NCBI GenBank assembly: GCA_022568135.1
Contig: JADFFQ010000001.1
Coordinates: 1-64,000 of the forward strand
Length of the DNA: 64,000 nucleotides
Reading direction: 5' to 3'
Origin: Planctomycetota bacterium
GTDB lineage: Bacteria > Planctomycetota > Phycisphaerae > Phycisphaerales > SM1A02
In this document: in pieces, positions 1 to 64,000 of the stretch
How positions within the stretch are numbered: the first letter of the stretch is position 1
Layout: every line of letters starts with the position of its first letter
Translations under genes and position numbers: made by a program
Notes under the pieces: model-generated
Database searches by the model: none
What the model was told of the DNA's origin: nothing
Seen by the model: only the letters and a program-made list of their open reading frames with translations

Positions 1-10
1 GATCTACCGC

Positions 11-127
11 TCATTGTTGCGAAAGATCCAGCGGGCGCCACAGCGAATCATCGTTGGTCGAAGGCTGCGTTTGAGTCCCCTGCGAAAGGGGGCCATCGCC
101 CTGCGTGCCCGCTGCTTGGCCATTCAT
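11..127 (-). CDS. small ORF, 38 aa, unknown
   Basis: A 38-codon ORF begins with an ATG eight bases after a near-perfect Shine-Dalgarno sequence (GGAGGTGA). The product is polar, rich in Gln, Ser and Thr, with no Cys, membrane segment or motif I recognise. The ribosome site is the only support for coding, so this may be a real small protein or chance. Confidence 0.3.
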   Translation of the reverse strand: MNGQAAGTQGDGPLSQGTQTQPSTNDDSLWRPLDLSQQ

Positions 128-187
128 GATGATTCACCTCCGCCCAGATCGTGCATGACCAAGACATGAGGCGAGCTCGCCTACGCC

Positions 188-487
188 TTGCGGCTCAACG
201 TGTTTGGCGAATGCGTCATGCCTAATGCGTCGCTTCATCTGCCGGTGGCGCTTATCGGCGTTGGCGAAGTGCCCAGGAGAGGACTCGAACACTCCGCACA
301 AACACCGCGAAAAGAAGCCATTTCCGATCAGGGCGGCGCAGAATCCGGCGCACCTGATGCGCCAAACGCCCTCAGGCGGCCGAATGACCCCGGCCTGCGC
401 CGCATCATCGACGCCTGGCCAGACCTGCCGAAGCCGCTCAAGGCGGGCATCGTGGCGATGGTGAGGGCCGCTCAACAGAGTGAGTGA
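188..487 (+). pseudogene. 3' remnant of a phage-type integrase
   Basis: The last ~33 codons (motifs LRRIIDAWPDLP and LKAGIVAMV) resemble the C-terminal tail that follows the catalytic Tyr in tyrosine integrases of planctomycetes. This family link is from memory. No catalytic Arg/His/Tyr core is visible upstream in this frame, so only the tail remains. A tRNA 3' half lies 44 bp downstream on the other strand, which fits the end of an integrated element. Confidence 0.4.
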
Positions 488-530
488 CGCAGTCAAGCGC
501 GATCCAGGGGGCAGGGCACACAGGAGGCAC

Positions 531-576
531 GGCCGAGGGATTCCAACCTGCAACCCTCGGTTCCGAAGACCGAAAC
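531..576 (-). other. tRNA-Arg-like 3' half, candidate attachment-site remnant
   Basis: On the minus strand the sequence folds as an anticodon arm (stem CGGT/ACCG, loop CTTCGGA, anticodon UCG), then a variable region and a T arm ending CTCGGCC. The T loop reads GGTTGGAATCC where GGTTCGAATCC is normal. No D arm or 5' acceptor strand precedes it, so it is not a working tRNA. Half-tRNAs beside integrase tails are typical att scars. Confidence 0.4.
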
Positions 577-1076
577 AAGCAATTGTTTCTGAGCCAATAC
601 CGCACTGGCGGTATCTCAAGTGCGGGTGAGTGTACCTGAGTTGACATGAGTTGACCCACGGGTGATCCCGGTTGGTGTGCAAATTGCACACTGGACTGGC
701 CCATCGGAACCGCCGCCGCTCAAGCAGCGCCCCGACGCCGAAGGTGTTGAACGCTTCGCACCACGCAAGCAGCACCGCCATGACGGCTGGTTCCTGCTCG
801 GCTGCCGGATCGAGGGCACCGTCGAGGTAGTCCAGAACGCCGGCCCCGGCGACGCGGAGCCTCTAACCAAGACGCCGCCGTGGTTCGCAACGGCGGCGAA
901 AGCTCCCCGATCCAAACGCTCTTCATAACCACTCGCGCGCGAGTCGGGAGGGAGAATCGGCCAGAGCCCGCCACAACCGCTTCGTGGCGTGCCACTTGAG
1001 GCTCGGCACGCCGATCGGGCGCGGAGTCCGGGTTGTTCTTGAGCCGCACATCGCCCTGCCGCAGCCGTCGCGGGAT
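577..1076. other. 500 bp without a supported gene
   Basis: Several overlapping open frames exist on the minus strand because of high GC. One stretch (about 710-860, minus) reads like protein (VLDYLDGALD, AVLLAWCEAF), but it has no start and runs into the tRNA relic. It may be a decayed C-terminus. Confidence 0.3.
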
Positions 1077-2408
1077 TCACTGCCGGCGGAAGACGATCCC
1101 GTCCTTGAGCCGCCCGTCCAGATCCTCCTGTGATAGAACGGAGAGCGCATCGTTGTCCACGGGGATGAACCCGTAGCCGCGCAGATTGCTGAGCATGAAA
1201 TCCGCGTCGCCGTGCGGTCCGAAGATGACAAGGCGTCCCTCGGGCTTGAGGGCTCGCGTCAGGCTCTCGTAGAAACGCGGGCGGGCAGCACGCACGATGT
1301 GGCTCGCCACGTCGTGCAGCATCGCGACGTCGAGGCTCGCTGCGGGCAGGGCGACGTCGTCGGGAACCGAGAGGACCGGCACGATGTTGGGCACCGACCG
1401 GCGATGCAGTCGACGGATGTGTCGCTCCTGGATCTCGACCGCGTACACGGTGCCCTCGGGGCCGAGCTCGCCGGCGATGGCCTCGGAGAGCCAGCCGGAC
1501 CCGCAGCCGATGTCCGCGACCACCTGGCCGGGCCGGACCTGGAGGATGTCGATGACGTGCCGGGCCCGAGTGCTCTGCTCCGGTACGTCCTGGCGCCGAC
1601 CGAGCTCCACGTGCGCGCTGATCCGCTCGCCGTCCCGGAGCAGCTCGAGCTCGACGCGATCGCCGGGGCGGCGGGACGCGATGGCATCCAGGACCCGCTC
1701 GCGCGTCGCCATCCGCTCGCCGTCGAACGTCACGAGCACGTCGCCCGCGGCGAGGCCGCCCTTGTCCGCCGCGGTGTCGGGAACCGTGCGATTGATCATC
1801 ACGCCACCCTGTCGCGCCGCACCGAGCTCGACGCCGAGGAACGCGCGCTCCCCGGCGTTCGCGGCCGGACGACCGACGCCTCCGATCATGTCGCCGGTTC
1901 GACGCAGGCTCACGCAGTCGAGCAGGGCCTCGCCGGCCACGCGGCATTCCAGCTCGAGCAGGTGGTAGCCGGGGCCCAGCGGTATCGGGTCGAATGGGAC
2001 GATGATCGCGCGATCCTGCGACTGATTCTCCAGGATGAACGTCGCCTGGCCGTCGCGCATCAGGGGCGCCTCCCAGGCCCGCGCCGACAGCGTCGGGCCC
2101 TCCGCGCCGTGCACGGCGCGAATCGAGATCTCGTACATGCCCGGCTCGACCGTCCGGACCTTGAGCTGGAGCGTGTCTCCCTCCACCGCCGACCAGCGTG
2201 ACAGCGATCCGGTGGCGCCGAGCTCCGATCGCACGCTCTCGAGCGTCCCACCGCCGACGTTCGGCTCGAGATCCTCGACCGGGCGGCAGATCGTCACGCT
2301 GCGCCCGATGGCCGTTTCGTTCGCGGGCGACGGCGGCGACTGCGCCGGGGCGCCGGCGACAACGAGGAGCACACCCACGACGTTCGAGCCGAGCACGGTC
2401 CGGATCAT
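1077..2408 (-). CDS. exported PDZ-domain / SAM-methyltransferase fusion
   Basis: The 443-residue product begins with a signal peptide (MIRTVLGSN...GAPAQS, about residues 1-24). The ATG at 2408 was chosen because GGGAGG lies six bases upstream; an in-frame ATG 24 bases earlier lacks a site. Residues ~25-185 form an unassigned beta-rich region. Residues ~190-275 are a PDZ domain (FLGVELG, GGLAAGDVLV). Residues ~290-443 are a class I methyltransferase with motif VADIGCGSGWLS, closest to the UbiE/protein-L-isoaspartate type. A SAM-dependent enzyme on an exported protein is odd, since SAM is cytoplasmic. It may bind another ligand or stay inside by a non-cleaved anchor. It is monocistronic. Confidence 0.75.
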   Translation of the reverse strand: MIRTVLGSNVVGVLLVVAGAPAQSPPSPANETAIGRSVTICRPVEDLEPNVGGGTLESVRSELGATGSLSRWSAVEGDTLQLKVRTVEPGMYEISIRAVHGAEGPTLSARAWEAPLMRDGQATFILENQSQDRAIIVPFDPIPLGPGYHLLELECRVAGEALLDCVSLRRTGDMIGGVGRPAANAGERAFLGVELGAARQGGVMINRTVPDTAADKGGLAAGDVLVTFDGERMATRERVLDAIASRRPGDRVELELLRDGERISAHVELGRRQDVPEQSTRARHVIDILQVRPGQVVADIGCGSGWLSEAIAGELGPEGTVYAVEIQERHIRRLHRRSVPNIVPVLSVPDDVALPAASLDVAMLHDVASHIVRAARPRFYESLTRALKPEGRLVIFGPHGDADFMLSNLRGYGFIPVDNDALSVLSQEDLDGRLKDGIVFRRQ

Positions 2409-2604
2409 CGTCGACCTCCCACGCACCGTCATGCGACGGGATCTAGGGGTGGATCACCCGTCCGTCCCCGTGACGGCCTCAGGGCAGAACAGCTTCACGG
2501 CGCCCGGCATTCTACGATCCACTGCACGTGCGCCGCCGGGGTGCCGCGTTGGCCGCGGGGCACACGTAGTCGAAACACAAGGGCGTCCGATCGGGGCGGG
2601 CTTT

Positions 2605-2823
2605 TCACGCTAATGTTTCAATACCAAGGAAGCCACCTTCCTCACCTTCACGAACATAGCCCACCCGCATGTTCGCCTTGTCGCAGGGAGTCCTCTCGCC
2701 GCAAGACGGGCATTGCAGCTTGTTCCCATGCAACGCAGTAGCATCGAACGTTTCGATAGCTCCGAACCTGACGGGTGAGGGAATCCAACCTGCACAATGC
2801 TTACACCGGACCCGAGTTTCCAT
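2605..2823 (-). CDS. zinc-ribbon protein, 72 aa
   Basis: The 72-residue protein has two Cys pairs, CKHC near residue 7 and CPSC near residue 38, spaced as a small zinc ribbon, and a C-terminal GYVREGEEGGFLG. The second of two overlapping ATGs was chosen: it starts the Cys-containing frame and sits seven bases from GGAGG. Function unknown; perhaps nucleic-acid or protein binding. It lies just downstream of duplicated segment A on the same strand and could be cotranscribed with the 90-aa gene, although a terminator-like hairpin separates them. Confidence 0.6.
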   Translation of the reverse strand: METRVRCKHCAGWIPSPVRFGAIETFDATALHGNKLQCPSCGERTPCDKANMRVGYVREGEEGGFLGIETLA

Positions 2824-2998
2824 GGCATGCCCTCCTGTCCTTGTGGGAATATTGTCCTGTGGCACGTATTGTACCTCAAGCCAACTCGCCGTCCCCATCC
2901 AAACGGTCGCGGCGCCAATCGCCAATGCTGCGGCCATGTCCCCACCTCGGCCAGCCGATCATTCGGGTCGGCAGCGACAGATACATCGGAACCGTCCT

Positions 2999-3025
2999 AA
3001 AGAAAGGCCCGCCGGGGGGGCGGGC
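2999..3025 (-). terminator. intrinsic terminator of the 90-aa gene, copy A
   Basis: On the minus strand GCCCGCC pairs with GGCGGGC around a C-rich loop and is followed by CTTTCTTT. It lies ~30 bp after the stop codon of the 90-aa gene and is conserved in copy B. Confidence 0.7.
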
Positions 3026-3055
3026 TGTAGATGACCAAGATGGGCGGCGAACCGA

Positions 3056-3328
3056 TCAGGCGGTACACCCGAAGATATGGCGCTCCTGGAAGCGGATAGG
3101 AGACCCGATTCTCAGATCGCCGGGTTTATCAAGGTCGCCGCCTAGGAAGCCTGTCACCTCGCCTTCGAAGGTCTGGTCAGCGTTGGTCTTCACGACCTTG
3201 GCGTAGATTTGCACACCATCGGCTTCGAGCTGTACTTCGCAGCCCTCCGACACGTAGCTGGTGCTACCGGCATACTCAATTGGTTGGGGGTGGCGGCGCA
3301 CGTCAAAGCTGATTTCTTGAGTTTTCAT
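3056..3328 (-). CDS. conserved small soluble protein, 90 aa (copy A)
   Basis: This 90-residue acidic protein has no membrane segment or signal. The ATG is preceded by CAGGAGAGTC, a good ribosome site. Its pattern ([37 protein letters not shown]) suggests a small beta-barrel such as an SH3-like fold, as an inference only. A paralogue at 18492-18764 is ~85% identical and differs mostly at surface-type residues. The preservation of both copies suggests a working gene. Function unknown. Confidence 0.7.
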   Translation of the reverse strand: MKTQEISFDVRRHPQPIEYAGSTSYVSEGCEVQLEADGVQIYAKVVKTNADQTFEGEVTGFLGGDLDKPGDLRIGSPIRFQERHIFGCTA

Positions 3329-3667
3329 GTGACTCTCCTGTTGGCATAAACGCGGTCGCCCAATTGCGATCCGCCATTGCCCCCTCGGCCAATTCTTGGC
3401 TGGTCTTGAGAGGTCCAGGATGATTGAGAGGCGCAAACGCGGCCCAAGCCAGGTGCGGTGCATTCCGGTCGGCAACGTCGGCCGGTGAGATGGTTGTGGC
3501 GTAGTGATTCATCCTTCAGACGATGCGCGCGAATCGGCGCCGCCGATTCGATCGCGCCGCGAAAACACGTAGGGTGGAGCCTCTCAACAGCCGCTTAGAC
3601 CGTCGGCGGGACACCCATCCATATTCCAGCGCACTCCCAAGGGCCGCGGTTTCCTAGAATCTTGACG

Positions 3668-4633
3668 ATGGCAAAGAAGCAGAATCGTTACTACACGGGA
3701 CTAGTCCCGTTTTCGAACAAGACTCGCATGTTACCGGCGAGAGGACGCGGGTGGACGGCCATGTTTGCGCCAGTGCGGTCTCAGATCCGAAAGGGCAGTC
3801 CCGACCTCAAGCATGAAATCGTCATCCTCGCGGCCAATGATCGAACGGCTCAGAAGGCGCTAAACCTGATCCTGTCTGCCCACCGGCTCATTACAGCGGA
3901 GGTGTGGATTGACGACATTGACGTTCAGCCCCAGGGCAAGACGAAGGCCCTACACCCTGGTTATTGTTCAACTGCTAATTTTCCCGTCGCCTGCCACATC
4001 GCCGCGAAGGCGTCGACTTCGCTCAACTTCATTTACGCGCTGGCTCTTTACCGTCTGAGTCAGGAGCTACATGTAAACGTCCTGATGGATCTGGAGCCGC
4101 GCGAATATCCGCACGAACATCGCTCACCGTACCCACGGGATCACGCGCGGTTCGCCTATGCCATTGTTACGGCGTATGCGGTCATTGAGCAGATTGGATT
4201 GGCGTTGAAACAGGGCGATGCGTTCAAGAACCGCCAATGGATTCCGGTGGTCCGCAACGAACTTGAGAACCGTCTGAGATCGGCTGGAGTGGACCTTGGC
4301 AATCCTGTGCTCTGGCAATTGCGGGGCGGCAAGACCAAGATGGAGGCAAGACGGCCACCAAAGATAATGCGCAAGGCTTCGTGGGCCTTTGGAAAGATAA
4401 GAGACTGTGAGGTCGAGGTCATTGACGCACTGGCCGATTTGAGATGGCTGCGGAGTGGGGTCGCCAGTCACCACCTGGACGAACTTGCATCGCTCTTGTC
4501 CATCTACGATGCGTCGAACGCACAGCTTCTCGCCCGTCGGCTCTTATTCGACAGGCTGGGGTTCACAGCCCAGCGGGTTTGGGAAATACGGGAGGCGTCG
4601 ACAGGCAAACGGCGTTCACGCAGATCGAAGTAG
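3668..4633 (+). CDS. hypothetical protein, 321 aa
   Basis: A long well-formed ORF starting MAKKQNRYY. The ATG is preceded by CTTGACG and no strong ribosome site. The protein is mostly helical and basic at both ends, with a central Ala/Leu-rich helical region and a run resembling a HEPN- or DUF-type helical bundle (AYAIVTAYAVIEQIG, WIPVVRNELENRLR). I do not recognise a family with certainty. The C-terminus is Arg/Lys-rich. Its 3' end overlaps the convergent zinc-ribbon membrane gene by 71 bp. Confidence 0.65.
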   Translation: MAKKQNRYYTGLVPFSNKTRMLPARGRGWTAMFAPVRSQIRKGSPDLKHEIVILAANDRTAQKALNLILSAHRLITAEVWIDDIDVQPQGKTKALHPGYCSTANFPVACHIAAKASTSLNFIYALALYRLSQELHVNVLMDLEPREYPHEHRSPYPRDHARFAYAIVTAYAVIEQIGLALKQGDAFKNRQWIPVVRNELENRLRSAGVDLGNPVLWQLRGGKTKMEARRPPKIMRKASWAFGKIRDCEVEVIDALADLRWLRSGVASHHLDELASLLSIYDASNAQLLARRLLFDRLGFTAQRVWEIREASTGKRRSRRSK

Positions 4634-5372
4634 GTGCATTTGCCACGTCCCGGTCGGCTACAAGCCCAAGACGCGCAAGACCCGGGCCGGCCAGATCACC
4701 CCCCGCCCCACACTCCGGGCAGGCGACGTGGTTGGCGTGGCGCAGGTCGTAGCCGCAGGCGAGGCACAGCCCGCGCTTGCGGCGGATGAATTGCCGCACA
4801 TCACGCCGAGCGAAGAGTACGATCCACAGAATTGCCGCGTACAACAGGGAGTTGGTCAGAAACCCGCGCCAGATTGGGCGCAGCGGAAGGACACGCGGCT
4901 GGGTCGGCCCGGCGACTACTCGCCATTGGGGTAGTAGCGGTGCCTCGATCCCGCCGTCAATCCCTGCCCGGACTGTGCCGTAATCATCGCTGTGATGGGT
5001 CCTTTCAACTTCGCACCACAGCGACAGCATGGGCCAACCGCGAGCATCGATAACGCGCTGCTCCATTGTTGTTGAGTCCAAATAGAACTCGTTCATTGGA
5101 TCGGCAAGCCGTCCCCACTCGGGGATGACCTCGGAAGGGGAGACATTGGTGCGGCCATAATGACCCTTTCGATAGCGAGTGGAGCTGATTCGTGCCCCGC
5201 CTGGCCGCCGCCACCGATTGACGCTCCAATGATCATCGCCGACGGGATTGCTTGCGCCATAGGGGATCACTGCGAACACATTGATCGTGATTGCGCAGCC
5301 CCACGCCACGGCGACGTTGACCACCGCGCCGAGGAGCAGGAAGATCGTCAGCTTCGTCAAGCAGCGTCTCAC
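4563..5372 (-). CDS. membrane protein with C-terminal CGYDLR zinc ribbon
   Basis: About 269 residues from a GTG at 5372; upstream in-frame sequence looks non-coding. An N-terminal membrane segment (residues ~5-30, LTIFLLLGAVVNVAVAWG) is followed by an extracytoplasmic domain of ~150 residues, a second segment (LTNSLLYAAILWIVLF), a basic linker, and a zinc ribbon CLACGYDLRH...CPECG. This ribbon after a membrane segment is a hallmark of planctomycete membrane proteins of unknown role. The last ~40 residues after the ribbon may be read-through, since they overlap the convergent gene. Confidence 0.65.
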   Translation of the reverse strand: MRRCLTKLTIFLLLGAVVNVAVAWGCAITINVFAVIPYGASNPVGDDHWSVNRWRRPGGARISSTRYRKGHYGRTNVSPSEVIPEWGRLADPMNEFYLDSTTMEQRVIDARGWPMLSLWCEVERTHHSDDYGTVRAGIDGGIEAPLLPQWRVVAGPTQPRVLPLRPIWRGFLTNSLLYAAILWIVLFARRDVRQFIRRKRGLCLACGYDLRHANHVACPECGAGGDLAGPGLARLGLVADRDVANAPTSICVNAVCLSTPPVFPKPAGL

Positions 5373-5397
5373 GACACAACGATAGCCTGGCGGCTTC

Positions 5398-5580
5398 CTA
5401 CCCGTCCTCCCAATCCACGCCCAGCATCTCGCCCAGCAGCACGACCGCTTCCAGCAGATCGTCGTGATGGACGATCCACCACTGGCCGAAGTTGTCGCAG
5501 GCATCGAACGTCCAGTAGCCATCAGCGTCGGCATCCTCGCTCCGCCACGTGGCGCAGTGGACCTTGCAGATCGAGCACAT
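5398..5580 (-). CDS. small acidic protein, 60 aa
   Basis: Sixty residues with an N-terminal Cys cluster (MCSICKVHC) and an acidic, Trp-rich C-terminal half (DNFGQWWIVHHDDLLEAV). The ATG at 5580 is preferred because the longer ORF would start upstream of the RRM gene's terminator. It ends 25 bp before the CGYDLR membrane gene start, so the two may be cotranscribed. Function unknown. Confidence 0.45.
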   Translation of the reverse strand: MCSICKVHCATWRSEDADADGYWTFDACDNFGQWWIVHHDDLLEAVVLLGEMLGVDWEDG

Positions 5581-5671
5581 GGCGTCCAGGGTTGTCGTGT
5601 GCGCCCGGAAGTGTTTGATCTGACATTGAGCAGACAATCTCCGGGCTACCGTCTCACGACCTCGGCGGACG

Positions 5672-5698
5672 AAAAAGGCCAGCCCCAACCGGCTGGCC
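5672..5698 (-). terminator. intrinsic terminator after the RRM gene
   Basis: On the minus strand GGCCAGCC, a six-base loop and GGCTGGCC form a perfect 8-bp stem followed by TTTTT. It lies 65 bp after the RRM gene stop. Confidence 0.85.
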
Positions 5699-5763
5699 CT
5701 CTCGAAGGCGCTCGTCATCATCGAAGCCGGAGACCACCAGCGATTCCGAACCCGGGCCGGGCG

Positions 5764-6009
5764 CTAGGTCCGTGCTCGCGCCTCGCTGACTTTCAGTTGA
5801 CGTCCACCGACCTCCTTGCCGTCGAGGGAGCTGATTGCCTCTCGCGCCGCCTGGTCATTGCGGATCTCGACAAAGCCGAAGCCGCGGGGGCGACCAGTCT
5901 CCCGATCGGTGATGAGGTTCACGTCGTCGACGTCGCCGAACTGGCCAAAAAGCTCACGGACCTCGGACTCCCCCGTCTCGAGCGAAAGATTGCCAACGTA
6001 GATCTTCAT
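5764..6009 (-). CDS. RRM-family RNA-binding protein
   Basis: An 81-residue single RNA-recognition-motif protein, the usual size for bacterial glycine-poor RRM proteins. RNP2 is IYVGNL (residues 3-8) and RNP1 is RGFGFVEI (about 45-52), with the two aromatic RNA-stacking residues in RNP1 intact. The start MKIYVGNL has AGGA nine bases upstream; a longer start adds only ten residues. Members bind single-stranded RNA and often respond to cold. Its promoter appears to lie ~240 bp upstream inside the conserved leader element (copy A), giving a long 5' UTR. Confidence 0.9.
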   Translation of the reverse strand: MKIYVGNLSLETGESEVRELFGQFGDVDDVNLITDRETGRPRGFGFVEIRNDQAAREAISSLDGKEVGGRQLKVSEARART

Positions 6010-6181
6010 CGGTGTGATTCCTGTGTTCCGAGTGTCCAATGCCTAACGGGATCCTCGGGTGCGATCTACGTCTGGCAGCCGCCACGGGCCATCCATCGGG
6101 ATGGCGTTCGCCGGGCGACGGAGAACTGGTCAGTAAGGATAGATGATCAGTGGGCCGCAGGCAACGGCTGATCCGTTGCCG

Positions 6182-6440
6182 ATTCTGAAGCCGACATTTC
6201 CCGTTTGACCTTCGCCCGGCTCCACCGCCGAGCTTTCCGAGCACGAGTGTAACGCCCCCCGCCGGGAATCCAAGTTCCAGTCGCTTGCTTCTGACCGGAA
6301 TCGACGGCGACCCGCCGCGGCGGGCCCCAAGACGGCGGCCTGGAGGCCCTGTCGGACCGCTTGGGCAGGGGTGTGCCCAGCTTGACATCGCAGGCCGCTC
6401 GTCGTTTGTTGGGTTGGAGCGGATTGTTGATCTCGCCAAG
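6182..6440 (-). promoter_or_regulatory. conserved promoter/leader element, copy A
   Basis: This ~250-bp stretch recurs at 19240-19486, and its 3' quarter again at 7823-7883, each upstream of a gene it points toward. On the minus strand it holds TTGGAT (6268-6273), a 16-bp spacer and TACACT (6246-6251), a good sigma-70-type promoter. The transcribed part carries a stem CTCGGC/GCCGGG conserved in all three copies and a conserved GGTCAAACGGGAAATG tract. Confidence 0.55.
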
Positions 6441-6547
6441 CAGAACACCGAGCAGGTCCGACGCTCGCTGACCTCGTAGGCCAATTGGGTCTGCTTCGTC
6501 AGATCACGCTGCTGAGCAGGTGTCAGGCCGAACCCATCAAGCACGGG

Positions 6548-6748
6548 TCAGGTGCCTTCGCGGGCGACCAGGCGCTCCAGCCTCTCGAGCCGCTTCTCGA
6601 TCTGCAGCAGCTTGTGGATGATGATGACGTGGGTCTTCTTGGCGTCGATCCCTACTGGGCTCTCGTCGCTGGCGATCAGCTTTTCGATCTCGCCGTAGTC
6701 CGATGCGGAAACCTCTGGATCCATGTCGGCAACGATACCAGAGATCAT
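6548..6748 (-). CDS. small coiled-coil protein, 66 aa
   Basis: Sixty-six residues beginning MISGIVADMDPEV, with a C-terminal helix rich in Glu, Arg and Leu heptads (LLQIEKRLERLERLV) likely to coil. The ATG follows AGGTGG closely; a GTG two codons earlier is possible. No family recognised. It lies between two genes on the same strand without an obvious terminator. Confidence 0.5.
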   Translation of the reverse strand: MISGIVADMDPEVSASDYGEIEKLIASDESPVGIDAKKTHVIIIHKLLQIEKRLERLERLVAREGT

Positions 6749-6832
6749 CACCACCTGCTAGAGCTCGCCGGTGATTGACCGAGCGGTACGTGCGGGCACA
6801 CTTCGAGAACTCCAACCTTGGCGCCCCGGCCC

Positions 6833-7804
6833 TCATCGCCTTACAAAGAACATCCTCTCGTGATCCATGATTCCTCGTTCGAAGCATGCCAATTGGTCTT
6901 TGCAGACAATCGACTTGATCTGTTCGCGGAAATCACGATCCACCGCGTACCTCGGAGCAAGTCTGAGCAAATCCTTCAGAGTCGGGAGCAACTTCGTGAC
7001 CCCGAACAGTCCGCGAATTGCGACGTACCAACGCTTCAAAGTCTCAATGTAGTCGTCGCGGCCATTGATGGAAGAAACCAGATGGAACTGGGGAAGTGCC
7101 GCCCCGATGATTTGCTCCTTACCTACGGGGAGCCATGAACCCGGATAGAACTTCGTAAGCCGCGCCACAATCCTTTCTGTCGAGCGCGTCGGCTCCGTGA
7201 GCCGGCATTCCTCAGGATCCGGAACGCGATGGTCCCAGACCATCGTCTGCAAGAACAGCTTGCGACCCGACTTGATGACATCCGCGCAAAGTTGAAAGAA
7301 TCTCTTGTAGATGCCTTCTTGCTTGCCGGCGAGGAACTCTTCGATCGAGCAGAAGTGCTCGAATGCACCAATGGAGACGATCCCGTCAAAGACTCCCAGC
7401 TGCGCTGCCTGCGCTTCCTTCCAATCCATCAGGAGGACATTCAACCGCTTCTTCTTGCAGTACGCTGCCTGTGCTTGCGAAAGAGTCAGACCGACCCCCG
7501 AAGCTCCATTCAACTCAGCAGCTCGCAGCATCGCTCCCCACCCGCTGCCTATGTCGAGGATGCGCGCCCCTTCCCCGCAATCCAGGGTGTTAAGCACCCA
7601 GTCGTGCTTGTCCTTCTGCGCCTGTTGCAGTGATTTGCCGTGGTCGCCCCGGAAGTAGCCACAACTGAGGTCTGCGAACTCGCCAAGGCACCGATCGTGA
7701 AATCTATCGAGCCAATCGTAGAGGCGTTCGATCTCCTGCTGGTTCGCCATTTCGTCTTGCACCTGGCCGTCAGCCCTGAACCGCGACCCGTTCGCGAAAG
7801 CCAA
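6833..7804 (-). CDS. cyclopropane-fatty-acid-synthase-like methyltransferase
   Basis: 323 residues, or 305 if it starts at MANQQEIERLYD (7750). SAM-binding motif I is ILDIGSGWGAML, followed by GVGLTLSQAQ, the motif shared by CFA synthase and mycolic acid methyltransferases. SIGAFEHFCSIEEF corresponds to the family's active-site acidic/aromatic region. It is shorter than E. coli Cfa (382) and lacks the usual N-terminal extension, so it may act on lipids or on a small molecule. Its leader carries copy C of the conserved element, implying shared control with the RRM and ABM genes. Confidence 0.75.
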   Translation of the reverse strand: MAFANGSRFRADGQVQDEMANQQEIERLYDWLDRFHDRCLGEFADLSCGYFRGDHGKSLQQAQKDKHDWVLNTLDCGEGARILDIGSGWGAMLRAAELNGASGVGLTLSQAQAAYCKKKRLNVLLMDWKEAQAAQLGVFDGIVSIGAFEHFCSIEEFLAGKQEGIYKRFFQLCADVIKSGRKLFLQTMVWDHRVPDPEECRLTEPTRSTERIVARLTKFYPGSWLPVGKEQIIGAALPQFHLVSSINGRDDYIETLKRWYVAIRGLFGVTKLLPTLKDLLRLAPRYAVDRDFREQIKSIVCKDQLACFERGIMDHERMFFVRR

Positions 7805-7822
7805 GCCCCCCTAACAGATTAC

Positions 7823-7883
7823 CCGACATGTCCCATATGACCTTCGCCCGACTCCACCGCCGAGCTTGCCGAGCACGAGTGTA
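7823..7883 (-). promoter_or_regulatory. conserved leader element, copy C
   Basis: Homology to copies A and B starts exactly at the -10 hexamer TACACT (7878-7883, minus strand) and runs ~55 bases into the transcript. There is no match upstream and no clear -35. The stem CTCGGC/GTCGGG is kept with a G-U pair replacing G-C. It ends 19 bp before the methyltransferase ORF. Conservation limited to the transcribed part favours a functional RNA over a duplicated promoter. Confidence 0.5.
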
Positions 7884-7916
7884 ATCCCCATTAGCACACT
7901 CTGTGTGGATGAGATC

Positions 7917-7971
7917 GGATTGAGCGCGATCCCCGGTCGTTACCCATGTGCGACCGGAAGAAGCTCAATCC
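7917..7971 (+). other. two-stem imperfect hairpin
   Basis: GGATTGAGC (7917-7925) pairs perfectly with GCTCAATCC (7963-7971). Inside, CCGGTCG (7933-7939) pairs with CGACCGG (7951-7957). The internal loop is 7 and 5 bases (GCGATCC/AAGAA) and the terminal loop 11. There is no U run, so it is not a terminator. It lies between the divergent methyltransferase and hybrid-kinase genes and could act as RNA on either strand. Confidence 0.5.
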
Positions 7972-8314
7972 CCATAGATGAAGGGCTTACGGGCGTTCAT
8001 GCCGTGGTCAGCCTCACGCAAGAGGGTCGCTTTTAGTGGCCGTGCCGGGGCCGAAGCCTTCGTCCGAAAATACGGAAAACTCCTTGATCGCCGCACTCTC
8101 CGGGCCGATCAAACGCTCAGCGGAAGCCGCCCCGGTTTGCCCGCCCCCGTGGGCGTGCTTCGAAGCACCGCACCAAGTATTGAAGGCTGGTCTCGTGTGC
8201 TCGCCTTCATGGGAGCGTCTCGATGCACCGGATCAAGCGGTTAGTCGTCTGCATCATGACCGTCCGGTGTCGAGCCGCGCGGCGTCTGCTGGCCGCGCCC
8301 TGAGCAACGAAGGC

Positions 8315-11599
<3,285 letters not shown>

Positions 11600-11615
11600 C
11601 GCCTCATCATCACGC

Positions 11616-12329
11616 CTATCTTTGAAGCCACTGTTGCTCGCGCTTCCTCACGTATTTGTTTATGATGTCCTGCTGCCTCGCAAAGTCCTCGGACAATTCA
11701 GGATCAAATTCAAGGCCATAGTGGATCCTTGCCCCAACGAGTTGGCGGTGGCGGATGTTGCCGATCACGTGGACAGGGCGGCGGCGGTTAGGCAACTGGA
11801 TTGAGAGCCCGACCCTCGTGGTTTCCACAAATTCGGCATCCAATTCGGCCTCAAGACTGACGGCGGCCCCGCTCGCCGAGATGTTCTCCAGCCGGGCCTC
11901 CACGAGCGGCTTTCCGTGACCAGCCTCTAAGGTCACTCTCACGAGGTAATCGGGCTCGGGAGACGCGCGCACCATTTTACGGCGGTTGAAGTACTCGCGG
12001 AACGTCAGAAGCAGGTGGGCGTCAAGCTGCCGCGGCTGGAGAAAGCGAAATCCGTAGCGACGAGCGCCTGCTTCCTCGGTGCGGTTCTGGACCCTCACCG
12101 CAACCGTCAAAGATTCGTTGAGCTTCTCCGAGGTGAAACTGAGATCGATCTCATGGCCAACGGTCAGGTTCGGCCAGTTCGGCGGCAGGAAACGGACACC
12201 GACGCCGGAGGCAGTCGCATCAACCATGCGGCCCATGTATGGTGAGCCCCCCGGATTCGGCATCATCACCTCCAGACCCGCGGCAGCGTCAACTTTGACC
12301 CGGTAATGTGCTCGCCGTTCATTAGGCAT
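11616..12329 (-). CDS. tandem PilZ-domain protein
   Basis: 237 residues starting MPNERRAHYRVKV with GGAG six bases upstream. The first PilZ domain (~1-105) carries an RRAHYR motif matching the RxxxR c-di-GMP signature, and DATASGVGVRF matching D/NxSxxG. The second (~125-225) has ENISASGAAVSL. Two PilZ domains are typical of YcgR-like c-di-GMP receptors. The protein is probably cytoplasmic. The gene converges on the hybrid kinase with only 16 bp between stops. Target unknown. Confidence 0.8.
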   Translation of the reverse strand: MPNERRAHYRVKVDAAAGLEVMMPNPGGSPYMGRMVDATASGVGVRFLPPNWPNLTVGHEIDLSFTSEKLNESLTVAVRVQNRTEEAGARRYGFRFLQPRQLDAHLLLTFREYFNRRKMVRASPEPDYLVRVTLEAGHGKPLVEARLENISASGAAVSLEAELDAEFVETTRVGLSIQLPNRRRPVHVIGNIRHRQLVGARIHYGLEFDPELSEDFARQQDIINKYVRKREQQWLQR

Positions 12330-12554
12330 ATAACACTCCAAAAAGGGGGAATTGCGGGTCGGCGGTTTCGGCGTACAGGGATGCGACTCACGCCGCGCCA
12401 GTGCCGGGGTCAAACAAATCGAGGCCTGTCCCTCCCGAAAACTCCATCCGAGCGACCCATCGTGGTTCGGGCCGCACCTTACATTCATCCTACGCATGGC
12501 CCAAGCTACCGACACGTTCTCTGGCCGGCCGGACCGCCACCCAATCGACACATC

Positions 12555-12607
12555 GTTCACCCTTGGAGACACACGACTTGCGGCTCGGCCGAGTTCTTGC
12601 ACCATAC
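12555..12607 (-). mobile_element. IS left-end relic
   Basis: On the minus strand TATGGTGCAAGAACTCGG followed by CCGAGCCGCAAG is nearly identical to 52075-52132 and resembles the left end of the IS at 40203. No transposase remains here. Confidence 0.5.
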
Positions 12608-12890
12608 GCCCGGCTGGCGCCGCGCGCTTGGTAAGGAACCGGCGCGTTGGACCTGTCTGGGGCCGGGATCACGTCCGGCCGAACCCATAGAACCCGCACA
12701 GCTTCACCTGCCTTGGCGGATTACCCAGGACATCCACGTCATCCGGATCCGGGCGGAACCTCCAGCCGGCGATTGATTCTGGCTTGGCGAATCGTACGCT
12801 TGGTCCACACAACTCAAGACGTGCTGGGATTGAGCTCCCGGCAACCGAAGATTCGGACCGTCATCTGGCCACATCCGAAAGGGATGCACG

Positions 12891-13751
12891 ATGAACGTGA
12901 ATACGAATCTTCATTCCACCACCAGTCTCAGCTTGCTCGCGTCTGTGTTCGTACTGGGGGCGTTTCCGTCCGGGACCGCTGCCCAGGACGACCCGCCAGC
13001 ATCGATCAAGCTGACCGGCATCATCCGCGACTTTCGGCCCAGCCATCCTGACTTTGACATTGTTCCTCCCGAAGGATGGGGTCATTACATGTGGAACATC
13101 GCGCCGGAGTTGGGTGCCGATAACCGCCCCATCTTCGTGGGTGGCGGTTCCAAGGTCGATACACAATGCCATGATTCGACCGCTCGGCCGATTTGCTGGA
13201 CGCTCTACGACCCGGACCGGGGAGATACGCCGGCTGTCAAGGGTAGCGCGGATAGCGGGAGCATCACCTCGGCGGCAACGTTCAACCAATGGTTCCACGA
13301 CATACCCGGCGTCAACATGTCGGCGCCGCTTACCGTGATCGGGGTCAAACAGGTTGACGGACCGTACGCGGGAATGTACGAGATCAGCATACCTCAATTC
13401 TTTCCCATCGACGGCGCGCTGTTCGGCAACGACTCCGCGCATAACCACTACTTCACCTTTGAGGTCGTTGCAGAATTCGTCTACGACGAATCAGCGAATT
13501 ACGAGCTCCTCTTTAAGAGCGACGATGACGTTTGGGTCTTCCTTGAGGACACGATGATCGCGGATCTCGGCGGTATGAAGGGCTCACCGGAACAATGGGT
13601 CGATTTGAATCGGATCGGTTTGGTGGACGGTCAGACGTACCGCCTTTACTTCTTCAAGACCCACCGGAGCGGTCAATCCCGCTTCCACCTGGTGACCAAC
13701 ATCCCTCTGAACAGCGTACCGCTGGGCACAATCTCCGCGGCCTTTGATTAA
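12891..13751 (+). CDS. secreted fibro-slime domain protein
   Basis: 286 residues with a signal peptide (~1-31, ending GTAAQ). The remainder is one fibro-slime domain: an opening SIKLTGIIRDFRPSHPDFD, central GVKQVDGPYAGMYEI, a PA14-like beta section (YELLFKSDDDVWVFLEDTMIA), and YRLYFFKTHRSGQSRFHL near the end. Such domains occur in surface proteins of slime moulds, Fibrobacter and planctomycetes, with a presumed carbohydrate or matrix-binding role. Start ATG at 12891 has AAGGGATGC upstream. It stands alone between palindromic-element arms. Confidence 0.85.
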   Translation: MNVNTNLHSTTSLSLLASVFVLGAFPSGTAAQDDPPASIKLTGIIRDFRPSHPDFDIVPPEGWGHYMWNIAPELGADNRPIFVGGGSKVDTQCHDSTARPICWTLYDPDRGDTPAVKGSADSGSITSAATFNQWFHDIPGVNMSAPLTVIGVKQVDGPYAGMYEISIPQFFPIDGALFGNDSAHNHYFTFEVVAEFVYDESANYELLFKSDDDVWVFLEDTMIADLGGMKGSPEQWVDLNRIGLVDGQTYRLYFFKTHRSGQSRFHLVTNIPLNSVPLGTISAAFD

Positions 13752-13796
13752 CCAACCACCTGGAGCGACCCAACCCAACCCAAGACAAGACCGCGT

Positions 13797-14131
13797 GCTG
13801 TTCCAAAACTCAGCCGAACAGGAAGTCAAGTGATGGCAAGAGGTTGAATGGTTCGCGGATAGGTTGTTTCCGGCCGAGATTGAACGTCGTCTTGGTGTCA
13901 ACGGGCAGTATCCCCTGGTCAGGTGACGCCTGTATAGGGGACGTCGCCAATTTATGCCGACGAGTAAAATGTGCGTGCGGTGGCACCGGAAGCGCGATAG
14001 GCCACTCGGATCGAGTTTTCGGGAGAGACATGTGTCGGGATCAGTGGTGCGGCGCGAGCGGCTAGGCCGAATGTTGAACTACTACCACCGAATGGCCGCT
14101 TGATGTGTTCGGCTGACTTCTGGAACCATAC
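13797..14131 (+). mobile_element. internally deleted IS relic
   Basis: The left end reads GTTCCAAAACTCAGCCGAAC (13800 on), matching the IS left end at 40203. The right part (14050-14131) encodes the transposase C-terminal end (MLNYYHR-like) and finishes with TTCTGGAACCATA, the reverse complement of the left end. The interior is lost and a palindromic-element arm (13922-14030) lies inside. Confidence 0.55.
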
Positions 14132-14179
14132 GGGCTTGAGACCGATTCTCCCGCCATCCTCGAACGATCATGGCAGCGG

Positions 14180-14554
14180 CTAGCTGCGCAGCGCCAGCTC
14201 GACCTCCACGAGATCGATCAGCGCACTGGTGTCGAACGGTTTGCACAGCACAGACACATTAGGGATGGATAGAAGCTCAGGCTTATACTCATCGCGAAAT
14301 CCGGTAACGAAGATGATCGGGACATCGCTGACGTTGCGCAGCGACTTGGCCAACGAGATTCCGTCACCGACCGGCATGTTCAAGTCGGTTATCACAAGAT
14401 CGATCTTCCGGGACCGAAACGCGGATATGCCCTGGGCACCGGTCTCCGCCGTGACGCATGCGTACCCGAGGCTCTTGAGGCGGCTGGCAATCGCGCGCAC
14501 AACGCCCTCGTCGTTATCGACGATGAGGATTGTCGGTGAAGAATCGCTGGTCAT
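14180..14554 (-). CDS. single-domain response regulator
   Basis: A 124-residue CheY-like receiver with no output domain. The acidic pocket is VDNDEG, the phospho-acceptor Asp57 (VITDLNMP), Thr in FVTGF and Lys in CKPFD. It lies 13 bp downstream of a second receiver gene and closes the kinase-receiver-receiver operon. It probably relays phosphate or acts by protein contact. Confidence 0.92.
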   Translation of the reverse strand: MTSDSSPTILIVDNDEGVVRAIASRLKSLGYACVTAETGAQGISAFRSRKIDLVITDLNMPVGDGISLAKSLRNVSDVPIIFVTGFRDEYKPELLSIPNVSVLCKPFDTSALIDLVEVELALRS

Positions 14555-14567
14555 TAGAACTCTCCTG

Positions 14568-14954
14568 CTACTCGTGATGTGACGCTGCCTTGGTGGTCAC
14601 TTTCTCGATCGTCCTGATGACCTCCCTCGACTCATATGGCTTTGACAGGTAAGCGCTCGCCCCGGCGTCGAACGCCTTTCTGCGGGCGGAGTTCTGGATA
14701 TCGGCGGAGAGGAAGATCACCGGGATATGAGCGTGATCTGGGTTCGCTTTCAGCCGGCGACAAACGTCGAATCCGTCGATGTCGGGCATCCGGATGTCGA
14801 GGATGATGACATCGAGCTGATGCATTTGCGCCGCTTCGAGTGCGGCAAGGCCGTTAAGCGCGTGATACACCTGGTACCCGCACGCCTGAAGGCGAGTCAT
14901 CAGCGCAGCGGTGATTCCGGGCTCGTCATCAACGATCAGAACTGACTCATGCAT
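14568..14954 (-). CDS. single-domain response regulator
   Basis: A 128-residue receiver: acidic pair VDDEPG, phospho-acceptor Asp53 (ILDIRMPDIDG), Ser in FLSADI and Lys in LSKPYES. Its start overlaps the 3' end of the upstream kinase gene by 8 bp, so translation is likely coupled. The short His-containing tail is not an output domain. Likely partner of the adjacent kinase. Confidence 0.93.
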   Translation of the reverse strand: MHESVLIVDDEPGITAALMTRLQACGYQVYHALNGLAALEAAQMHQLDVIILDIRMPDIDGFDVCRRLKANPDHAHIPVIFLSADIQNSARRKAFDAGASAYLSKPYESREVIRTIEKVTTKAASHHE

Positions 14955-16524
14955 AGCAACGCGACTCCATGGTTAGACCATACACAGTCCAAAGGATCGT
15001 CTCTTTCGCCTGTGCGCACGACCAACTTCCCACGCACCGAAGTTCGAATGGCGCGGTAGCGCCGTTCGGGTTGTTCTCGGCCAGCGCAGCATGCGCAGCG
15101 TGAATCCGAGAGATCCACCTATCTGGTTCGTTCGTCCGTCCCATCGCCACAATTGAGCGGCCATCAATCGCTTTGAGAATGAGATCCGTTGGATAGCAGA
15201 CCGACGCCAGGAAGCGGCGCAAGCCTTCGATGTCTTCCTTTGGCACCTGAGGAACCGACTGGATCACCGACACTGGCGCCGCCGGCTCAGAGCCTGCGAT
15301 CAGGTCGAGAGAGCGGGTGATGATCACTTCCGGGTCGCATGTCGGCAGCGTGAAGATGAATGTGCTGCCTTTGCCGAGCTCGCTCTTCACGCCGACGCTG
15401 CCAAGGTTGAGCCAGATCAGCTCCTTGGCGATGTTGAGGCCCAGGCCGAATCCCTTCTCGGTCGATCGTTGGAGCCCCCCGACCTGCGTGAAGCGATCGA
15501 AGATGACCTTGGCGTCGTCAGCCGACAGGCCCCGCCCCTGATCCGTGATGCCTATTTCCACATCGCCCGTGCCCGATGGCTGTGCCCAGATCGTGATCTC
15601 ACTCTCACGCGGCGAGAACTTGATGGCGTTCATCGTCAGATTGACGATCACGCGTCCGGCCTTCTCCAGATCGGCGAACACCTCATCGACGTACGGCTGG
15701 ATGCGCTTGACGACCGTGATCTTTTTCTCGGCTGCCCGACACTCGAGCATCGGCCACACGGAGTCGATGATGTCCTCGACCCGATGGCGCCTCCGATCGA
15801 CCCGCAGCGTGCGTGCCTTCAGCTTACTGCTGTCGAGAAAGTCATCAACCATCTGCGCCAGGTCATTGGTCGCGTTGGTGATGAACTGCAGGTACTCGGC
15901 CTGCTGCTCGCCGACCGGCCCGGCCAGGCCGTCACCGATGATTGACGTGAACTCCTTGATGACCGTGAGCGGCGTGCGAAATTCGTGCGCAACGTCGTCT
16001 ACGAACCGATGGGCCGTGTCGGTCACTTCACACAGTATCGTGTTCTTTCGCTCCAGCTCCCCATTCGCCAGCTCCAGCTGGCTGGCAAGATCCTGATTGC
16101 GGCGTGCCCTCCGAAACCGGCGCATCGCGTCACACACCGCGTGGTGTAACAGTTCCTTGTTCTTCAGGATGGATGTCTTGACCAAATAGGCGGTCGCTCC
16201 GCTCTTGATTGCCTGTACGGCAGTCTCCTCGTTGCCGTGCGATGTGAGCAGGATCACCGGACACACGTCAGCCTTAACAAAATCTGACAGCCGGTTCAGA
16301 CCGGTGCCGCCGGCCATGTCATAGCTACAAAGGATCACCGCGGGGTCAAGGGCAGAAAGCTCGGCGACCGCCTCGGCGGGATCGGCAAAGCTCAGGATCT
16401 CGGTGGAAACGTCAAGCCCGCTTGTATCGGTGAGATCGCGCATCGCAAGCGCCAGCAGTTCGAGGTCATCTTCGTTTTCGTCAACAAGGATGATTTTCAG
16501 AGGCTGCTCAGCTTGCATGGTCAT
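14947..16524 (-). CDS. soluble receiver-histidine kinase
   Basis: 525 residues from MTMQAEQPLK, with AAGGTGTAG upstream. Residues 1-125 are a receiver with Asp69 (CSYDMAGG) and Lys116. A coiled linker follows, then HisKA with His180 (DDVAHEFRTPL), HATPase (~290-400: N-box NLTMNAIKFSP, DQGRGLSADD, KGFGLGLNI), and ~115 unassigned residues at the C-terminus. No membrane segment, so input arrives as phosphate on its own receiver, perhaps from another kinase. First gene of an operon with two receivers; a LuxR-type regulator lies upstream. Confidence 0.92.
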   Translation of the reverse strand: MTMQAEQPLKIILVDENEDDLELLALAMRDLTDTSGLDVSTEILSFADPAEAVAELSALDPAVILCSYDMAGGTGLNRLSDFVKADVCPVILLTSHGNEETAVQAIKSGATAYLVKTSILKNKELLHHAVCDAMRRFRRARRNQDLASQLELANGELERKNTILCEVTDTAHRFVDDVAHEFRTPLTVIKEFTSIIGDGLAGPVGEQQAEYLQFITNATNDLAQMVDDFLDSSKLKARTLRVDRRRHRVEDIIDSVWPMLECRAAEKKITVVKRIQPYVDEVFADLEKAGRVIVNLTMNAIKFSPRESEITIWAQPSGTGDVEIGITDQGRGLSADDAKVIFDRFTQVGGLQRSTEKGFGLGLNIAKELIWLNLGSVGVKSELGKGSTFIFTLPTCDPEVIITRSLDLIAGSEPAAPVSVIQSVPQVPKEDIEGLRRFLASVCYPTDLILKAIDGRSIVAMGRTNEPDRWISRIHAAHAALAENNPNGATAPFELRCVGSWSCAQAKETILWTVYGLTMESRCYA

Positions 16525-16858
16525 AGCTACACCTTGACCTCTGCGATTATGAAATGGCGAATGCGGCAGCCTGGACTTTGTCCGCCTTGTCGGTTTCGGA
16601 CGTAACGTGAGCAACCGATACGATTCGCCCTTCAGCCTGATCGGACATATAGACGGGACACTATATAAGTACCTATGCGTAGATGGGAAGGTGGCTCGCC
16701 TCCCCACGCTAGGGAGAGCCTGCCGAAGGCGCCGCGCGCTGACCGATAATCCAGTTCCGCATTGTCCGGAGACTGCCGACCGAATAATGGGCGACGCACC
16801 GGCTACGGCGTAAATGCGCGAGGGGATAAACGGTAGTTCGCCGACATAGGTTCTCTCT
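16525..16858. other. 334-bp spacer upstream of the kinase operon
   Basis: No gene seen. An AT-rich island (16648-16690, ACTATATAAGTACCTATG) may hold the promoter of the kinase operon, since the rest is GC-rich, but no clear -35/-10 pair can be fixed. Confidence 0.3.
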
Positions 16859-17188
16859 CTACAATACCTCGCCAGAAACGCCGTGCAGGAGTGCGAGGCG
16901 GACAAGCTCGATGACGGACATCGTGCCCATTTTCCTCATCAAATGCCGACGATGCACGTCGATCGTTCTGCGGCTCACTCCGAGTTGATGGGCGATCTGC
17001 TTGGACGTCTTTCCCACGACGACCAAATGCAGGACCTGTCGCTCGCGCGGCGTCAGGCTTGCGACGCGCGCCTCAACGTCGGCGCGATTGGATCTTGGCG
17101 CGCGGACGCACTGGTTTAACGCCTTCCGTGGTCCGGTGCCAGAATTGTTGCGCTGCATGTCTGCTGGGAGGCGCGGATGGCTGGGCAC
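16859..17188 (-). CDS. stand-alone LuxR/FixJ-type HTH regulator
   Basis: 109 residues with a GerE-type helix-turn-helix at ~42-105: LTPRERQVLHLVVVGKTSKQ, then VSRRTIDVHRRHLMRKMG. This matches the FixJ output domain including the recognition helix. No receiver precedes it; the first ~40 residues are basic and unstructured, and MQRNNSG (17158) could be the start. It may be a response regulator that lost its receiver to IS-driven deletion (relics begin 150 bp upstream) or a natural short regulator. It probably acts on the adjacent kinase operon. Confidence 0.75.
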   Translation of the reverse strand: MPSHPRLPADMQRNNSGTGPRKALNQCVRAPRSNRADVEARVASLTPRERQVLHLVVVGKTSKQIAHQLGVSRRTIDVHRRHLMRKMGTMSVIELVRLALLHGVSGEVL

Positions 17189-17522
17189 AGACCGACACCC
17201 CGCGCCAACAGTGGAGGCGGACGTTTTCGGGGGGGTGTGACTGCGAATTTGCTATTTTTAGCCAAAGGTTTGGCTCGACCAGCTGGGTGTTGGGCATATT
17301 GTGCATTTACAGGGATTTGCATCTAGCCTCGGCTACGCAAAGGTTGTCTCTCCCGAAAACCTCGTCCGGAGTCGTACGGGTGTGAAACTCCGACCTTGCG
17401 ACTGAGCAAGGCCGCGTCGAGCACGTCGAGAGCGATCAAGAGATGGTGCGAATTCGGGTTCTGCCAGGATCGGCGCGGCCGACCACATCGGAGACAAGCA
17501 GCATTCGGACGCGGGTCGGTGA

Positions 17523-17690
17523 TCAGGCCGCGCGGCGGTAGCAGTGGTGGAGGCCGCCGAGCAGGGGCTCACTGACGATCCGACCACGTTCTGGCATTTG
17601 TGTTTCACGTGGCTCGGGCGAGTTGCCGTCGAGTGATTGATGTGGGCGCGAGCAATGGGAGTAATCGAAGTACTCCGCGCAAGGTGCAAA
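17523..17690 (-). pseudogene. transposase C-terminal relic
   Basis: Minus-strand codons read HCSRPHQSLDGNSPEPRETQ and end LGGLHHCYRRAA-stop. This is the tail of an integrase-type DDE transposase (the RPHQ.L.GN.P pattern). A near-identical copy lies at 41576-41696. Confidence 0.65.
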
Positions 17691-17736
17691 TATCCAAACG
17701 AACCAGTGATCGCGTTGCGCCGCGGTCCACAATCGA

Positions 17737-17913
17737 TCATGAACTCACCGGGTTCTGCGAGTGATCCTCTTCGCCGGGATGCTCGCCGCGTTGATCAGAC
17801 TCCCGAAGGGCGTGGCGAAGGCGGCGATTCTCCTCTCGAAGTCGCTTGTACTCACGATGTTGATCGGGGTTCACCCAGCCGAACAGTGCGATAAGCAGTC
17901 GTGATACGAGCAT
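17737..17913 (-). pseudogene. transposase N-terminal-like relic
   Basis: The frame [20 protein letters not shown] then YKRLREENRRLRHALRES has the hydrophobic start and leucine-rich coiled helix seen at the N-terminus of integrase-type transposases, then degenerates to a stop. It faces away from the DDE relic at 17926, so it is a rearranged fragment. Confidence 0.3.
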
Positions 17914-17925
17914 CTCGGGCATGGT

Positions 17926-18329
17926 GTGGGCCGAAGCACGGTGAGACGGATCCTCAGGGAGCACGGTATTGACCCTGCGCCGGAGCGTCGCAAGCATCTT
18001 CCCTGGAAGACCTTCCTGCGCGCACATTGGGGAGCGATCGCCGCCGCCGACTTCTTCACCGTCGAGATCTGGACGCGGACCGGGCTCAGGCGCTACTTCG
18101 TGTTCTTCGTGATGGCTCTGGCAACACTGAAGATCGAAGTTGCGGGGATCAGGGCCGCGCCGAGGGGAGTCTGGATGACACAGATCGCCCGGAATCTGAC
18201 GGATGTTGCGATCGGCTTCCTATCGGACGATCGATATCTGATCTGGGATCGCGATCCTTTATATACGTGGGAGTTCCGCGAAACGCTGCGAGCGGCGGGG
18301 GTGACGCCGGTCCGCTTGCCGCCGCGGAG
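17926..18329 (+). pseudogene. integrase-core transposase relic
   Basis: About 135 codons ~93% identical to the middle of the IS at 40203 ([54 protein letters not shown]). The first catalytic Asp remains; the part bearing the third acidic residue is replaced by duplicated segment B. Confidence 0.85.
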
Positions 18330-18435
18330 CCCCATCCGAACGGTCGCGGCGCCAATCGCCAATGCTCCGGCCATGTCCCCACCTCGGCCAGCAGATCATC
18401 CGGGTCGGCAGCGACAGATACATCGGAACCGTCCT

Positions 18436-18461
18436 AAAGAAAGGCCCGCCGGGGGGCGGGC
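18436..18461 (-). terminator. intrinsic terminator of the 90-aa gene, copy B
   Basis: GCCCGCC/GGCGGGC stem on the minus strand followed by CTTTCTTT, conserved from copy A with a loop shorter by two bases. Confidence 0.7.
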
Positions 18462-18491
18462 TGTAGATGACCAAGATGGGCGGCGGATCGA

Positions 18492-18764
18492 TCAGGTGGC
18501 AGACCGGAAGATATGGCGGTCCTCGAAGCGGATAGGAGACCCGATTTTCAGATCGCCGAGTTCATCAAGGTCGCTGCCTGGGAAGTCTGTCACCTCGCCT
18601 TCGAAGGTCTGGTCAGCGTTGGTCTTCACGACCTTGGCGTAGATTTGCACACCATCGGCTTCGAGCTGTACTTCGCAGCCCTCCGACACGTAGCTGGTGC
18701 TACCGGCATACTCAATTGGTTGGCCCTGCTGGCGCACGTCAAAGCTGATTTCCTGAGTTTCCAT
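18492..18764 (-). CDS. conserved small soluble protein, 90 aa (copy B)
   Basis: Paralogue of the gene at 3056-3328, same length and same ribosome site (CAGGAGAGTC). Differences are scattered substitutions (for example RRHPQ to RQQGQ, FLGGDLDKP to FPGSDLDEL) with no frameshift, so both copies look intact. Function unknown. Confidence 0.7.
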
Positions 18765-19239
18765 GTGACTCTCCTGTTGGCATAAACGCGGTCGCCCAAT
18801 CGCGATCCGCAATCGGACCCTCGGCCAATTCTTGGCTGGTCTTAAGAGGTCCAGGATGATTGAGAGGCCAACACTCGGCCCAAGGCAGGTGCGGTGCATT
18901 CCGGTCGGCAACGTCGGCCGGTGAGACGGTGGTGGCGTAGTGATTCATCCCTCAGCCTCGCCCTGCCAGCGTCCTGCGGCGGACTACTCGCCGGCGCACG
19001 AGGGACGACCCCGTAGGGGTTCAAATCTCAACCCAAGGGGAAGTGGGGTGTTCGCAGGAGGTTGATGCCGGACGGGGTCGGCTGAGGCCTAGTCCTCCGA
19101 GGCTGACGAGCAGTTTGAGCATGCACTCAAGCTAGGAACACCGGTCGCACTGACGACCGAACGGAAGCCTTTGTACAATCACGAGTACGGAGTTTTCGGG
19201 AGGGGTAGGTCGGCGACTGAGCTACTGTGTGAAGTCGGC

Positions 19240-19486
19240 GGCGAGCATCACCAACCCAACAAACGACGAGGGGTCTGCGATGTCAATCTGTCCCCACCCC
19301 TGGCAAAGCGACCCGACAGGGCCTCCAGGCCGCCGTCTTGGGGCCCGCCGCGGCGGGTCACCGTCGATTCCGGTCAGAAGCAAGCGACTGGAACTTGGGT
19401 TTCCGCGGGGGGGCCGTTACACTCGTGTTCGGAAAGCTCGGCAGTGCAGCCGGGCGCAGGTCAAATGGGAAATGTCGGATAAGGAA
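19240..19486 (+). promoter_or_regulatory. conserved promoter/leader element, copy B
   Basis: Homologous to copy A along its full length and to copy C from the -10 onward. TTGGGT (19395-19400), a 17-bp spacer and TACACT (19418-19423) form the promoter. The transcribed stem CTCGGC/GCCGGG has a changed loop (AGTGCA versus GGTGGA) while the stem is kept. It ends 38 bp before the ABM gene. Confidence 0.6.
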
Positions 19487-19523
19487 GGTAGGAACCAGAC
19501 CTCCGGTGACAGGAATATCCACG

Positions 19524-19853
19524 ATGATCACTGTTGGCATGAATTACAACATCATCCAGGGCAAAGATGACGAGTTCATCGCCGTCTTCACCAAGGTGAT
19601 GCAGATCATGAAGCGCATGCCCGGCCACGGCGAAACTCATCTCTACCGGAATGTGTACAGTGAGCACGATTACCTGATCATCTCCGAATGGACGGATGAA
19701 GCTGCGTTCACCGCCTTCATCGGGTCTGACCGCTTCAAGAACGTGACGGACTGGGGTAAGAAGAACGTGCTGGCGACCCAGCCGAAGCACGAGATCTACG
19801 GCAGCGGCCAGACAGGCCAACCGTCCAGTGAGACGTGTCCGGCTCACCAATGA
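19524..19853 (+). CDS. antibiotic-biosynthesis-monooxygenase (ABM) domain protein
   Basis: 109 residues from MITVGMNYNIIQGKDDEF, with AGGA upstream. One ABM ferredoxin-like alpha/beta domain with the typical HLYRNVYSEHDYLIISEW and AFTAFIGSDRF segments. Small ABM proteins include the HmoA/IsdG heme mono-oxygenases and quinol monooxygenases. Its place upstream of a complete heme pathway suggests a heme-related role (degradation or chaperone), as inference. The His at ~35 (PGHGETHLY) could be a ligand. It is driven by the copy B promoter and leader. The last ~15 residues are a disordered tail. Confidence 0.75.
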   Translation: MITVGMNYNIIQGKDDEFIAVFTKVMQIMKRMPGHGETHLYRNVYSEHDYLIISEWTDEAAFTAFIGSDRFKNVTDWGKKNVLATQPKHEIYGSGQTGQPSSETCPAHQ

Positions 19854-19871
19854 GGCGACGCAAGCAGGTGG

Positions 19872-20018
19872 TCAGGCGGCCTGGGTGTGGAGCTTGCCGC
19901 GGGCAAACTCAATGATCTGATCGGGGATCTCATGCAGAGGCGTGACGATCGTGGCGGCGACCAGCCGAACGGCCTCTTTGGGCATTCCGAAAGTGGTTGG
20001 GCCGATTTGTGCTATCAT
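19872..20018 (-). CDS. small ORF, 48 aa, unknown
   Basis: MIAQIGPTTFGMPKEAVRLV... ends FARGKLHTQAA. The composition is protein-like and amphipathic, but no family is recognised and no convincing ribosome site is seen. It could be the tail of a lost gene. Confidence 0.35.
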   Translation of the reverse strand: MIAQIGPTTFGMPKEAVRLVAATIVTPLHEIPDQIIEFARGKLHTQAA

Positions 20019-20065
20019 GAAGTGAGGTGATGTACCGCGCCAACGGACACGATCAATCTCGTCAC

Positions 20066-20566
20066 ATGCTCCTTGCGGCTCGAGCATTGTGGGCATTGCT
20101 CGTTCTCGTTCACATACCGGTGCTTCTAGGAGCCTCCAGGTCGCTTTTGGAGGGTGGTGGGGTTGGGGCGCTGGTCAATGTTCTTGCCCTGTGTCTCGCG
20201 GTCGCGATCTTCGTGCTGAAGTTGTTCGATGCGCCGTTTCTGCAGCTGCCGTCTCGACGCGCCTCCGCGATCGCCTTCGTGCTCGTCTGTGCAGTCGTGC
20301 ATCGTGAGGTCGCAGTGGCGGGAGTGGCCGCGGCGGCAGCAGCGAACACCCCCGCCGCAGTTGCGACATGGGTTGGGGTAGAGGGAACGCGGCGGTCCCA
20401 CAGATGGCTCTATCGCCGCTGGCTACAGTTGACGGCGATATTTGGCAGCGTGCGCAACCCACCCCGACCCGTCTTCTGGGCGAGTTCTCCCGCTGGGCAA
20501 GCGCGCTGTTCGGTCCATGCTTTTCGTGTAGCCGTCGCCCGAGGCCCGCCGCTTGGGACGGCTTGA
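20066..20566 (+). CDS. putative membrane protein upstream of the heme genes
   Basis: From MLLAARALWALLVLVHIPVL there are three likely membrane segments (~5-25, 35-55, 70-100), then a less convincing Arg/Pro-rich tail that may be frameshifted. It might also start at the ATG at 20030. It sits 138 bp before the hemH-hemA fusion on the same strand. Function unknown; a small membrane partner of heme synthesis is possible but not shown. Confidence 0.4.
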   Translation: MLLAARALWALLVLVHIPVLLGASRSLLEGGGVGALVNVLALCLAVAIFVLKLFDAPFLQLPSRRASAIAFVLVCAVVHREVAVAGVAAAAAANTPAAVATWVGVEGTRRSHRWLYRRWLQLTAIFGSVRNPPRPVFWASSPAGQARCSVHAFRVAVARGPPLGTA

Positions 20567-20703
20567 TCGGCCCGATTAGGACCCCCGTCCGCGATCGGCC
20601 TTGCTGGTTCGTGGTTCTGGTCGTTTGTGCACTGGACTCAGTCGCGGCGTCCAGCTATCGCCAGTTCACGAAAAGGAAACACTTCTCAGTCTAGGAAAAA
20701 CCT

Positions 20704-23052
20704 ATGGCTGCATCGTCGTCCACATGCGCCGGTTGCTCTGGCGGCCATGCGCAGTGTGTATGTTTGAAGGAACGGCGTCGAGGAGTTCTGTTGATCAACC
20801 TCGGAACGCCGGATCGGCCCGATACCAAGTCGGTCCGTCGCTATCTTACACAGTTCCTTGCTGATCCCTACGTTATCAAGCTACCCCGAGGCTGGCGCTG
20901 GCTGAACCGGCCGCTGGCGCGGCTGATCGCACAATTCCGCGCGCCAAGGTCGGCCGAATCGTACTGCCGCATCTGGACCGACCTCGGCTCGCCGCTCAAG
21001 TTCATTACTGAAGACCAGGTCGCCGCTCTCAAGAAACATCTGCCAACCGACTGGCTTGTCTTCTATGCGATGCGCTATGCGAATCCCAGCATTGGCGACA
21101 CGTTAGAGCAGATTGTGGAGACAGGCGTCACCGACCTGGTCGTGATTCCGATGTACCCGCATTACAGTGGGCCGAGCACCGGCACGGCGCTGCACGAGCT
21201 CTATAGAACCGTTTGCCGGCGCGGATTGCAACTGAATGTCGAGGTCCGCAACAACTGGTACGACGACGCCAGTTACATCGACGCCCAGGCGCGGTTGATC
21301 CATAAGCATGCTGTCACGCACCGTCTGGCACCCGACAATGGGTTTCTCCTCTACTCGACGCACTCTATGCCGCAGTCGTACATCAGGGACGGCGACCCGT
21401 ATGAGGGACAGGTGCGCCGGTCGGTCGAGCTTGTAAACGAACGGCTCGGCTGGCCAAGAGATCGCAGCTGCCTGTCCTTTCAGAGCAAACTCGGGCCGGT
21501 AGCGTGGCTCGAGCCGTCAACCGAGACCGCGTTGGCGAACCTCGCGAAGGCAGGCGAGAAGCAGGTGTTGGTTTGCCCGATCAGCTTTACAGCGGATTGT
21601 TTGGAAACACTCGAAGAAATCGGGATCACCTACGCAGCACAGTTCGCGAAAGCCGGCGGTGAGCTATTCCTGTGCCCGAGTCTCAACACGTTCGAGCCGT
21701 TCATCAAAGCGCTAAGCGTGCTTGCTCGCCGCGGATCGAAGCCTGCGAGCAGATGCGAAGTGACCTTGACGCCGCTGCTGCAAGAGGCTGATTCCTCCAT
21801 TGATCTGGGCGCAGCACTCGATTCCCTGGCCATGGTGGGTGTGTCGGTGCCGCCACGGTTGGACGGTGCCCACGGTCCGGCGATGAGGTACGTGTCGTCC
21901 GAGGAGCTCCGTCGCATCAAGCGGCCGCAGTACGACATGGTTGAACTGCTTCAGAACATCCACCGTGAGGGTGACTTCCGCGAGTGCTGGTTGTGGAACA
22001 CCTGTAACCGATTCGAATTATATGGCTGCCTCCACGAGAGTCGCGACGGGCGTTCGTTCAACGATGCAACTGCGGACATCACACGGCACTTGCTCGGTGA
22101 TCACGACACCGATCTACCGGTCAACGTCCTGCGCGGTGCCGATGCATGGCATCATTTGCTGCGCACCGCCGCGGGACTCAACAGCTCGCTCCCGGGAGAT
22201 ACCGAGGTGATCGAGCAGCTCCAATCAGCCTGCCGAATGGCTGGACATGCCCAGACGGCCGGGGCACTGACCGAGCATCTGATCGGGCGGATCCGGTCAA
22301 TCGTCGAGGAGCTGCGCGCGTCCACGCCATGGGGTCGGTTCGGCTGCGGGTATTGCTTCGCCGCCTTGCGGGATCTCGTCCAGAGCATCGGGCCGCCGCT
22401 ACCGGAGGCCCAGTGTCTTGTGATCGGCGGGTCAACGACCTCCCGGTCGATACTGCGTACGCTCGTCGAGCAGTTCGGTGTCCCAAGCCTGCAACTGACG
22501 CTGATCTATCGTGGCGAAGGCCGGCATCACTTGATCAAGCTTCTGCGGAAGGCGATCGGCCAGGGACGGCGTATGCTTGTGCACAAATATTCCGAGCCGG
22601 CCGTCACCGAGGCGATTGCCCATGCCGATGTCGTGTTTCTCGGCATCGACCGCAAGGAGCCGATCTTGCGTTCGAAGCAGCTCGCCCATCTTCGTGACTA
22701 CTCGGCCCGACCTCTGACCGTCATTGACTTCAACACGTTCGGCTCGACCGAGGGCATGGCTTCGATCAAGGGCGTTCGCATCATCGATGCCCGGCAGCTT
22801 GAGGCACAGGTTGACCTTTTCGCCGAGACTGTCATGGTCCGGGCCGAGCTCGGTTCCGCGGTGGAAGCAGCCGAGCGCGCGATCCTCGCGCACGTCGAGT
22901 CGGTGACGATGATTGGCGATTGGTCTTCCGGGAGTGCTTCGGATCCAGCGTCGCCCGGTGCGGTCGGGTCCGGGAAGACCGCCTCAGCGTCCGAAACCAA
23001 GGACGCCGAATTCCAGGAGATAAACGGCCATGCTCAGCGTGCCCATCGTTGA
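20704..23052 (+). CDS. ferrochelatase / glutamyl-tRNA reductase fusion
   Basis: 782 residues in one frame, start ATG with AGGA seven bases upstream. Residues 1-25 form a Cys-rich head (TCAGCSGGHAQCVC). Residues ~25-340 are ferrochelatase (HemH): VLLINLGTPD, IPMYPHYSGPSTGTA, YSTHSMPQSY, SFQSKLGPVAWLEP and ISFTADCLETLEEI. After a ~25-residue linker, residues ~365-740 are glutamyl-tRNA reductase (HemA): catalytic Cys434 in WNTCNRFELYG, GLNSSLPGDTEVIEQ, and a Rossmann-like part (CLVIGGSTTSRSIL). The usual GxGxMG and the C-terminal dimerisation helix are divergent or short. The protein thus joins the first committed and the last step of heme synthesis. Its stop lies 23 bp inside hemN. Confidence 0.92.
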   Translation: MAASSSTCAGCSGGHAQCVCLKERRRGVLLINLGTPDRPDTKSVRRYLTQFLADPYVIKLPRGWRWLNRPLARLIAQFRAPRSAESYCRIWTDLGSPLKFITEDQVAALKKHLPTDWLVFYAMRYANPSIGDTLEQIVETGVTDLVVIPMYPHYSGPSTGTALHELYRTVCRRGLQLNVEVRNNWYDDASYIDAQARLIHKHAVTHRLAPDNGFLLYSTHSMPQSYIRDGDPYEGQVRRSVELVNERLGWPRDRSCLSFQSKLGPVAWLEPSTETALANLAKAGEKQVLVCPISFTADCLETLEEIGITYAAQFAKAGGELFLCPSLNTFEPFIKALSVLARRGSKPASRCEVTLTPLLQEADSSIDLGAALDSLAMVGVSVPPRLDGAHGPAMRYVSSEELRRIKRPQYDMVELLQNIHREGDFRECWLWNTCNRFELYGCLHESRDGRSFNDATADITRHLLGDHDTDLPVNVLRGADAWHHLLRTAAGLNSSLPGDTEVIEQLQSACRMAGHAQTAGALTEHLIGRIRSIVEELRASTPWGRFGCGYCFAALRDLVQSIGPPLPEAQCLVIGGSTTSRSILRTLVEQFGVPSLQLTLIYRGEGRHHLIKLLRKAIGQGRRMLVHKYSEPAVTEAIAHADVVFLGIDRKEPILRSKQLAHLRDYSARPLTVIDFNTFGSTEGMASIKGVRIIDARQLEAQVDLFAETVMVRAELGSAVEAAERAILAHVESVTMIGDWSSGSASDPASPGAVGSGKTASASETKDAEFQEINGHAQRAHR

Positions 23053-24451
23053 TCGAGAGGTATTTCGGCGTTATGCGGGACGTTCGCTTCCGCGACACGT
23101 CTCCTACCCGATGCCGACCTGGTGGCGCGACATTGGCGCGGACGAAGCCGCCGCGATCCGCGCCGAGAGCACTCGTGCGATCCCGGCCCCCGCCCTGTCG
23201 GTGTACCTGCACCTCCCGTTTTGCGAAGCGCTCTGCAAGTTCTGCGCGTGTAACCGCACCATCATGCGAAAGGCTGCAAAAGACGCTGATCAGCGAACGG
23301 AAGCCTATGTCGTCGCGCTCGAGGATGAGATCCAACGGCTAGGCGCTTCGGTCGGAACAGGCCGGCCCGTGCGTCAGATCCACTGGGGCGGCGGGACGCC
23401 GACCTACCTCTCATGTGCGCACATCGAGCGTATCCAGAAAACGCTCACCGCGGCGTTCAGCGTCGCGGAGGGGGCGGAGATCGCGATCGAGATCGACCCG
23501 CGCGTTACGTCCAACGATCAACTCGAACTCCTCCGCCGTCTCGGTTTCGACCGTGTTTCATTGGGCGTGCAGGACTTCGACGAGCGGGTCCAGAAGCACA
23601 TTCATCGCATCCAGCCGTACGAGATGGTCAAGCAATGCGTCGATGTCTGCCGCGAGATCGGATTTGCCAGCGTGAACTTTGATCTGATTTACGGCATGCC
23701 GTACCAGACCCTCGAGACCGTCGCCGACATGATTGACCGCACGATCGCGTTGTCACCCGACCGGATCGCGTACTATCACTACGCACAAATACCCGACAAA
23801 ATCGCGAACCAGCGCGGTATCCACCATGACCAGATGCCGGACTCGGATACCAAGCTGACGATGTTCCTGATGGCCGTGGAGGCCTTCACGGCCGGCGGCT
23901 ATGAGTTTGTCGGGCTCGATCACTTCGCCAAACCCGATGAACGGCTTGCTCAGGCTGTACGTGACGGCTCCATCAACCGGAACTTCCAGGGCATGACGAC
24001 CGAAGCCGAACTTGACCTCATCGGCATGGGTGCCTCCTCGATCAGCCAGTTCACCCGTTTTGCATACCTGCAGAACGTCCGTGACCCGGATGTTTACGTA
24101 CAGCATATGAACGCCGATGCGGACCCGGTCATACGCGGCACGCGACTATCGCGCGATGACTGCATCCGCCAGACGGTGATAAATCATCTGTATTGCTACG
24201 CTGCCATTGATCCCGACCGAATCGAGAAACGCTTTGACATCAACTTCGGAGCGTACTTCTCGGACGAACTCGAGCGATTGAAGCATCTGGAAGCGGATGG
24301 GCTGGTCGAAGTGAAGCCCGACGGCAGGATTGAGCTGACATGGCCGCTCGGTCGAGTGCTGATGCGCAATGTTGCGGCGGTCTTTGATGCCTACCTGCAT
24401 CGCGATGCCTATCGGCTGGGTGAGCGGCATGCGTTCTCAACCAGCGCATGA
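23030..24451 (+). CDS. hemN: oxygen-independent coproporphyrinogen III dehydrogenase
   Basis: 473 residues. Radical-SAM cysteines are C65, C69 and C72 with the extra C74 (PFCEALCKFCAC), the pattern of true HemN rather than HemW. HWGGGTPTYLS binds SAM, and SLGVQDFDERVQ and DLIYGMPYQTLE follow. It converts coproporphyrinogen III to protoporphyrinogen IX without oxygen. The ATG lies inside the end of hemH-hemA, with GGAG upstream, so the genes are coupled. Length equals E. coli HemN (457) within normal range. Confidence 0.95.
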   Translation: MLSVPIVDREVFRRYAGRSLPRHVSYPMPTWWRDIGADEAAAIRAESTRAIPAPALSVYLHLPFCEALCKFCACNRTIMRKAAKDADQRTEAYVVALEDEIQRLGASVGTGRPVRQIHWGGGTPTYLSCAHIERIQKTLTAAFSVAEGAEIAIEIDPRVTSNDQLELLRRLGFDRVSLGVQDFDERVQKHIHRIQPYEMVKQCVDVCREIGFASVNFDLIYGMPYQTLETVADMIDRTIALSPDRIAYYHYAQIPDKIANQRGIHHDQMPDSDTKLTMFLMAVEAFTAGGYEFVGLDHFAKPDERLAQAVRDGSINRNFQGMTTEAELDLIGMGASSISQFTRFAYLQNVRDPDVYVQHMNADADPVIRGTRLSRDDCIRQTVINHLYCYAAIDPDRIEKRFDINFGAYFSDELERLKHLEADGLVEVKPDGRIELTWPLGRVLMRNVAAVFDAYLHRDAYRLGERHAFSTSA

Positions 24452-24467
24452 TGGGAGGCCGAACCTG

Positions 24468-25529
24468 ATGAGCAGACCGACCAACGACTTGCTGCTACGT
24501 GCGGCTCGTGGCGAGCGCACCGAACGTACGCCGGTTTGGCTCATGCGCCAGGCCGGGCGGTTCGATCCGAAATATCGGGAGATCCGCCAGGGCTGCGGGC
24601 TCCAGTTGGAGGAGTTGTTTCGCAATCCACAGCTGGCGGCCGAGATAACTATGCTGCCGGTTCGGTTCGGTGTTGATGCTGCCATCCTCTTCCAGGACAT
24701 CCTCACGCCGCTTGCGCCGATGGGCGCACCGTTTGTGTTTCGACCTGGTCCGCTGTTGGCTCATCCGATTCGAGTCCCGGGTGACCTGGAGCGCTTACGG
24801 TCCTTTGATTCGCGTGAGGAGCTTGGATTCGTCAGGACAAGTATCGAGCTCGTGCGGAGTGAACTAGCCGACACCTTGCCGTTGATCGGCTTCGCCGGCG
24901 CTCCACTGACCTTGGCCACGTTTATGATCGAGGGCGGAAGTCCGGGCGATTCCGTTGACCGAACACGGGCGCTGATGCAGGGCGAACCGGCGTTGTGTCA
25001 CCAACTGCTTGATCTACTTGCGCGTATCACCGCCGATTACCTGATGATGCAGATTGAAGCCGGCGTGCATGTCGTGCAATTGTTCGAATCTGTTGCTGAT
25101 CTTTTCACATGTGCTGAGTACGAACTGTTCGCCCAACCGTACCAGGAGGCGGTGCTCCGCGCGTTGAAGGGATCTTGTCCGACGATCCTGTTCGTGAACG
25201 AGCAACCGTATTTGGACCTCATGGTGCGGACCGGCGCCGACGTGCTGAGCGTTGGTCGATGCGTCGCTTTGTCAGAAGCCCGGCGACGGTACGGCGATCA
25301 AGTCGCGTTTCAAGGCAACGTGGACAATCGGGTGCTTCGAGATGGAGATTTCGATCAGATCGACGAGGCGGTAGGGCGTTGCCTCATCGCGGGGGCTCGG
25401 GCCGGACACATCCTCAATCTGAATCACGGCGTCGTGCGGGACACGCCGGTTGAGAATGTGTGCCGATTCATCGAGACGGCAAAGTCCTTCGCCTTCGAGC
25501 CGGTGGTGGTGGACGAGCCCGGAGGTTGA
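24468..25529 (+). CDS. hemE: uroporphyrinogen decarboxylase
   Basis: 353 residues starting MSRPTNDLLL, GGGAGG nine bases upstream. The signature RQAGRFDPKYREIR binds substrate carboxylates; ILFQDILTPLAPMG carries the catalytic Asp; GFAGAPLTLATFMIEG and the C-terminal LNLNHGV are present. Cytoplasmic; decarboxylates uroporphyrinogen III to coproporphyrinogen III. It follows hemN by 16 bp and precedes the oxidase by 5 bp. Confidence 0.96.
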   Translation: MSRPTNDLLLRAARGERTERTPVWLMRQAGRFDPKYREIRQGCGLQLEELFRNPQLAAEITMLPVRFGVDAAILFQDILTPLAPMGAPFVFRPGPLLAHPIRVPGDLERLRSFDSREELGFVRTSIELVRSELADTLPLIGFAGAPLTLATFMIEGGSPGDSVDRTRALMQGEPALCHQLLDLLARITADYLMMQIEAGVHVVQLFESVADLFTCAEYELFAQPYQEAVLRALKGSCPTILFVNEQPYLDLMVRTGADVLSVGRCVALSEARRRYGDQVAFQGNVDNRVLRDGDFDQIDEAVGRCLIAGARAGHILNLNHGVVRDTPVENVCRFIETAKSFAFEPVVVDEPGG

Positions 25530-25534
25530 GGACG

Positions 25535-27022
25535 ATGGGCAGTTGCGAGCGCGAAGTGATCGTGATTGGAGGGGGAATCAGCGGGCTGACCGCCGCATGG
25601 CGGCTCAAAATGGCCGGCGTGGATGTGTGTGTGCTCGAGTCTACTGAGGTTGTCGGCGGAGCAATGCACACAGAGCAGCGCGAGGGGTTTCTGCTCGAAA
25701 AGGGGCCGTTCAACCTCATTGTGCGCGATCCGGCGTTCGAGCAGTTGCTTGACGAGTTTGGCGATGAGGTCGAGGTGATTGCCGCTGATCGCGCTGTCGG
25801 CCGCGCTCGATATATTTTGCACCGCCACCGCCTTTGCAAGGTGCCGATGACTCCAACTGAACTGCTCAGGACCCCGTTGCTAACGCTCGGTGGCAAAGTG
25901 CGGTTGATCCGCGGATTGGCGGTGAGCCGGCGCGGGATCGGTGTGGACGCTTCGATCCACGATGCCGCGACTCGGCGGTTTGGTCGGCAGGTCGCCGATG
26001 GGCTGGTCAGTGCGATGTGCGTGGGCATCTTTTCGGGCGACAGCCGGGAGCTGAGCCTGCGCGGTTGTTTCCCGACGGTTGCTGACGTTGACGAGCGGAC
26101 GCGGAGCCCGCTCGGCTCCGCCCTGAGCAAGAGACTCCCCTCGAAGCCCCGCAAGAGGAAGCGCCTTCGGCGTCACTGGCGCGGCCTAGTGAGCTTTCGC
26201 GAAGGTCTTGGCGCGCTGCCAGGCGCGCTGGCGAGGCGTCTGGGTTCGAAGATACTCACCAACTGCGCAGCAGAGGCGATACGAATGGTCGACCGTGGCT
26301 ATGAAGTGCAATGCACGTTGCACCACGGTGAGCAAATCAAGCTTCGATCCCGGCACCTGGTCCTCGCTGTACCCAAGGTGGTGGCGAGCGCGCTGCTCGG
26401 CCCCGTCGCGCCCGAGATTGACGAGACGCTCAAAACCATCTCTGCAACTTCGCTTGTGGTGCTGAACCTCGGCTTCGATCGAAACGATATCAACCATCCG
26501 CTCGACGGCTACGGCTTCCTCGTTCCGCGAACGGAATCGTCATGTCCGCTGCTCGGTGTGCTGTGGGCGGACAGCGTGTTTCCGCACCATGCGCCACCAG
26601 ACCGCCGGTTGCTGCGCGTGTTCATGGGTGGCTCGAGCCGCCCTGATATGCTGAGCAAGAGCGATACTGAACTGGTCGAGATCGCCTTGATTGGGCTTAG
26701 CGACCTGTTGCACGTATCGGGCAACCCCGTATTGATCCACGTGTGTCGCTGGCCCGACGCCGTCCCGCAATACACGATTGGTCACGTGCGGCGTGTCGCC
26801 CAGGTCCGCCATGAGCTGCGGCAACGCCGGCGGCTGCACCTCATCGGAAACTATCTCGAGGGGGTATCGATCAACGACTGTGTCCGCAGCGCCGCCCACG
26901 CGGCAGAACAGATCGCCCAGGACCTCGGCGCGACCAGCATCTGCAAGTGCATCGAGAATGAACAGTCTCATAGCGAAGCCGCCGGTGCCCGGCTGCCGGC
27001 TGCTTCGAGTCCGGGAGGGTGA
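25535..27022 (+). CDS. hemY: protoporphyrinogen oxidase, HemY type
   Basis: 495 residues from MGSCEREVIVIGGG, with GGAGG upstream. The FAD-binding GGGISGLTAAWRL starts the chain, and the C-terminal FAD segment is LHLIGNYLEGVSINDCVRS. AMCVGIFSGDSRELS matches the HemY substrate-domain signature. It oxidises protoporphyrinogen IX (or coproporphyrinogen III) with oxygen. Since HemE and HemN are present, the protoporphyrin route is favoured. A ~30-residue polar tail follows the last FAD motif. Oxygen-dependent HemY beside oxygen-independent HemN is a known mix. Confidence 0.93.
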   Translation: MGSCEREVIVIGGGISGLTAAWRLKMAGVDVCVLESTEVVGGAMHTEQREGFLLEKGPFNLIVRDPAFEQLLDEFGDEVEVIAADRAVGRARYILHRHRLCKVPMTPTELLRTPLLTLGGKVRLIRGLAVSRRGIGVDASIHDAATRRFGRQVADGLVSAMCVGIFSGDSRELSLRGCFPTVADVDERTRSPLGSALSKRLPSKPRKRKRLRRHWRGLVSFREGLGALPGALARRLGSKILTNCAAEAIRMVDRGYEVQCTLHHGEQIKLRSRHLVLAVPKVVASALLGPVAPEIDETLKTISATSLVVLNLGFDRNDINHPLDGYGFLVPRTESSCPLLGVLWADSVFPHHAPPDRRLLRVFMGGSSRPDMLSKSDTELVEIALIGLSDLLHVSGNPVLIHVCRWPDAVPQYTIGHVRRVAQVRHELRQRRRLHLIGNYLEGVSINDCVRSAAHAAEQIAQDLGATSICKCIENEQSHSEAAGARLPAASSPGG

Positions 27023-27056
27023 TCCAACCCGATCCTTGTTCAGGGGAAGCAGAGCC

Positions 27057-28082
27057 ATGTTTGAAACAACCGTGTTGACGCGACCGATCCGCAGACCAAG
27101 GCGCCTGCGCAACAGCGAAGCGATCCGCCGTCTGGTTCGCGAAACGACGCTGACGCCGGGGAAGCTCGTCCTGCCGCAGTTCATCATCGATGGCTCGCAG
27201 CGCACGGAGCCGATCGGTGCGATGCCCGGCCGCTCACGACTGACGATCGATCTGACCATCGATGAGTGCCGGCGTGCGCTTGATCTCGGCGTAAGGGCGT
27301 TCGCGCTTTTTGCGGCCATTGACACTTCCTTGAAGACGCCCGAAGGGACCGAGGCGCTCAACCCAGACAACCTGCTGTGCAGAGCGACTCATGCGATCAA
27401 GGAGGCGATCCCGGAGTCATGCGTGATCACGGACGTCGCGCTGGACCCCTACTCGAGTCTCGGCCATGACGGCTTGATCAGCGAGGCGGGCGTCGTAATG
27501 AACGACGAGACGGTGGATGTGCTGGCCAAGATGGCGGTCCTTCACGCCGAGGCCGGGGCAGATATCGTCGCCCCGTCTGACATGATGGACGGTCGCGTCG
27601 GCGCGATCCGTGCCGCCCTCGATGAGGCCGGGTACACACAGACGGCGATCCTCAGCTACACCGCAAAGTACGCTTCGTCGTTCTACGGCCCATTCCGCGA
27701 AGCCTTGGATTCCGCGCCCGTCGTCGCACCGAACGTGCCGAAAGACAAGCGCACGTATCAGATGGATCCGGCCAACTCGCGCGAAGCGTCCATCGAGGCA
27801 ACCCTCGACGAGGCCGAAGGCGCCGACATGCTGATGGTCAAGCCAGCGGTGCTGTATTTGGACATCATCGCCCGATTGCGAGCCCGGACGGACCTTCCGA
27901 TCGCCGCCTATCACGTGAGCGGCGAGTATGCGATGGTCAAAGCGGCGGCCCAGAACGGCTGGTTGGACGAGCGGGCATGCATGATGGAGATGCTCACGGC
28001 GATCGCGCGTGCCGGCGCCGATTGTATCCTCACGTATGCGGCGCTGGATTACGCTCGATGGTGGCGTGAAGCGTTCGCTTGA
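27057..28082 (+). CDS. hemB: delta-aminolevulinic acid dehydratase (porphobilinogen synthase)
   Basis: 341 residues from MFETTVLTRPIRRPRRLR, with AGGGGAAGC upstream. The two Schiff-base lysines lie in SYTAKYASSFYGPF and MLMVKPAVLYLD. The metal site reads DVALDPYSSLGHDG, the Asp/Ala form rather than the zinc-binding Cys form, indicating a Mg/K-dependent enzyme. Condenses two ALA into porphobilinogen. Last gene of the + heme operon; its 3' end overlaps hemD from the other strand by 34 bp. Confidence 0.96.
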   Translation: MFETTVLTRPIRRPRRLRNSEAIRRLVRETTLTPGKLVLPQFIIDGSQRTEPIGAMPGRSRLTIDLTIDECRRALDLGVRAFALFAAIDTSLKTPEGTEALNPDNLLCRATHAIKEAIPESCVITDVALDPYSSLGHDGLISEAGVVMNDETVDVLAKMAVLHAEAGADIVAPSDMMDGRVGAIRAALDEAGYTQTAILSYTAKYASSFYGPFREALDSAPVVAPNVPKDKRTYQMDPANSREASIEATLDEAEGADMLMVKPAVLYLDIIARLRARTDLPIAAYHVSGEYAMVKAAAQNGWLDERACMMEMLTAIARAGADCILTYAALDYARWWREAFA

Positions 28083-28723
28083 GCTGCGATCGTCCGGGCG
28101 AGCGACTCGAAGCTGCGCTGCGGTGCTTCGACCCACGGCCTGACGCCGATCTCGCGAAGTGCGGCTGACGTCGATGGGCCGATGCTGGCGAACGGCAGAT
28201 CAACAGGCCCGACGGCGCGCACAGCCGATGAACTGGTCACCGCAACGAGATCGGCCTCCTCGAGTACGGACTTGCGGAAGGGCATCGCGACGGTTTCATA
28301 CAAGACCGGACTCACGAAGTCGACACCCGGCGGCACGTCCGGAACCATCGCCTGTGATGATCGCGGGTAACAGATCCTCGCGCGGTGTGCGCGGATGAAT
28401 AGTTCATGGAAGAGGCGCATGGCGTCGCCGCTGCTGGCCACCAGGGCGACGCGAAAGCCGCGCGCTTCGGCCGTGCGACGTGAGGAGTTACCAACGACGG
28501 CCACGTGCGGAACTCTCGCCACGTCCCCGGCCACCGCTTCAATCGCGAAAACACTGGTGAGCACGAGCCAGTCGTTGGACGTCAGCGCCGCGATCTCATC
28601 GTACGCGTTGCTGAGAACCGATCGCTCAAGCACCGGTTCGTGAATCACGTCTAGCCCGGCCGCTCGCAATGCCGTTGAAAGCGGCCCGTCCGGCGGCTCA
28701 TCCCGGGTCATCCAGACCTTCAC
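28049..28723 (-). CDS. hemD: uroporphyrinogen III synthase
   Basis: 224 residues, typical of this poorly conserved family: two alternating alpha/beta lobes, opening MKVWMTRDEPPDGPL and containing DWLVLTSVFAIEAV, then ADLVAVTSSSAVRAV and FASIGPSTSAALREIG. It cyclises hydroxymethylbilane. Its ATG overlaps the hemC stop (ATGA), so translation is coupled. Confidence 0.88.
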   Translation of the reverse strand: MKVWMTRDEPPDGPLSTALRAAGLDVIHEPVLERSVLSNAYDEIAALTSNDWLVLTSVFAIEAVAGDVARVPHVAVVGNSSRRTAEARGFRVALVASSGDAMRLFHELFIRAHRARICYPRSSQAMVPDVPPGVDFVSPVLYETVAMPFRKSVLEEADLVAVTSSSAVRAVGPVDLPFASIGPSTSAALREIGVRPWVEAPQRSFESLARTIAAQANASRHHRA

Positions 28724-29613
28724 ACCATCACCTGAAGCTGGTGCCTCAAGCGCTGCGCGAGCACCGCGCCGAGGCGCGCCGGATCCGTGCCGACTTCCGT
28801 GCCTTGCGCAACGTGCCGGTCGTCGTCACTGAAAAGTTGCCCATGCAGCGCGATCTGATCGCCCGTTACGATCGCCAGGGCCCCGAGCGGTGTTTGACAT
28901 CCCGCGCTGACAGTGGCGAGAAAAGCGCGTTCGGCTGTCACAGCGCGCCGGGACTGATCGTGATCGATCGCCGCGAGGAGTTCACGGGCGGCGCTGTCTC
29001 GCCTCGTCTTCACCGCCAGCGCGCCTTGCGCCGGCGCGGGGATGAATCGGTCCGTGGGCAGGTCGGTCATGTCCGGTGCGGTGATGCCCAGGCGCAGCAA
29101 CCCGGCTGCGGCGAGGACCACGCCGTCTACCTCGCCGGACTCGAGCTTCGCGACCCGGGTCGGCACATTGCCGCGGATTGGAACGATCTCGACGTTGGCG
29201 TGTCGCCGCCACTGCGCGCGACGGCGCGGACTGCAGGTGCCGATGCGAAAACCGGCGGGGATACGCTCGAGGTCAACCGGCTGCTGTGTGAGCAGAGCGT
29301 CATGCACGGCGGCGCGCTTCGGCACTGCGGCGATGACAAGATCATCGGGCCCAAGCGACGGCAGATCCTTGTAGCTGTGTACGGCGAAGTCGATCTGAGA
29401 TGCGACCAGCGCCTGCTCAAGCGCACCGACGAACCAGCCCGCCGGCCAGGTCGCCGCATCGAACGGCTGATCGCGTGCCACGTCGCCGTGCGTCTTGATG
29501 ACGGTTTCTTCAAAATCCAGATCTGGATGCACCTTGCGCAGCGCGTCGATTACCCAGCGTGTCTGCCACAGCGCCAGATCGCTGCCTCGAGTTCCAACGC
29601 GAAGCGTGGTCAC
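28720..29613 (-). CDS. hemC: porphobilinogen deaminase (hydroxymethylbilane synthase)
   Basis: 297 residues: GTRGSDLALWQ at the start, HSYKDLPSL (active-site Asp region), RIGTCSPRRRAQW, and the dipyrromethane cofactor Cys in SAGCQTPLGA. Length fits the family (~310). Coupled by ATGA overlaps to hemL upstream and hemD downstream. Confidence 0.96.
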   Translation of the reverse strand: MTTLRVGTRGSDLALWQTRWVIDALRKVHPDLDFEETVIKTHGDVARDQPFDAATWPAGWFVGALEQALVASQIDFAVHSYKDLPSLGPDDLVIAAVPKRAAVHDALLTQQPVDLERIPAGFRIGTCSPRRRAQWRRHANVEIVPIRGNVPTRVAKLESGEVDGVVLAAAGLLRLGITAPDMTDLPTDRFIPAPAQGALAVKTRRDSAARELLAAIDHDQSRRAVTAERAFLATVSAGCQTPLGALAIVTGDQIALHGQLFSDDDRHVAQGTEVGTDPARLGAVLAQRLRHQLQVMV

Positions 29614-30917
29614 TCCTGGATTATACGGAAGCTCTCGGCCGCGGCGGCGATGATCTGATTGATACAGTCATCATCGTGCGCCGACGAGATGAACATGGTC
29701 TCGTATCCAGAGGGCGGCAGCCACACGGCGCGGTCGAGCATCGCGTGGAAGAACTTCGCGAATAGCTCATGATCACAGGCCTGGGCGTCCGTGTAGTTGC
29801 GAACCGGCTTGTCGGTGAAGGCGAGCCCCAGCATGCCGCCCTTTGCACCGGTTTGAACGGCGATGCCTGCCTCGTCCGCAGCGGCCTGCAGTCCGTCGGC
29901 GAGCCTCTGTGACTTGGTGTGCAGCGATACATAAAAGCCCGCTGCGCGGCACAATTGGAGTGTAGCGATACCGCTAGCCATGCCGACGGGGTTCCCACTG
30001 AGCGTCCCGGCTTGGTACATGGGTCCGAGCGGGCTGACGAGCTCCATCAGCTCGCGCCGGCCGGCGTAGGCGGCGACAGGCATGCCGCCCCCAATGACTT
30101 TGCCCAAGCATGTGAGGTCGGGCTGAATTCCGCAGATCACTTGATACCCACCCCACCCGACCCGAAAGCCGGTCATGACTTCATCAAAAACGAGCAGACA
30201 TCCGTAGGAATCGCAGAGCGCGCGTAGGCCTTCCAGGAAGCCGTCAACCGGCACAACAAATCCCATGTTGCCCGCGATGGGTTCGACAAGAATCGCCGCG
30301 ACCTCGTCGCCGTGGTCGCCGAGAATCTGTTCGACTGCGACAGGATCGTTGAATGCAGCGAGCAGAGTAAGCGAAGCGATCTCGTGCGGGATCCCGGACG
30401 AGTCGGGCACGCCGAGTGTTGATGCGCCGGACCCGGCGGCGACGAGCAAGCCATCGACATGACCGTGGTAGCAGCCGACAAACTTGATTACCTTCGATCG
30501 GCCGGTGCTGGCCCTCGCCAGCCGGATCGCACTCATCGTCGCTTCGGTGCCGCTGTTGACGAATCGAACCAATTCGATCGACGGGAGGGCTTCGGTGATC
30601 ATCTCGGCCAGAATTAGCTCAGCTTCGCAGGATGCTCCGAAGCTGAGGCCCTCCGCTACCGCCCGCTGGACGGCTTCGACCACGACCGGGTGGGCATGAC
30701 CAACGATCGCCGGCCCCCAAGTCCCAACGAGATCGATGTAAACATTTCCGTCAACATCGATGATGTTCGGTCCTTGGGCAGATGCCACAAAGACAGGCTT
30801 GCCGCCGACGGCACCGAAGGCACGAACCGGGCTGTTGACCCCGCCGACCAATACTCGACACGCTCGGTCAAAGCATTCGAATGAGCGAGAGCGAATCGGG
30901 GAAGTGTGAGTGGGCAT
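29610..30917 (-). CDS. hemL: glutamate-1-semialdehyde 2,1-aminomutase
   Basis: 435 residues. PLP lysine in LGKVIGGGMPVAAYAG, VNSGTEATMSAIRLARA, GCYHGHVDG and LVFDEVMTGFRV are all intact. Converts glutamate-1-semialdehyde, the product of glutamyl-tRNA reductase, to ALA. First gene of the minus heme operon; a 217-bp gap separates it from divergent bioY and should hold both promoters. Confidence 0.96.
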   Translation of the reverse strand: MPTHTSPIRSRSFECFDRACRVLVGGVNSPVRAFGAVGGKPVFVASAQGPNIIDVDGNVYIDLVGTWGPAIVGHAHPVVVEAVQRAVAEGLSFGASCEAELILAEMITEALPSIELVRFVNSGTEATMSAIRLARASTGRSKVIKFVGCYHGHVDGLLVAAGSGASTLGVPDSSGIPHEIASLTLLAAFNDPVAVEQILGDHGDEVAAILVEPIAGNMGFVVPVDGFLEGLRALCDSYGCLLVFDEVMTGFRVGWGGYQVICGIQPDLTCLGKVIGGGMPVAAYAGRRELMELVSPLGPMYQAGTLSGNPVGMASGIATLQLCRAAGFYVSLHTKSQRLADGLQAAADEAGIAVQTGAKGGMLGLAFTDKPVRNYTDAQACDHELFAKFFHAMLDRAVWLPPSGYETMFISSAHDDDCINQIIAAAAESFRIIQE

Positions 30918-31133
30918 GGTTCGAAGAAAACGATTAGGGTCCTGTCGTTGGGCAGAGCTTCCTTCGGGCCTGCGCGGAATTGGACGTTCATGTTACCAGA
31001 GAAGACTTGCTGTGTTGATCGCCGGTAAGGACTCGAGAGGCAGGGGCAGAAGCGTGCGGTTCTCTTTGCTGCCCACGCGCTGCGTGTTCGACGCTATCCT
31101 GTGTCGCAACCGGTCTGAAGGAGTGGACCTCCC

Positions 31134-31730
31134 ATGCAGGTGATTGCTGTTTCGACGTTCGCTGACGTGTTTCGACCGGCGCGTGGTGCGGCGGGCTGGA
31201 CGTATGACGTGCTGCTGGTGGTGCTCGGTTCGGCACTCGTCGCGCTTTCGGCGCAGCTTTCGGTCGATCTGCCTCCATCTGTCAGCCCGGTGCCGATCAC
31301 GGGGCAGACGTTTGCGATTCTGCTCGTGGGCGCACTGTACGGTTCGAAGCGCGGGGTGGCGACGGTGCTGGCGTATCTTGCCGAGGGGCTGGCGGGCCTG
31401 CCCGTTTTCGCCGGCGGCTCAGGTGGGGCGCATCACCTAGTCGGACCGACGGGCGGCTACCTTGTCGGTTTCATCGTTGCCGCGTTGATCACAGGCCTGC
31501 TTGCCGAGCGTGGGTGGGACCGCCGGGCGGTAACGACGGCGCTGGCGTTCACGCTTGGTACGATGGCTTTGTACGTGGCCGGCCTGGTCTGGCTGGCGTT
31601 CTTTGTCGGCCCGGGCCATGTTCTTGCGGCCGGGCTCGTGCCCTTCATCCCCGGCGCCGTCCTCAAGATCGCCCTCGCCACCGCACTGCTGCCGCAAGGG
31701 TGGAAGGTTCTGCGCTGGCTGCGCGGATGA
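31134..31730 (+). CDS. bioY: biotin transporter BioY
   Basis: 198 residues with six hydrophobic segments and the BioY signatures PVPITGQTFAILLVGALYG and GPTGGYLVGFIVAA. The substrate-binding S component of an ECF transporter; no ecfA/T genes are nearby, and BioY can work alone or with a distant module. AAGGAG lies ten bases before the ATG. The short gap to the next relics holds no clear terminator. Confidence 0.93.
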   Translation: MQVIAVSTFADVFRPARGAAGWTYDVLLVVLGSALVALSAQLSVDLPPSVSPVPITGQTFAILLVGALYGSKRGVATVLAYLAEGLAGLPVFAGGSGGAHHLVGPTGGYLVGFIVAALITGLLAERGWDRRAVTTALAFTLGTMALYVAGLVWLAFFVGPGHVLAAGLVPFIPGAVLKIALATALLPQGWKVLRWLRG

Positions 31731-31901
31731 GGGTTTGAAGCGCCGAAACCAGGAGGCCCAGAGCAGCCGCAGGGGGCGGTTCACCCAGCTAGATCGGCCG
31801 TCTACGCTACCCGTCGGTCGTGGGTTGCTACGCGTCGTTGCGGTACTTCGAGAATCTATTCGCGGCCGCTGTTGATCGTGACTTTGCGGCCCGGCTGGTA
31901 T

Positions 31902-32064
31902 CTAAGCCTGAGCTTGCGGGCACCGCTGGCGGTAGAGTGACGGATCGACCGTCTTGCGCATCGCGTCACCGTCGAGCGCCCCGCCCAGGAACCGATTGAC
32001 CGCCTCCACCGCGGTCGCCGGATCCTTCATGAGATCGTTGTAGCTCACGTACAGCACCTGGTCG
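31902..32064 (-). pseudogene. C-terminal remnant of a sulfotransferase-like gene
   Basis: Fifty-four in-frame codons (VLYVSYNDLMKDPATAVEAV, then VDPSLYRQR and a stop) match the C-terminal helix of P-loop sulfotransferases. The frame is cut at its 5' end exactly where an IS-type terminus (TATGGGTCTAAAACTCAG, 32065) begins. The rest of the gene is gone. Confidence 0.6.
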
Positions 32065-32359
32065 TATGGGTCTAAAACTCAGACCAACCGGAAGTGACGC
32101 TTGATCCGCCGGTTGGAGGCAGTGGAGGTGGCCTTCTCATCGGCGGCGTCCGGCATCCATTGGGGGTAACCAAGTCGCCGATCATGACCTGGCTCGTCGG
32201 CGTCGCTGCGGGGTGGAATGGCCAGGGGGCTCCAGGTCCTGGCATTGACTCGTGGGGCGAAGCTCGCTGGCAGTGCGGTTGCGTGGGTCATCGGGTCCAG
32301 GTGGGCACCGCAGGGCCGCGTAAGCAGTCATCTATGTTCCAACATTTTGACGGTCGGGC
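32065..32359. other. IS terminus and ~270 bp without a supported gene
   Basis: The IS-type end at 32065-32090 is not followed by transposase sequence. A minus-strand frame (32079-32291) is open but has no recognisable features. It may be remains of the interrupted region. Confidence 0.35.
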
Positions 32360-33130
32360 GTGCACCAGGATACTGTCCAGCAGTCGGAAGTCCCCTCGCG
32401 ACTGGTGGACTTCCTGAAGCCCCCCAACTCATCTGAACTACTCGGTGGGAAGTTGATCGAGCAAGAGCACAAGAATGAGAGTCGCGCGCTGGCAATGGCC
32501 CAGCAGTTGACGGCTATCGCCCTGGACCTTCGGAATGCGGCGAGGATGGGCCTAAAGCCAGAGGGCGGCGGCTTCTTGGTCAGTCGTAGTCAGGAGCGCC
32601 GCATCCGAGAAGAGATCGACGCGCGCTCGTCGGAGATGCTCGGGTGCGTCGATGTGCTCAAGCAGCACTCGCCAAGCAGGGAGATCTACTTGAAGGTCCG
32701 CGAGCTCCATCGACACATCGATAGGCGCGAAGACAGCCCTGATGCACTTCCCTGGATCGGCCAGTTCCAGACGCTGAGCGATGAGCTGGATGCCCTGCTG
32801 ACGGCCAGCATTGCGTTCGGGACGGCGGAAGGAGCCAGGCACGATCCGATGCCCGTCAGGAGAGTTGCGGGCCCGATTCACGACGATGCCATGTTGTCCC
32901 CCGGCCAGCTTGCTCTGGCATTCGACGTTCCCGCAGAGGCACTCCGAGGGCGCCTCAAACGATGGCGAGCCAAGAACCGTGACGCTGGCGGCTGGATCGA
33001 GAACACCAAACGGGCACCGCGCGAACCGCAGTACCTCTACCGCGTCGGTGCTGTCCTCGTGGTAATCGAGGACCTCCAGAAGAAGGCGCCCAGTGAAACG
33101 TCCAGCGAACAACCGCCGAAAGGACAGTGA
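32360..33130 (+). CDS. hypothetical protein, 256 aa, recombinase neighbour
   Basis: GTG or an internal start; the ORF is protein-like throughout. The N-terminal ~150 residues are helical and charged. The C-terminal ~80 residues (LSPGQLALAFDVPAEALRGR then RLKRWRAKN) look like a small HTH or DNA-binding region. The gene lies 430 bp upstream of the end of a convergent large serine recombinase, so it is probably accessory cargo of that element. No family recognised. Confidence 0.6.
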   Translation: MHQDTVQQSEVPSRLVDFLKPPNSSELLGGKLIEQEHKNESRALAMAQQLTAIALDLRNAARMGLKPEGGGFLVSRSQERRIREEIDARSSEMLGCVDVLKQHSPSREIYLKVRELHRHIDRREDSPDALPWIGQFQTLSDELDALLTASIAFGTAEGARHDPMPVRRVAGPIHDDAMLSPGQLALAFDVPAEALRGRLKRWRAKNRDAGGWIENTKRAPREPQYLYRVGAVLVVIEDLQKKAPSETSSEQPPKGQ

Positions 33131-33558
33131 GCACGTCATTCGCCTCCCTGTTGACCGGGCCCGCGACCAGCGAACAACCAGGGACCCTCCTCCTCACCGT
33201 GCTTGGCAGGATGAAGCTTGCGGCTATCCGCACCTGCGATGGGCAGGTCCTGGTGCCCAGGAACTGCCCACGTGGCGGCCGCCGATATTGGGTGTCATTA
33301 CTGGCCTTTACAGGAACAGCACTCGCGTAGAGGTCCTTGGGGAGGTGACGCGCCATAATGCTTTGCCACGCCAATGGTTACGACGACTCGACACCCGCTG
33401 GCCTCTGACAACTTGTATAGGGGTCCTTAGTGCTTAGCCCTCACAGTGAAAATCCGGCGCGGAATTTCTCCCCCTCAGCCTAAGGGCTTGGGGTCGTTGA
33501 CTTCTGAGAATGATATGGTGCATAACGGCCTCCATTCGGCAGCGGAGGCCGACGTTGT
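33131..33558. other. 428 bp, nothing recognised
   Basis: No ribosome site plus ORF pair, repeat or hairpin stands out. It separates two convergent genes. Confidence 0.4.
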
Positions 33559-35535
33559 CTACTCGCCGCGACCGCTTTCGCGCCGGCTGCCCGGTGGCCG
33601 GCCGCGCCGCACCTCCGGCAATCTGACTGCCGCTGTCTCCGTTGCCGCGCCCACCGGCCCGCCCACGATCGTTGGCAGCACCCGCACCTCGATCTTCGCC
33701 TCGTGCTCCTCGCGATCGATCACGATCTGGTCAACGCACCGTCGCACCGCGGCCTGCCGTTGGTCCGGCGGTCCTTCGCGCAGCGACGGCTCAAGGCATG
33801 CAACGAACCGTGCAGTCTCGGCCACGAGATCGTGAACCTCCGCCTCTGTCAGCGCCAGGCGCTCCAGCGACTCGATTTGGGTCTCCAGTCGCTCGCGCTC
33901 TTTGTTCAGTTCTTCGAGACGCTGATCGACCAACTGTCGGTTCGTCGCCGTGATGTTGTCGAGCAGATTCCGGGTCGTCGTGTCGATGGGCTTGAGGCGC
34001 GATTCCAGTTTCTTCTGCTGCTTGACGATCTGGTCGCGGTCCTCGTTGATGTGGACGCCTACCGCCTCGGTGATCCGCTTCTTGGCGCCCTTGCCCGTGT
34101 ATCGAGCGTAGAAGTCCACAAGGGTCTTGATCACCGCCTCCTCGAGCGCGTCCTTGGGGAAAGCGCCGAGTGTGCACATGCTCCGTCCGTGGCGAATGTA
34201 GCCGCCGCAGGCGTAGTGGAAGGTCCGCTTGCGTGATCCGTTGTCGCCCCGATTGTTGCCGTAACGCGTGTAGCCTTCGTAACGGCTTCCGCAATTCGAA
34301 CAGACGCCAAGCCCGGAGAGCAGGAACTTGGCGCGCGGACCGGTCCAGCCGCCGATGCGCTCGCCTGCCGGCGCGCCGGTCCGGGGGTTGATCCCTCGCT
34401 GCTGTCTGGATGAAGGTTGCTCCTGGAGACGCTGCTTGGCCGACTCCCAGATGCGCCGACTCACGGTTGCCGGGTGGGCGTTCTCGACCACGAGCCAATC
34501 CGACTCATCGTTCTGTTCGAGGCGCCGGCCATGGACCCCCTTTCGCTCGACTGCCCGTCCATCGACGATGCGGTGGAACCGCGCATCGGTCCGGCGGTTC
34601 CAGGCCATGTCGCCTCTGTAGGCGGGGTTGATCAGGATTCCACGAACCGAGGTCAGCGACCACTTTCCGCTGTAGTGCACTGCCCATTCGGGGCCTCTGG
34701 GCGGTGGAATGCCGTCTCGGTTCAAGGCGTCGGCCACGGCTTTGAAGCCGCGGCGCTCCTGGACGTACATCGTGAAGATCCGCCGGATCGTTGACACCCG
34801 GTTCTTCTCGCTGGGGATCAGCTTACACCGGTCCTTGCGGGAGACGCTGATCGACTCACCGCGTTCGAGCGTGCGAATCAGCTTTCCCTTCTGATCGAAC
34901 ATCTGCTTGGTGCCGTCGCGCATGTAGCGGAGGATGAACAGGAACTGGCCCGACTGGCTCTCATAGCCCAGGTCGTAGCCGTAGGGCGGGGCGCCACCCA
35001 TCCACCAGCCTTCACCGTTGCCTGCGGCATCCCCGTTGGTCGCCTTGCTCACCAACCCGCGAATGACCACCTTGGACAGGTCCTTGCTCTCCTCTCTGGC
35101 CTGCCATTGCTTGACGGGGCGAATCAGATCGTCGGTTCCATCGCCGGTGAAGTTCTCGCTGGTGTAGTGGACCTCGACGCCGTGGGTCCGAAGGACGTGG
35201 CGGTAGTAGCCCGCCTCATCATTGTCGATCCTGCCGAAGCGCTTGACGTCGTAGACGACGATCACGCCGAAGTCGCAGGCGGGGCGCTTGGCGTCGGCCA
35301 TCATCGCCTGGAACGCCCGTCGGCCGACGGTGCTGGTGCCGCTGATCGCATCGTCCACGTAGAAGCGCAGCAGCCGCAGGCCGTGCTCGCCGGCGTACTC
35401 TTCGATGGCACGCTTCTGATCCGGAATCGACTGCTCCTGGCGATCGGTGGAGCGCCGCACGTAGCCGATGGCTCGCGTGGCCCTGGTTCGCGCCTTGCCG
35501 CCGCGCGGGGCGTTGATGGTGTCGGCTCTGGCCAT
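33559..35535 (-). CDS. large serine recombinase
   Basis: 658 residues from MARADTINAP, with AAGGAG ten bases upstream. The resolvase/invertase catalytic domain (~20-165) has the nucleophile Ser in YVRRSTDRQEQSIPDQ, an Arg in AISGTSTVGRRAF and VVYDVKRFGR. A recombinase domain follows (~200-340), then a zinc-ribbon (CSNCGSRY...CGGYIRHGRSMC) and a long coiled coil (~520-600, LNKERERLETQIESLERL). Family members integrate or excise phages and transposable islands. It is likely the integrase of the island around it, but no att pair was identified. Confidence 0.95.
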   Translation of the reverse strand: MARADTINAPRGGKARTRATRAIGYVRRSTDRQEQSIPDQKRAIEEYAGEHGLRLLRFYVDDAISGTSTVGRRAFQAMMADAKRPACDFGVIVVYDVKRFGRIDNDEAGYYRHVLRTHGVEVHYTSENFTGDGTDDLIRPVKQWQAREESKDLSKVVIRGLVSKATNGDAAGNGEGWWMGGAPPYGYDLGYESQSGQFLFILRYMRDGTKQMFDQKGKLIRTLERGESISVSRKDRCKLIPSEKNRVSTIRRIFTMYVQERRGFKAVADALNRDGIPPPRGPEWAVHYSGKWSLTSVRGILINPAYRGDMAWNRRTDARFHRIVDGRAVERKGVHGRRLEQNDESDWLVVENAHPATVSRRIWESAKQRLQEQPSSRQQRGINPRTGAPAGERIGGWTGPRAKFLLSGLGVCSNCGSRYEGYTRYGNNRGDNGSRKRTFHYACGGYIRHGRSMCTLGAFPKDALEEAVIKTLVDFYARYTGKGAKKRITEAVGVHINEDRDQIVKQQKKLESRLKPIDTTTRNLLDNITATNRQLVDQRLEELNKERERLETQIESLERLALTEAEVHDLVAETARFVACLEPSLREGPPDQRQAAVRRCVDQIVIDREEHEAKIEVRVLPTIVGGPVGAATETAAVRLPEVRRGRPPGSRRESGRGE

Positions 35536-35704
35536 TCCTGGATCTCCTTCCGTCGCCCTGCGCGGCGTGTGGTCCGCCCAGGGGGGTAAGGGGTCATGGG
35601 GGCATAGGGTGGGCCGAACATCAAGGCGATTGTGGGCGAATCCGGCGAGATCTGGCCAGAATCTGGCCATCCGGGCCTCAAATCGGCCAATTCGGCCAAC
35701 CTCG

Positions 35705-35879
35705 TATGGGTCCAATATTCAGCCCAACTGCAAATCGCACTGTGTCAAGAGCTTGGATTTGCTGGTGACGGGTCGTTTGTGGCCCGAAGCTGGCACGCAT
35801 TCGATGGGCTGAAGTTCGCCCCATCTTCAAGCTCTTGACACATCACGACTTCGGCTTGGGCCGATTTTTGGAGTCGTAC
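35705..35879. mobile_element. MITE-like element, copy 1
   Basis: Starts TATGGGTCCAATATTCAGCC and ends in the inverted, partly decayed GATTTTTGGAGTCGTA. The interior is ~85% identical to copy 2 (39981-40162). No ORF. Its termini match the integrase-type IS, so it is probably a non-autonomous derivative. Confidence 0.75.
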
Positions 35880-36120
35880 GCGCTGCAGATCGGTGCCTGT
35901 AAAAACAGATAGCTCAAGACTGGGACAAATTATCATCTCAATTAGGCCAGTGATAAAATTGTTGAAGTGCTATAACGAAGTTATAGCCCTTCAATATATT
36001 CTTGTCAAGCCTATCTCTGCATTTATCTCGTTATCGAGTACAAATTCCCTTGCACCGTGCTAGTATGCCACACTCTCCGTGGCACCAATGGCAGTGCCAG
36101 GTTGCAGGACGAGACCGGCC

Positions 36121-36549
36121 ATGGATCAAAAAGAGTACGAAATGCTCAAAGCCAGAGCGCAAGAGCAATTCAAAGCCTCACTTCGCCGAGCGAGGGCGCT
36201 CCGAGATGAGGAACTTGCCGCCATCGAACGAGTGCGGGTTCTTTCACAGGAAGCTTCCGGGGACCGGTCCCCGCCACCTGTATCGGCTCCTGCACAGCCC
36301 ACCACGCTGATCGGTCAGGTTCGAGCTGCAGTAGCAGCCCTCAGTGACAGGTTCACTGTGAACGACGTCGCTGAATATATCCGAGCAGTCTACGGCGAGG
36401 AAACGCAAAAAGTGCGGGGGAGCTCCATCTCAAGCGCGCTTGGGCGTCTCTCTGATGCCGAGGAGATCACCATTCTCAGGGAGGGCATTGGTCGCAGACC
36501 GACAACGTACTCACCACGCCCACCGGAGGAGAACAATGTTGATAAGTAG
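36121..36549 (+). CDS. small protein with C-terminal winged-helix-like region
   Basis: 142 residues starting MDQKEYEMLK. Residues 1-50 are a charged helix; after a Pro-rich linker, residues ~65-130 (LIGQVRAAVAALSDRFTVND, then AEEITILREGIGRRPTTY) resemble a winged helix-turn-helix. It is the first gene of a possible three-gene locus with the PD-(D/E)xK and diadenylate-cyclase genes, from which it is separated by two perfect hairpins. Perhaps a regulator. Confidence 0.6.
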   Translation: MDQKEYEMLKARAQEQFKASLRRARALRDEELAAIERVRVLSQEASGDRSPPPVSAPAQPTTLIGQVRAAVAALSDRFTVNDVAEYIRAVYGEETQKVRGSSISSALGRLSDAEEITILREGIGRRPTTYSPRPPEENNVDK

Positions 36550-36564
36550 AGCAATAAGTAAAAC

Positions 36565-36603
36565 CTCCGCATCCCGACACGGTAGCACGCGCAGGATGCG
36601 GAG
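36565..36603 (+). other. perfect 10-bp hairpin 1
   Basis: CTCCGCATCC (36565-36574) pairs with GGATGCGGAG (36594-36603) around a 19-base loop, 15 bp after the stop of the small winged-helix gene. No U run follows, so a rho-independent terminator is unlikely. Confidence 0.6.
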
Positions 36604-36633
36604 TATTGGTGTGCCGAGGCAACCTCAAATAGA

Positions 36634-36692
36634 GGGCCCCAACCATGTTGCATTCTGGCACCAGTATTCTTCTAAGTCAATGGTTGGGGCCC
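36634..36692 (+). promoter_or_regulatory. perfect 13-bp hairpin 2 at the next gene's ribosome site
   Basis: GGGCCCCAACCAT (36634-36646) pairs perfectly with ATGGTTGGGGCCC (36680-36692) around a 33-base loop. The stem ends one base before GGAG and 13 bases before the ATG at 36706, so it could control translation or serve as an operator. Confidence 0.65.
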
Positions 36693-36705
36693 GGAGACAA
36701 ATTCC

Positions 36706-38037
36706 ATGACTGTTATTTCTACGAGCGTGCCGACGAAAGAACCCGGCAGGAATCCAAACATCGAGGTCACGGCGGACGAAGTCAGACTCGTTGATTATCG
36801 CATCGCCAGCAGGGATGTGGCTGCGTACCTCTTGGCTCTAAAGGACGATGACCGCTCCCAGGCATTTGTCCATGCTGTTGAGGTTGGGGTGTATTGCATC
36901 CAACGGGCGACAGCAACGGTTGACATCGAATTCGTCAAACGTCGGGTGAATGAAATAGTCACCGATGTTGGAGCAAAGATCGATCTCATTCCCGTCAAGC
37001 TGGAGAAGGAGCTCGTTGAGAAACTCGGCTCCGAAGATGGACAGGTACTGAAGCCCATCGTCGACCTGATCCATCAAGTGATAAGGACGACCAAGGATCA
37101 ATTGACGGAGGTAAAGGACGAGATCGATCCGTCCAAAGACACTTCAGCGGTCGGCAAGGCCATCAAGGGGATCCACGACCTGATTGACCCGAACCGAAAG
37201 GATTCCGTTCAGGGCGCACTTGAAGCTGCCATCACAAAGGTGACGGGGGAGGATGGGGCTCTGGCGAAGGCTGTCAAAGCAGTTGTCAACGTGGAAATGG
37301 ACCCTGTCAAGAAGAGGTTGGAAAAGCTCTCCGACCAGATCCTTGGCCAAGAAGCCGCCGAAGAAGCAGTAATGCAAACGATCGAAAAGGGCCGGCCCTT
37401 CGAGGATCAAGTGCTGGATGAGCTACGTCCTTGGGCTAATGCCATTGGTGCAGAGTTACGGCACGTCGGCGTTGACAATCGCCCTGGTGACATTCTCATC
37501 AAGTTAACTGATACCTCACTTGCAGGTTCTGATCTCGGGTTAGTCATCGAGGTCCGAGATCGTCAACGTCCTGTAGGTCTCAAGACCGTCGCTGAGGATC
37601 TCAGCAAGAAGATGGTCGAGCGAGATGCCAATGCCGCAATTTATCTGTCCAAGTCAGCCGTTGGTCTCGGGAACGAGGTCGGTGAATGGGCTGAAGGGGA
37701 CACGGAACGTGGGCCATGGGTTGCGACGACGCACGAACACCTCCGAACCGCACTGAGATTCCTCCTCGCACTTCACAAGCTACGTTCCATCCGAACGGCG
37801 CAGCCTGAAGTTGATGTATCGATTGTTGAGAACCAGATCCGCAGCATACGAACATCCCTCAAGAAGATCAGCACCATCAATCGCAAGGTGACTGACCAAC
37901 GAAAGAATGCTGAGGAGATAGGCAACGTGGCGGACACTCTCCGCTACGAAATACTCGAGGCACTATGTGCTCTTGAGGCGGCTATTGGAATCGTGGGAGG
38001 TGATGACGAAGAGAAAGCTCCAGCCTCTGATCGATAG
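36706..38037 (+). CDS. PD-(D/E)xK-type nuclease-fold protein, unknown function
   Basis: 443 residues, ATG after GGAGACAAATTCC. Residues 1-220 are helical and charged, probably coiled coil. Residues ~220-350 look like a PD-(D/E)xK fold of the DUF2130/RmuC-like type: GRPFEDQVLDEL, then RPGDILIKL and GLVIEVRDR, with the usual Lys replaced by Arg or displaced. A helical tail follows and ends acidic. Such domains appear in DNA-processing and defence proteins. Neighbours encode a winged-helix-like protein and a diadenylate-cyclase-domain protein. Activity is uncertain because the catalytic Lys is not clear. Confidence 0.6.
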   Translation: MTVISTSVPTKEPGRNPNIEVTADEVRLVDYRIASRDVAAYLLALKDDDRSQAFVHAVEVGVYCIQRATATVDIEFVKRRVNEIVTDVGAKIDLIPVKLEKELVEKLGSEDGQVLKPIVDLIHQVIRTTKDQLTEVKDEIDPSKDTSAVGKAIKGIHDLIDPNRKDSVQGALEAAITKVTGEDGALAKAVKAVVNVEMDPVKKRLEKLSDQILGQEAAEEAVMQTIEKGRPFEDQVLDELRPWANAIGAELRHVGVDNRPGDILIKLTDTSLAGSDLGLVIEVRDRQRPVGLKTVAEDLSKKMVERDANAAIYLSKSAVGLGNEVGEWAEGDTERGPWVATTHEHLRTALRFLLALHKLRSIRTAQPEVDVSIVENQIRSIRTSLKKISTINRKVTDQRKNAEEIGNVADTLRYEILEALCALEAAIGIVGGDDEEKAPASDR

Positions 38038-38238
38038 GTTGCCTCCTCGGCCGCCAACGAATATTCATTCGGCCTGCCTCATCATTGTGTATAGCAAAAA
38101 CTCAATCCGACGTGTTGACCAGCCCTCCGGCAAAGGACATTTGGATTCTCGAGGTCCCAATCGCGGCAGCTTGACGCTACCGGCAAAAACTCGCAAGTAA
38201 AAGTACACATTACACCAAAGACGACGAGTGAGACGGCG

Positions 38239-38262
38239 TATGGGTCCAATATTCAACCGCGT
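38239..38262 (+). mobile_element. IS-type terminus
   Basis: TATGGGTCCAATATTCAACC matches the left end of the MITE at 39981 over 17 of 18 bases, then diverges. It suggests a rearrangement at the 5' end of the following gene. Confidence 0.5.
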
Positions 38263-39625
38263 GCTTCGGGCAAACAGCCGTTGCAGCCAATATCTAGGTA
38301 GCGGGGGCGTCAAATTCTTGTGTCATGCAGCTGGCGCGATCACGCGAATCCTTCCTCACACGCAGGTATCTGCGTGGACCGAGGTGGCTTGGGAGCGTCC
38401 CTACGCCCGTTGGACGTCGAGCGACCGGCGCGGAATACGCGTCTCGATCCCAATCGGCGACCGGGAGGCCCGAGTCGCAAGGAGTGTGTCTTCGGAGGTT
38501 ACCAGACGCCGGGTACCCAGCGGCGTTGGGAGCATCGGGCGAACGTTAGACTTGCGCGAGCAAGATATTTGCCGTCGAGTGGCGGAACGCGTGTCAAGCG
38601 TGCTGGGCGGGACGAATGCGGCGCCCGCCTCCGTCTCTCTATCCGCGCTTCGCGCGGCCTTCGATGAGCAAGTTGTAGCCGCACACATCAAAGCGCACCA
38701 TGGTCTTGATATCAACATTGCTGATGTTCTTGGGTCGATCCACGAACTCGCCGAGCAAACCTACGAGAACAAATCGCTGGCGTTCGGTTGCTTAATTGAT
38801 CCCAATTGGGTAGTGGACGGGGAGGCTGTATTTCCAAGCACGATGTTGGAGTCCAAGAAGTATCGCGCTCTTTCCGACGGCTTCAAGACCGCATATCACG
38901 TAGCAACGGGCGGGCATCTCCTTGGCTTTGTTGACCTTGAGAACTTCGATCGTAGAAAGCTCGGCGCGAGACACTACTTCCCTGAGTGGTGCGAAGACAT
39001 CGCAAAGGCGAGTCGCGGTGGTCGTTGTGGCATCTCCTTGACTCGCAACGGCGAGATCCTCGTCTTTGACGAGGGAAGCCTCCGGTTTAGTTACCGCTTT
39101 GGTAGGTGGCAGTACTGGAATCATTCGCATCTCGTGGACTTGCTTCGGAATCTCACAAGGGTACAGAGGGTTCCGACTGAGCGCGTGAGCACAGTCGCTG
39201 CTGCAGTCTATCGTGTGGCTCTTGATGTCTCGTTCCGGCGCACGGGAGCGCTGTTCGTGATTCTCCGAAATGAGAGGAACCTCCGAAAGGTGGTGCGGCG
39301 CGGCGATGCCATCAACGACCGGAGGAGGGAAACGATCGACAAGCAGTTCGATGACGCCCTTCCAGCCGGCACGATCCAATCCTTGCCAAGAGGCGTAATC
39401 GCTGAGATTGCGGCCTTGGATGGAGCGATCGTGATGAACAATCGGGGCCAAATCTTGGCTTACGGAGCTGTTCTGAATCCGCAGAAAAAGGGGCGGATTT
39501 CGCGCGCTGAAGGCAGTCGAACTAAGGCAGCAATCGGGGCGTCACACTACGGCCTTGCGGTGAAAGTCAGCGCGGATGGAGACATTACGGTGTACCACCA
39601 AGGCAACAGGTTCATCTCCGTCTGA
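38240..39625 (+). CDS. DAC (diadenylate cyclase, DisA_N) domain protein with N-terminal sensor
   Basis: Up to 461 residues; the start is uncertain because the first ~95 codons lie next to an IS terminus and look less protein-like. The middle part (~125-320) resembles sensor regions paired with diadenylate cyclases (GISLTRNGEILVFDEGSLRF, then WNHSHLVDLLRNL). The C-terminal ~140 residues are a DAC domain: the DGA motif (AALDGAIVMNNRGQILAYGA) is intact, but the RHR motif reads GSRTKAA. The domain makes c-di-AMP from two ATP in known members. Altered RHR may change activity or nucleotide. Neighbouring nuclease-fold gene suggests a signalling-defence link, as inference. Confidence 0.72.
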   Translation: MGPIFNRVLRANSRCSQYLGSGGVKFLCHAAGAITRILPHTQVSAWTEVAWERPYARWTSSDRRGIRVSIPIGDREARVARSVSSEVTRRRVPSGVGSIGRTLDLREQDICRRVAERVSSVLGGTNAAPASVSLSALRAAFDEQVVAAHIKAHHGLDINIADVLGSIHELAEQTYENKSLAFGCLIDPNWVVDGEAVFPSTMLESKKYRALSDGFKTAYHVATGGHLLGFVDLENFDRRKLGARHYFPEWCEDIAKASRGGRCGISLTRNGEILVFDEGSLRFSYRFGRWQYWNHSHLVDLLRNLTRVQRVPTERVSTVAAAVYRVALDVSFRRTGALFVILRNERNLRKVVRRGDAINDRRRETIDKQFDDALPAGTIQSLPRGVIAEIAALDGAIVMNNRGQILAYGAVLNPQKKGRISRAEGSRTKAAIGASHYGLAVKVSADGDITVYHQGNRFISV

Positions 39626-39716
39626 GGACACAAGTCGAGCGGTCATGTGGGGACGCAATCTGGACAACGATGGTGACGTCGTATGGTTTCATCATTCACC
39701 TACCGCCCGCACGCTA

Positions 39717-39980
39717 TCACATCCCAAAGAGCTGCCTTGCGTACTTCTGATAGCGGGGATCGTCATGGATCATTGGGCGGGGGTTTCTGATGAGGGTCAC
39801 CTTCACTGGTTCGGATGGTCCCTGCCCGGCCGCGGAGACCGCCATTTCCAACGCATCCGGCCCGTCGTCGTGTGCGCCTAGCGGGAAATACCGCAGCTGA
39901 TCCACCAGCGTGTTGTGCCGGCGCGAGAGACGCAGCGTGCCCGAGCTGATCAGCGGTTGGAGGCTCTGAATGCGACCCCG
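39717..39980 (-). pseudogene. phage terminase large-subunit C-terminal remnant
   Basis: The minus frame contains GRIQSLQPLISSGTLRLS and GAHDDGPDALEMAVSAAG and ends KYARQLFGM. It aligns with GRIQALQP and AHDDGPDALEMAV of the intact terminase at 50125-51756, but is a different lineage. It is cut at 39980, exactly where the MITE starts, so insertion destroyed it. Confidence 0.8.
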
Positions 39981-40162
39981 TATGGGTCCAATATTCAGCC
40001 CAACTGCAAATCGCACTGTGCCAAGAGCTTGGATTTGCTGGCGACGGGTCGTTTGTGGCCCGAATCTGGCGCGCATGCGATGGGCTGCGGAGATGAGGTT
40101 CACACCGCCTTGAAGCTCCTGACGCATCACGACTTCGGCTTGGGCTGACTTTTGGACCCATA
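39981..40162. mobile_element. MITE-like element, copy 2
   Basis: TATGGGTCCAATATTCAGCC at the left and its inverted form (GACTTTTGGACCCATA) at the right give imperfect terminal repeats of ~45 bp. 182 bp, no gene. It interrupts the terminase remnant and abuts the IS at 40203. Confidence 0.85.
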
Positions 40163-40202
40163 CTACGGTGATCGAGTCGAGATGCGCCCCCGCGCGACCT
40201 CA

Positions 40203-41012
40203 TATGGTTCCAAAACTCAGGCGAGCTCTAAACGAGCACGTACCAGAGCGATGGCCGAAGAGAACAAGAGTTGGGGTTACCGACGGATCCAAGGCGCGCT
40301 GGCGAATCTCGGACATCGTGTGGGCCGAAGCACGGTGAGACGGATCCTCAGGGAGCACGGTATTGATCCTGCGCCGGAGCGTCGCAAGCGTCTTCCCTGG
40401 AAGACCTTCCTGCGCGCACATTGGGGAGCGATCGCGGCCGCCGACTTCTTCACCGTCGAGATCTGGACGCGGACCGGGCTCACGCGCTACTTCGTGTTCT
40501 TCGTGATGGATCTGGCAACACGGAAGATCGAAGTTGCGGGGATCACGGCCGCGCCGAACGGAGTCTGGATGACACAGATCGCCCGGAATCTGACGGATGT
40601 TGCCATCGGCTTCCTATCGGACCATCGATATCTGATCTGCGATCGCGATCCTTTATATACGCGGGAGTTCCGCGAAACGCTGCGAGCGGCGGGGGTCACG
40701 CCAGTCAGACTCGCGCCTCGAAGTCCGGACCTCAACGCCTACGCGGAGCGGTTCGTCCGATCCATCAAAGAGGAGTGCTTGGACAAGCTAATCGTCATCG
40801 GCGAGCGGCATCTGCGCATGGCGATCAGTGAGTACGTCGAGCATTATCACGCGGAGCGGAATCACCAGGGACTCGAGAACGCGCTCATCGCTCCGGCGTC
40901 GGAAGTGGGGGAGTTGTCCGGACCGGTGCTTCGGCGCGAACGGCTCGGCGGGATGCTGAATTACTACCACCGGAAAGCGGCATAATGTGTTGCGTTGAGT
41001 ATTGGACCCCTA
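40203..41012 (+). mobile_element. integrase-type insertion sequence, 5'-shortened
   Basis: Left end TATGGTTCCAAAACTCAG and right end GAGTATTGGACCCCTA form imperfect inverted repeats. The 810-bp unit holds one transposase gene lacking the N-terminal third found in relatives. Relics of the family are at 13797, 17926, 44115, 51905 and 63174. Confidence 0.75.
40251..40985 (+). CDS. integrase-core (DDE) transposase
   Basis: 244 residues from [17 protein letters not shown]; the frame stays open upstream into the MITE but that part is not conserved. DDE residues: Asp in [11 protein letters not shown], Asp in CDRDPLYT, Glu in [10 protein letters not shown], followed by [11 protein letters not shown]. 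The last residues are [10 protein letters not shown]. Relatives of ~350 residues carry an N-terminal HTH and coiled coil that are missing, so this copy may be inactive or need help in trans. Confidence 0.9.
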
Positions 41013-41032
41013 CGGGGGCAGCAAAGTCAAGA

Positions 41033-41064
41033 GCAAGAGAAAGGCTCCTCCGAACGGAGGAGCC
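41033..41064 (-). terminator. intrinsic terminator, minus strand
   Basis: GGCTCCTCC (41043-41051) and GGAGGAGCC (41056-41064) form a perfect 9-bp stem with a 4-base loop. On the minus strand it is followed by TTTCTCTT. No intact gene precedes it; it may have served the broken gene at 41368. Confidence 0.65.
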
Positions 41065-41367
41065 TAATCATTGGTTCGCCCGACTCCCGAGCCCTTGCTA
41101 GTTGGGAATCACGGTGATTCTTGGCTAGCGACCATCGTAGGCCGCGAGTTTCTCCGCCATTGTCGGGCAACGTGCGCACCGTTACCGCCGCGCTCAATAA
41201 GGTCTCGGGATGGCGATGGAAAGGCAGCGGTGCTTACCGAAAAAAGGAGCATTCGGCTCCTCCTTTCTGACCGGTGTAGTCACCCGGTCACAGAGGTGGT
41301 TGGGATTATGGCCCACCGATTTCGTCGTTGGCGCAGGTCTGCCGAGAACCGAATCTTGGTGAGCATT
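41065..41367. other. 303 bp without a gene; weak second hairpin
   Basis: GGAGC/GGCTCC with a short loop near 41246-41262 recalls the terminator at 41043. Otherwise nothing is recognised. Confidence 0.3.
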
Positions 41368-41568
41368 CACTCGACCAGCTCATCCAGGAACCGCTGGTAG
41401 CGCTCGTCCCGCTTGGCGGCCAGGCCGGTCCGACACACCGAAGAAGTCCAGTGGGCGGGCCTGCTTGGCCTGGCGGGCGAGCACCCCGATCACTTCGATT
41501 CGCTCACCCTCGAGGCCGGCCAGAGGCGTGCCGATGCGCTCCCCGCGTGTGCCAACTGTGAACTGGCG
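41368..41568 (-). pseudogene. frameshifted gene remnant, unknown
   Basis: One frame reads GERIGTPLAGLEGERIEVIG and ARQAKQARPLDFFGV; the continuation is protein-like only in the next frame (TGLAAKRDERYQRFLDEL), ending at a stop. The shift lies near 41433. Family unknown. Confidence 0.35.
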
Positions 41569-41575
41569 GCGCTGC

Positions 41576-41696
41576 CGCGGCGGCCGCCGAGCGCGGGCTC
41601 ACTGACGATCCGACCACGTCTTGGCATTTGTGTTTCACGTGGCTCGGGCGAGTTGCCGTCGAGTGATTGATGTGGGCGCGAGCAATGGTGGTACAC
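41576..41696 (-). pseudogene. transposase C-terminal relic
   Basis: HCSRPHQSLDGNSPEPRETQ and onward, near-identical to 17523-17690. The surrounding gene is lost. Confidence 0.65.
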
Positions 41697-41814
41697 GACG
41701 CTTCATGCGGCAGCCTCTACGGAGTGAGTGACTGCCGAGGGACAGAGTTACCACAAACCGTGTTTCAACTCCGGTCGCTCTCGAGCAGCTCATTGACGTT
41801 GGACACGCTGGTCG

Positions 41815-42870
41815 CTAGCCCTTCCCAAGTCGGTCAAGCATCCGCACCAGACGCTTGATCTCCTCTGGGTCGGTGATCTCGACATAGTACTTGGAGCACT
41901 CCCTCTTCTGACCAATCTCAGCCTGGATTAGTGTACCGTGCTGATACGATTCAAGAAGAATCCAGGTCACATCATCGCCCTCAACTGCCTTGCAGAAGTA
42001 CGAGAACACTAGCGAAGGACAGAAGTAGAATTTGCCCGGTTCTATGACCGTATCGAACCCATGCGGCACCCGACCCTTGGGTATCGTCTTCGTGGTTCCC
42101 TCGATCTCGTCTTTGAGCTGATACGACTGATAGACACCTGGGATATCCAGGAAGGGATGCGTAGCAGTTCTTGCTGATACCCAGCGGCACCTGAAAGACA
42201 GACTCTTGACACTCAACAGCTCGTCGCGGTCTGGCAACTCTATGGTCGACCCAGCTGGGAAGTTGCACGTCAGCGTCGTCTCCTCATCAGACAGCAACCC
42301 GATTCTGTGCTGAATGCCAGCGTTCACCACAGTCATCAGCGATTCACTCGTCTTCCCGTCGCTAGCCACACCCTTCCTCAACAGGTACGGGAGTTGCCCT
42401 TTGTCCTCCGGCAGACGTACTTCCGAGCCCTCTGGAGCTTCCACCCTGATGTCATATATGTTCACCGCCTGAATGAGCTGCTCACTGAGCAACTCCGGCG
42501 GAAGATCTTCTACCTCTTTGAGTGTCAGCAGCGTGACGGCGTGACGCCTGGCAACGTCACGACACCCGCTCTGGAAGCCACTGGATGACACCATGATCGC
42601 CTTGTTCGCGAGTACATCTGCAGCCTTCGTAACGAATGCCTCCACTTCATCGATGGATATTTTACGGCGCTCATCCTTGCACTCGATGACAGACAAGTAC
42701 TTGTGCAGCCCATACTCGAACCGAATCGTCACATCAAACTGGCGGCCGTTGATGAAGTCGTTCCAGGCGACCTGAGCACCCTCAGTCTCCGCATGGTGGA
42801 TTGCAGCAACGACTCTCTCAAAGCGACGCCATTTCCTGTCCTGACCAGCTGTCATGGTGCGGCTCTCCAC
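41815..42870 (-). CDS. Mrr-type restriction-endonuclease-like protein
   Basis: 351 residues (or 346 from MTAGQDRKW). The N-terminal ~125 residues are an Mrr_cat/PD-(D/E)xK domain: WRRFERVVAAIHH, Asp46 in RQFDVTIR, Glu63-Cys-Lys65 in SVIECKDE, then AIMVSSSGFQSGCRDVA. The C-terminal ~220 residues are unassigned and may recognise the target. Many such solitary nucleases cut methylated or foreign DNA. It lies 67 bp downstream of an XRE regulator gene on the same strand, so the two may be cotranscribed, next to a GIY-YIG-RAMA gene. Confidence 0.85.
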   Translation of the reverse strand: MESRTMTAGQDRKWRRFERVVAAIHHAETEGAQVAWNDFINGRQFDVTIRFEYGLHKYLSVIECKDERRKISIDEVEAFVTKAADVLANKAIMVSSSGFQSGCRDVARRHAVTLLTLKEVEDLPPELLSEQLIQAVNIYDIRVEAPEGSEVRLPEDKGQLPYLLRKGVASDGKTSESLMTVVNAGIQHRIGLLSDEETTLTCNFPAGSTIELPDRDELLSVKSLSFRCRWVSARTATHPFLDIPGVYQSYQLKDEIEGTTKTIPKGRVPHGFDTVIEPGKFYFCPSLVFSYFCKAVEGDDVTWILLESYQHGTLIQAEIGQKRECSKYYVEITDPEEIKRLVRMLDRLGKG

Positions 42871-42937
42871 GTACTGACAGTCCGTAGTTTACAAGCGATG
42901 CCCCGGGCGTCGGCATGTTGATGATTCGGCGGTTGGC

Positions 42938-43177
42938 CTACTTGCCAGCCACTCGCATGATTGCTTCCGATGGATCGAAGCCGCAAGCTTTGCACCAGCG
43001 GACCATTTCGACCGGATCGATCCGCCGGTTGCCCGTCTCCGTCTTGTATACGAACGAGTGGGGACGCTTCAGCTTGCGAGCCAGCTCTCGCTGGGTGAGA
43101 TCGGCCTGCAAACGCCACTCTCGTAGCAGCTTACACAGCCTCCGGTATGCGGGGTCATGCTGCGCCTTTGTGCCCAT
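42938..43177 (-). CDS. small XRE-family regulator (module A)
   Basis: 79 residues with one HTH: LTQRELARKLKRPHSFVYKT ETGNRRID. The size and layout recall controller (C) proteins of restriction systems. The upstream region (43180-43229) has nested inverted repeats overlapping its own promoter and that of the divergent GIY-YIG-RAMA gene. 50% similar to the module B regulator at 46062, sharing TQREL, RP.S.VY and ETGNRR. Confidence 0.88.
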   Translation of the reverse strand: MGTKAQHDPAYRRLCKLLREWRLQADLTQRELARKLKRPHSFVYKTETGNRRIDPVEMVRWCKACGFDPSEAIMRVAGK

Positions 43178-43179
43178 CC

Positions 43180-43229
43180 TGGGCGCACGCTAGACTGCCC
43201 GAAGGGTGCGCCCAGTTGGGGCGCAGTCT
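43180..43229. promoter_or_regulatory. inverted-repeat operator of module A
   Basis: TGGGCGCAC (43180-43188) and GTGCGCCCA (43206-43214) are perfect inverted repeats; TGCGCCCA and TGGGGCGCA overlap as a second palindrome (43207-43225); AGACTGC (43192-43198) and GCAGTCT (43223-43229) form a third. The cluster starts three bases before the XRE start codon and lies between the divergent genes. Confidence 0.65.
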
Positions 43230-43308
43230 GAGGAACGGAGCGATCCCTGATTCTGGAGCCACGACGATCGTGCTGCGGACCTGAGAAGCGTTCAACGGAG
43301 CCCCGACC

Positions 43309-44019
43309 GTGATCAAGGGTACCCACTTGGTTTGCCAGCATCTGGAGAACATCTCGGCGAAGGTGCTGGAGGACTACCAGGGGATCATTCGAGAATACAT
43401 CCGGCGCAGGCACGGCATCTATGCGCTGTACAAGAAGGACAGGCTGTACTACGTCGGCCTGGCGAGCAACCTTCGGGTGCGCCTGAAGCAGCATCTGAAG
43501 GATCGACACAAGGGCCTGTGGGATCGTTTCAGTGTGTACCTGGTCATCGACGACGGTCACATCAAGGAGCTCGAGTCACTTGTGCTGCGGATCGTCAGGC
43601 CGACGGGCAACCGCCTGATCGGGCGCTTCCAGCGATCGGAGAATCTGGGCAAGAGACTGACTCAGGATATCCGCAAACACCACCGCAAGGAGCTTCAGTT
43701 GCTCGTCGGTCGCAAGGCGAAGCCCAGCAGCCGCAAGAAACGCAAACGGCAACCCCAGCCATCGACCCAAGGTGGTCGATCAAAGGCGGTTCTGGCCACA
43801 TACATTGAGGGCCCACTGAAACTGCGCGCCAACCACAAGGGAAGGACGGTCCGAGCGACGGTGCACCGAGATGGATGGATCAGCTACGAGGGGGATCTGT
43901 ACAGGTCGCCATCAGCCGCGGCGCAGGCCGTCGTGGGACGAAGCTGCAACGGCTGGAGCTTCTGGTCGTACGAGATGGCGCCGGGTGGCTGGGCGCGCTT
44001 GCAGGAGTTGAGGCGATAG
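43309..44019 (+). CDS. GIY-YIG nuclease fused to a RAMA domain (module A)
   Basis: 236 residues from a GTG with GGAG eight bases upstream. The GIY-YIG domain: GIY (36-38), YVG (48-50), Arg56, Glu89 and Asn101 are all in place. A Lys/Arg-rich linker (~130-155) leads to a C-terminal RAMA domain (RANHKGRTVRATVHRDGWIS, then SCNGWSFWSYE). RAMA occurs with adenine methylases and restriction enzymes and is thought to read modified DNA. The protein could cut DNA according to its modification. Divergent from the XRE regulator with a shared operator. Confidence 0.88.
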   Translation: MIKGTHLVCQHLENISAKVLEDYQGIIREYIRRRHGIYALYKKDRLYYVGLASNLRVRLKQHLKDRHKGLWDRFSVYLVIDDGHIKELESLVLRIVRPTGNRLIGRFQRSENLGKRLTQDIRKHHRKELQLLVGRKAKPSSRKKRKRQPQPSTQGGRSKAVLATYIEGPLKLRANHKGRTVRATVHRDGWISYEGDLYRSPSAAAQAVVGRSCNGWSFWSYEMAPGGWARLQELRR

Positions 44020-44114
44020 ATCTGGACCGCCCGTTTGTGCCGACTCCCGATGCGCATCAGTGTGCTGGCCAACTCTCGCCAGCGACCTTGGGGGGCGTGC
44101 TCCCTCACGGCGTC

Positions 44115-44265
44115 CTCTTCCGGAGTCTGGATGACACAGATCGCCCGGAATCTGACGGGTGTGGCCATCGGCCTTCGATCGGACCATCGATACCTGATTT
44201 GCGATCGCGATCCTCTATATGCGCGTGAGTTCCGCGAAACGCTGCGAGCGGCGGGGGTGACCGTG
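44115..44265 (+). pseudogene. integrase-core transposase relic
   Basis: About 48 codons ([37 protein letters not shown]) ~90% identical to the IS at 40203. Both ends are lost. Confidence 0.8.
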
Positions 44266-44275
44266 GCACGCCGTC

Positions 44276-45094
44276 CTACGCAGCGAGGCTGTCGTTCACA
44301 GGCGGGTCATCCGAGATCGATAAGCCGTAGGAGCACCAGTGATGGAATGCCCCCTTGAGTTGGATATCAGTGTCCCGCAACCAACCACGGGCGAGCTTCT
44401 CTGGATCGGCCGGTATCTCAGCTCCAAGAGTGACAGACTTGACCATCCCTGCTTCCAGCTCCCTAGCGCCACGACCTTTCTCAACGTCAATCACCCTCCA
44501 TTCATTCTCGTATGCCCAGCACTCACTCTTGGTGAGTAGAGTAGCAATCCACTTTTCTTTGTCGGATGTGTCAAACCAGTTGAACTCCGCCATGTCTCTG
44601 CTGTAGTGCACTTTCCGTGTTCGTCGTCGCCACTCTCGATGACTCTCTAGATCGAACTCAATACAGATGCCACGGTGCCCATCTGCATAGTGCGACCACA
44701 TCAGATAGTTGTCGTTCGCAGTACCCAAGCACAGCATCGCGTGATCGGACCGGATCTTGTTCCGGATCGAGCGGCGCACGAGCACGTCCAATTCAGCATG
44801 GAGTCTCGGTTCATTCAACATCCCCGACACGTACGCATCCACTTCTGCGGCTTGACATCGAGGGCGTTCCTGCTCAACGATCTTGCGATAGAGCTCCCGA
44901 ATCTGGTAGAGCGTGCCGTCGAAAGAAACGTTGAAGTGAGACTCCTGAGGGTCGTTGAACTGATCGGGCGAGGAGAACCAGATCGATTCGCCCTGCACGA
45001 TCTGTCTGGTCCATTCGATCTGTTCATCATTCGCAAGCGGCACGTATTTGAAGAGTGGTGGAATCGCTCCAGCGGGTGGATCGTCGAACAGCAT
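44276..45094 (-). CDS. DUF2971 protein
   Basis: 272 residues from MLFDDPPAG, with GGAGGAG upstream. The family pattern LFKYVPL, SIWFSSPDQFNDPQES and MLCLGTANDNYLMWSHYADG is clear, with YENEWRVI near the end. DUF2971 proteins are of unknown biochemical role and are often found in phage-defence neighbourhoods. It stands alone between IS relics. Confidence 0.85.
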   Translation of the reverse strand: MLFDDPPAGAIPPLFKYVPLANDEQIEWTRQIVQGESIWFSSPDQFNDPQESHFNVSFDGTLYQIRELYRKIVEQERPRCQAAEVDAYVSGMLNEPRLHAELDVLVRRSIRNKIRSDHAMLCLGTANDNYLMWSHYADGHRGICIEFDLESHREWRRRTRKVHYSRDMAEFNWFDTSDKEKWIATLLTKSECWAYENEWRVIDVEKGRGARELEAGMVKSVTLGAEIPADPEKLARGWLRDTDIQLKGAFHHWCSYGLSISDDPPVNDSLAA

Positions 45095-45413
45095 GATCGC
45101 ACTCCTCCGAAAGGGTCGGCGTGATCTCCAGGCAGTTGGAGCCCCAACGGTTGCGGCTCCCCAACGTTCCATATCGACCTCACCAGCTCATCGCGCCACA
45201 TCCATTCTGGGGGGCAGGCGACGCTTCGACTGCGGCAGTCTACTCAATGCCACAACCAAATCCCAAGCTCTTGACGCATCACGGCTTTGGCTTGTGCTGA
45301 CTGTTGGACCCATTCGAGGTCGGACAGCCGTGGGCGAATCAAGCCGACAGCGAGTTAGCAACTTCCCGGCGGTGGCGCCGAATCCGAGGGATTAGACGCT
45401 GGGCTACTCTAGA
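45095..45413. other. 319-bp spacer with a MITE fragment
   Basis: 45262-45314 (AAGCTCTTGACGCATCACGG ... TTGGACCCATTCG) is the right end of the MITE family. The remainder shows no gene. Confidence 0.6.
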
Positions 45414-45899
45414 CTAATCGCTGGGTTTGAATAGCGCACCCGACTTCCACTGATGGAAGGTGTCTTCGTAGTCGGTGAGCCAGCTAACTTGTCGAGCCGT
45501 CACATCCCGGACAGCGATCGCGTTCATCGTGACCGACGAAACCACCCCACCGAAGAGGTTGGTGCCGGACACCGCGGGTCCGATCTTTCCCAGGACCCTT
45601 ACCTTGTGGTCCTTAACCACTGGGATCTTCGTATCGGGATAGACCACGATCAAAGACGGCCCTCCGAACTGAGTGGAGTCGTCGTAGGTGATCATCTGGA
45701 AGACGAGCTTGCCACCTTCTTCGGCGGCTTGGATGACGCGGCCCTGAAACGCGTACAACTTGTTCGTGTACCGCGCGGGATTCCGCTCGATTTGGTTGAG
45801 TGTTTCCACCGAGAATGTTCGGTAGCTAGCGCTCGCGGTGCAGCCACAGAGCGCGAGGCCGATGGCGAGGATCGGTGTATGTCGGATCAGCATTGGCAT
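45414..45899 (-). CDS. putative lipoprotein, 161 aa
   Basis: Starts MPMLIRHTPILAIG with AGGAGG six bases upstream. Signal with lipobox LALCGC (Cys19). The mature part (residues ~30-135) reads like an OB-fold lipoprotein: RYTNKLYAFQGRVIQAAEE, LIVVYPD, DHKVRVLGKIG. Slp or tRNA_anti-like folds share this pattern. Outer-membrane or periplasmic; function unknown. Confidence 0.7.
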   Translation of the reverse strand: MPMLIRHTPILAIGLALCGCTASASYRTFSVETLNQIERNPARYTNKLYAFQGRVIQAAEEGGKLVFQMITYDDSTQFGGPSLIVVYPDTKIPVVKDHKVRVLGKIGPAVSGTNLFGGVVSSVTMNAIAVRDVTARQVSWLTDYEDTFHQWKSGALFKPSD

Positions 45900-46013
45900 G
45901 GCAGCCTCCTTTTCAGCGTGGGGTGGAGCCCAGACGGAACGGTCAAACGTCCCCACGGGCTGACCGATTCAGGACCAGGGCTGGCCGGTGGGGCGGAACG
46001 CCGCTGCACTGTG

Positions 46014-46038
46014 CCTTGACACGCAACACGTGTCAAGG
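46014..46038. promoter_or_regulatory. perfect inverted-repeat operator of module B (XRE side)
   Basis: CCTTGACACG, a 5-base spacer and CGTGTCAAGG: a perfect 10+10 bp palindrome ending 23 bp before the XRE start codon. The TTGACA inside may also be its -35 box. The same half-site recurs at 47566-47589. Confidence 0.8.
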
Positions 46039-46061
46039 CAACATGCCGTCAAAGTACGGGC

Positions 46062-46307
46062 ATGCCGCGCAAGGCCCAGCATGCCCGCGACTATCGCTCC
46101 GTCCCGACCTTCCTCCGCGGATTGCGCGAGAAGGCCGGGCTGACCCAGCGCGAGCTTGGCCAGCGGCTGGGACGGCCCCAGTCATGGGTGTACAACTGCG
46201 AGACCGGCAACCGACGCGTGGACGTGGCGGAGTTCGCACGGTGGTGCGAGGCATGCGAGGCCACCCCGACGGCTGGTTTCGCGCGCTGGCTGAAGCACCG
46301 ACGGTGA
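46062..46307 (+). CDS. small XRE-family regulator (module B)
   Basis: 81 residues, HTH: LTQRELGQRLGRPQSWVYNC then ETGNRRVDVAE. Paralogous in design to the module A regulator at 42938. Autoregulation is likely given the palindrome just upstream. It converges on the HSDR_N-RAMA gene, whose promoter carries the same half-sites, so it probably controls both. Confidence 0.9.
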   Translation: MPRKAQHARDYRSVPTFLRGLREKAGLTQRELGQRLGRPQSWVYNCETGNRRVDVAEFARWCEACEATPTAGFARWLKHRR

Positions 46308-46425
46308 CGCCGCGATCCCAGCCCGTGGCCACGGCTTGACGACCGGGAGAGGCTCAGCGGTAGCGTTGGGGTTCGAGCCGGCGTCGACGGCCACCTCAGT
46401 TTGCGCGGAGCGGCCGGGCCGTCAC

Positions 46426-47520
46426 CTACCGGCCTTGCTGCTTACGGCGCTGGTGATACTCGTCCCTCGCATCGTCGAGGGATCGCTCATCGCCGCTTCT
46501 GCCGACAAACCGCCAGAACCGCCATCCATTGGTGCTGGCATGACGCCCGAGAATGACTGATCGGGCTTCGGCAGCCGCTGTCGACGGACTGTCGTACTGC
46601 GTCCCCTTGAACTCGATCGTGCCATCCGGGTGCAGGGCCGCTTCGAGGCGCCGACCCTTGTACTCGCGGAAGAGTGGAAGCGGAGCAGGCAAGATGCCGG
46701 CTTTGATGAGTTGAAGCAGCGTTACCGCCGGCTGTGCCCGCGTGCCTGGGCGTTGCTTTGTGGATTCTCGCCGCTGCGTGCGGTGTTCAGGTGCGGTTGA
46801 CGTGATTTCCCCCATCGTCGCCAGCGCGTTGTCGTTGAGGAGGTGGTGAACGGCGTCGATGACATCGTCGATGGAGACCGGCACGCCCGTGCTCCGACGC
46901 AGTTGGCGCCAGAGCGCCTTCATTGATGACTCGCTGAAGATCGCCTGGAGTACGGTGCCGCTGTCGAGCACCTCGCGTTTCTGCCACAGCTTGTCCAGCA
47001 CACCCTTCTTGACGCTGCGGTAGGAGATGAGCTCGAACCGTTTGGCGAGCATCTCGACATCGTCCTCAAGGAGATCCCATTCGAAGAGCCGCTTGGTCAC
47101 CGGCGGTTGGCCGAACGCAACGTGGTAGAGGCGCCATTGGCGGCCGTTGGTGAGGATGATCCACTCGCAGCCGGTGTTGATGGCGTAGGAGGAGACCTGC
47201 TTGAGGTGCTTGCGGGCCAGGTCGGTTCCGACCCGCTTGAGCTCCACGAGGATGGTGGGGCGGCTGTGCTCCTGGGCATCAATCCGGATCGCGAAGTCGA
47301 CGTGTTCGGTCTCGCCCGCCCCTCGGATCGCATGTTCACGTGTGAGGTGCTCGAAGGGGTGGTAGCCCAGGACGCTCTCGAAGATGCGTTCCACGCGGCG
47401 GCGGGTCTCCGCTTCGTTACCATCCATCTTCGCCAGCCGCTGGATCACGCCGCGGGCCTCGATCACGGCGCGTTGGCGATCCTGCTCTCGGCTCGAAGCG
47501 TTCGATCTCTTCTTGGCCAT
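46426..47520 (-). CDS. type I restriction N-terminal-like nuclease fused to a RAMA domain (module B)
   Basis: 364 residues. Residues ~25-170 match the HsdR N-terminal PD-(D/E)xK domain: Asp75 in EHVDFAIRI, Glu93 and Lys95 in ILVELKRVG, then CEWIILTNGRQWRLYHVAFG. A helical section (~170-250) and linker lead to RAMA (~295-350: REYKGRRLEAALHPDGTIEF, then STNGWRFWRF). There is no helicase, so it is not a full HsdR. It may bind or cut DNA by modification state, as inferred for the GIY-YIG-RAMA protein. Upstream operator matches that of the XRE gene. Confidence 0.85.
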   Translation of the reverse strand: MAKKRSNASSREQDRQRAVIEARGVIQRLAKMDGNEAETRRRVERIFESVLGYHPFEHLTREHAIRGAGETEHVDFAIRIDAQEHSRPTILVELKRVGTDLARKHLKQVSSYAINTGCEWIILTNGRQWRLYHVAFGQPPVTKRLFEWDLLEDDVEMLAKRFELISYRSVKKGVLDKLWQKREVLDSGTVLQAIFSESSMKALWRQLRRSTGVPVSIDDVIDAVHHLLNDNALATMGEITSTAPEHRTQRRESTKQRPGTRAQPAVTLLQLIKAGILPAPLPLFREYKGRRLEAALHPDGTIEFKGTQYDSPSTAAAEARSVILGRHASTNGWRFWRFVGRSGDERSLDDARDEYHQRRKQQGR

Positions 47521-47565
47521 GGGACATCCCCTTGCCAGAGGTGCGGCAGAGACTGTCCAGTCTCG

Positions 47566-47589
47566 CCCGACACGGAAGTCGTGTCAAGA
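47566..47589. promoter_or_regulatory. second operator of module B (nuclease side)
   Basis: CCCGACACG, 5-base spacer (GAAGT), CGTGTCAAGA. The half-site and spacer equal those of 46014-46038; it lies ~46 bp upstream of the HSDR_N-RAMA start. A lone half-site CTTGACACG is at 47768. Confidence 0.7.
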
Positions 47590-47811
47590 CGTAGGGGCCG
47601 AACTCATGGCGTAGTGCAGGGAATGCGAGCTAAAGCCCACCGCCGGGTTCGCGAACTGATCAAGGGCGTTGATGAGCGCAAAGTTATCGCGTCCGCATGA
47701 TACCGAGCGCCGTTTCAGCGGGCTGGGGCCGCTTCCTCGTGCAGCGCTAGAGCTGGCGAAGGTCTTGCTTGACACGATCCGCGCCGCAGGATAGGGTGAT
47801 GAGCATCAACA

Positions 47812-47885
47812 GGCGGCGGTGCGCGATGACAGCAGATTGGCTGTCATCGCCGTGAACAGCGCGAAGCTGTTCGAGGACCGCCGCC
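47812..47885 (+). ncRNA. perfect three-way-junction fold
   Basis: P1 GGCGGCGGT (47812-47820) pairs with ACCGCCGCC (47877-47885). Inside are P2 GCGATGACAGC/GCTGTCATCGC (47823-47850, six-base loop) and P3 GAACAGC/GCTGTTC (47854-47872, loop GCGAA). All 27 pairs are Watson-Crick. Junction strands are 2, 3 and 4 bases. It lies ~200 bp upstream of the methylase gene. No U run and no hammerhead core (CUGAUGA/GAAA), so the class is unknown. Confidence 0.6.
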
Positions 47886-48087
47886 ATGACCCGCCACGAA
47901 AACCAGTTCCCCCATCAGCGTGCTCCACCTCACCGGTGTACGTGATCGCTGTGATCGAGTGATCTGCGAGGGGCGTGATGCGCCCGGGACGATTGGTGTG
48001 ATCCGATCCCCGGTCGACACAACGCACGGTCACGGAATCGAGTCTGGTTTCTGCATCTTAAGGGCGGCGGGGCATGGAGGTCTTGTA

Positions 48088-49425
48088 ATGGACATCCGGA
48101 CGATCAGTCTTGATCAGATCGAGGTCGCCGACTACAACCCGCGCCTGGATCTACAGCCGGGGGATCCCGAATACACCAAGCTCAAGCGCAGCCTCGACGA
48201 GTTCGGCTGTGTGGAGCTGCTGGTGTGGAACCGCCGCACTGGCCATCTTGTCGGGGGCCACCAGCGCTTGAAGGTGCTCATCGAGCAGGGCGTGACGGAG
48301 GTCGAGGTCAGCGTCGTCGATCTCCCCCTCGAGCGAGAAAAGATCCTCAACGTCGGGCTCAACAAGATCGGCGGTGACTGGGACCCCCGGAAACTTCCGC
48401 AGCTGTTGGATGAGCTTGTTCAAATTCCGGGGTTGGACGTCGAGCTCAGCGGCTTCGATCTTCCGGACATCAATGCGTTGATCGCTGACTCGCTGACGCC
48501 ATTTGATGGCGACGGGGAGGATGACTTTGACGTCGAGGCACAGCTCGCAGCCAATCGGCCGTTGATAACACGGCCTGGCGATCTCATCGAGCTGCGAAGA
48601 ATCGACGCCGATCCGCGCTTCCAAGGTCATCGCCTGCTCTGCGGCGACTGCACCGATTTTGCTCAGGTGCGGCGGGTGATGCAGGACGAGCGCGCGATTC
48701 TGTTTTGCACCGATCCTCCTTATTTGGTGAACTACGATGGCATGAATCACCCAGCCTCGAAACACTTTCGGAGGCGCGGTCGGGACAAGAACAAGAACTG
48801 GTCCAAGAGCTACGGCATCACGTGGGACGATGCGAGCGCCAATCCCGACCTATATGCAAAGTTCATCCGCGCCGCCGTGGACGAGGCGATCCTTCCCAAC
48901 GCGGCGTGGTACTGTTGGCACGCCAGCCGACGACAGGGCATGCTGGAATCGGTGTGGGAGAAGTTCGGCGCCTTCGTTCACCAGCAGATCGTCTGGGTCA
49001 AGGATCGACCCATTCTCACTCGTTCCTGGTATGGCTGGCAGCACGAGCCGTGCTTCTTCGGCTGGGTGAGACCCAACAAACCGCCTCGTCGCGCTGAGGA
49101 CTATCCATCCTCTATATGGCACATCCCGACCGTGGCGATTGGCCAGAAAACCGAACATCCCACCTCGAAGCCGTTGGAGGTTTTCAAGATACCGATGCGC
49201 CAGCACACGCGCGCCGGTGAACTTTGCTACGAACCATTTGCCGGCAGCGGCTCTCAGATCATCGCCGCCGAGCAGCTGGGACGGCGATGCAACGCCATTG
49301 AGATCAGCCCGCGCTATTGCGATTTGGTCGTAAGAAGGTTCATCAGCTTTGTAGGCGCGGGTGCCGTATCACCGGAGCTCGCGAAGCGCTACGGCGTCTG
49401 GGATGACCAGGAGGTCGCGACATGA
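48088..49425 (+). CDS. ParB-N-domain DNA methyltransferase, phage type
   Basis: 445 residues, ATG with GGAGG eight bases upstream. Residues 1-120 are a ParB/sulfiredoxin-like domain (YNPRLD, VGGHQRLKVL). A long linker precedes an N6-adenine/N4-cytosine methylase of the beta type: catalytic CTDPPYLVNYDG (~210) before the SAM motif YEPFAGSGSQI (~390). This ParB-methylase fusion is common in prophages next to terminases. ATGA overlap couples it to the next gene. Confidence 0.92.
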   Translation: MDIRTISLDQIEVADYNPRLDLQPGDPEYTKLKRSLDEFGCVELLVWNRRTGHLVGGHQRLKVLIEQGVTEVEVSVVDLPLEREKILNVGLNKIGGDWDPRKLPQLLDELVQIPGLDVELSGFDLPDINALIADSLTPFDGDGEDDFDVEAQLAANRPLITRPGDLIELRRIDADPRFQGHRLLCGDCTDFAQVRRVMQDERAILFCTDPPYLVNYDGMNHPASKHFRRRGRDKNKNWSKSYGITWDDASANPDLYAKFIRAAVDEAILPNAAWYCWHASRRQGMLESVWEKFGAFVHQQIVWVKDRPILTRSWYGWQHEPCFFGWVRPNKPPRRAEDYPSSIWHIPTVAIGQKTEHPTSKPLEVFKIPMRQHTRAGELCYEPFAGSGSQIIAAEQLGRRCNAIEISPRYCDLVVRRFISFVGAGAVSPELAKRYGVWDDQEVAT

Positions 49426-50141
49426 GCCAACGAACGCTGAATGAATCCTCCATCGGCAGCAGCCCTCCGACGACCGGAGAAGTGTCGCAACGATCTGTCG
49501 TTGACCTTCTCCAGGGTCTGCGACAAGGAACCATCACCGGAGCAACCCTGTCCTCCCACGACCGGCGCGCCTGCGTGGCGTACCTGATGGCCGAGGGCTA
49601 CAGCGTCGCAGAGAGCGCGAAGATCTGTCAGACATGCGACCGAACCATCACGCGGGACCGCGCCAAGATTCGCCAAGAGAATGCGATCCAGCGCGATCCG
49701 TCGTTCGAGCCGCAAATGGTCGGGGGTCTGGTTCATGATGCCGAGGTCGCGATCGGTCGGCTGCGGCGGATTGCGAGGGACAAGACCGTCAGCGCCGCGG
49801 TCAGGGTTGAAGCGGAAAAACAGGCGTGGATCATCCGCTGTGATCTGATCAAGATCCTGCAGAGCCTCGGCCATCTGCCCATCGCCACCCAGCACCTCCG
49901 GGCCGACCTGACCCACCACGTCGGCGAGCTGCCCGACCTCCAGACCATTGAACTCGAGATTCGCGAATTGATCCAGGTCGAGCAGGACTTCGGTGGCGCC
50001 GATGACGGCCTCCAAGCAAAGATGCACCGGCTCGAGGCGACCACCAAGCTCCTCGGCGTGGCCGAAGAAGCTCAAGAAGCCCAAGAAGCCCAACAGACGC
50101 TCGACCAAGATAAGGATTCACGAGATGATCAAGAGACTTGA
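49422..50141 (+). CDS. terminase small-subunit-like protein
   Basis: 239 residues. An HTH-like segment (YLMAEGYSVAESAKICQTCD then RTITRDRAKI) is followed by a long helical, acidic region, as in small terminases that recognise DNA and regulate packaging. Assignment rests mainly on position between methylase and large terminase. Overlaps the methylase stop (ATGA) and the terminase start by 17 bp. Confidence 0.65.
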   Translation: MSQRTLNESSIGSSPPTTGEVSQRSVVDLLQGLRQGTITGATLSSHDRRACVAYLMAEGYSVAESAKICQTCDRTITRDRAKIRQENAIQRDPSFEPQMVGGLVHDAEVAIGRLRRIARDKTVSAAVRVEAEKQAWIIRCDLIKILQSLGHLPIATQHLRADLTHHVGELPDLQTIELEIRELIQVEQDFGGADDGLQAKMHRLEATTKLLGVAEEAQEAQEAQQTLDQDKDSRDDQET

Positions 50142-51756
50142 CTACCGAGCCGCCCTGCAAGCAGAACTGATCGAGACTCGGCGCAGCATTTGCCGCCCTT
50201 CGTTGTTGGCCTTCGCCAACACGTACCTCAAGGGGCACTTCCGGCTGAAGCCTTCGCCGATGCATGCCGAGCTGGCAGCGCAGCTGGAAACCGTGACGCT
50301 CACGGCGAGGGGAGCACGAATCGCCACCGCCGCACCACGCGGTCACGCCAAGACCACCCTTGTCGGCCTTGCCTTTCCATTGTGGTGCAGCGCCTTCGAG
50401 CACGAGGCCGTGATCTACCTCATCTCCGACACAATCGACCAGGCTGCGGGGCACCTCGGCAACATCAAGGCCGAGCTCGCATCCAATGAATTGCTGCGCT
50501 GCGACTTCCCCGATCTGTGCGAACCACTTGGCGGAAAGCCGCGGTCGAAGCGGTGGCAGCGCTCGGAGATTGTTACGCGCAACGGCATCAAGATCGTCGC
50601 CTTGGGAGCGCAGTCCAAGATCCGAGGTCGCAAACACGGCTCTGAGCGACCATCGCTCATCATCAATGACGATCTGGAGAACGATGAGGGGGCCGACTCG
50701 CCGGAGCGCTGCGAGAAACTGCTTAATTGGCTCAATCAGGTCGTGCTCAACGCCGGCACCCGGCGGACCAACGTGGTCGTCACTGGGACGATTCTGAGCT
50801 ACGGTGCAGTCCTGGAGACGCTGATGAAGTCGCCCGGCTGGTCCTCTAAGAAATACCGGGCGGTCGAGTCCTGGAGCGATGCCCTCAAACCGTGGGAGCG
50901 ATGGAACAACATCTACAACGGCGATGAGGAATTCGAATGCCAGACCGGGCCAGAGGCAGCGCGGGCTTTCCTGGCGGCCAACGAATCTGTGATGCTGAAA
51001 GGGACGCGAGTGCTGTGGCCGGAATTGGAGAGTTACCAGGACCTCATGACCGCTCGATTGATCCAGGGTGAGTACAGTTTCGACGCCGAGAAGCAGAACG
51101 AACCCGCAAATCCGAGGAACACGATCTTCAAGCCCGAAGACTTCAGGTATTGGGACGAGCAGTACGAAAGTGAAGAGGCGCTGATCGCGGCAGTGGGGGA
51201 ACGGGGCATCTTTATCGGTGCACTCGACCCCAGCCTCGGAAAGCCCGGCCGCAACCGCGACTTTACCGCGATCATCACTCTTCTGGTTGATCCGAAGAAT
51301 GGGATCAAATACGTTCTGGACGCCGATATCACCAAACGGCAGAACGACGAGATCATCCGTGCGGTGATTGACCACCACAGACGTCGAGGGTACCAGGCCT
51401 TCGCGGCCGAGACGGTTCAGTTCCAGGAGTACCTTGCCGACCAACTGATCAAGCAAAGCCGGCTGGCGGGCTTTCCTGTACCTGTGAAACCGACGAAACC
51501 GCACAGCGATAAGTTCGGGCGTATCCAGGCACTTCAGCCGGCCGTTCACAATGGTGAGATCCGTTTCAGCAAGCAGCACTGGTCGTTGCTTCAGCAGATG
51601 AAGCAGTTCCCGAAAGCCGCGCACGACGACGGTCCGGATGCCTTGGAGATGGCCGTCAAGCTCGCCCGGGGCCGGCGACGTCGGCGCCTCCGCTTTGGCC
51701 ATCTACAGCCCATCGCACCCGGTTCGGTCTCGTCGATCTTGGTGATGCACGATTGA
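50125..51756 (+). CDS. phage terminase large subunit
   Basis: 543 residues starting MIKRLDYRAAL, with AAGGA upstream. ATPase Walker A is APRGHAKTTLVG; Walker B is LIINDDLEND; the nuclease domain begins FIGALDPSLGK and ends with HDDGPDALEMAV. It packages DNA into phage heads in intact phages. No portal, protease or capsid gene follows; the sequence breaks into IS relics after 51780, so this is a prophage fragment or a reduced packaging module. Confidence 0.93.
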   Translation: MIKRLDYRAALQAELIETRRSICRPSLLAFANTYLKGHFRLKPSPMHAELAAQLETVTLTARGARIATAAPRGHAKTTLVGLAFPLWCSAFEHEAVIYLISDTIDQAAGHLGNIKAELASNELLRCDFPDLCEPLGGKPRSKRWQRSEIVTRNGIKIVALGAQSKIRGRKHGSERPSLIINDDLENDEGADSPERCEKLLNWLNQVVLNAGTRRTNVVVTGTILSYGAVLETLMKSPGWSSKKYRAVESWSDALKPWERWNNIYNGDEEFECQTGPEAARAFLAANESVMLKGTRVLWPELESYQDLMTARLIQGEYSFDAEKQNEPANPRNTIFKPEDFRYWDEQYESEEALIAAVGERGIFIGALDPSLGKPGRNRDFTAIITLLVDPKNGIKYVLDADITKRQNDEIIRAVIDHHRRRGYQAFAAETVQFQEYLADQLIKQSRLAGFPVPVKPTKPHSDKFGRIQALQPAVHNGEIRFSKQHWSLLQQMKQFPKAAHDDGPDALEMAVKLARGRRRRRLRFGHLQPIAPGSVSSILVMHD

Positions 51757-51904
51757 CTCGCTTACGAAAGATCCCTTTTCGAGTTGTTGGCTCTGTGGGC
51801 ACGCCGGAACAGGGAGAAGCGCATCGGAGGCGGCTGGAGTCCGGCGCACGCCGGCGCCGTGACCATGCGGAACCGGCCCAATGTCCGAGAAGGCCGCTTA
51901 CGTA

Positions 51905-52062
51905 ACGCTCGCCGCAATCACCAGGGATGGGCCAATCGGCACATCAGCCCGCAAGCACCTGATTCAGGAACAATCAGTGGGCCGGTGCACTACCGCCCGC
52001 GGCTTGGCGGCATGCTGAACTTCTACTGCCGGAGAGCGGCGTGAATGCTCGTTCGAATAATG
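51905..52062 (+). pseudogene. transposase C-terminal relic
   Basis: RNARRNHQGWANRH and then RLGGMLNFYCRRAA-stop match the tail of the IS at 40203; the IS right end follows, decayed. The rest is deleted. Confidence 0.65.
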
Positions 52063-52074
52063 GAACAGTACGAC

Positions 52075-52132
52075 GTCGTTCACCCTTGGAGGCACACGAC
52101 TTGCGGCTCGGCCGAGTTCTTGCACCATACGT
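52075..52132 (-). mobile_element. IS left-end relic
   Basis: Minus strand TATGGTGCAAGAACTCGG..., matching 12555-12607 almost base for base. No transposase attached. Confidence 0.5.
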
Positions 52133-52151
52133 GGTGCAACTTGCCAGCGGA

Positions 52152-52895
52152 TCATTGATTGGCCAGCGCACCAAGCGACGCATGGGCAAGGGCAGCGATG
52201 TCGAGATCGAGACCGTATGCGTCCGCAGTAAGCTGGTTGCCTGGGATTAGCACGTTGTTAACGAGGTAGTTGGCCACCAACCCGAGCCGCTCGTCGAGCT
52301 CATTCCGATTGCCATACATCTTGAGATTCTCGCAGAAGATCCTCGTGACGTCATCAAGAATCTCGCGCGAGCCTCTCGCTGCATGGAGCGCCTTTTCGAA
52401 GCCCTCCAGGTTGTCAGCAATATGCACTATAAGTGACTCAGCCGTGCGGTATGCGCGGTAGTCATCAAACAAGCCGACGATCTTCTTGGAAGCCTTCAGA
52501 CCTTCTAGGCTTGCCTGCAGGCCCTCGCGCTCGAGCGAGTGCAAGTTGCACGTACCGCGGATCGCATATGAGCTAGCGCCCGTATCCCCTGACCGCCCTT
52601 CACCATAGTCATGAAAAGTCGCCATCAGGATCACGTCGTGGGCACTAATCACCACTCCGCACTCGGATTCGATCTCGCTGCCGAGCTGATGCGCGATCAG
52701 ACTCGCCAGTACCGCGACGGAATTGCTGTGGGCGGCAATAGAGTCACACTCCGACGGGTACAACCCTCCCAATTGCCGAACATAGCCCCATTTCACGACC
52801 CGCTTGTGAGCCACGGCGTCTCTGATGAGCCGTGTCAGAAGTGTCCGTTCCAGGGCCACACCAGGCATTGAAACCAACCTCGCGACGGGAGTCAT
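52152..52895 (-). CDS. HD-domain phosphohydrolase, YfbR-like
   Basis: 247 residues from MTPVARLVSM; the ATG overlaps the stop of the ABC ATPase gene (ATGA). The HD motif: His in IAAHSNSVAVLASL, His-Asp in ATFHDYGEGRSGD and a distal Asp in HIADNLEGF. YfbR-type enzymes are 5'-deoxynucleotidases. Coupling to a transporter operon suggests it acts on the imported compound or a related nucleotide, as inference. Last gene of the operon. Confidence 0.82.
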   Translation of the reverse strand: MTPVARLVSMPGVALERTLLTRLIRDAVAHKRVVKWGYVRQLGGLYPSECDSIAAHSNSVAVLASLIAHQLGSEIESECGVVISAHDVILMATFHDYGEGRSGDTGASSYAIRGTCNLHSLEREGLQASLEGLKASKKIVGLFDDYRAYRTAESLIVHIADNLEGFEKALHAARGSREILDDVTRIFCENLKMYGNRNELDERLGLVANYLVNNVLIPGNQLTADAYGLDLDIAALAHASLGALANQ

Positions 52896-53980
52896 GGGGG
52901 TACGACCAGCGCGTTCTCTCGATCCCATGCTAGCCGGGTCTTCGTGCCGAGGCAAAGCGAGCCACCAGTTCTCGTTGAAGATCGGCTGAACGCCGCCCGC
53001 AGCCTAGTTCCATCCGAGAGCCGAAATACGTACGTATCATGAAGCTCGTGAGCCATCACCCCGTCCACGACCGCATCAACGGTTCGTTCACCGTCCCTAC
53101 CGATGCGAATGTGGTGCGGGTGCAAGACGTAGGCCACACGGCTACCAACTGCAAGTGACGCAGGATCCGATGTGTGCATCCGTCCTTCGACTCTCCCGAA
53201 GCCGGTTTCCACGGTCGCATACATTTCATCCTCTCGGGTAACGAGCGTCCCCACTACAACGTTTGACCTGCCCACAAACTCTGCAACCACGGCTCGATTG
53301 GGCGTCATCCAAACTGATCGCGGCTCGTCGACTTGTACAACGCTACCGCCATGGAGGACAGCCACACGATTCGCGAGCGATAGAACATCGTCAAAATCGT
53401 GACTTACCAGGACATATGTCCTATCTCCAGACCCCATCAGTTCACGAAGATCATTCTGAAGCCCGATCTTGAGCGACTGATCGAGTGCCGTAAAGGGTTC
53501 GTCGAGCAGCAAGATCCGTGGCTCGACGATCATCGCACGCGCCACCGCCACTCTTTGCTGCTCTCCACCGCTCAAGGTGACGACCTCGCGATCCAGGAGA
53601 CCGGCCAGCCGGAGCCTCTCTGCAACGATCATCACTCGCCGTTTCCGCTCGGAGCGGTCGACTCGACGTACCCGAAGTCCAAACTCGATGTTGCCCCGCG
53701 CTGACATATGTGGAAACAAGGCTCGGGTCTGCCAAACGGTCGCTACGCATCGGTCGCGAGGCGCGTAGTTGGATGCGTGCTCCCCAAAGACCAAAGCGCG
53801 CCCGGACGAAGGTTGAAGAAGGCCGCTGATCAGGCGCAGAACAGTCGTCTTTCCGCAACCGCTTGGTCCAACTATCGCGAGGGTCTCACCCTCTTCAACC
53901 GTAAGGCTTATATTGCGCAGAATCATTCTTCCGGGTACTGAATACGAGGCGTCGGCCAATTGGATTGGTGGTGAATTCAA
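52892..53980 (-). CDS. ABC transporter ATP-binding protein, PotA type
   Basis: 362 residues from a TTG with GAGG six bases upstream. Walker A GPSGCGKTT, signature LSGGEQQRVAVARA, Walker B ILLLDEPFTALD and H-loop VSHDFDD. A C-terminal TOBE domain (~250-355: GTLVTREDEM, HPHHIRIG) is typical of polyamine, iron and sulfate importers. It pairs with the two upstream permeases. Confidence 0.94.
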   Translation of the reverse strand: MNSPPIQLADASYSVPGRMILRNISLTVEEGETLAIVGPSGCGKTTVLRLISGLLQPSSGRALVFGEHASNYAPRDRCVATVWQTRALFPHMSARGNIEFGLRVRRVDRSERKRRVMIVAERLRLAGLLDREVVTLSGGEQQRVAVARAMIVEPRILLLDEPFTALDQSLKIGLQNDLRELMGSGDRTYVLVSHDFDDVLSLANRVAVLHGGSVVQVDEPRSVWMTPNRAVVAEFVGRSNVVVGTLVTREDEMYATVETGFGRVEGRMHTSDPASLAVGSRVAYVLHPHHIRIGRDGERTVDAVVDGVMAHELHDTYVFRLSDGTRLRAAFSRSSTRTGGSLCLGTKTRLAWDRENALVVPP

Positions 53981-53981
53981 G

Positions 53982-54779
53982 CTAACCTCGGCGTAGGAGA
54001 GCCATCGCAACCACCACGACCACGACACTCACGGCAGTTACACAAAGTCCTGCTGCGTAGATCTCGGGGCTCATTGTTGACTCAAGCATGTTGCGTACAT
54101 GTACAGGATAGGTCTTGTCGAAGCCAGTGACGAACCAGGATACGATGTACTCATCCCACGACAAGACAAAGACGATGCCCATACTTGCAAGGATAGTCCG
54201 CCACATTTGCAGTCCGATGATTTCTATGAGAATACGAAGTTCCGAAGCACCGAATTCTCTTGCGGCATTGTCGAGATCCGGATGCAGTTGGCGGCAGCGA
54301 TAGAAGCACAGGGCTAGCGCAACGGGGCAAAAGACCACCGTATGGGCGAGGACGACCGCGAACAGGGTTCGTGAGACGCCCGCAAGACGGGCGAACTGGA
54401 GGAAACTGAGTCCGAAGAGGATCAGCGGTACAAGCGCTGGGACAGTCAGGAGAGTCAGAATGCGTATTGCCGTCCGGTGCCGGAGGCGAACCAGCCAATA
54501 CGCACCAAGGAAGCCAATCACCCCTGCAAACACAGCAGTGGTCATTGCGATGAGAACGCTTCTCACTAGGCTGGCGTGAAGGTCTCCGTCTTGGCCGAGT
54601 TCCAGGTACCACTTGATCGACCAACCGGGCCACGGGAGCGCCGGGAATCGTCCTTTGCAAAACGACAGTACGCACATGGTGAGCGGCGGAGCGAGGACCA
54701 GCACGATCGCTGGTAGTATCAGTCCAACTCTAACGACCCACTCAATTGCTCTGGCTATAGGCTTCGCAGTAGCAACCAC
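53982..54779 (-). CDS. ABC transporter permease, PotC type
   Basis: About 265 residues from a GTG at 54779; starts within the preceding permease gene. Six hydrophobic segments and the EAA loop (LDNAAREFGASELRILIEII) that contacts the ATPase. PWPGWSIKWYLEL is typical of PotC-like permeases. Start not certain. Confidence 0.9.
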   Translation of the reverse strand: MVATAKPIARAIEWVVRVGLILPAIVLVLAPPLTMCVLSFCKGRFPALPWPGWSIKWYLELGQDGDLHASLVRSVLIAMTTAVFAGVIGFLGAYWLVRLRHRTAIRILTLLTVPALVPLILFGLSFLQFARLAGVSRTLFAVVLAHTVVFCPVALALCFYRCRQLHPDLDNAAREFGASELRILIEIIGLQMWRTILASMGIVFVLSWDEYIVSWFVTGFDKTYPVHVRNMLESTMSPEIYAAGLCVTAVSVVVVVVAMALLRRG

Positions 54780-55633
54780 GTTGCGCCTCCAACTGCCGTA
54801 ACGACTACAGCAAGTGCAACCACGGCCGCCGCCGCCGCAGAGCCCCAATCATCGATCTTCGTGTAGTCGATGATGGACAACGCTGCCGTGTAGATCTGAG
54901 AACCGCCGACTAGATCGACCACAACGACGTCGCCAAGGGAAAGAATGAACGCAACAAGGAACGCTACGATCACGCCGGGCCGCATGAGAGGGAGCACGAC
55001 ACGTCGTTGGACGACAAGCCACCCAGCGCCGAGATCCGCTCCGGCGTCCACATAGGAAGCTGGAACGTTGTGCCGAGCCACATGCAGCGCGATGATGCCC
55101 AGTGGTATCACCAGGGGAAGGCTGGCTAGGATGACTCCACCGGTGGAATAGAGGAGAGATCCATCGCTCCACGGGGCAACTGTCTGCCAAATCGTACCAA
55201 AGGGGCCATTGGCCGACAGGAGGAATGCTGTTGCGGACACGCGTGGGATTATCCCCGCAAAGAACATCACCGCACAAGTCAAGAGAATCGCGTCCCGAAT
55301 GGTCCGGCGTGCGAATCGCCAGCTACCCAGAACAGTGGCGAGCGCTAGGATCACTGAGACAACCGCGATCAGGAGGCTAAGCGTGACCGATCGAAGCAGC
55401 GCTGGCAGGAAGGTGCTACTTGTGAGCACCGTAGCGTAGTTCGCAAGCGTGTATCCACCAGTCGGTTGTCCGAGCTCGTACTGCCTGAGACTAGTCGCCA
55501 CAAGGAGCAGAATGGGGATGCCAAAGAATATGCCTTGAACTGCCACGTACATCCAGCCCAGCCGCTGAGAGAACCGAACTTCGTACGAGCTGCTGAGCCT
55601 GCCGCGAGATGATAGGTTCGCCGCAACCGACAT
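54755..55633 (-). CDS. ABC transporter permease, PotB type
   Basis: 292 residues, six or more membrane segments, EAA-like loop YVDAGADLGAGWLVVQRRVV. GGYTLANYATVL near residue 60 is the usual periplasmic loop. Starts three bases after the stop of the anchored binding protein gene, so cotranslated. Confidence 0.9.
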   Translation of the reverse strand: MSVAANLSSRGRLSSSYEVRFSQRLGWMYVAVQGIFFGIPILLLVATSLRQYELGQPTGGYTLANYATVLTSSTFLPALLRSVTLSLLIAVVSVILALATVLGSWRFARRTIRDAILLTCAVMFFAGIIPRVSATAFLLSANGPFGTIWQTVAPWSDGSLLYSTGGVILASLPLVIPLGIIALHVARHNVPASYVDAGADLGAGWLVVQRRVVLPLMRPGVIVAFLVAFILSLGDVVVVDLVGGSQIYTAALSIIDYTKIDDWGSAAAAAVVALAVVVTAVGGATWLLLRSL

Positions 55634-55636
55634 CGG

Positions 55637-57313
55637 CTACTTCGGCAGCCATCTTAGCGGTTTATCGCCGGCTGCCGCCTTGTCTAAGAACGTCTCCCAG
55701 ATGCCGACCCACTCCCACCACCTCTGCGGGAGTACTCGCATTGAGACTTTACCCTCTCGGAAGGCAAATGAATCTTCCATGACCTGATCCAGTTGGTAAG
55801 CTTGCCACAAACTACCACTGCCGCCCTTCGCCACATTATTCTTTAGCTTCTCGACAGTAGCCTCTAGCACCGGCTTCGACGCGGGGAATGCGCGGTACTC
55901 ATCGCACACGCACAACTTGTCTTGGGTAGCGTCGCTATGCAAGTGCTCAATATACTCTCTCGCGGAGTTGACATTGTCACTCTTCTCGATGATCGCGGCA
56001 CACTCGATCCACCCAAAGACTCCTTCCTCTGGTACAATTGGAACCCAACCATTCCATTCTTTCTGGATCGCCGGCAGCATCATGCTGCCGGCTCCGAGAA
56101 CGACCCAGCACCTACTAGCTGGGCCTTGTTTGATCTTCTTCGTCATACGTTGCGGGTCATTGAACAAAAAGAACTTCTCTTTGTTCTTGATAATCAGGTC
56201 CAAAGCGGCCGTGAGCTTCCGGAGATGCTCCGGGGGCTCATGTGTCTCTGTCCCGTCATGGCGAGAGGGGATGGGGGCATCATCGCCGTCATCGTGACGA
56301 GGCCTCGGGGGGCATTCACGTTCCAACTGGCGCACCAGCTCAAGTGGCGATCCTCCTACCTCCTTACCTTTCTGAATCTCGGCCGCCCTAATCGATAGGG
56401 CGATTGAGTACAGCGTTGGGAGCCACCAATTCCACAGGCAGATACGAGCGTCCTCGTCCGAATTGTCTATCAAGTACTCAAGCGAGTACTGTGCCCAACT
56501 GACGTTCTGTCTTACTAGTGGTTTACTTTGAGGACGATCCGCCCGAACAAGAAGATCATTCATGCCCCAACGAATTGGCACGCTGTACTCATGTGCTCCG
56601 ATGTCGTTCCAAGCATGGGCTACCCCTTCCGCAAACATCTGCGCCGACCAATCCGTCTCGCCCCCCCAGTCATCTAGCCGCTTGAGTGTCCCAGCCCTTC
56701 CCATTCGCTTAATGAACTCAATATCGGCGACAACGACGTCGAAGTTCCTTTCCCCCAATTTGAGTTTCTCGATCTGCTCAATTCCGCGCAAGTAGCTGAG
56801 GTACTGCGCATCCCCATCACGAAAGAGCTTCTTCACCGCGTCATCCTCGAACCCCGCCCAGACAATCGCGCGGAGAGAACTATTCTGCGCCTTGACCCTG
56901 TCTTCCACGGCGGGCCAAATCTTCTTGAGATGCGGCGTGATCTCGTCGCCACAGATTTCGGTGGCCACCTTCGAAAAGTCATCGAACGACTTGATACCAA
57001 GGGCCATGGCGCGATCGTTAATGGACAGAATGGCCTTGGCATCGGGGAACTGATGCGCATGGCCGTTGGCGCCAGGTTTTCCTCTGAGATCACGCCAGAT
57101 TACAACTAACAGCGCGCCAAGGACAAACAGACCGAAAAGAAGAGCGACTACAAGCGCTGCGGATATCCACCACTTGTCGATTTTGCCTAAGCCAAGAGCA
57201 ACGATCGGTCCAGCAATAAGTACCAGACAACCCGTGAGCACCACACCGGTTGGGCGCAGCTTGTTAATCTCAGTTCCGGTAGCCTCGATGACTTCCTTGC
57301 CAATCTTGAACAT
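55637..57313 (-). CDS. membrane-anchored solute-binding-protein-like protein
   Basis: 558 residues from MFKIGKEVIE. Two membrane segments (~20-45 and 50-75) precede a large soluble region with similarity to the upstream PotD-type protein: WAGFEDDAVKKLF, then DVVVADIEFIKRMGRAG, EEGVFGWIECAAIIEKSDNV and REYIEHLHS. A central insert (~310-420) is new. Compared with ordinary binding proteins it lacks a cleaved signal and is ~200 residues longer. It may be a docking or sensing component in the transporter operon. Confidence 0.75.
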   Translation of the reverse strand: MFKIGKEVIEATGTEINKLRPTGVVLTGCLVLIAGPIVALGLGKIDKWWISAALVVALLFGLFVLGALLVVIWRDLRGKPGANGHAHQFPDAKAILSINDRAMALGIKSFDDFSKVATEICGDEITPHLKKIWPAVEDRVKAQNSSLRAIVWAGFEDDAVKKLFRDGDAQYLSYLRGIEQIEKLKLGERNFDVVVADIEFIKRMGRAGTLKRLDDWGGETDWSAQMFAEGVAHAWNDIGAHEYSVPIRWGMNDLLVRADRPQSKPLVRQNVSWAQYSLEYLIDNSDEDARICLWNWWLPTLYSIALSIRAAEIQKGKEVGGSPLELVRQLERECPPRPRHDDGDDAPIPSRHDGTETHEPPEHLRKLTAALDLIIKNKEKFFLFNDPQRMTKKIKQGPASRCWVVLGAGSMMLPAIQKEWNGWVPIVPEEGVFGWIECAAIIEKSDNVNSAREYIEHLHSDATQDKLCVCDEYRAFPASKPVLEATVEKLKNNVAKGGSGSLWQAYQLDQVMEDSFAFREGKVSMRVLPQRWWEWVGIWETFLDKAAAGDKPLRWLPK

Positions 57314-57359
57314 CACGTTGCTTCCCAACTCGAGCGCGACTCCGTCTCCGGCATCGGGC

Positions 57360-58481
57360 CTACTGGCCGGCCTTGAACTCAGTCCAGGCAGCCTGCCATT
57401 CTGATTCCAACGACTCGCCCTCAGCGTTAGTCGGTAACATGCGCACATTCACGGAACGCACCATTGCGGCGGCTTCTGTCCCATCATGTACTTTCAAGGC
57501 AGCCTGCTGCTGGGGTGTGAGCAGCGCGATGGCAGCAGCGCTGGGAGTATTGGAACGGTAGGCTCTGCGCCAAGTGAGTGCTGCCATGACCTCGGGGCGC
57601 TGAATGTAGTGGATGTACTTCAAGGCGGCGTCGCGGTTCTTGGCCCGCGGCGGAATACCAAGCGTTTCGATCCACATGATGCCGCCTTCCTTCGGCACCA
57701 CCCAATCTATGGGATGCCCTTCATCAGCGAGGACCGCGGCTGTGTGCTCGCCGTGGGCAAGCACCACCCAAATATCTCCTCGGGCCAATGCCGCGTTGAT
57801 ATCCGAGAAGCTGCCCATTACCGCCCGAACCTGTGGACGCAACTCTGTCAACGCATCTGTCAGCTGATCGAACTGTTTGTCCGAGAGCTCATACGGCGGA
57901 TCGAAGCCAAGCATGCGGCTAAGGCAACCCATGCTCGGGAGGTACCAATCCCAAATGCCAACTCGCCCCTTGACCTTGGGCAACATCAGAACCTGATATG
58001 AGCTGGCCTCCTCACGTGTGATCTTCTCCGTGTTGTAGACGATCGCATTGATCCCGAATCGGACGAGCACTGCCTTCAGGTTGCCGTCTCGCCAACAGAG
58101 CGGGAACTCGCGGAGTGGTTCAATGTAGTCGGAGAAGTCGAAGTCACTTTCGTCGAGATCAGATAGCAAGCCGGCCTTGTCCAGTTTCTCGATATACTCA
58201 GGATCGATGACGACGACATCGTAGGCGTCGGGTGCCTGAGAGAGCTTCGCGAACATCTTGTCAGCCCCAGTGAACGTCTCGGTCCTGACCTTGACGCCGA
58301 ACTCTCGTTCGAAGGGCTCGACTATCTCTTGCTCTTCATAGCCGACCCAGGCCAATACGCGCACTTCACCGCCGGAAGGAGTCGGTGGCCGGCTCCCTTG
58401 CCGTTGCCACCAGAACAGAACGACGAGGATGGCCACGACGGCGAGAGATACCGCAGCGATAGCACCTTTTGACTTGGTCAT
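57360..58481 (-). CDS. extracellular solute-binding protein, PotD/spermidine type
   Basis: 373 residues; N-terminal membrane signal (~8-26, no clear lipobox). VRVLAWVGYEEQEIVEPFER begins the type II binding fold; AYDVVVIDPEYIEKL, GINAIVYNTEKI and KEGGIMWIETLGIPPRAKN are hallmarks of PotD/PotF relatives. First gene of the operon. The substrate may be a polyamine or related cation, not determined from sequence. Confidence 0.92.
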   Translation of the reverse strand: MTKSKGAIAAVSLAVVAILVVLFWWQRQGSRPPTPSGGEVRVLAWVGYEEQEIVEPFEREFGVKVRTETFTGADKMFAKLSQAPDAYDVVVIDPEYIEKLDKAGLLSDLDESDFDFSDYIEPLREFPLCWRDGNLKAVLVRFGINAIVYNTEKITREEASSYQVLMLPKVKGRVGIWDWYLPSMGCLSRMLGFDPPYELSDKQFDQLTDALTELRPQVRAVMGSFSDINAALARGDIWVVLAHGEHTAAVLADEGHPIDWVVPKEGGIMWIETLGIPPRAKNRDAALKYIHYIQRPEVMAALTWRRAYRSNTPSAAAIALLTPQQQAALKVHDGTEAAAMVRSVNVRMLPTNAEGESLESEWQAAWTEFKAGQ

Positions 58482-58667
58482 TGAGGAAGTCTCCAGCTGG
58501 AATGAGCCACAGGTTTAGATCTCCCCCTTGGGTCGCAGTCTTGGCTCCCGCCAATTCGATCGAGGCGTCTCAGGTTGCGCCGGGCGCACCGATGTGCCCG
58601 GTTTGCGGCAACACTGGGCCTGTCCACGACCAGCAGGATACACGATCCATAGATGCGATTCAGAGTG
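58482..58667. other. promoter region of the transporter operon
   Basis: No gene. A G/C-rich leader precedes potD on the minus strand; no hexamer pair can be fixed with confidence. Confidence 0.3.
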
Positions 58668-58874
58668 CCTCTCCCGAAAACTCCATCCGAGCGACCCATC
58701 GTGGTTCGGGCCCCACACTACATTCATCCTGCCCGTTGTCATCAATTGTCAGTGTCCCCTCCTCAGGTGACGCCTGCGCAGGGGACACTGCCAGTTGATG
58801 CCAACGAGTAGAATCCGGGTGCTGTGGCGCCGGAAGCGCGATAGGCCACTCGGATCGAGTTTTCGGGAGAGACA
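58668..58874. mobile_element. complete 207-bp palindromic element
   Basis: The left arm (CTCTCCCGAAAACTCCATCC...) and the inverted right arm (ending GTTTTCGGGAGAGACA) match imperfectly over nearly 100 bp each, meeting at CCCCTCCTCAGGTGACGCCTG. No ORF. It resembles a MITE and would fold as one long hairpin. Related arms are at 12427, 13922, 17344, 19192, 59097 and 63488. Confidence 0.75.
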
Positions 58875-59096
58875 GGTCATCCGGGTTGAGCGGTTCTGAC
58901 ACGCTAGAGTGGCTGTCATGACGATCAGCCCCTGGCGGTTGCTCTTCGTCGTGCTGGCTGGTTGGCCTCCTCGACCTGACCCGATCCCGTCATGGTGCAG
59001 AGCTCAACATAATCCCCATTGTGAGACCAGAATCTCGGTGAGCAGGGGCCTAGTTTGTTACTTAGTGGCAATACAGAACACCAGCATGTCAGCTGT
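58875..59096. other. 222 bp without a supported gene
   Basis: A short ORF (from 58909, MAVMTISPWRLLF) has no ribosome site and runs into the next repeat. No function is assigned. Confidence 0.35.
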
Positions 59097-59220
59097 CAGA
59101 GTGACGCCTACTCAGGCGACGCCTGAACAGGGGACATCGCCAATGTGTGGAAGCGAGTAGCATAAGTGTGGTGCCGAAACCGCCATCGATCGCTCGGATG
59201 GAGTTTGCGGTCGGTACAGC
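59097..59220 (+). repeat. diverged arm of the palindromic element upstream of the protease
   Basis: Shares the central AGGCGACGCCTGAACAGGGG with inverted partner, GCGAGTAG and the tail GATGGAGTTTGCGG with the element at 58668. It ends 122 bp before the protease ATG. Confidence 0.7.
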
Positions 59221-59342
59221 AAGGCGCTGCGATGCGAATGGTCCGCACGGGAATCGTATCGCGAATTTGACGTCGCTCGTGAACGATGTCACTCTCAACT
59301 CTTGGTGAGATCAGTGCTCGCTGATCTGTGGAGGATTCGACG

Positions 59343-61475
59343 ATGTCTGGAACTCACTATTACTTCCAAGGTGGCCGAAGAATTGAGATTGAGCATGCCG
59401 GCAACCTGACGGCGATCCATGCTGAGACTGTTGACGAGGTCCTTGATGCCGCGACCCGAGCCGGCGTTGGGGTTCGATCCCCGCAGATTGCCGCTCCCGG
59501 CTTGGTCACGCTGGAAATCCCGGAAGACCGTGATGGCGCCATGGAGAAGCTGCGCGCCACCCACGTCATGCACCACGTGTACTGTACTAAGGGGCAGCCC
59601 GCTGACACGATCCTGATCACGGACACGTTTTTCTTGAAATTCAAGGATGAAACCGATCAGCGTGAGATCGATCGGTTTCTGCGGGAGGAAAGGCTCCTCA
59701 TCGAGGAGGTCTTCGGAGAACGGAGCTTCCTGGTTCGGGTAACGAACGAGACGGGCCGAAACCCGATCATGGCTGCGAACTCCGCGGCGATGCGGGATAT
59801 CGTTGAGTACGCCGAGCCTAATCTCGTGCGTCAACTCGTCCGGTGCAGCTTCATTCCTTCCGATCCTCTTTTTCCCAAGCAGTGGCACCTCTTCGCCCCC
59901 ACCGACGCTGATGACCTGGTCGCGGGCGCGGGAATCAACGCGCCGGACGCCTGGGAGCATACTCGAGGGGATCGCCAAGTCGTCATTGCGGTCGCCGACG
60001 ATGGATTCGACCTCACCCATCCTGACTTCCAGGGCACGAGGAAGATTGCCGGTCGCCTAAACGTTCGACCCATTGGCGTAACCCGCCTCAGGTTCGATGC
60101 CGATGTGCACCCCCGCGCCGGCGACTACCACGGCACTCCTTGTGCGGGCGTTGCCCTGGCGGAGGAGAACGGTCTAGGAACGGTGGGCGTGGCCCCCGGT
60201 TGCTCCTTCTACGCGGTCCGCTTTCCCCTTACGCTGGCGGATTCCCAGCTCGCTCGCATGTTCGAGCGGATCTCGCTTGAGGCGGATGTGATCTCCTGTT
60301 CCTGGGGGTTTGGGCCAGCCGACGCCCCAATGTCGATAACGCTTCGCGATAGCATTACGGTTCTCGCCGCCACGGGGGGCCGCCGCGGCAAGGGACTCGT
60401 CTTCTGCGTCGCTGCAGGAAACAACAACTGTCCGATCAAGGATCTCGACAATTCGACGCCGTACGAGTACCTGGATAGGTTCGGCATTCGGCGGGCCTAC
60501 TCGGGCCCCATAGACCGGTGGATCGCGGCGCACCCCGATGTCCTTACCGTCAGCGCCTCGACATCGCTCAAGACCAGATCCGCGTATTCGTCGTGGGGTT
60601 CACACGTGAACGTGTGCGCACCGTCGAACAACTTCGACGACCTCAAGCGGTTCACTCCCCGCGGGCTTGGCGTCTGGACGACGGACAACGAGGGTTTCGG
60701 TCCTCGCAGCGATTTCACGTCAGGTTCGCGATACACGGGAAGGTTCGGTGGAACGTCTAGCGCCACGCCTACCGTCGCTGGGGTGTGCGGTCTCTTGATC
60801 TCGGCCGATCCGAGTCTCTCGGGAGAACGAGTCCGACAGATGATCATGGAGACGTCGAGCAAGGACCTTGCGATCGAATCCGAGACACACGTCAATGTTT
60901 CGGGCGACTTCGACGCGAACGGGTTTAGTCCATGGTTCGGGTATGGGAAGGTCGACGCGGCCGCGGCCGTCGCCAGCGCCTCGAGCGCGACGAACGAGCA
61001 ATCGTTCGTCGATAAGGTGGCTGAGGACGTCCCGATGGAGATTCCGGACGTCGGCGCATCCGTCAACAGCGAGATAGAGATCACGGAGGCAGGCTTGATC
61101 GAAGATCTTCGCGTCGGCGTGGATATCACTCACACCTATGTGGGCGATCTCCGAATCGATCTCATCGCGCCCGACGGATCTGCCGTGACCCTGCAGAATC
61201 ACGAGGGCGGATCGCAGCAAGACCTGCACCGGACCTACACCCCCGAAGAGATACCGGCGCTACGAACGATGCTGGGAAAGACGGCCGCCGGCGTTTGGAC
61301 ACTCCGGGTCGTCGATACCTGGTTCTGGGACAAGGGGAGTCTGGAGAGTTGGCGTTTTGCCGCGAAGGTGTCTCAGCCGCTTCCGATCTCAGCACGCGCC
61401 GAGCTCGTGGAGGTGAAGACGACCAGGACGCAGAAGTCCAAGGCATCGAGGCGGCGAGCCCGGGAGACGGTCTGA
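59343..61475 (+). CDS. subtilisin-like serine protease with P domain
   Basis: 710 residues, ATG with GGAGG eight bases upstream. No signal peptide (MSGTHYYFQGGRRIEIEHAG). An ~180-residue pro-like region precedes the S8 domain: Asp in VADDGFDLTHPDFQG, His in DYHGTPCAGVAL, oxyanion Asn in CVAAGNNNC, Ser in GGTSSATPTVAG. Residues ~560-690 are a P/Homo-B domain (VGVDITHTYVGDLRIDLIAP, GVWTLRVVDTWFWDKG) as in kexin-type convertases. A basic tail ends the chain. The absence of a signal means either a cytoplasmic role or non-classical export. Confidence 0.93.
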   Translation: MSGTHYYFQGGRRIEIEHAGNLTAIHAETVDEVLDAATRAGVGVRSPQIAAPGLVTLEIPEDRDGAMEKLRATHVMHHVYCTKGQPADTILITDTFFLKFKDETDQREIDRFLREERLLIEEVFGERSFLVRVTNETGRNPIMAANSAAMRDIVEYAEPNLVRQLVRCSFIPSDPLFPKQWHLFAPTDADDLVAGAGINAPDAWEHTRGDRQVVIAVADDGFDLTHPDFQGTRKIAGRLNVRPIGVTRLRFDADVHPRAGDYHGTPCAGVALAEENGLGTVGVAPGCSFYAVRFPLTLADSQLARMFERISLEADVISCSWGFGPADAPMSITLRDSITVLAATGGRRGKGLVFCVAAGNNNCPIKDLDNSTPYEYLDRFGIRRAYSGPIDRWIAAHPDVLTVSASTSLKTRSAYSSWGSHVNVCAPSNNFDDLKRFTPRGLGVWTTDNEGFGPRSDFTSGSRYTGRFGGTSSATPTVAGVCGLLISADPSLSGERVRQMIMETSSKDLAIESETHVNVSGDFDANGFSPWFGYGKVDAAAAVASASSATNEQSFVDKVAEDVPMEIPDVGASVNSEIEITEAGLIEDLRVGVDITHTYVGDLRIDLIAPDGSAVTLQNHEGGSQQDLHRTYTPEEIPALRTMLGKTAAGVWTLRVVDTWFWDKGSLESWRFAAKVSQPLPISARAELVEVKTTRTQKSKASRRRARETV

Positions 61476-61568
61476 GGTTCACCGGGCGTAGGGTTCCAGA
61501 TCTCAGTTGACCCACAAGTGGCGTGCTTCTGACAGATTGGTACAGAGCCCGTTCGGAAGGAGATCGCC

Positions 61569-63122
61569 ATGCACATCCAGTTATCTCGTCGTGGGGTTGC
61601 CGTCATTGTGGCGCTGTTCGCCGTGGTTGCGTCTCCGCTCCCAGCGGCTGGTGAGGATCATGGGGTCTTCGCCGACACGAATGTCGCATCGGTTTGCTTG
61701 TCGAGCTTCGCCGACCTGTCAGCAAACGGCGTGTGGCACCGGATCGACGGACTCGCCTACTGGGCGATTCCACTCGCACCGCCCGATGGCTACTACAGCT
61801 CTGCCGACGGCTCAAGCCCTGTCGCGCTCCGCCGGACCCTACACGACATCATCGACGACCATCTCATCTACCCCTACACACATCGCTCCGAGCCTGGCGA
61901 CGTCGACCACACTGTCGATACCTGGGACATCATCGCCCTCGCCGATGCCCACCCCGGGAGGCCGGATCGAGTCCTTGACATCTACCTCAACGGTACGTTC
62001 GACCGTCAGCTGCGAGGCACGAATCAGGACCCCCGATACGACCGGGAACATTCATGGCCCAAGTCACTCGGCTTTCCGGACAACACCAGGCGGAATGCCG
62101 CCTACAGTGACTGCCATCATCTATATGCCGCATTTCGCAGCTACAACGCATCTCGCAGCAACAAGCCCTACGGAGAAGCCGAGGAGGATGCCGAGCGCCG
62201 AAAGATCACGCTCGAGAATCTCGGTCGTGGCGGGGGGCTGACCGATGAGCCGGAGACCTCCAACTATTCCTTTGTGGATCGCTGGCAAACCTGGATTGGT
62301 CGCCGTGGTGAAGTTGCACGTGCCATGTTCTACATGGACGTTCGGTACGAGGGCGGCGAGCGCGACGGTGTCGGTGAACCGGATCTGCAGCTGACGGGCG
62401 AGATCAGCGATATCTCAAAGCGAGATGTGTGGGAAGACGGCGGCGCCGCGTTCATGGGGCTCCTGCCAACGCTGCTGAGCTGGCACAACGACGATCCCGT
62501 TGACGACCTCGAGCGCCGTCGGAATGCAGTCGTGTTCCTCTTTCAGGGCAACCGGAATCCATTCGTCGATCACCCGGAATGGGTCGCCGTCATCTTCGGG
62601 GGCGGTGGAAGCGCTCCGTCGACGGAGGCTCGCGCCTGGATCAACGAGCTTCACTACGACAACAAGGGTGCTGACTCGGATGAGTTCGTTGAGATCGCCG
62701 GCTCGGCTGGCCTCGATCTCGCGGGCTGGCGCCTGGTGGGCTACAACGGAAACGGGGGTCGAGCCTACAGGGAGATCGCGCTCAGCGGCACAATCCCCGA
62801 TCTTCAGGCGGGGCTGGGTGTTCTGGCGTTCGATTTCGCGGGGCTGCAGAACGGTCCCTCTGACGGCTTGGCCCTTGTCGATGCGAGGGGAACGATCGTG
62901 CAGCTGATCAGTTATGAAGGCCGGTTTACGGCGACGGATGGTCCGGCCAACGGCGTCGACGCCGAGGATATTCAAGTCAGGGAAACCGGGAGCACGGCCG
63001 TCGGCGAGTCGCTCCAGCTTCGCGGCAACGGTTCGCGCGCGAGCGACTTCGATTGGACAGGACCGACCGCCGCTACTCGAGGCGTGATCAACGTGGGGCA
63101 GGTGTTTGTCGATGAGAGCTAA
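61569..63122 (+). CDS. secreted endonuclease I with lamin tail domain
   Basis: 517 residues. Signal peptide (~1-28, ends PAAGEDH). Endonuclease I/EndA domain (~60-330): catalytic YDREHSWPKSLGF and YSDCHHLYAAF. A lamin-tail domain (~350-480, ARAWINELHYDN then DEFVEIAGSAGLDLAGW) probably binds surfaces or DNA. ATG with AGGAG upstream. Non-specific periplasmic or extracellular DNase for nutrient or competence use. 93 bp after the protease gene; may share its transcript. Confidence 0.94.
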   Translation: MHIQLSRRGVAVIVALFAVVASPLPAAGEDHGVFADTNVASVCLSSFADLSANGVWHRIDGLAYWAIPLAPPDGYYSSADGSSPVALRRTLHDIIDDHLIYPYTHRSEPGDVDHTVDTWDIIALADAHPGRPDRVLDIYLNGTFDRQLRGTNQDPRYDREHSWPKSLGFPDNTRRNAAYSDCHHLYAAFRSYNASRSNKPYGEAEEDAERRKITLENLGRGGGLTDEPETSNYSFVDRWQTWIGRRGEVARAMFYMDVRYEGGERDGVGEPDLQLTGEISDISKRDVWEDGGAAFMGLLPTLLSWHNDDPVDDLERRRNAVVFLFQGNRNPFVDHPEWVAVIFGGGGSAPSTEARAWINELHYDNKGADSDEFVEIAGSAGLDLAGWRLVGYNGNGGRAYREIALSGTIPDLQAGLGVLAFDFAGLQNGPSDGLALVDARGTIVQLISYEGRFTATDGPANGVDAEDIQVRETGSTAVGESLQLRGNGSRASDFDWTGPTAATRGVINVGQVFVDES

Positions 63123-63173
63123 CTGCTGAGAGTGCGACAAAGGCGGATGAGGGGCTGGGCTGTAGAATGGAAC

Positions 63174-63290
63174 CATATGGGGTTCCAGAACATGGATCAG
63201 GCACGGTCGCGCGACGCGAACGACTCGGCGGAATCCTCAGCCATTACTACCGAGAAGCGGCATGAACGCTCGACCGAGTTCTGGAGCAGG
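63174..63290 (+). mobile_element. internally deleted IS relic
   Basis: The left end ATATGGGGTTCCAGAACATGG and the transposase C-terminal codons (LGGILSHYYREAA-like, 63205-63260) are joined by deletion; the right end GAGTTCTGGAGC follows. Confidence 0.5.
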
Positions 63291-63487
63291 GCGGGCACGC
63301 GGCATTGAGCAGTGTTTTGTTTCCGGCGGAGTATCCTGAGGGTACGTTGGATAAACATCCTCGCAATTAAGCCCAGAATCTCCAAGTCGACCCTGAGCGA
63401 CCTCTACACAGTCTATGCAGATGCTTGCGGCGACGAGAGTTGCGGGTAGGGTGAGATTTGAAAGACGACGTGAGTATGTCACCTGCT
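63291..63487. other. 197 bp without a gene
   Basis: AT-richer than surroundings; nothing recognised. Confidence 0.35.
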
Positions 63488-63614
63488 TGAGTGACGCCTA
63501 GCTAGGCGACACCTGCACAGGGGATGTCGCCAACCTGTGCCAAGGAGTAGAATGAAATGTGTGTGGCACCGCAACCGCGATCGGCCGCTCGGATGCAGAT
63601 TTCGGAAGGTACAG
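63488..63614 (+). repeat. diverged arm of the palindromic element upstream of the lipoprotein
   Basis: GCCTAGCTAGGCGACACCTG, CACAGGGGATGTCGCC, GAGTAGAAT and ATTTCGGAAGGTACAG match the copy at 59097 and the right arm at 58768. It ends 119 bp before the next ATG, almost the same distance as at the protease gene. Confidence 0.7.
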
Positions 63615-63732
63615 CTTGACCGCGTCACCCCACTGGCGGCAGCCTGTGCTGGATGTGCGAGACGGTAGGTGTCGCACCTGTTTCTTCTTTTTCTTTTTTG
63701 TGGCGGGGTTCCGCTGCCGGAGGGCTCGAACA

Positions 63733-64000
63733 ATGCAATACCTGCGTCAGGCCTTCGTGGCCGGTGTGATCGCAGCGCTGTGTTCGTGCAATGGGGGGCA
63801 AGGCAAGAGGGAGATACCTTCGCTGCTCGAGGTCAGCGTGCCGAACGAGGTGTTCGCGCTACGCGATGAAGTGATTGCGTTCAAAGCCATGAGGCGTCGC
63901 GGTGATACGATGAAAGATGTACGTATCTCGCTCGATGCGCTGTACAAGAAAGTAGGGAAGTTTGAAGATGTCTACCTACTGAGGTATACACCTATCAAAG
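63733..64000 (+). CDS. lipoprotein, partial at window end
   Basis: ATG with GGAGG nine bases upstream. A short signal ends in a lipobox (ALCSC, Cys19), followed by PSLLEVSVPNEVFALRDEVI and a charged, helical segment. The gene continues beyond the window without a stop, so length and family are unknown. Confidence 0.7.
   Translation, partial: MQYLRQAFVAGVIAALCSCNGGQGKREIPSLLEVSVPNEVFALRDEVIAFKAMRRRGDTMKDVRISLDALYKKVGKFEDVYLLRYTPIK

Follow-up and report, generated by a model that had tools for sequence, protein, structure and literature searches.

A C-protein-like XRE regulator and a methyltransferase-less HsdR_N-RAMA nuclease with matching putative operators in a Planctomycetota genome

Gene content and conservation of module B

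The analysed stretch of 64,000 nucleotides (the window) belongs to a genome of 3.35 Mb and contains two modules of regulator and nuclease genes, A and B, about 2 kb apart. Module B comprises XRE-B, an 81-aa C-protein-like helix-turn-helix regulator (46062-46307, + strand; Pfam HTH_31, 8.7e-15) with the recognition helix PQSWVYNCETG, and a gene for a 364-aa HsdR_N-RAMA nuclease (46426-47520, - strand; Pfam HSDR_N_2, 5.7e-11, and RAMA, 5.4e-21), and these coordinates and Pfam domains bear out the convergent pair described in the initial annotation. Being convergent, the two genes are not co-transcribed, do not form one operon and have separate upstream sites. The nuclease contains an HSDR_N_2 domain at residues 36-134 (47119-47415, - strand, by Pfam) and a RAMA domain at residues 249-360 (46441-46776, - strand, by Pfam and Foldseek). 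A small lipoprotein-like open reading frame (45414-45899, - strand), for which a Pfam search gave no match, is divergent from XRE-B.

Module B represents a discrete block (45264-47635), which is found at two places in a sister species (G394) with 92–93% identity and unrelated flanks, one of the two copies being cut by a contig end. The lipoprotein-like gene is kept with the block in both copies, so that operator 1, described below, lies between two divergent genes. The genes of the conserved block are those for the lipoprotein, XRE and nuclease only, and no cognate methyltransferase was found in it; a type II pairing of the nuclease with the methyltransferase downstream was rejected because that methyltransferase lies outside the block.

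The surrounding DNA holds debris of mobile elements. A MITE-like repeat of about 185 bp with imperfect inverted ends of about 50 bp occurs at 35698-35872 and 39975-40162, with a remnant at 45265-45313, and several copies are present in the genome and also in the sister species; in the window, and likewise in both sister-species copies, its right end directly adjoins the left edge of module B, which hints at how the block moved. A transposase gene fragment (40543-40699) is repeated at 44105-44261 with 89% identity, IS debris lies between the defence-like cassettes, and a 465-aa protein with a C-terminal DAC (diadenylate cyclase) domain (38228-39625, + strand) is encoded a few kb before the module region. 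Genes for a ParB-type DNA methyltransferase, an HTH protein and terminase-like proteins follow module B at 47920-51756 (+ strand), and would fit a module that is prophage or mobile-element cargo, serving a phage or satellite (for example in superinfection exclusion) with the same local circuit. ParB-type methyltransferases were also seen near XREs or RAMA nucleases at other loci (L162, L169, L183, L085, L093, L115; 0/38 controls), and GIY-YIG-RAMA genes lie near terminase-like genes in two viral contigs. Against this cargo reading, module B of the sister species adjoins neither a methyltransferase nor a terminase, and the debris of IS and MITE elements points to an eroded mobile region rather than a whole prophage. 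Such a role is regarded as possible but doubtful, and it is compatible with the explanation preferred below.

Residues E36, D75, E93-x-K95 and Q108-x3-Y112 of the module B nuclease are invariant in 14 homologues, and the predicted active site is intact, with the residues expected of an HsdR-type PD-(D/E)XK enzyme. An AlphaFold2 model of the nuclease built with three sequences was poor (pLDDT 54.8), and a Foldseek search with this low-confidence model supported only the RAMA part, with the RAMA domain of MPND (7ydt/7ydw) as the best match; a profile search of the nuclease against PDB sequences gave no match. The nuclease domain nests among RAMA-less homologues in the tree, which would fit two separate origins of the HsdR-RAMA fusion, but an AU test did not reject a single clade (p 0.22). 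The RAMA domain is often called a 6mA reader. The RAMA domain of MPND bound DNA regardless of 6mA (PMC9963953), and the role of RAMA in the module B nuclease may be general DNA binding.

Two putative operators and the helix code of the XRE-family operator

The perfect palindrome annotated before the regulator gene was recovered as operator 1, CCTTGACACG-CAACA-CGTGTCAAGG (46014-46038; core TGACACG-CAACA-CGTGTCA at 46017-46035), which ends 23 bp upstream of the XRE-B start codon and contains TTGACA on both strands. Operator 2 (47565-47589; core 47568-47586), 45-69 bp upstream of the nuclease start codon, is an imperfect copy that carries TTGACA on the nuclease strand. The same half-site and 5-bp spacer had been proposed here, and this held for the spacer and for the inner GACACG/CGTGTC, which is perfect, but not for the full arms, in which 16/20 bases match (13/14 in the core with 7-bp arms). 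A promoter scan of the stretch called no strong sigma-70 promoter, so the overlap with the -35 region is based on the TTGACA within the operators. The motif GACACGN5CGTGTC has exactly two sites in the 3.35-Mb genome, namely operators 1 and 2, whereas shuffling gave 0.30 expected matches in the window even with one mismatch allowed, and both operators were among the top matches in 1.5 Mb of related loci. The sequence TTGACACG at 47767 was considered as a third operator and rejected, as it has no dyad.

Where both sites are visible in the sister species, the operator arms are identical and the nuclease-side spacer changes from ACTTC to GTTTC. A member of the same family (G368), with an XRE 72% identical to XRE-B and no nuclease adjoining it, has the operator TGATACG-CAAAT-CGTGTCA, kept amid otherwise diverged upstream DNA. 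The claim that one motif serves both genes is thus supported by a unique pair of sites kept in the sister species, and also by an operator class that XREs sharing this recognition helix retain throughout the class. Operator 2 could instead be non-functional, a relic or a -35 element with chance symmetry, with XRE-B regulating only itself; for most members of the family the XRE gene itself is the only one with an operator, and TTGACACG recurs at 47767 without a dyad. This is considered quite unlikely, since the sister species retains both half-sites and their 5-bp distance despite changes in spacer and flanks, and the site is one of just two in 3.35 Mb.

The XRE family was detected in 44/392 Planctomycetota genomes surveyed (E below 1e-12) and in 88/367 genomes of the class. 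Perfect 7+5+7 dyads, selected by symmetry alone, were present in 16 of 54 upstream regions of the family as against 0.75 in shuffles, and many of them start 45-48 bp upstream of the start codon. Differential pairing was observed between helix residues and operator bases: residue 46 goes with the inner triplet (Lys with CCC, Asn with ACG, Arg mostly with CGC), and residue 45 with the outer end (Ser with AT; His, Tyr or Ala with TG). Residue 46 predicts the inner triplet with a permutation p of 5e-5, a value not corrected for shared XRE ancestry, and in loci from fresh genomes Asn46 was mostly accompanied by ACG or ACT, Lys46 by CC and Arg46 by GCT. Of the 27 Asn46-type loci scanned, the window among them, only one lacks a site of 12/14 or better; the sites are nearly always directly before the XRE, and control DNA gave 1 such site in 380 kb. 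The palindrome is accordingly classed as the predicted, autoregulatory operator of a widespread family of C-protein-like XREs; its 7-bp arms flank a 5-bp spacer, and it lies about 45 bp upstream of the start codon. In several Arg46 XREs with the helix HNTMVHRSE (among L226-L239), TGCTGCT-N5-AGCAGCA stands at -48 and again over the start codon, and it hardly varies over many genera. To judge from the papers searched, this operator code of the XREs is new, which a broader search might change.

Module A and the occurrence of XRE and nuclease-RAMA pairs

In module A, XRE-A (42938-43177, - strand; 79 aa, sharing about 50% identity with XRE-B) is preceded by the putative operator TGCGCCC-N5-GGGCGCA (43207-43225), a second putative operator lies over its start codon (43169-43187), and a GIY-YIG-RAMA nuclease gene (43309-44019, + strand) is divergent from it. 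The two modules had been described as having the same design; they agree in the kinds of part, but the layout of module A is divergent, not convergent, and its operator is a different one. As the operators differ, the modules should not cross-regulate, and the operator code suggests insulation of two modules lying 2 kb apart. The divergent layout of module A is repeated at L107. An Mrr_cat restriction endonuclease gene (41815-42870, - strand) is located directly downstream of XRE-A on the same strand, and a DUF2971 protein (44276-45172, - strand; PADLOC PDC-S31 match, 2.9e-49) is encoded between the two modules.

An exchangeable-effector system of XRE and nuclease-RAMA genes, previously unrecorded, had been suggested from the two modules, and in its general form this was not sustained. 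RAMA-nuclease genes were mostly without an XRE partner: judged in flanks of up to about 5 kb and for XREs of this profile, 16 of 18 loci outside the genus had none, and the remaining 2/18 compare with 0/18 control stretches. An XRE accompanied one of 12 GIY-YIG-RAMA loci elsewhere (L107), one of six HsdR-RAMA loci elsewhere (L114) and one of 15 RAMA-less HsdR loci (L123), counts that are lower bounds because some contigs are short and the profile may miss remote XREs. The GIY-YIG-RAMA genes near terminase-like ORFs in the two IMG/VR viral contigs (L223, L224) are without XRE. Conversely, the neighbours of most XREs of the family, as read partly by eye, are unrelated genes and not nucleases; the neighbours seen include membrane proteins and lipoproteins, transposases and integrases, HNH nucleases (L158, L090), and methyltransferases of the D12 (L187) and ParB (L162, L169, L183) types. 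As for the system being unrecorded, fusions of RAMA to different nuclease domains have already been noted (PMC11037411). A GIY-YIG-RAMA gene beside an Asn46-type XRE at L258 was considered as an effector swap and rejected; the two are separated by about 1.6 kb that includes other genes, and there is no second operator. A weaker version of the pairing idea is kept alive by L114 and L107.

None of the 24 other Asn46-type loci has a second operator at a nuclease promoter, that of module B being 1.5 kb away, and among Asn46-type loci only the window and the sister species have another strong site at a distance from the XRE, which lies before the nuclease; L257 has one further 12/14 match, of a strength at chance level. 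Second sites in other members of the XRE family are mostly beside the first site or over the start codon. The confinement of the second operator to this genus among Asn46-type loci indicates that the nuclease link is young, the link itself being seen in two closely related genomes. L114, which comes from a different family of the phylum, has an XRE from a separate lineage about 900 bp from an HsdR-RAMA gene, with an outer-membrane-protein (OMP) gene between them, and all three TCCCN6GGGA sites in 9.8 kb precede either the XRE/OMP pair or the HsdR-RAMA gene, a placement seen in 0/200 shuffles. Judged by its sequence, L114 is a putative independent parallel of the XRE, HsdR-RAMA and shared-operator design, with an unrelated DNA word. 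A tentative generalisation is a plug-in control cassette, in which C-protein-like XRE autorepressors with private, helix-coded operators might capture cargo, in these cases methyltransferase-less HsdR-RAMA nucleases, by its gain of an operator copy, independently in module B and L114.

Proposed control of the nuclease by XRE-B

The family profile of XRE-B matches C.BclI (1.7e-10) and C.AhdI (3.9e-8) over most of its length, and XRE-B is therefore best seen as a C-protein-like autoregulator; its match to the PADLOC Control_protein model is weak (0.0045). C proteins, which are already known (PMC12707154), resemble XRE-B in being XRE/HTH proteins of about 80 aa with dyad operators at their own promoters and a link to nucleases. 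The XRE-B family differs from them in its 7-bp arms and 5-bp spacer and in that most members have no restriction endonuclease neighbour, and module B, unlike type II C-protein systems, has no cognate methyltransferase and carries its nuclease on a separate, convergent transcript. XRE-B shows weak similarity to HipB-type models, and some XRE proteins are antitoxins, which would fit a toxin-antitoxin-like pair in which XRE-B binds and neutralises the nuclease protein; the convergent genes with separate promoters and no operon, the 81-aa length that is almost all HTH with no obvious toxin-binding tail, and the usual occurrence of the family without nucleases make this highly improbable.

Module B is probably a mobile, methyltransferase-less restriction-like nuclease under a C-protein-like XRE autorepressor, and XRE-B probably holds the nuclease in check, much like the controller proteins of restriction systems. 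The TTGACA inside both operators suggests, as we infer, that a bound protein blocks RNA polymerase. A dimer of XRE-B on TGACACG-N5-CGTGTCA, spanning the -35 region of the XRE-B promoter, would limit its own level, the perfect site there making the loop self-limiting, and from operator 1 it would probably also control the divergent lipoprotein-like gene, while on the imperfect operator 2 it would hold down the convergent nuclease gene. While XRE-B is scarce, either through a drop in its level or because it has yet to accumulate, as on entry into a new cell or under stress, the nuclease would be released and would use its RAMA domain to engage foreign DNA, perhaps modified, which it may then cleave in a putative defence role.

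The nearest characterised relatives of XRE-B by sequence, C.BclI and C.AhdI, also bring in the opposite direction of control, since C proteins activate at a low level and repress at a high level (PMC12707154). XRE-B would then switch the nuclease promoter on while accumulating and repress itself at a high level, so that nuclease expression is timed on entry into a new cell. Activation is held to be unlikely: in type II systems pairs of C-boxes precede a C gene joined to the restriction endonuclease gene, with a methyltransferase protecting the host, whereas module B has one dyad per promoter, separate transcripts and no methyltransferase in the conserved block, and the TTGACA within the dyad favours blocking of RNA polymerase.

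The preferred repressor arrangement has a likeness in BrxR, which represses a defence island via one good and one imperfect inverted-repeat box (PMC9122601). In BrxR/CapW-type control, as proposed for module B, both boxes govern defence genes (PMC9122601); BrxR is a winged-helix WYL protein, whereas XRE-B is a bare HTH without a ligand domain. Type IV fusions such as GIY-YIG-RAMA and RAMA-Mrr-NTPase likewise pair a nuclease with a presumed reader of modified DNA, one reader being combined with several nuclease folds, and the available portion of PMC11037411 describes these without naming HsdR_N joined to RAMA; module B differs from them in having a dedicated transcription regulator. Several models of PADLOC PDC-S14 match the GIY-YIG-RAMA protein of module A, and one matches the RAMA part of module B; module B differs in its HsdR_N nuclease, and PDC-S14 carries no regulator according to the PADLOC models. 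The linkage of a C-protein-like XRE to a methyltransferase-less HsdR-RAMA nuclease via a shared operator appears new within the literature searched, although a broader search might change that. Module B would provide a testable case in which a restriction-like nuclease that has no partner methyltransferase is held by a dedicated C-protein-like repressor, and the operator code, which pairs residue 46 with the inner triplet and residue 45 with the outer pair, would allow binding sites to be predicted purely from protein sequence across a large XRE family in Planctomycetota.

Follow-up and report, generated by a model that had tools for sequence, protein, structure and literature searches.

A mismatch-free three-way junction upstream of a methylase-terminase operon in a Planctomycetota genome, tentatively read as a structured mRNA 5' end

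Introduction

Stem-loops of the ompA type are known to stabilise bacterial mRNAs at their 5' ends (reviewed in PMC7509114). The put RNA of phage HK022, which consists of two stem-loops in about 70 nt, directly follows a phage promoter and acts on RNA polymerase (PMC9378689). Here we analyzed a 74-nt element at positions 47812-47885 (+ strand) of a 64-kb stretch of DNA from a Planctomycetota bacterium, hereafter called the window; the genome is a metagenome assembly and, judged by its relatives, of Phycisphaerales type. The element may likewise form a strong structure at the start of a transcript. An earlier note on this DNA had described the element as three stems of 9, 11 and 7 Watson-Crick pairs with zero mismatches, and both the sequence and the computed fold agree with that description. 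The observation is confirmed; the structure is real, striking and an orphan. We favor the reading that it is the genome-specific structured 5' end of a methylase-terS-terL transcript, to which we give a little short of an even chance.

Results

Fold and rarity of the element

The junction is closed by stem P1, in which GGCGGCGGT (47812-47820) pairs with ACCGCCGCC (47877-47885) over 9 bp. Inside it lie P2 (47823-47850), a hairpin of 11 bp with arms GCGATGACAGC/GCTGTCATCGC and loop AGATTG, and P3 (47854-47872), a hairpin of 7 bp (GAACAGC/GCTGTTC) whose loop GCGAA is by sequence a GNRNA-type pentaloop. A T47853.G47873 wobble flanks P3 on the + strand only. The minimum free energy of the 74-nt RNA was -52.0 kcal/mol as compared with a mean of -28.6 for shuffled sequences (z -7.4), none of the 200 shuffles being as good, and the junction was retained unchanged when the 297-nt leader was folded. 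The minus-strand RNA was nearly as stable (-48.2, z -7.6), and either DNA strand folded as well. Since RNA and DNA of either strand fold well, folding alone is no proof of an RNA. The + strand RNA fold is better by 3.8 kcal/mol, an advantage due to the one T.G wobble and the loops, which is weak evidence in favor of an RNA read from the + strand.

The claim that such perfection is very unlikely to arise by chance held up, with fewer than 1e-6 such structures expected per window; calculated analytically, 27 such pairs are expected 2e-7 to 8e-7 times in 64 kb. The element is the lowest-energy 74-mer in the window. We searched for perfect three-way junctions with no stem shorter than 6 bp in a 464-kb background sample of the genome, made up of the window and 20 further stretches. 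This search returned the element (27 bp) and one marginal case (18-19 bp) that sits in a very GC-rich stretch, while 3.7 Mb of first-order Markov sequence contained a single perfect junction of at most 22 bp. One other 74-mer in the 464 kb folds lower (-57.3) and two more come near -50, all of them more GC-rich than the element and of other shapes. Chance is excluded as an explanation of the element's folding. Elsewhere in the window, two neighboring strong hairpins at 56209-56282 (minimum free energy -47 kcal/mol) lie inside a long minus-strand reading frame.

A promoter-like sequence precedes the junction

A putative promoter on the same strand consists of TTGACA (47769-47774), a 17-bp spacer and TAGGGT (47792-47797), and its -10 hexamer ends 14 bp before the element. 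Transcription is predicted to start near 47804, about 7 nt past the -10, which would place the junction at roughly +8 to +82. The pattern TTGACA-N16-18-TANNNT has its single match in the 64 kb at 47769-47797 (expected 0.29), and this match, one in one window, is a post hoc finding. Across the 464 kb there were 5 matches against 1.0 expected, four of the five in intergenic DNA, with just 15% of bases left intergenic by a crude gene call. One of the other matches precedes a tRNA-Val gene elsewhere in the genome, and the sequence there, TTGACACCGATCCCGGCCTGGATAGACT, closely resembles the one that precedes the element, TTGACACGATCCGCGCCGCAGGATAGGGT. A promoter scan that required 9 of 12 matches listed no site in 47400-48200, whereas a separate count at this threshold gave the site 9 of 12. 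As scan and count disagree, the case for the promoter is based on the enrichment of the motif and on the tRNA-Val example.

The leader and the downstream genes

The element lies in an intergenic region of 567 bp (47521-48087) between a divergent gene with HSDR_N-like and RAMA domains by Pfam (46426-47520, - strand) and a DNA methylase gene (48088-49425, +). The end of the element is separated from the methylase gene start by 202 bases, which include the Shine-Dalgarno sequence GGAGG (48076-48080) and four direct repeats of GTGATC (47942, 47951, 47959 and 47998; together 47942-48003). This cluster, four copies in 62 bp, is the densest in the 464 kb, where a fraction of 3e-5 of 70-nt windows reaches four, and the repeats are possibly linked to the adjacent methylase. 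The methylase combines a ParB-like N-terminal part with an N6_N4_Mtase domain (Pfam PF01555, 7e-15; PHROG 498, 5e-99; ParB-like PHROG 620, 1e-32). It is followed by an HTH protein (49422-50141, +; HTH_23, 0.0005), by its match and position the probable small terminase subunit, whose homologues stand between methylase and TerL in relatives too, and by the terminase large subunit (50128-51756, +; PHROG 38, 5e-101; Terminase_6C). The gene order given in the earlier note, a methylase followed by two terminase subunits, is thus supported by Pfam and PHROG matches. No intrinsic terminator (GC-rich hairpin plus T-run) was found in 47400-48200, so that a free small RNA would need processing, and a tRNA/tmRNA search found none.

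Sets of methylase, TerS and TerL such as that at 48088-51756 are widespread in Phycisphaerales (L018-L049). The large gene that follows TerL gave no capsid or portal PHROG match among ten relatives tested, and in L023 and L035 it encodes a large serine recombinase. The set may be a mobile unit and not an ordinary prophage.

The surroundings hold several families of repeats. A palindromic repeat of about 180 bp occurs in the window at 35699-35880, 39975-40156 and 45264-45308, and elsewhere at L215:16291-16477 and in L254-L262 (G003 C27 and C49). More than 20 full or partial copies exist in the genus, all in the same orientation within the sampled contigs, like a cassette array. The repeat adjoins a multi-copy large serine recombinase gene (33559-35715, -), and it is overlapped by a fragment of a second terminase large subunit C-terminus (39717-40130, -; PHROG 38). 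A search of four genus genomes for the integron integrase (TIGR02249) gave nothing over threshold, just sub-threshold tyrosine recombinases. Imperfect palindromic repeats of a second family, about 71-95% identical, occupy 12425-12493, 13892-14033, 58666-58877, 59083-59220 and 63473-63615, and decayed copies of one IS3-type (rve) transposase gene are found at 17912-18642, 40152-40985, 44121-44261 and 51784-52044.

The element has no detectable relatives

We built a covariance model (R1) from the single sequence, so its reach is limited. The model scored the element itself at 107.7 bits and found nothing further worth noting in its own genome. It found no homologue in 181 genomes of the family, 400 of the order and 392 of the phylum; for the larger samples Infernal's filters were set more strictly, at the cost of some weak matches. 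Among 160 loci encoding the methylase, drawn from genomes and viral contigs, no match exceeded chance, and loci L018-L026 gave none with the filters off. The earlier note had proposed to look for covarying homologues upstream of ParB-methylase genes; they were absent from the 160 loci and the genome sets. The structure is thus not conserved in related loci, which is half of what the note itself would have taken as refuting its reading, and a conserved link to methylase or terminase function is not borne out in any locus or genome searched with the model. With neither homologue nor covariation, there is no sign of selection on the structure. A search of the window against Rfam 15, whose families include riboswitches, sRNAs and phi29 pRNA, gave nothing at gathering threshold and, at E up to 5, only chance matches to snoRNAs below 17 bits; no Rfam family fits the element, in agreement with the note's exclusion of the hammerhead and of purine and TPP riboswitches. 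BLAST of the intergenic region against phages and plasmids gave chance-level matches only, as did DNA searches for the element, which is not repeated in the genome or the window.

Several candidates were rejected. Among relatives, the DNA match that scored best (in G030, 85% over 51 nt, E 3e-7) falls within the signal-peptide region of a coding gene, and the stems are not preserved in it. Weak model matches in family genomes (L179-L184) fold differently, and several apparently lie in coding sequence. Two viral contigs contain the exact P2 palindrome, for 9 of its 11 pairs, but neither P1 nor P3. Alphaproteobacterial loci repeatedly gave weak matches of about 100 nt, lying similarly far upstream of the methylase, which were put down to chance.

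The nearest relatives of the methylase (L018, L019, L021 and L022, 75-63% identical) have other sequence upstream, and in the 400 nt before their methylase genes we found no strong fold. In L019, L247 and L250 the methylase stands tens of bases behind another gene, encoding a Cys-rich protein that ends ...RFC..CR..., which leaves no room for a leader in these three; the window yielded no relative of this Cys-rich gene. Judged by these comparisons the element does not belong to the conserved methylase cassette and appears particular to this genome. Its absence in relatives suggests that it was acquired or created here.

Related methylases in general offered a hint only that their leaders are more structured. 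In Planctomycetota-type loci the gap upstream of the methylase was more often stably folded (21 loci versus 101 gaps, p 0.005), and length-matched medians were -11.3 for methylase leaders versus -7.6 for other intergenic gaps (p 0.01), in a comparison where the loci are related rather than independent and the gene calls crude. These structured leaders share neither sequence nor form. Six loci of another methylase subclade (L031, L032, L033, L034, L036 and L038) have a conserved, strongly folded leader about 80-250 nt upstream of the methylase, unrelated in sequence to the window's element. Single-base indels in it argue against coding, and its covariation was not above that of a shuffled control.

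Discussion

A proposed structured 5' end of the operon mRNA

In the reading that we prefer, RNA polymerase would start near 47804 at a strong sigma70-type promoter and transcribe first the 74-nt three-way junction, then about 200 nt of leader, then the methylase start codon. The likeliest role would be a passive one, in which the rigid 5' structure shields the start of the mRNA from 5'-dependent decay and guards against pausing or early termination; it may also act by aiding elongation. The element would have been made in this genome by local rearrangement. In favor of this reading, the fold is far beyond chance, and the sole full promoter match of the window directly precedes it. The promoter motif is also enriched and mostly intergenic in the sampled 464 kb of the genome, and it precedes a gene for a structured RNA, tRNA-Val. 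Against it stand the lack of any homologue or covariation and the equally good folding of the DNA strands, and the closest methylase relatives manage without a leader structure. The suggestion in the earlier note of a small RNA or a cis-regulator of the methylase fits the putative promoter directly upstream. The element is missing upstream of 160 methylase homologues, and absence from relatives speaks against a conserved methylase regulator.

Alternative explanations

Because any sign of selection is absent, the main sober rival is a neutral or decaying remnant, a nested palindrome that a mobile element or a chance inverted duplication left behind in a rearranged island and that is now functionless. 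The element is unique to this genome, and around it lie many transposase fragments, copies of serine recombinases and palindromic repeats. Furthermore, three relatives have a gene before the methylase that is lacking here, which indicates that the gene junction upstream of the methylase was rearranged. A remnant would soon collect mismatches, however, whereas these stems are free of them; the sequence has no second copy in the genome or window from which it could be read as a repeat, and a consensus promoter directly precedes it. We regard this explanation as somewhat unlikely.

The main functional rival arises since the inner arms of the two hairpins share the core ACAGC-N5/6-GCTGT. As tandem palindromes in DNA downstream of a promoter, they could bind a dimeric regulator that blocks transcription, such as one of the island's small HTH proteins (encoded at 46062-46307 and 42938-43177) or the methylase itself. 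The window contains two palindromes of this pattern, both in the element (expected 0.22), and at about +20 to +69 from the predicted start they are plausibly placed for repressor sites. But the core is no genome-wide regulon motif, with 10 sites in the whole genome versus 7 for a reversed-pattern control, and an operator needs neither the 9-bp outer stem nor perfect 11-bp arms. The likeness to known tandem palindromic operators, two adjacent palindromes with a common core downstream of a promoter, is set against a perfect outer stem, arms longer than needed and the lack of a regulon. We consider an operator unlikely.

The earlier note had also raised a packaging or recombination site, and a folded single strand could serve as such a site or in replication (cos/pac, att or attC-like, origin). 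The terminase genes are adjacent and single-stranded DNA of this sequence folds stably, but none of the loci with this terminase and methylase has the structure, which speaks against packaging or recombination as its role; within the window, no capsid or portal gene can be recognized beside the terminase set, and neither an RYYYAAC nor a GTTRRRY box was seen when 47812-47885 was read by eye for attC. With no positive evidence for it, we hold this idea to be very improbable. A conserved structured RNA family, riboswitch or sRNA, not yet in Rfam is nearly refuted, for although a three-way junction beside a promoter has the right geometry, the model found only the element itself in its own and the 181, 400 and 392 other genomes, and Rfam matches were far below threshold.

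Significance and comparison with known systems

If the element is transcribed, it would add a compact and very rigid three-way junction RNA to a phylum in which little RNA biology has been done, and its type of promoter could be recognized because a tRNA promoter in this genome resembles it. It would also mean that strong leader structures can arise in single genomes without any trace in relatives, invisible to homology-based RNA discovery. Should the element be neutral, it would remind us that perfect folding by itself is weak evidence of function.

Among described systems, the put RNA suggests a more specific version of a transcribed leader, in which a put-like but closed three-way junction starts the mobile methylase-terminase operon as a protein-independent antiterminator or processive elongation RNA; we see this as a long shot. 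HK022 putL has its two stem-loops just downstream of the promoter of a phage operon; in a similar layout, the element is short (74 nt), has two inner hairpins, begins 14 bp after the putative -10 hexamer and stands in the leader of phage-like genes. Unlike put, which is described without a closing outer stem (PMC9378689), it has P1, and model R1 run against HK022 1-40000 with filters off found no significant similarity to putL or putR (best 12.3 bits, E 1.6). The structured mRNA 5' end that we favor has its counterpart in the ompA-type stem-loops. As in these, a strong structure would lie within the first nucleotides of the predicted transcript, far from the Shine-Dalgarno sequence; in contrast to those simple hairpins, the structure is a three-way junction, with about 7 unpaired nucleotides predicted before its first stem.
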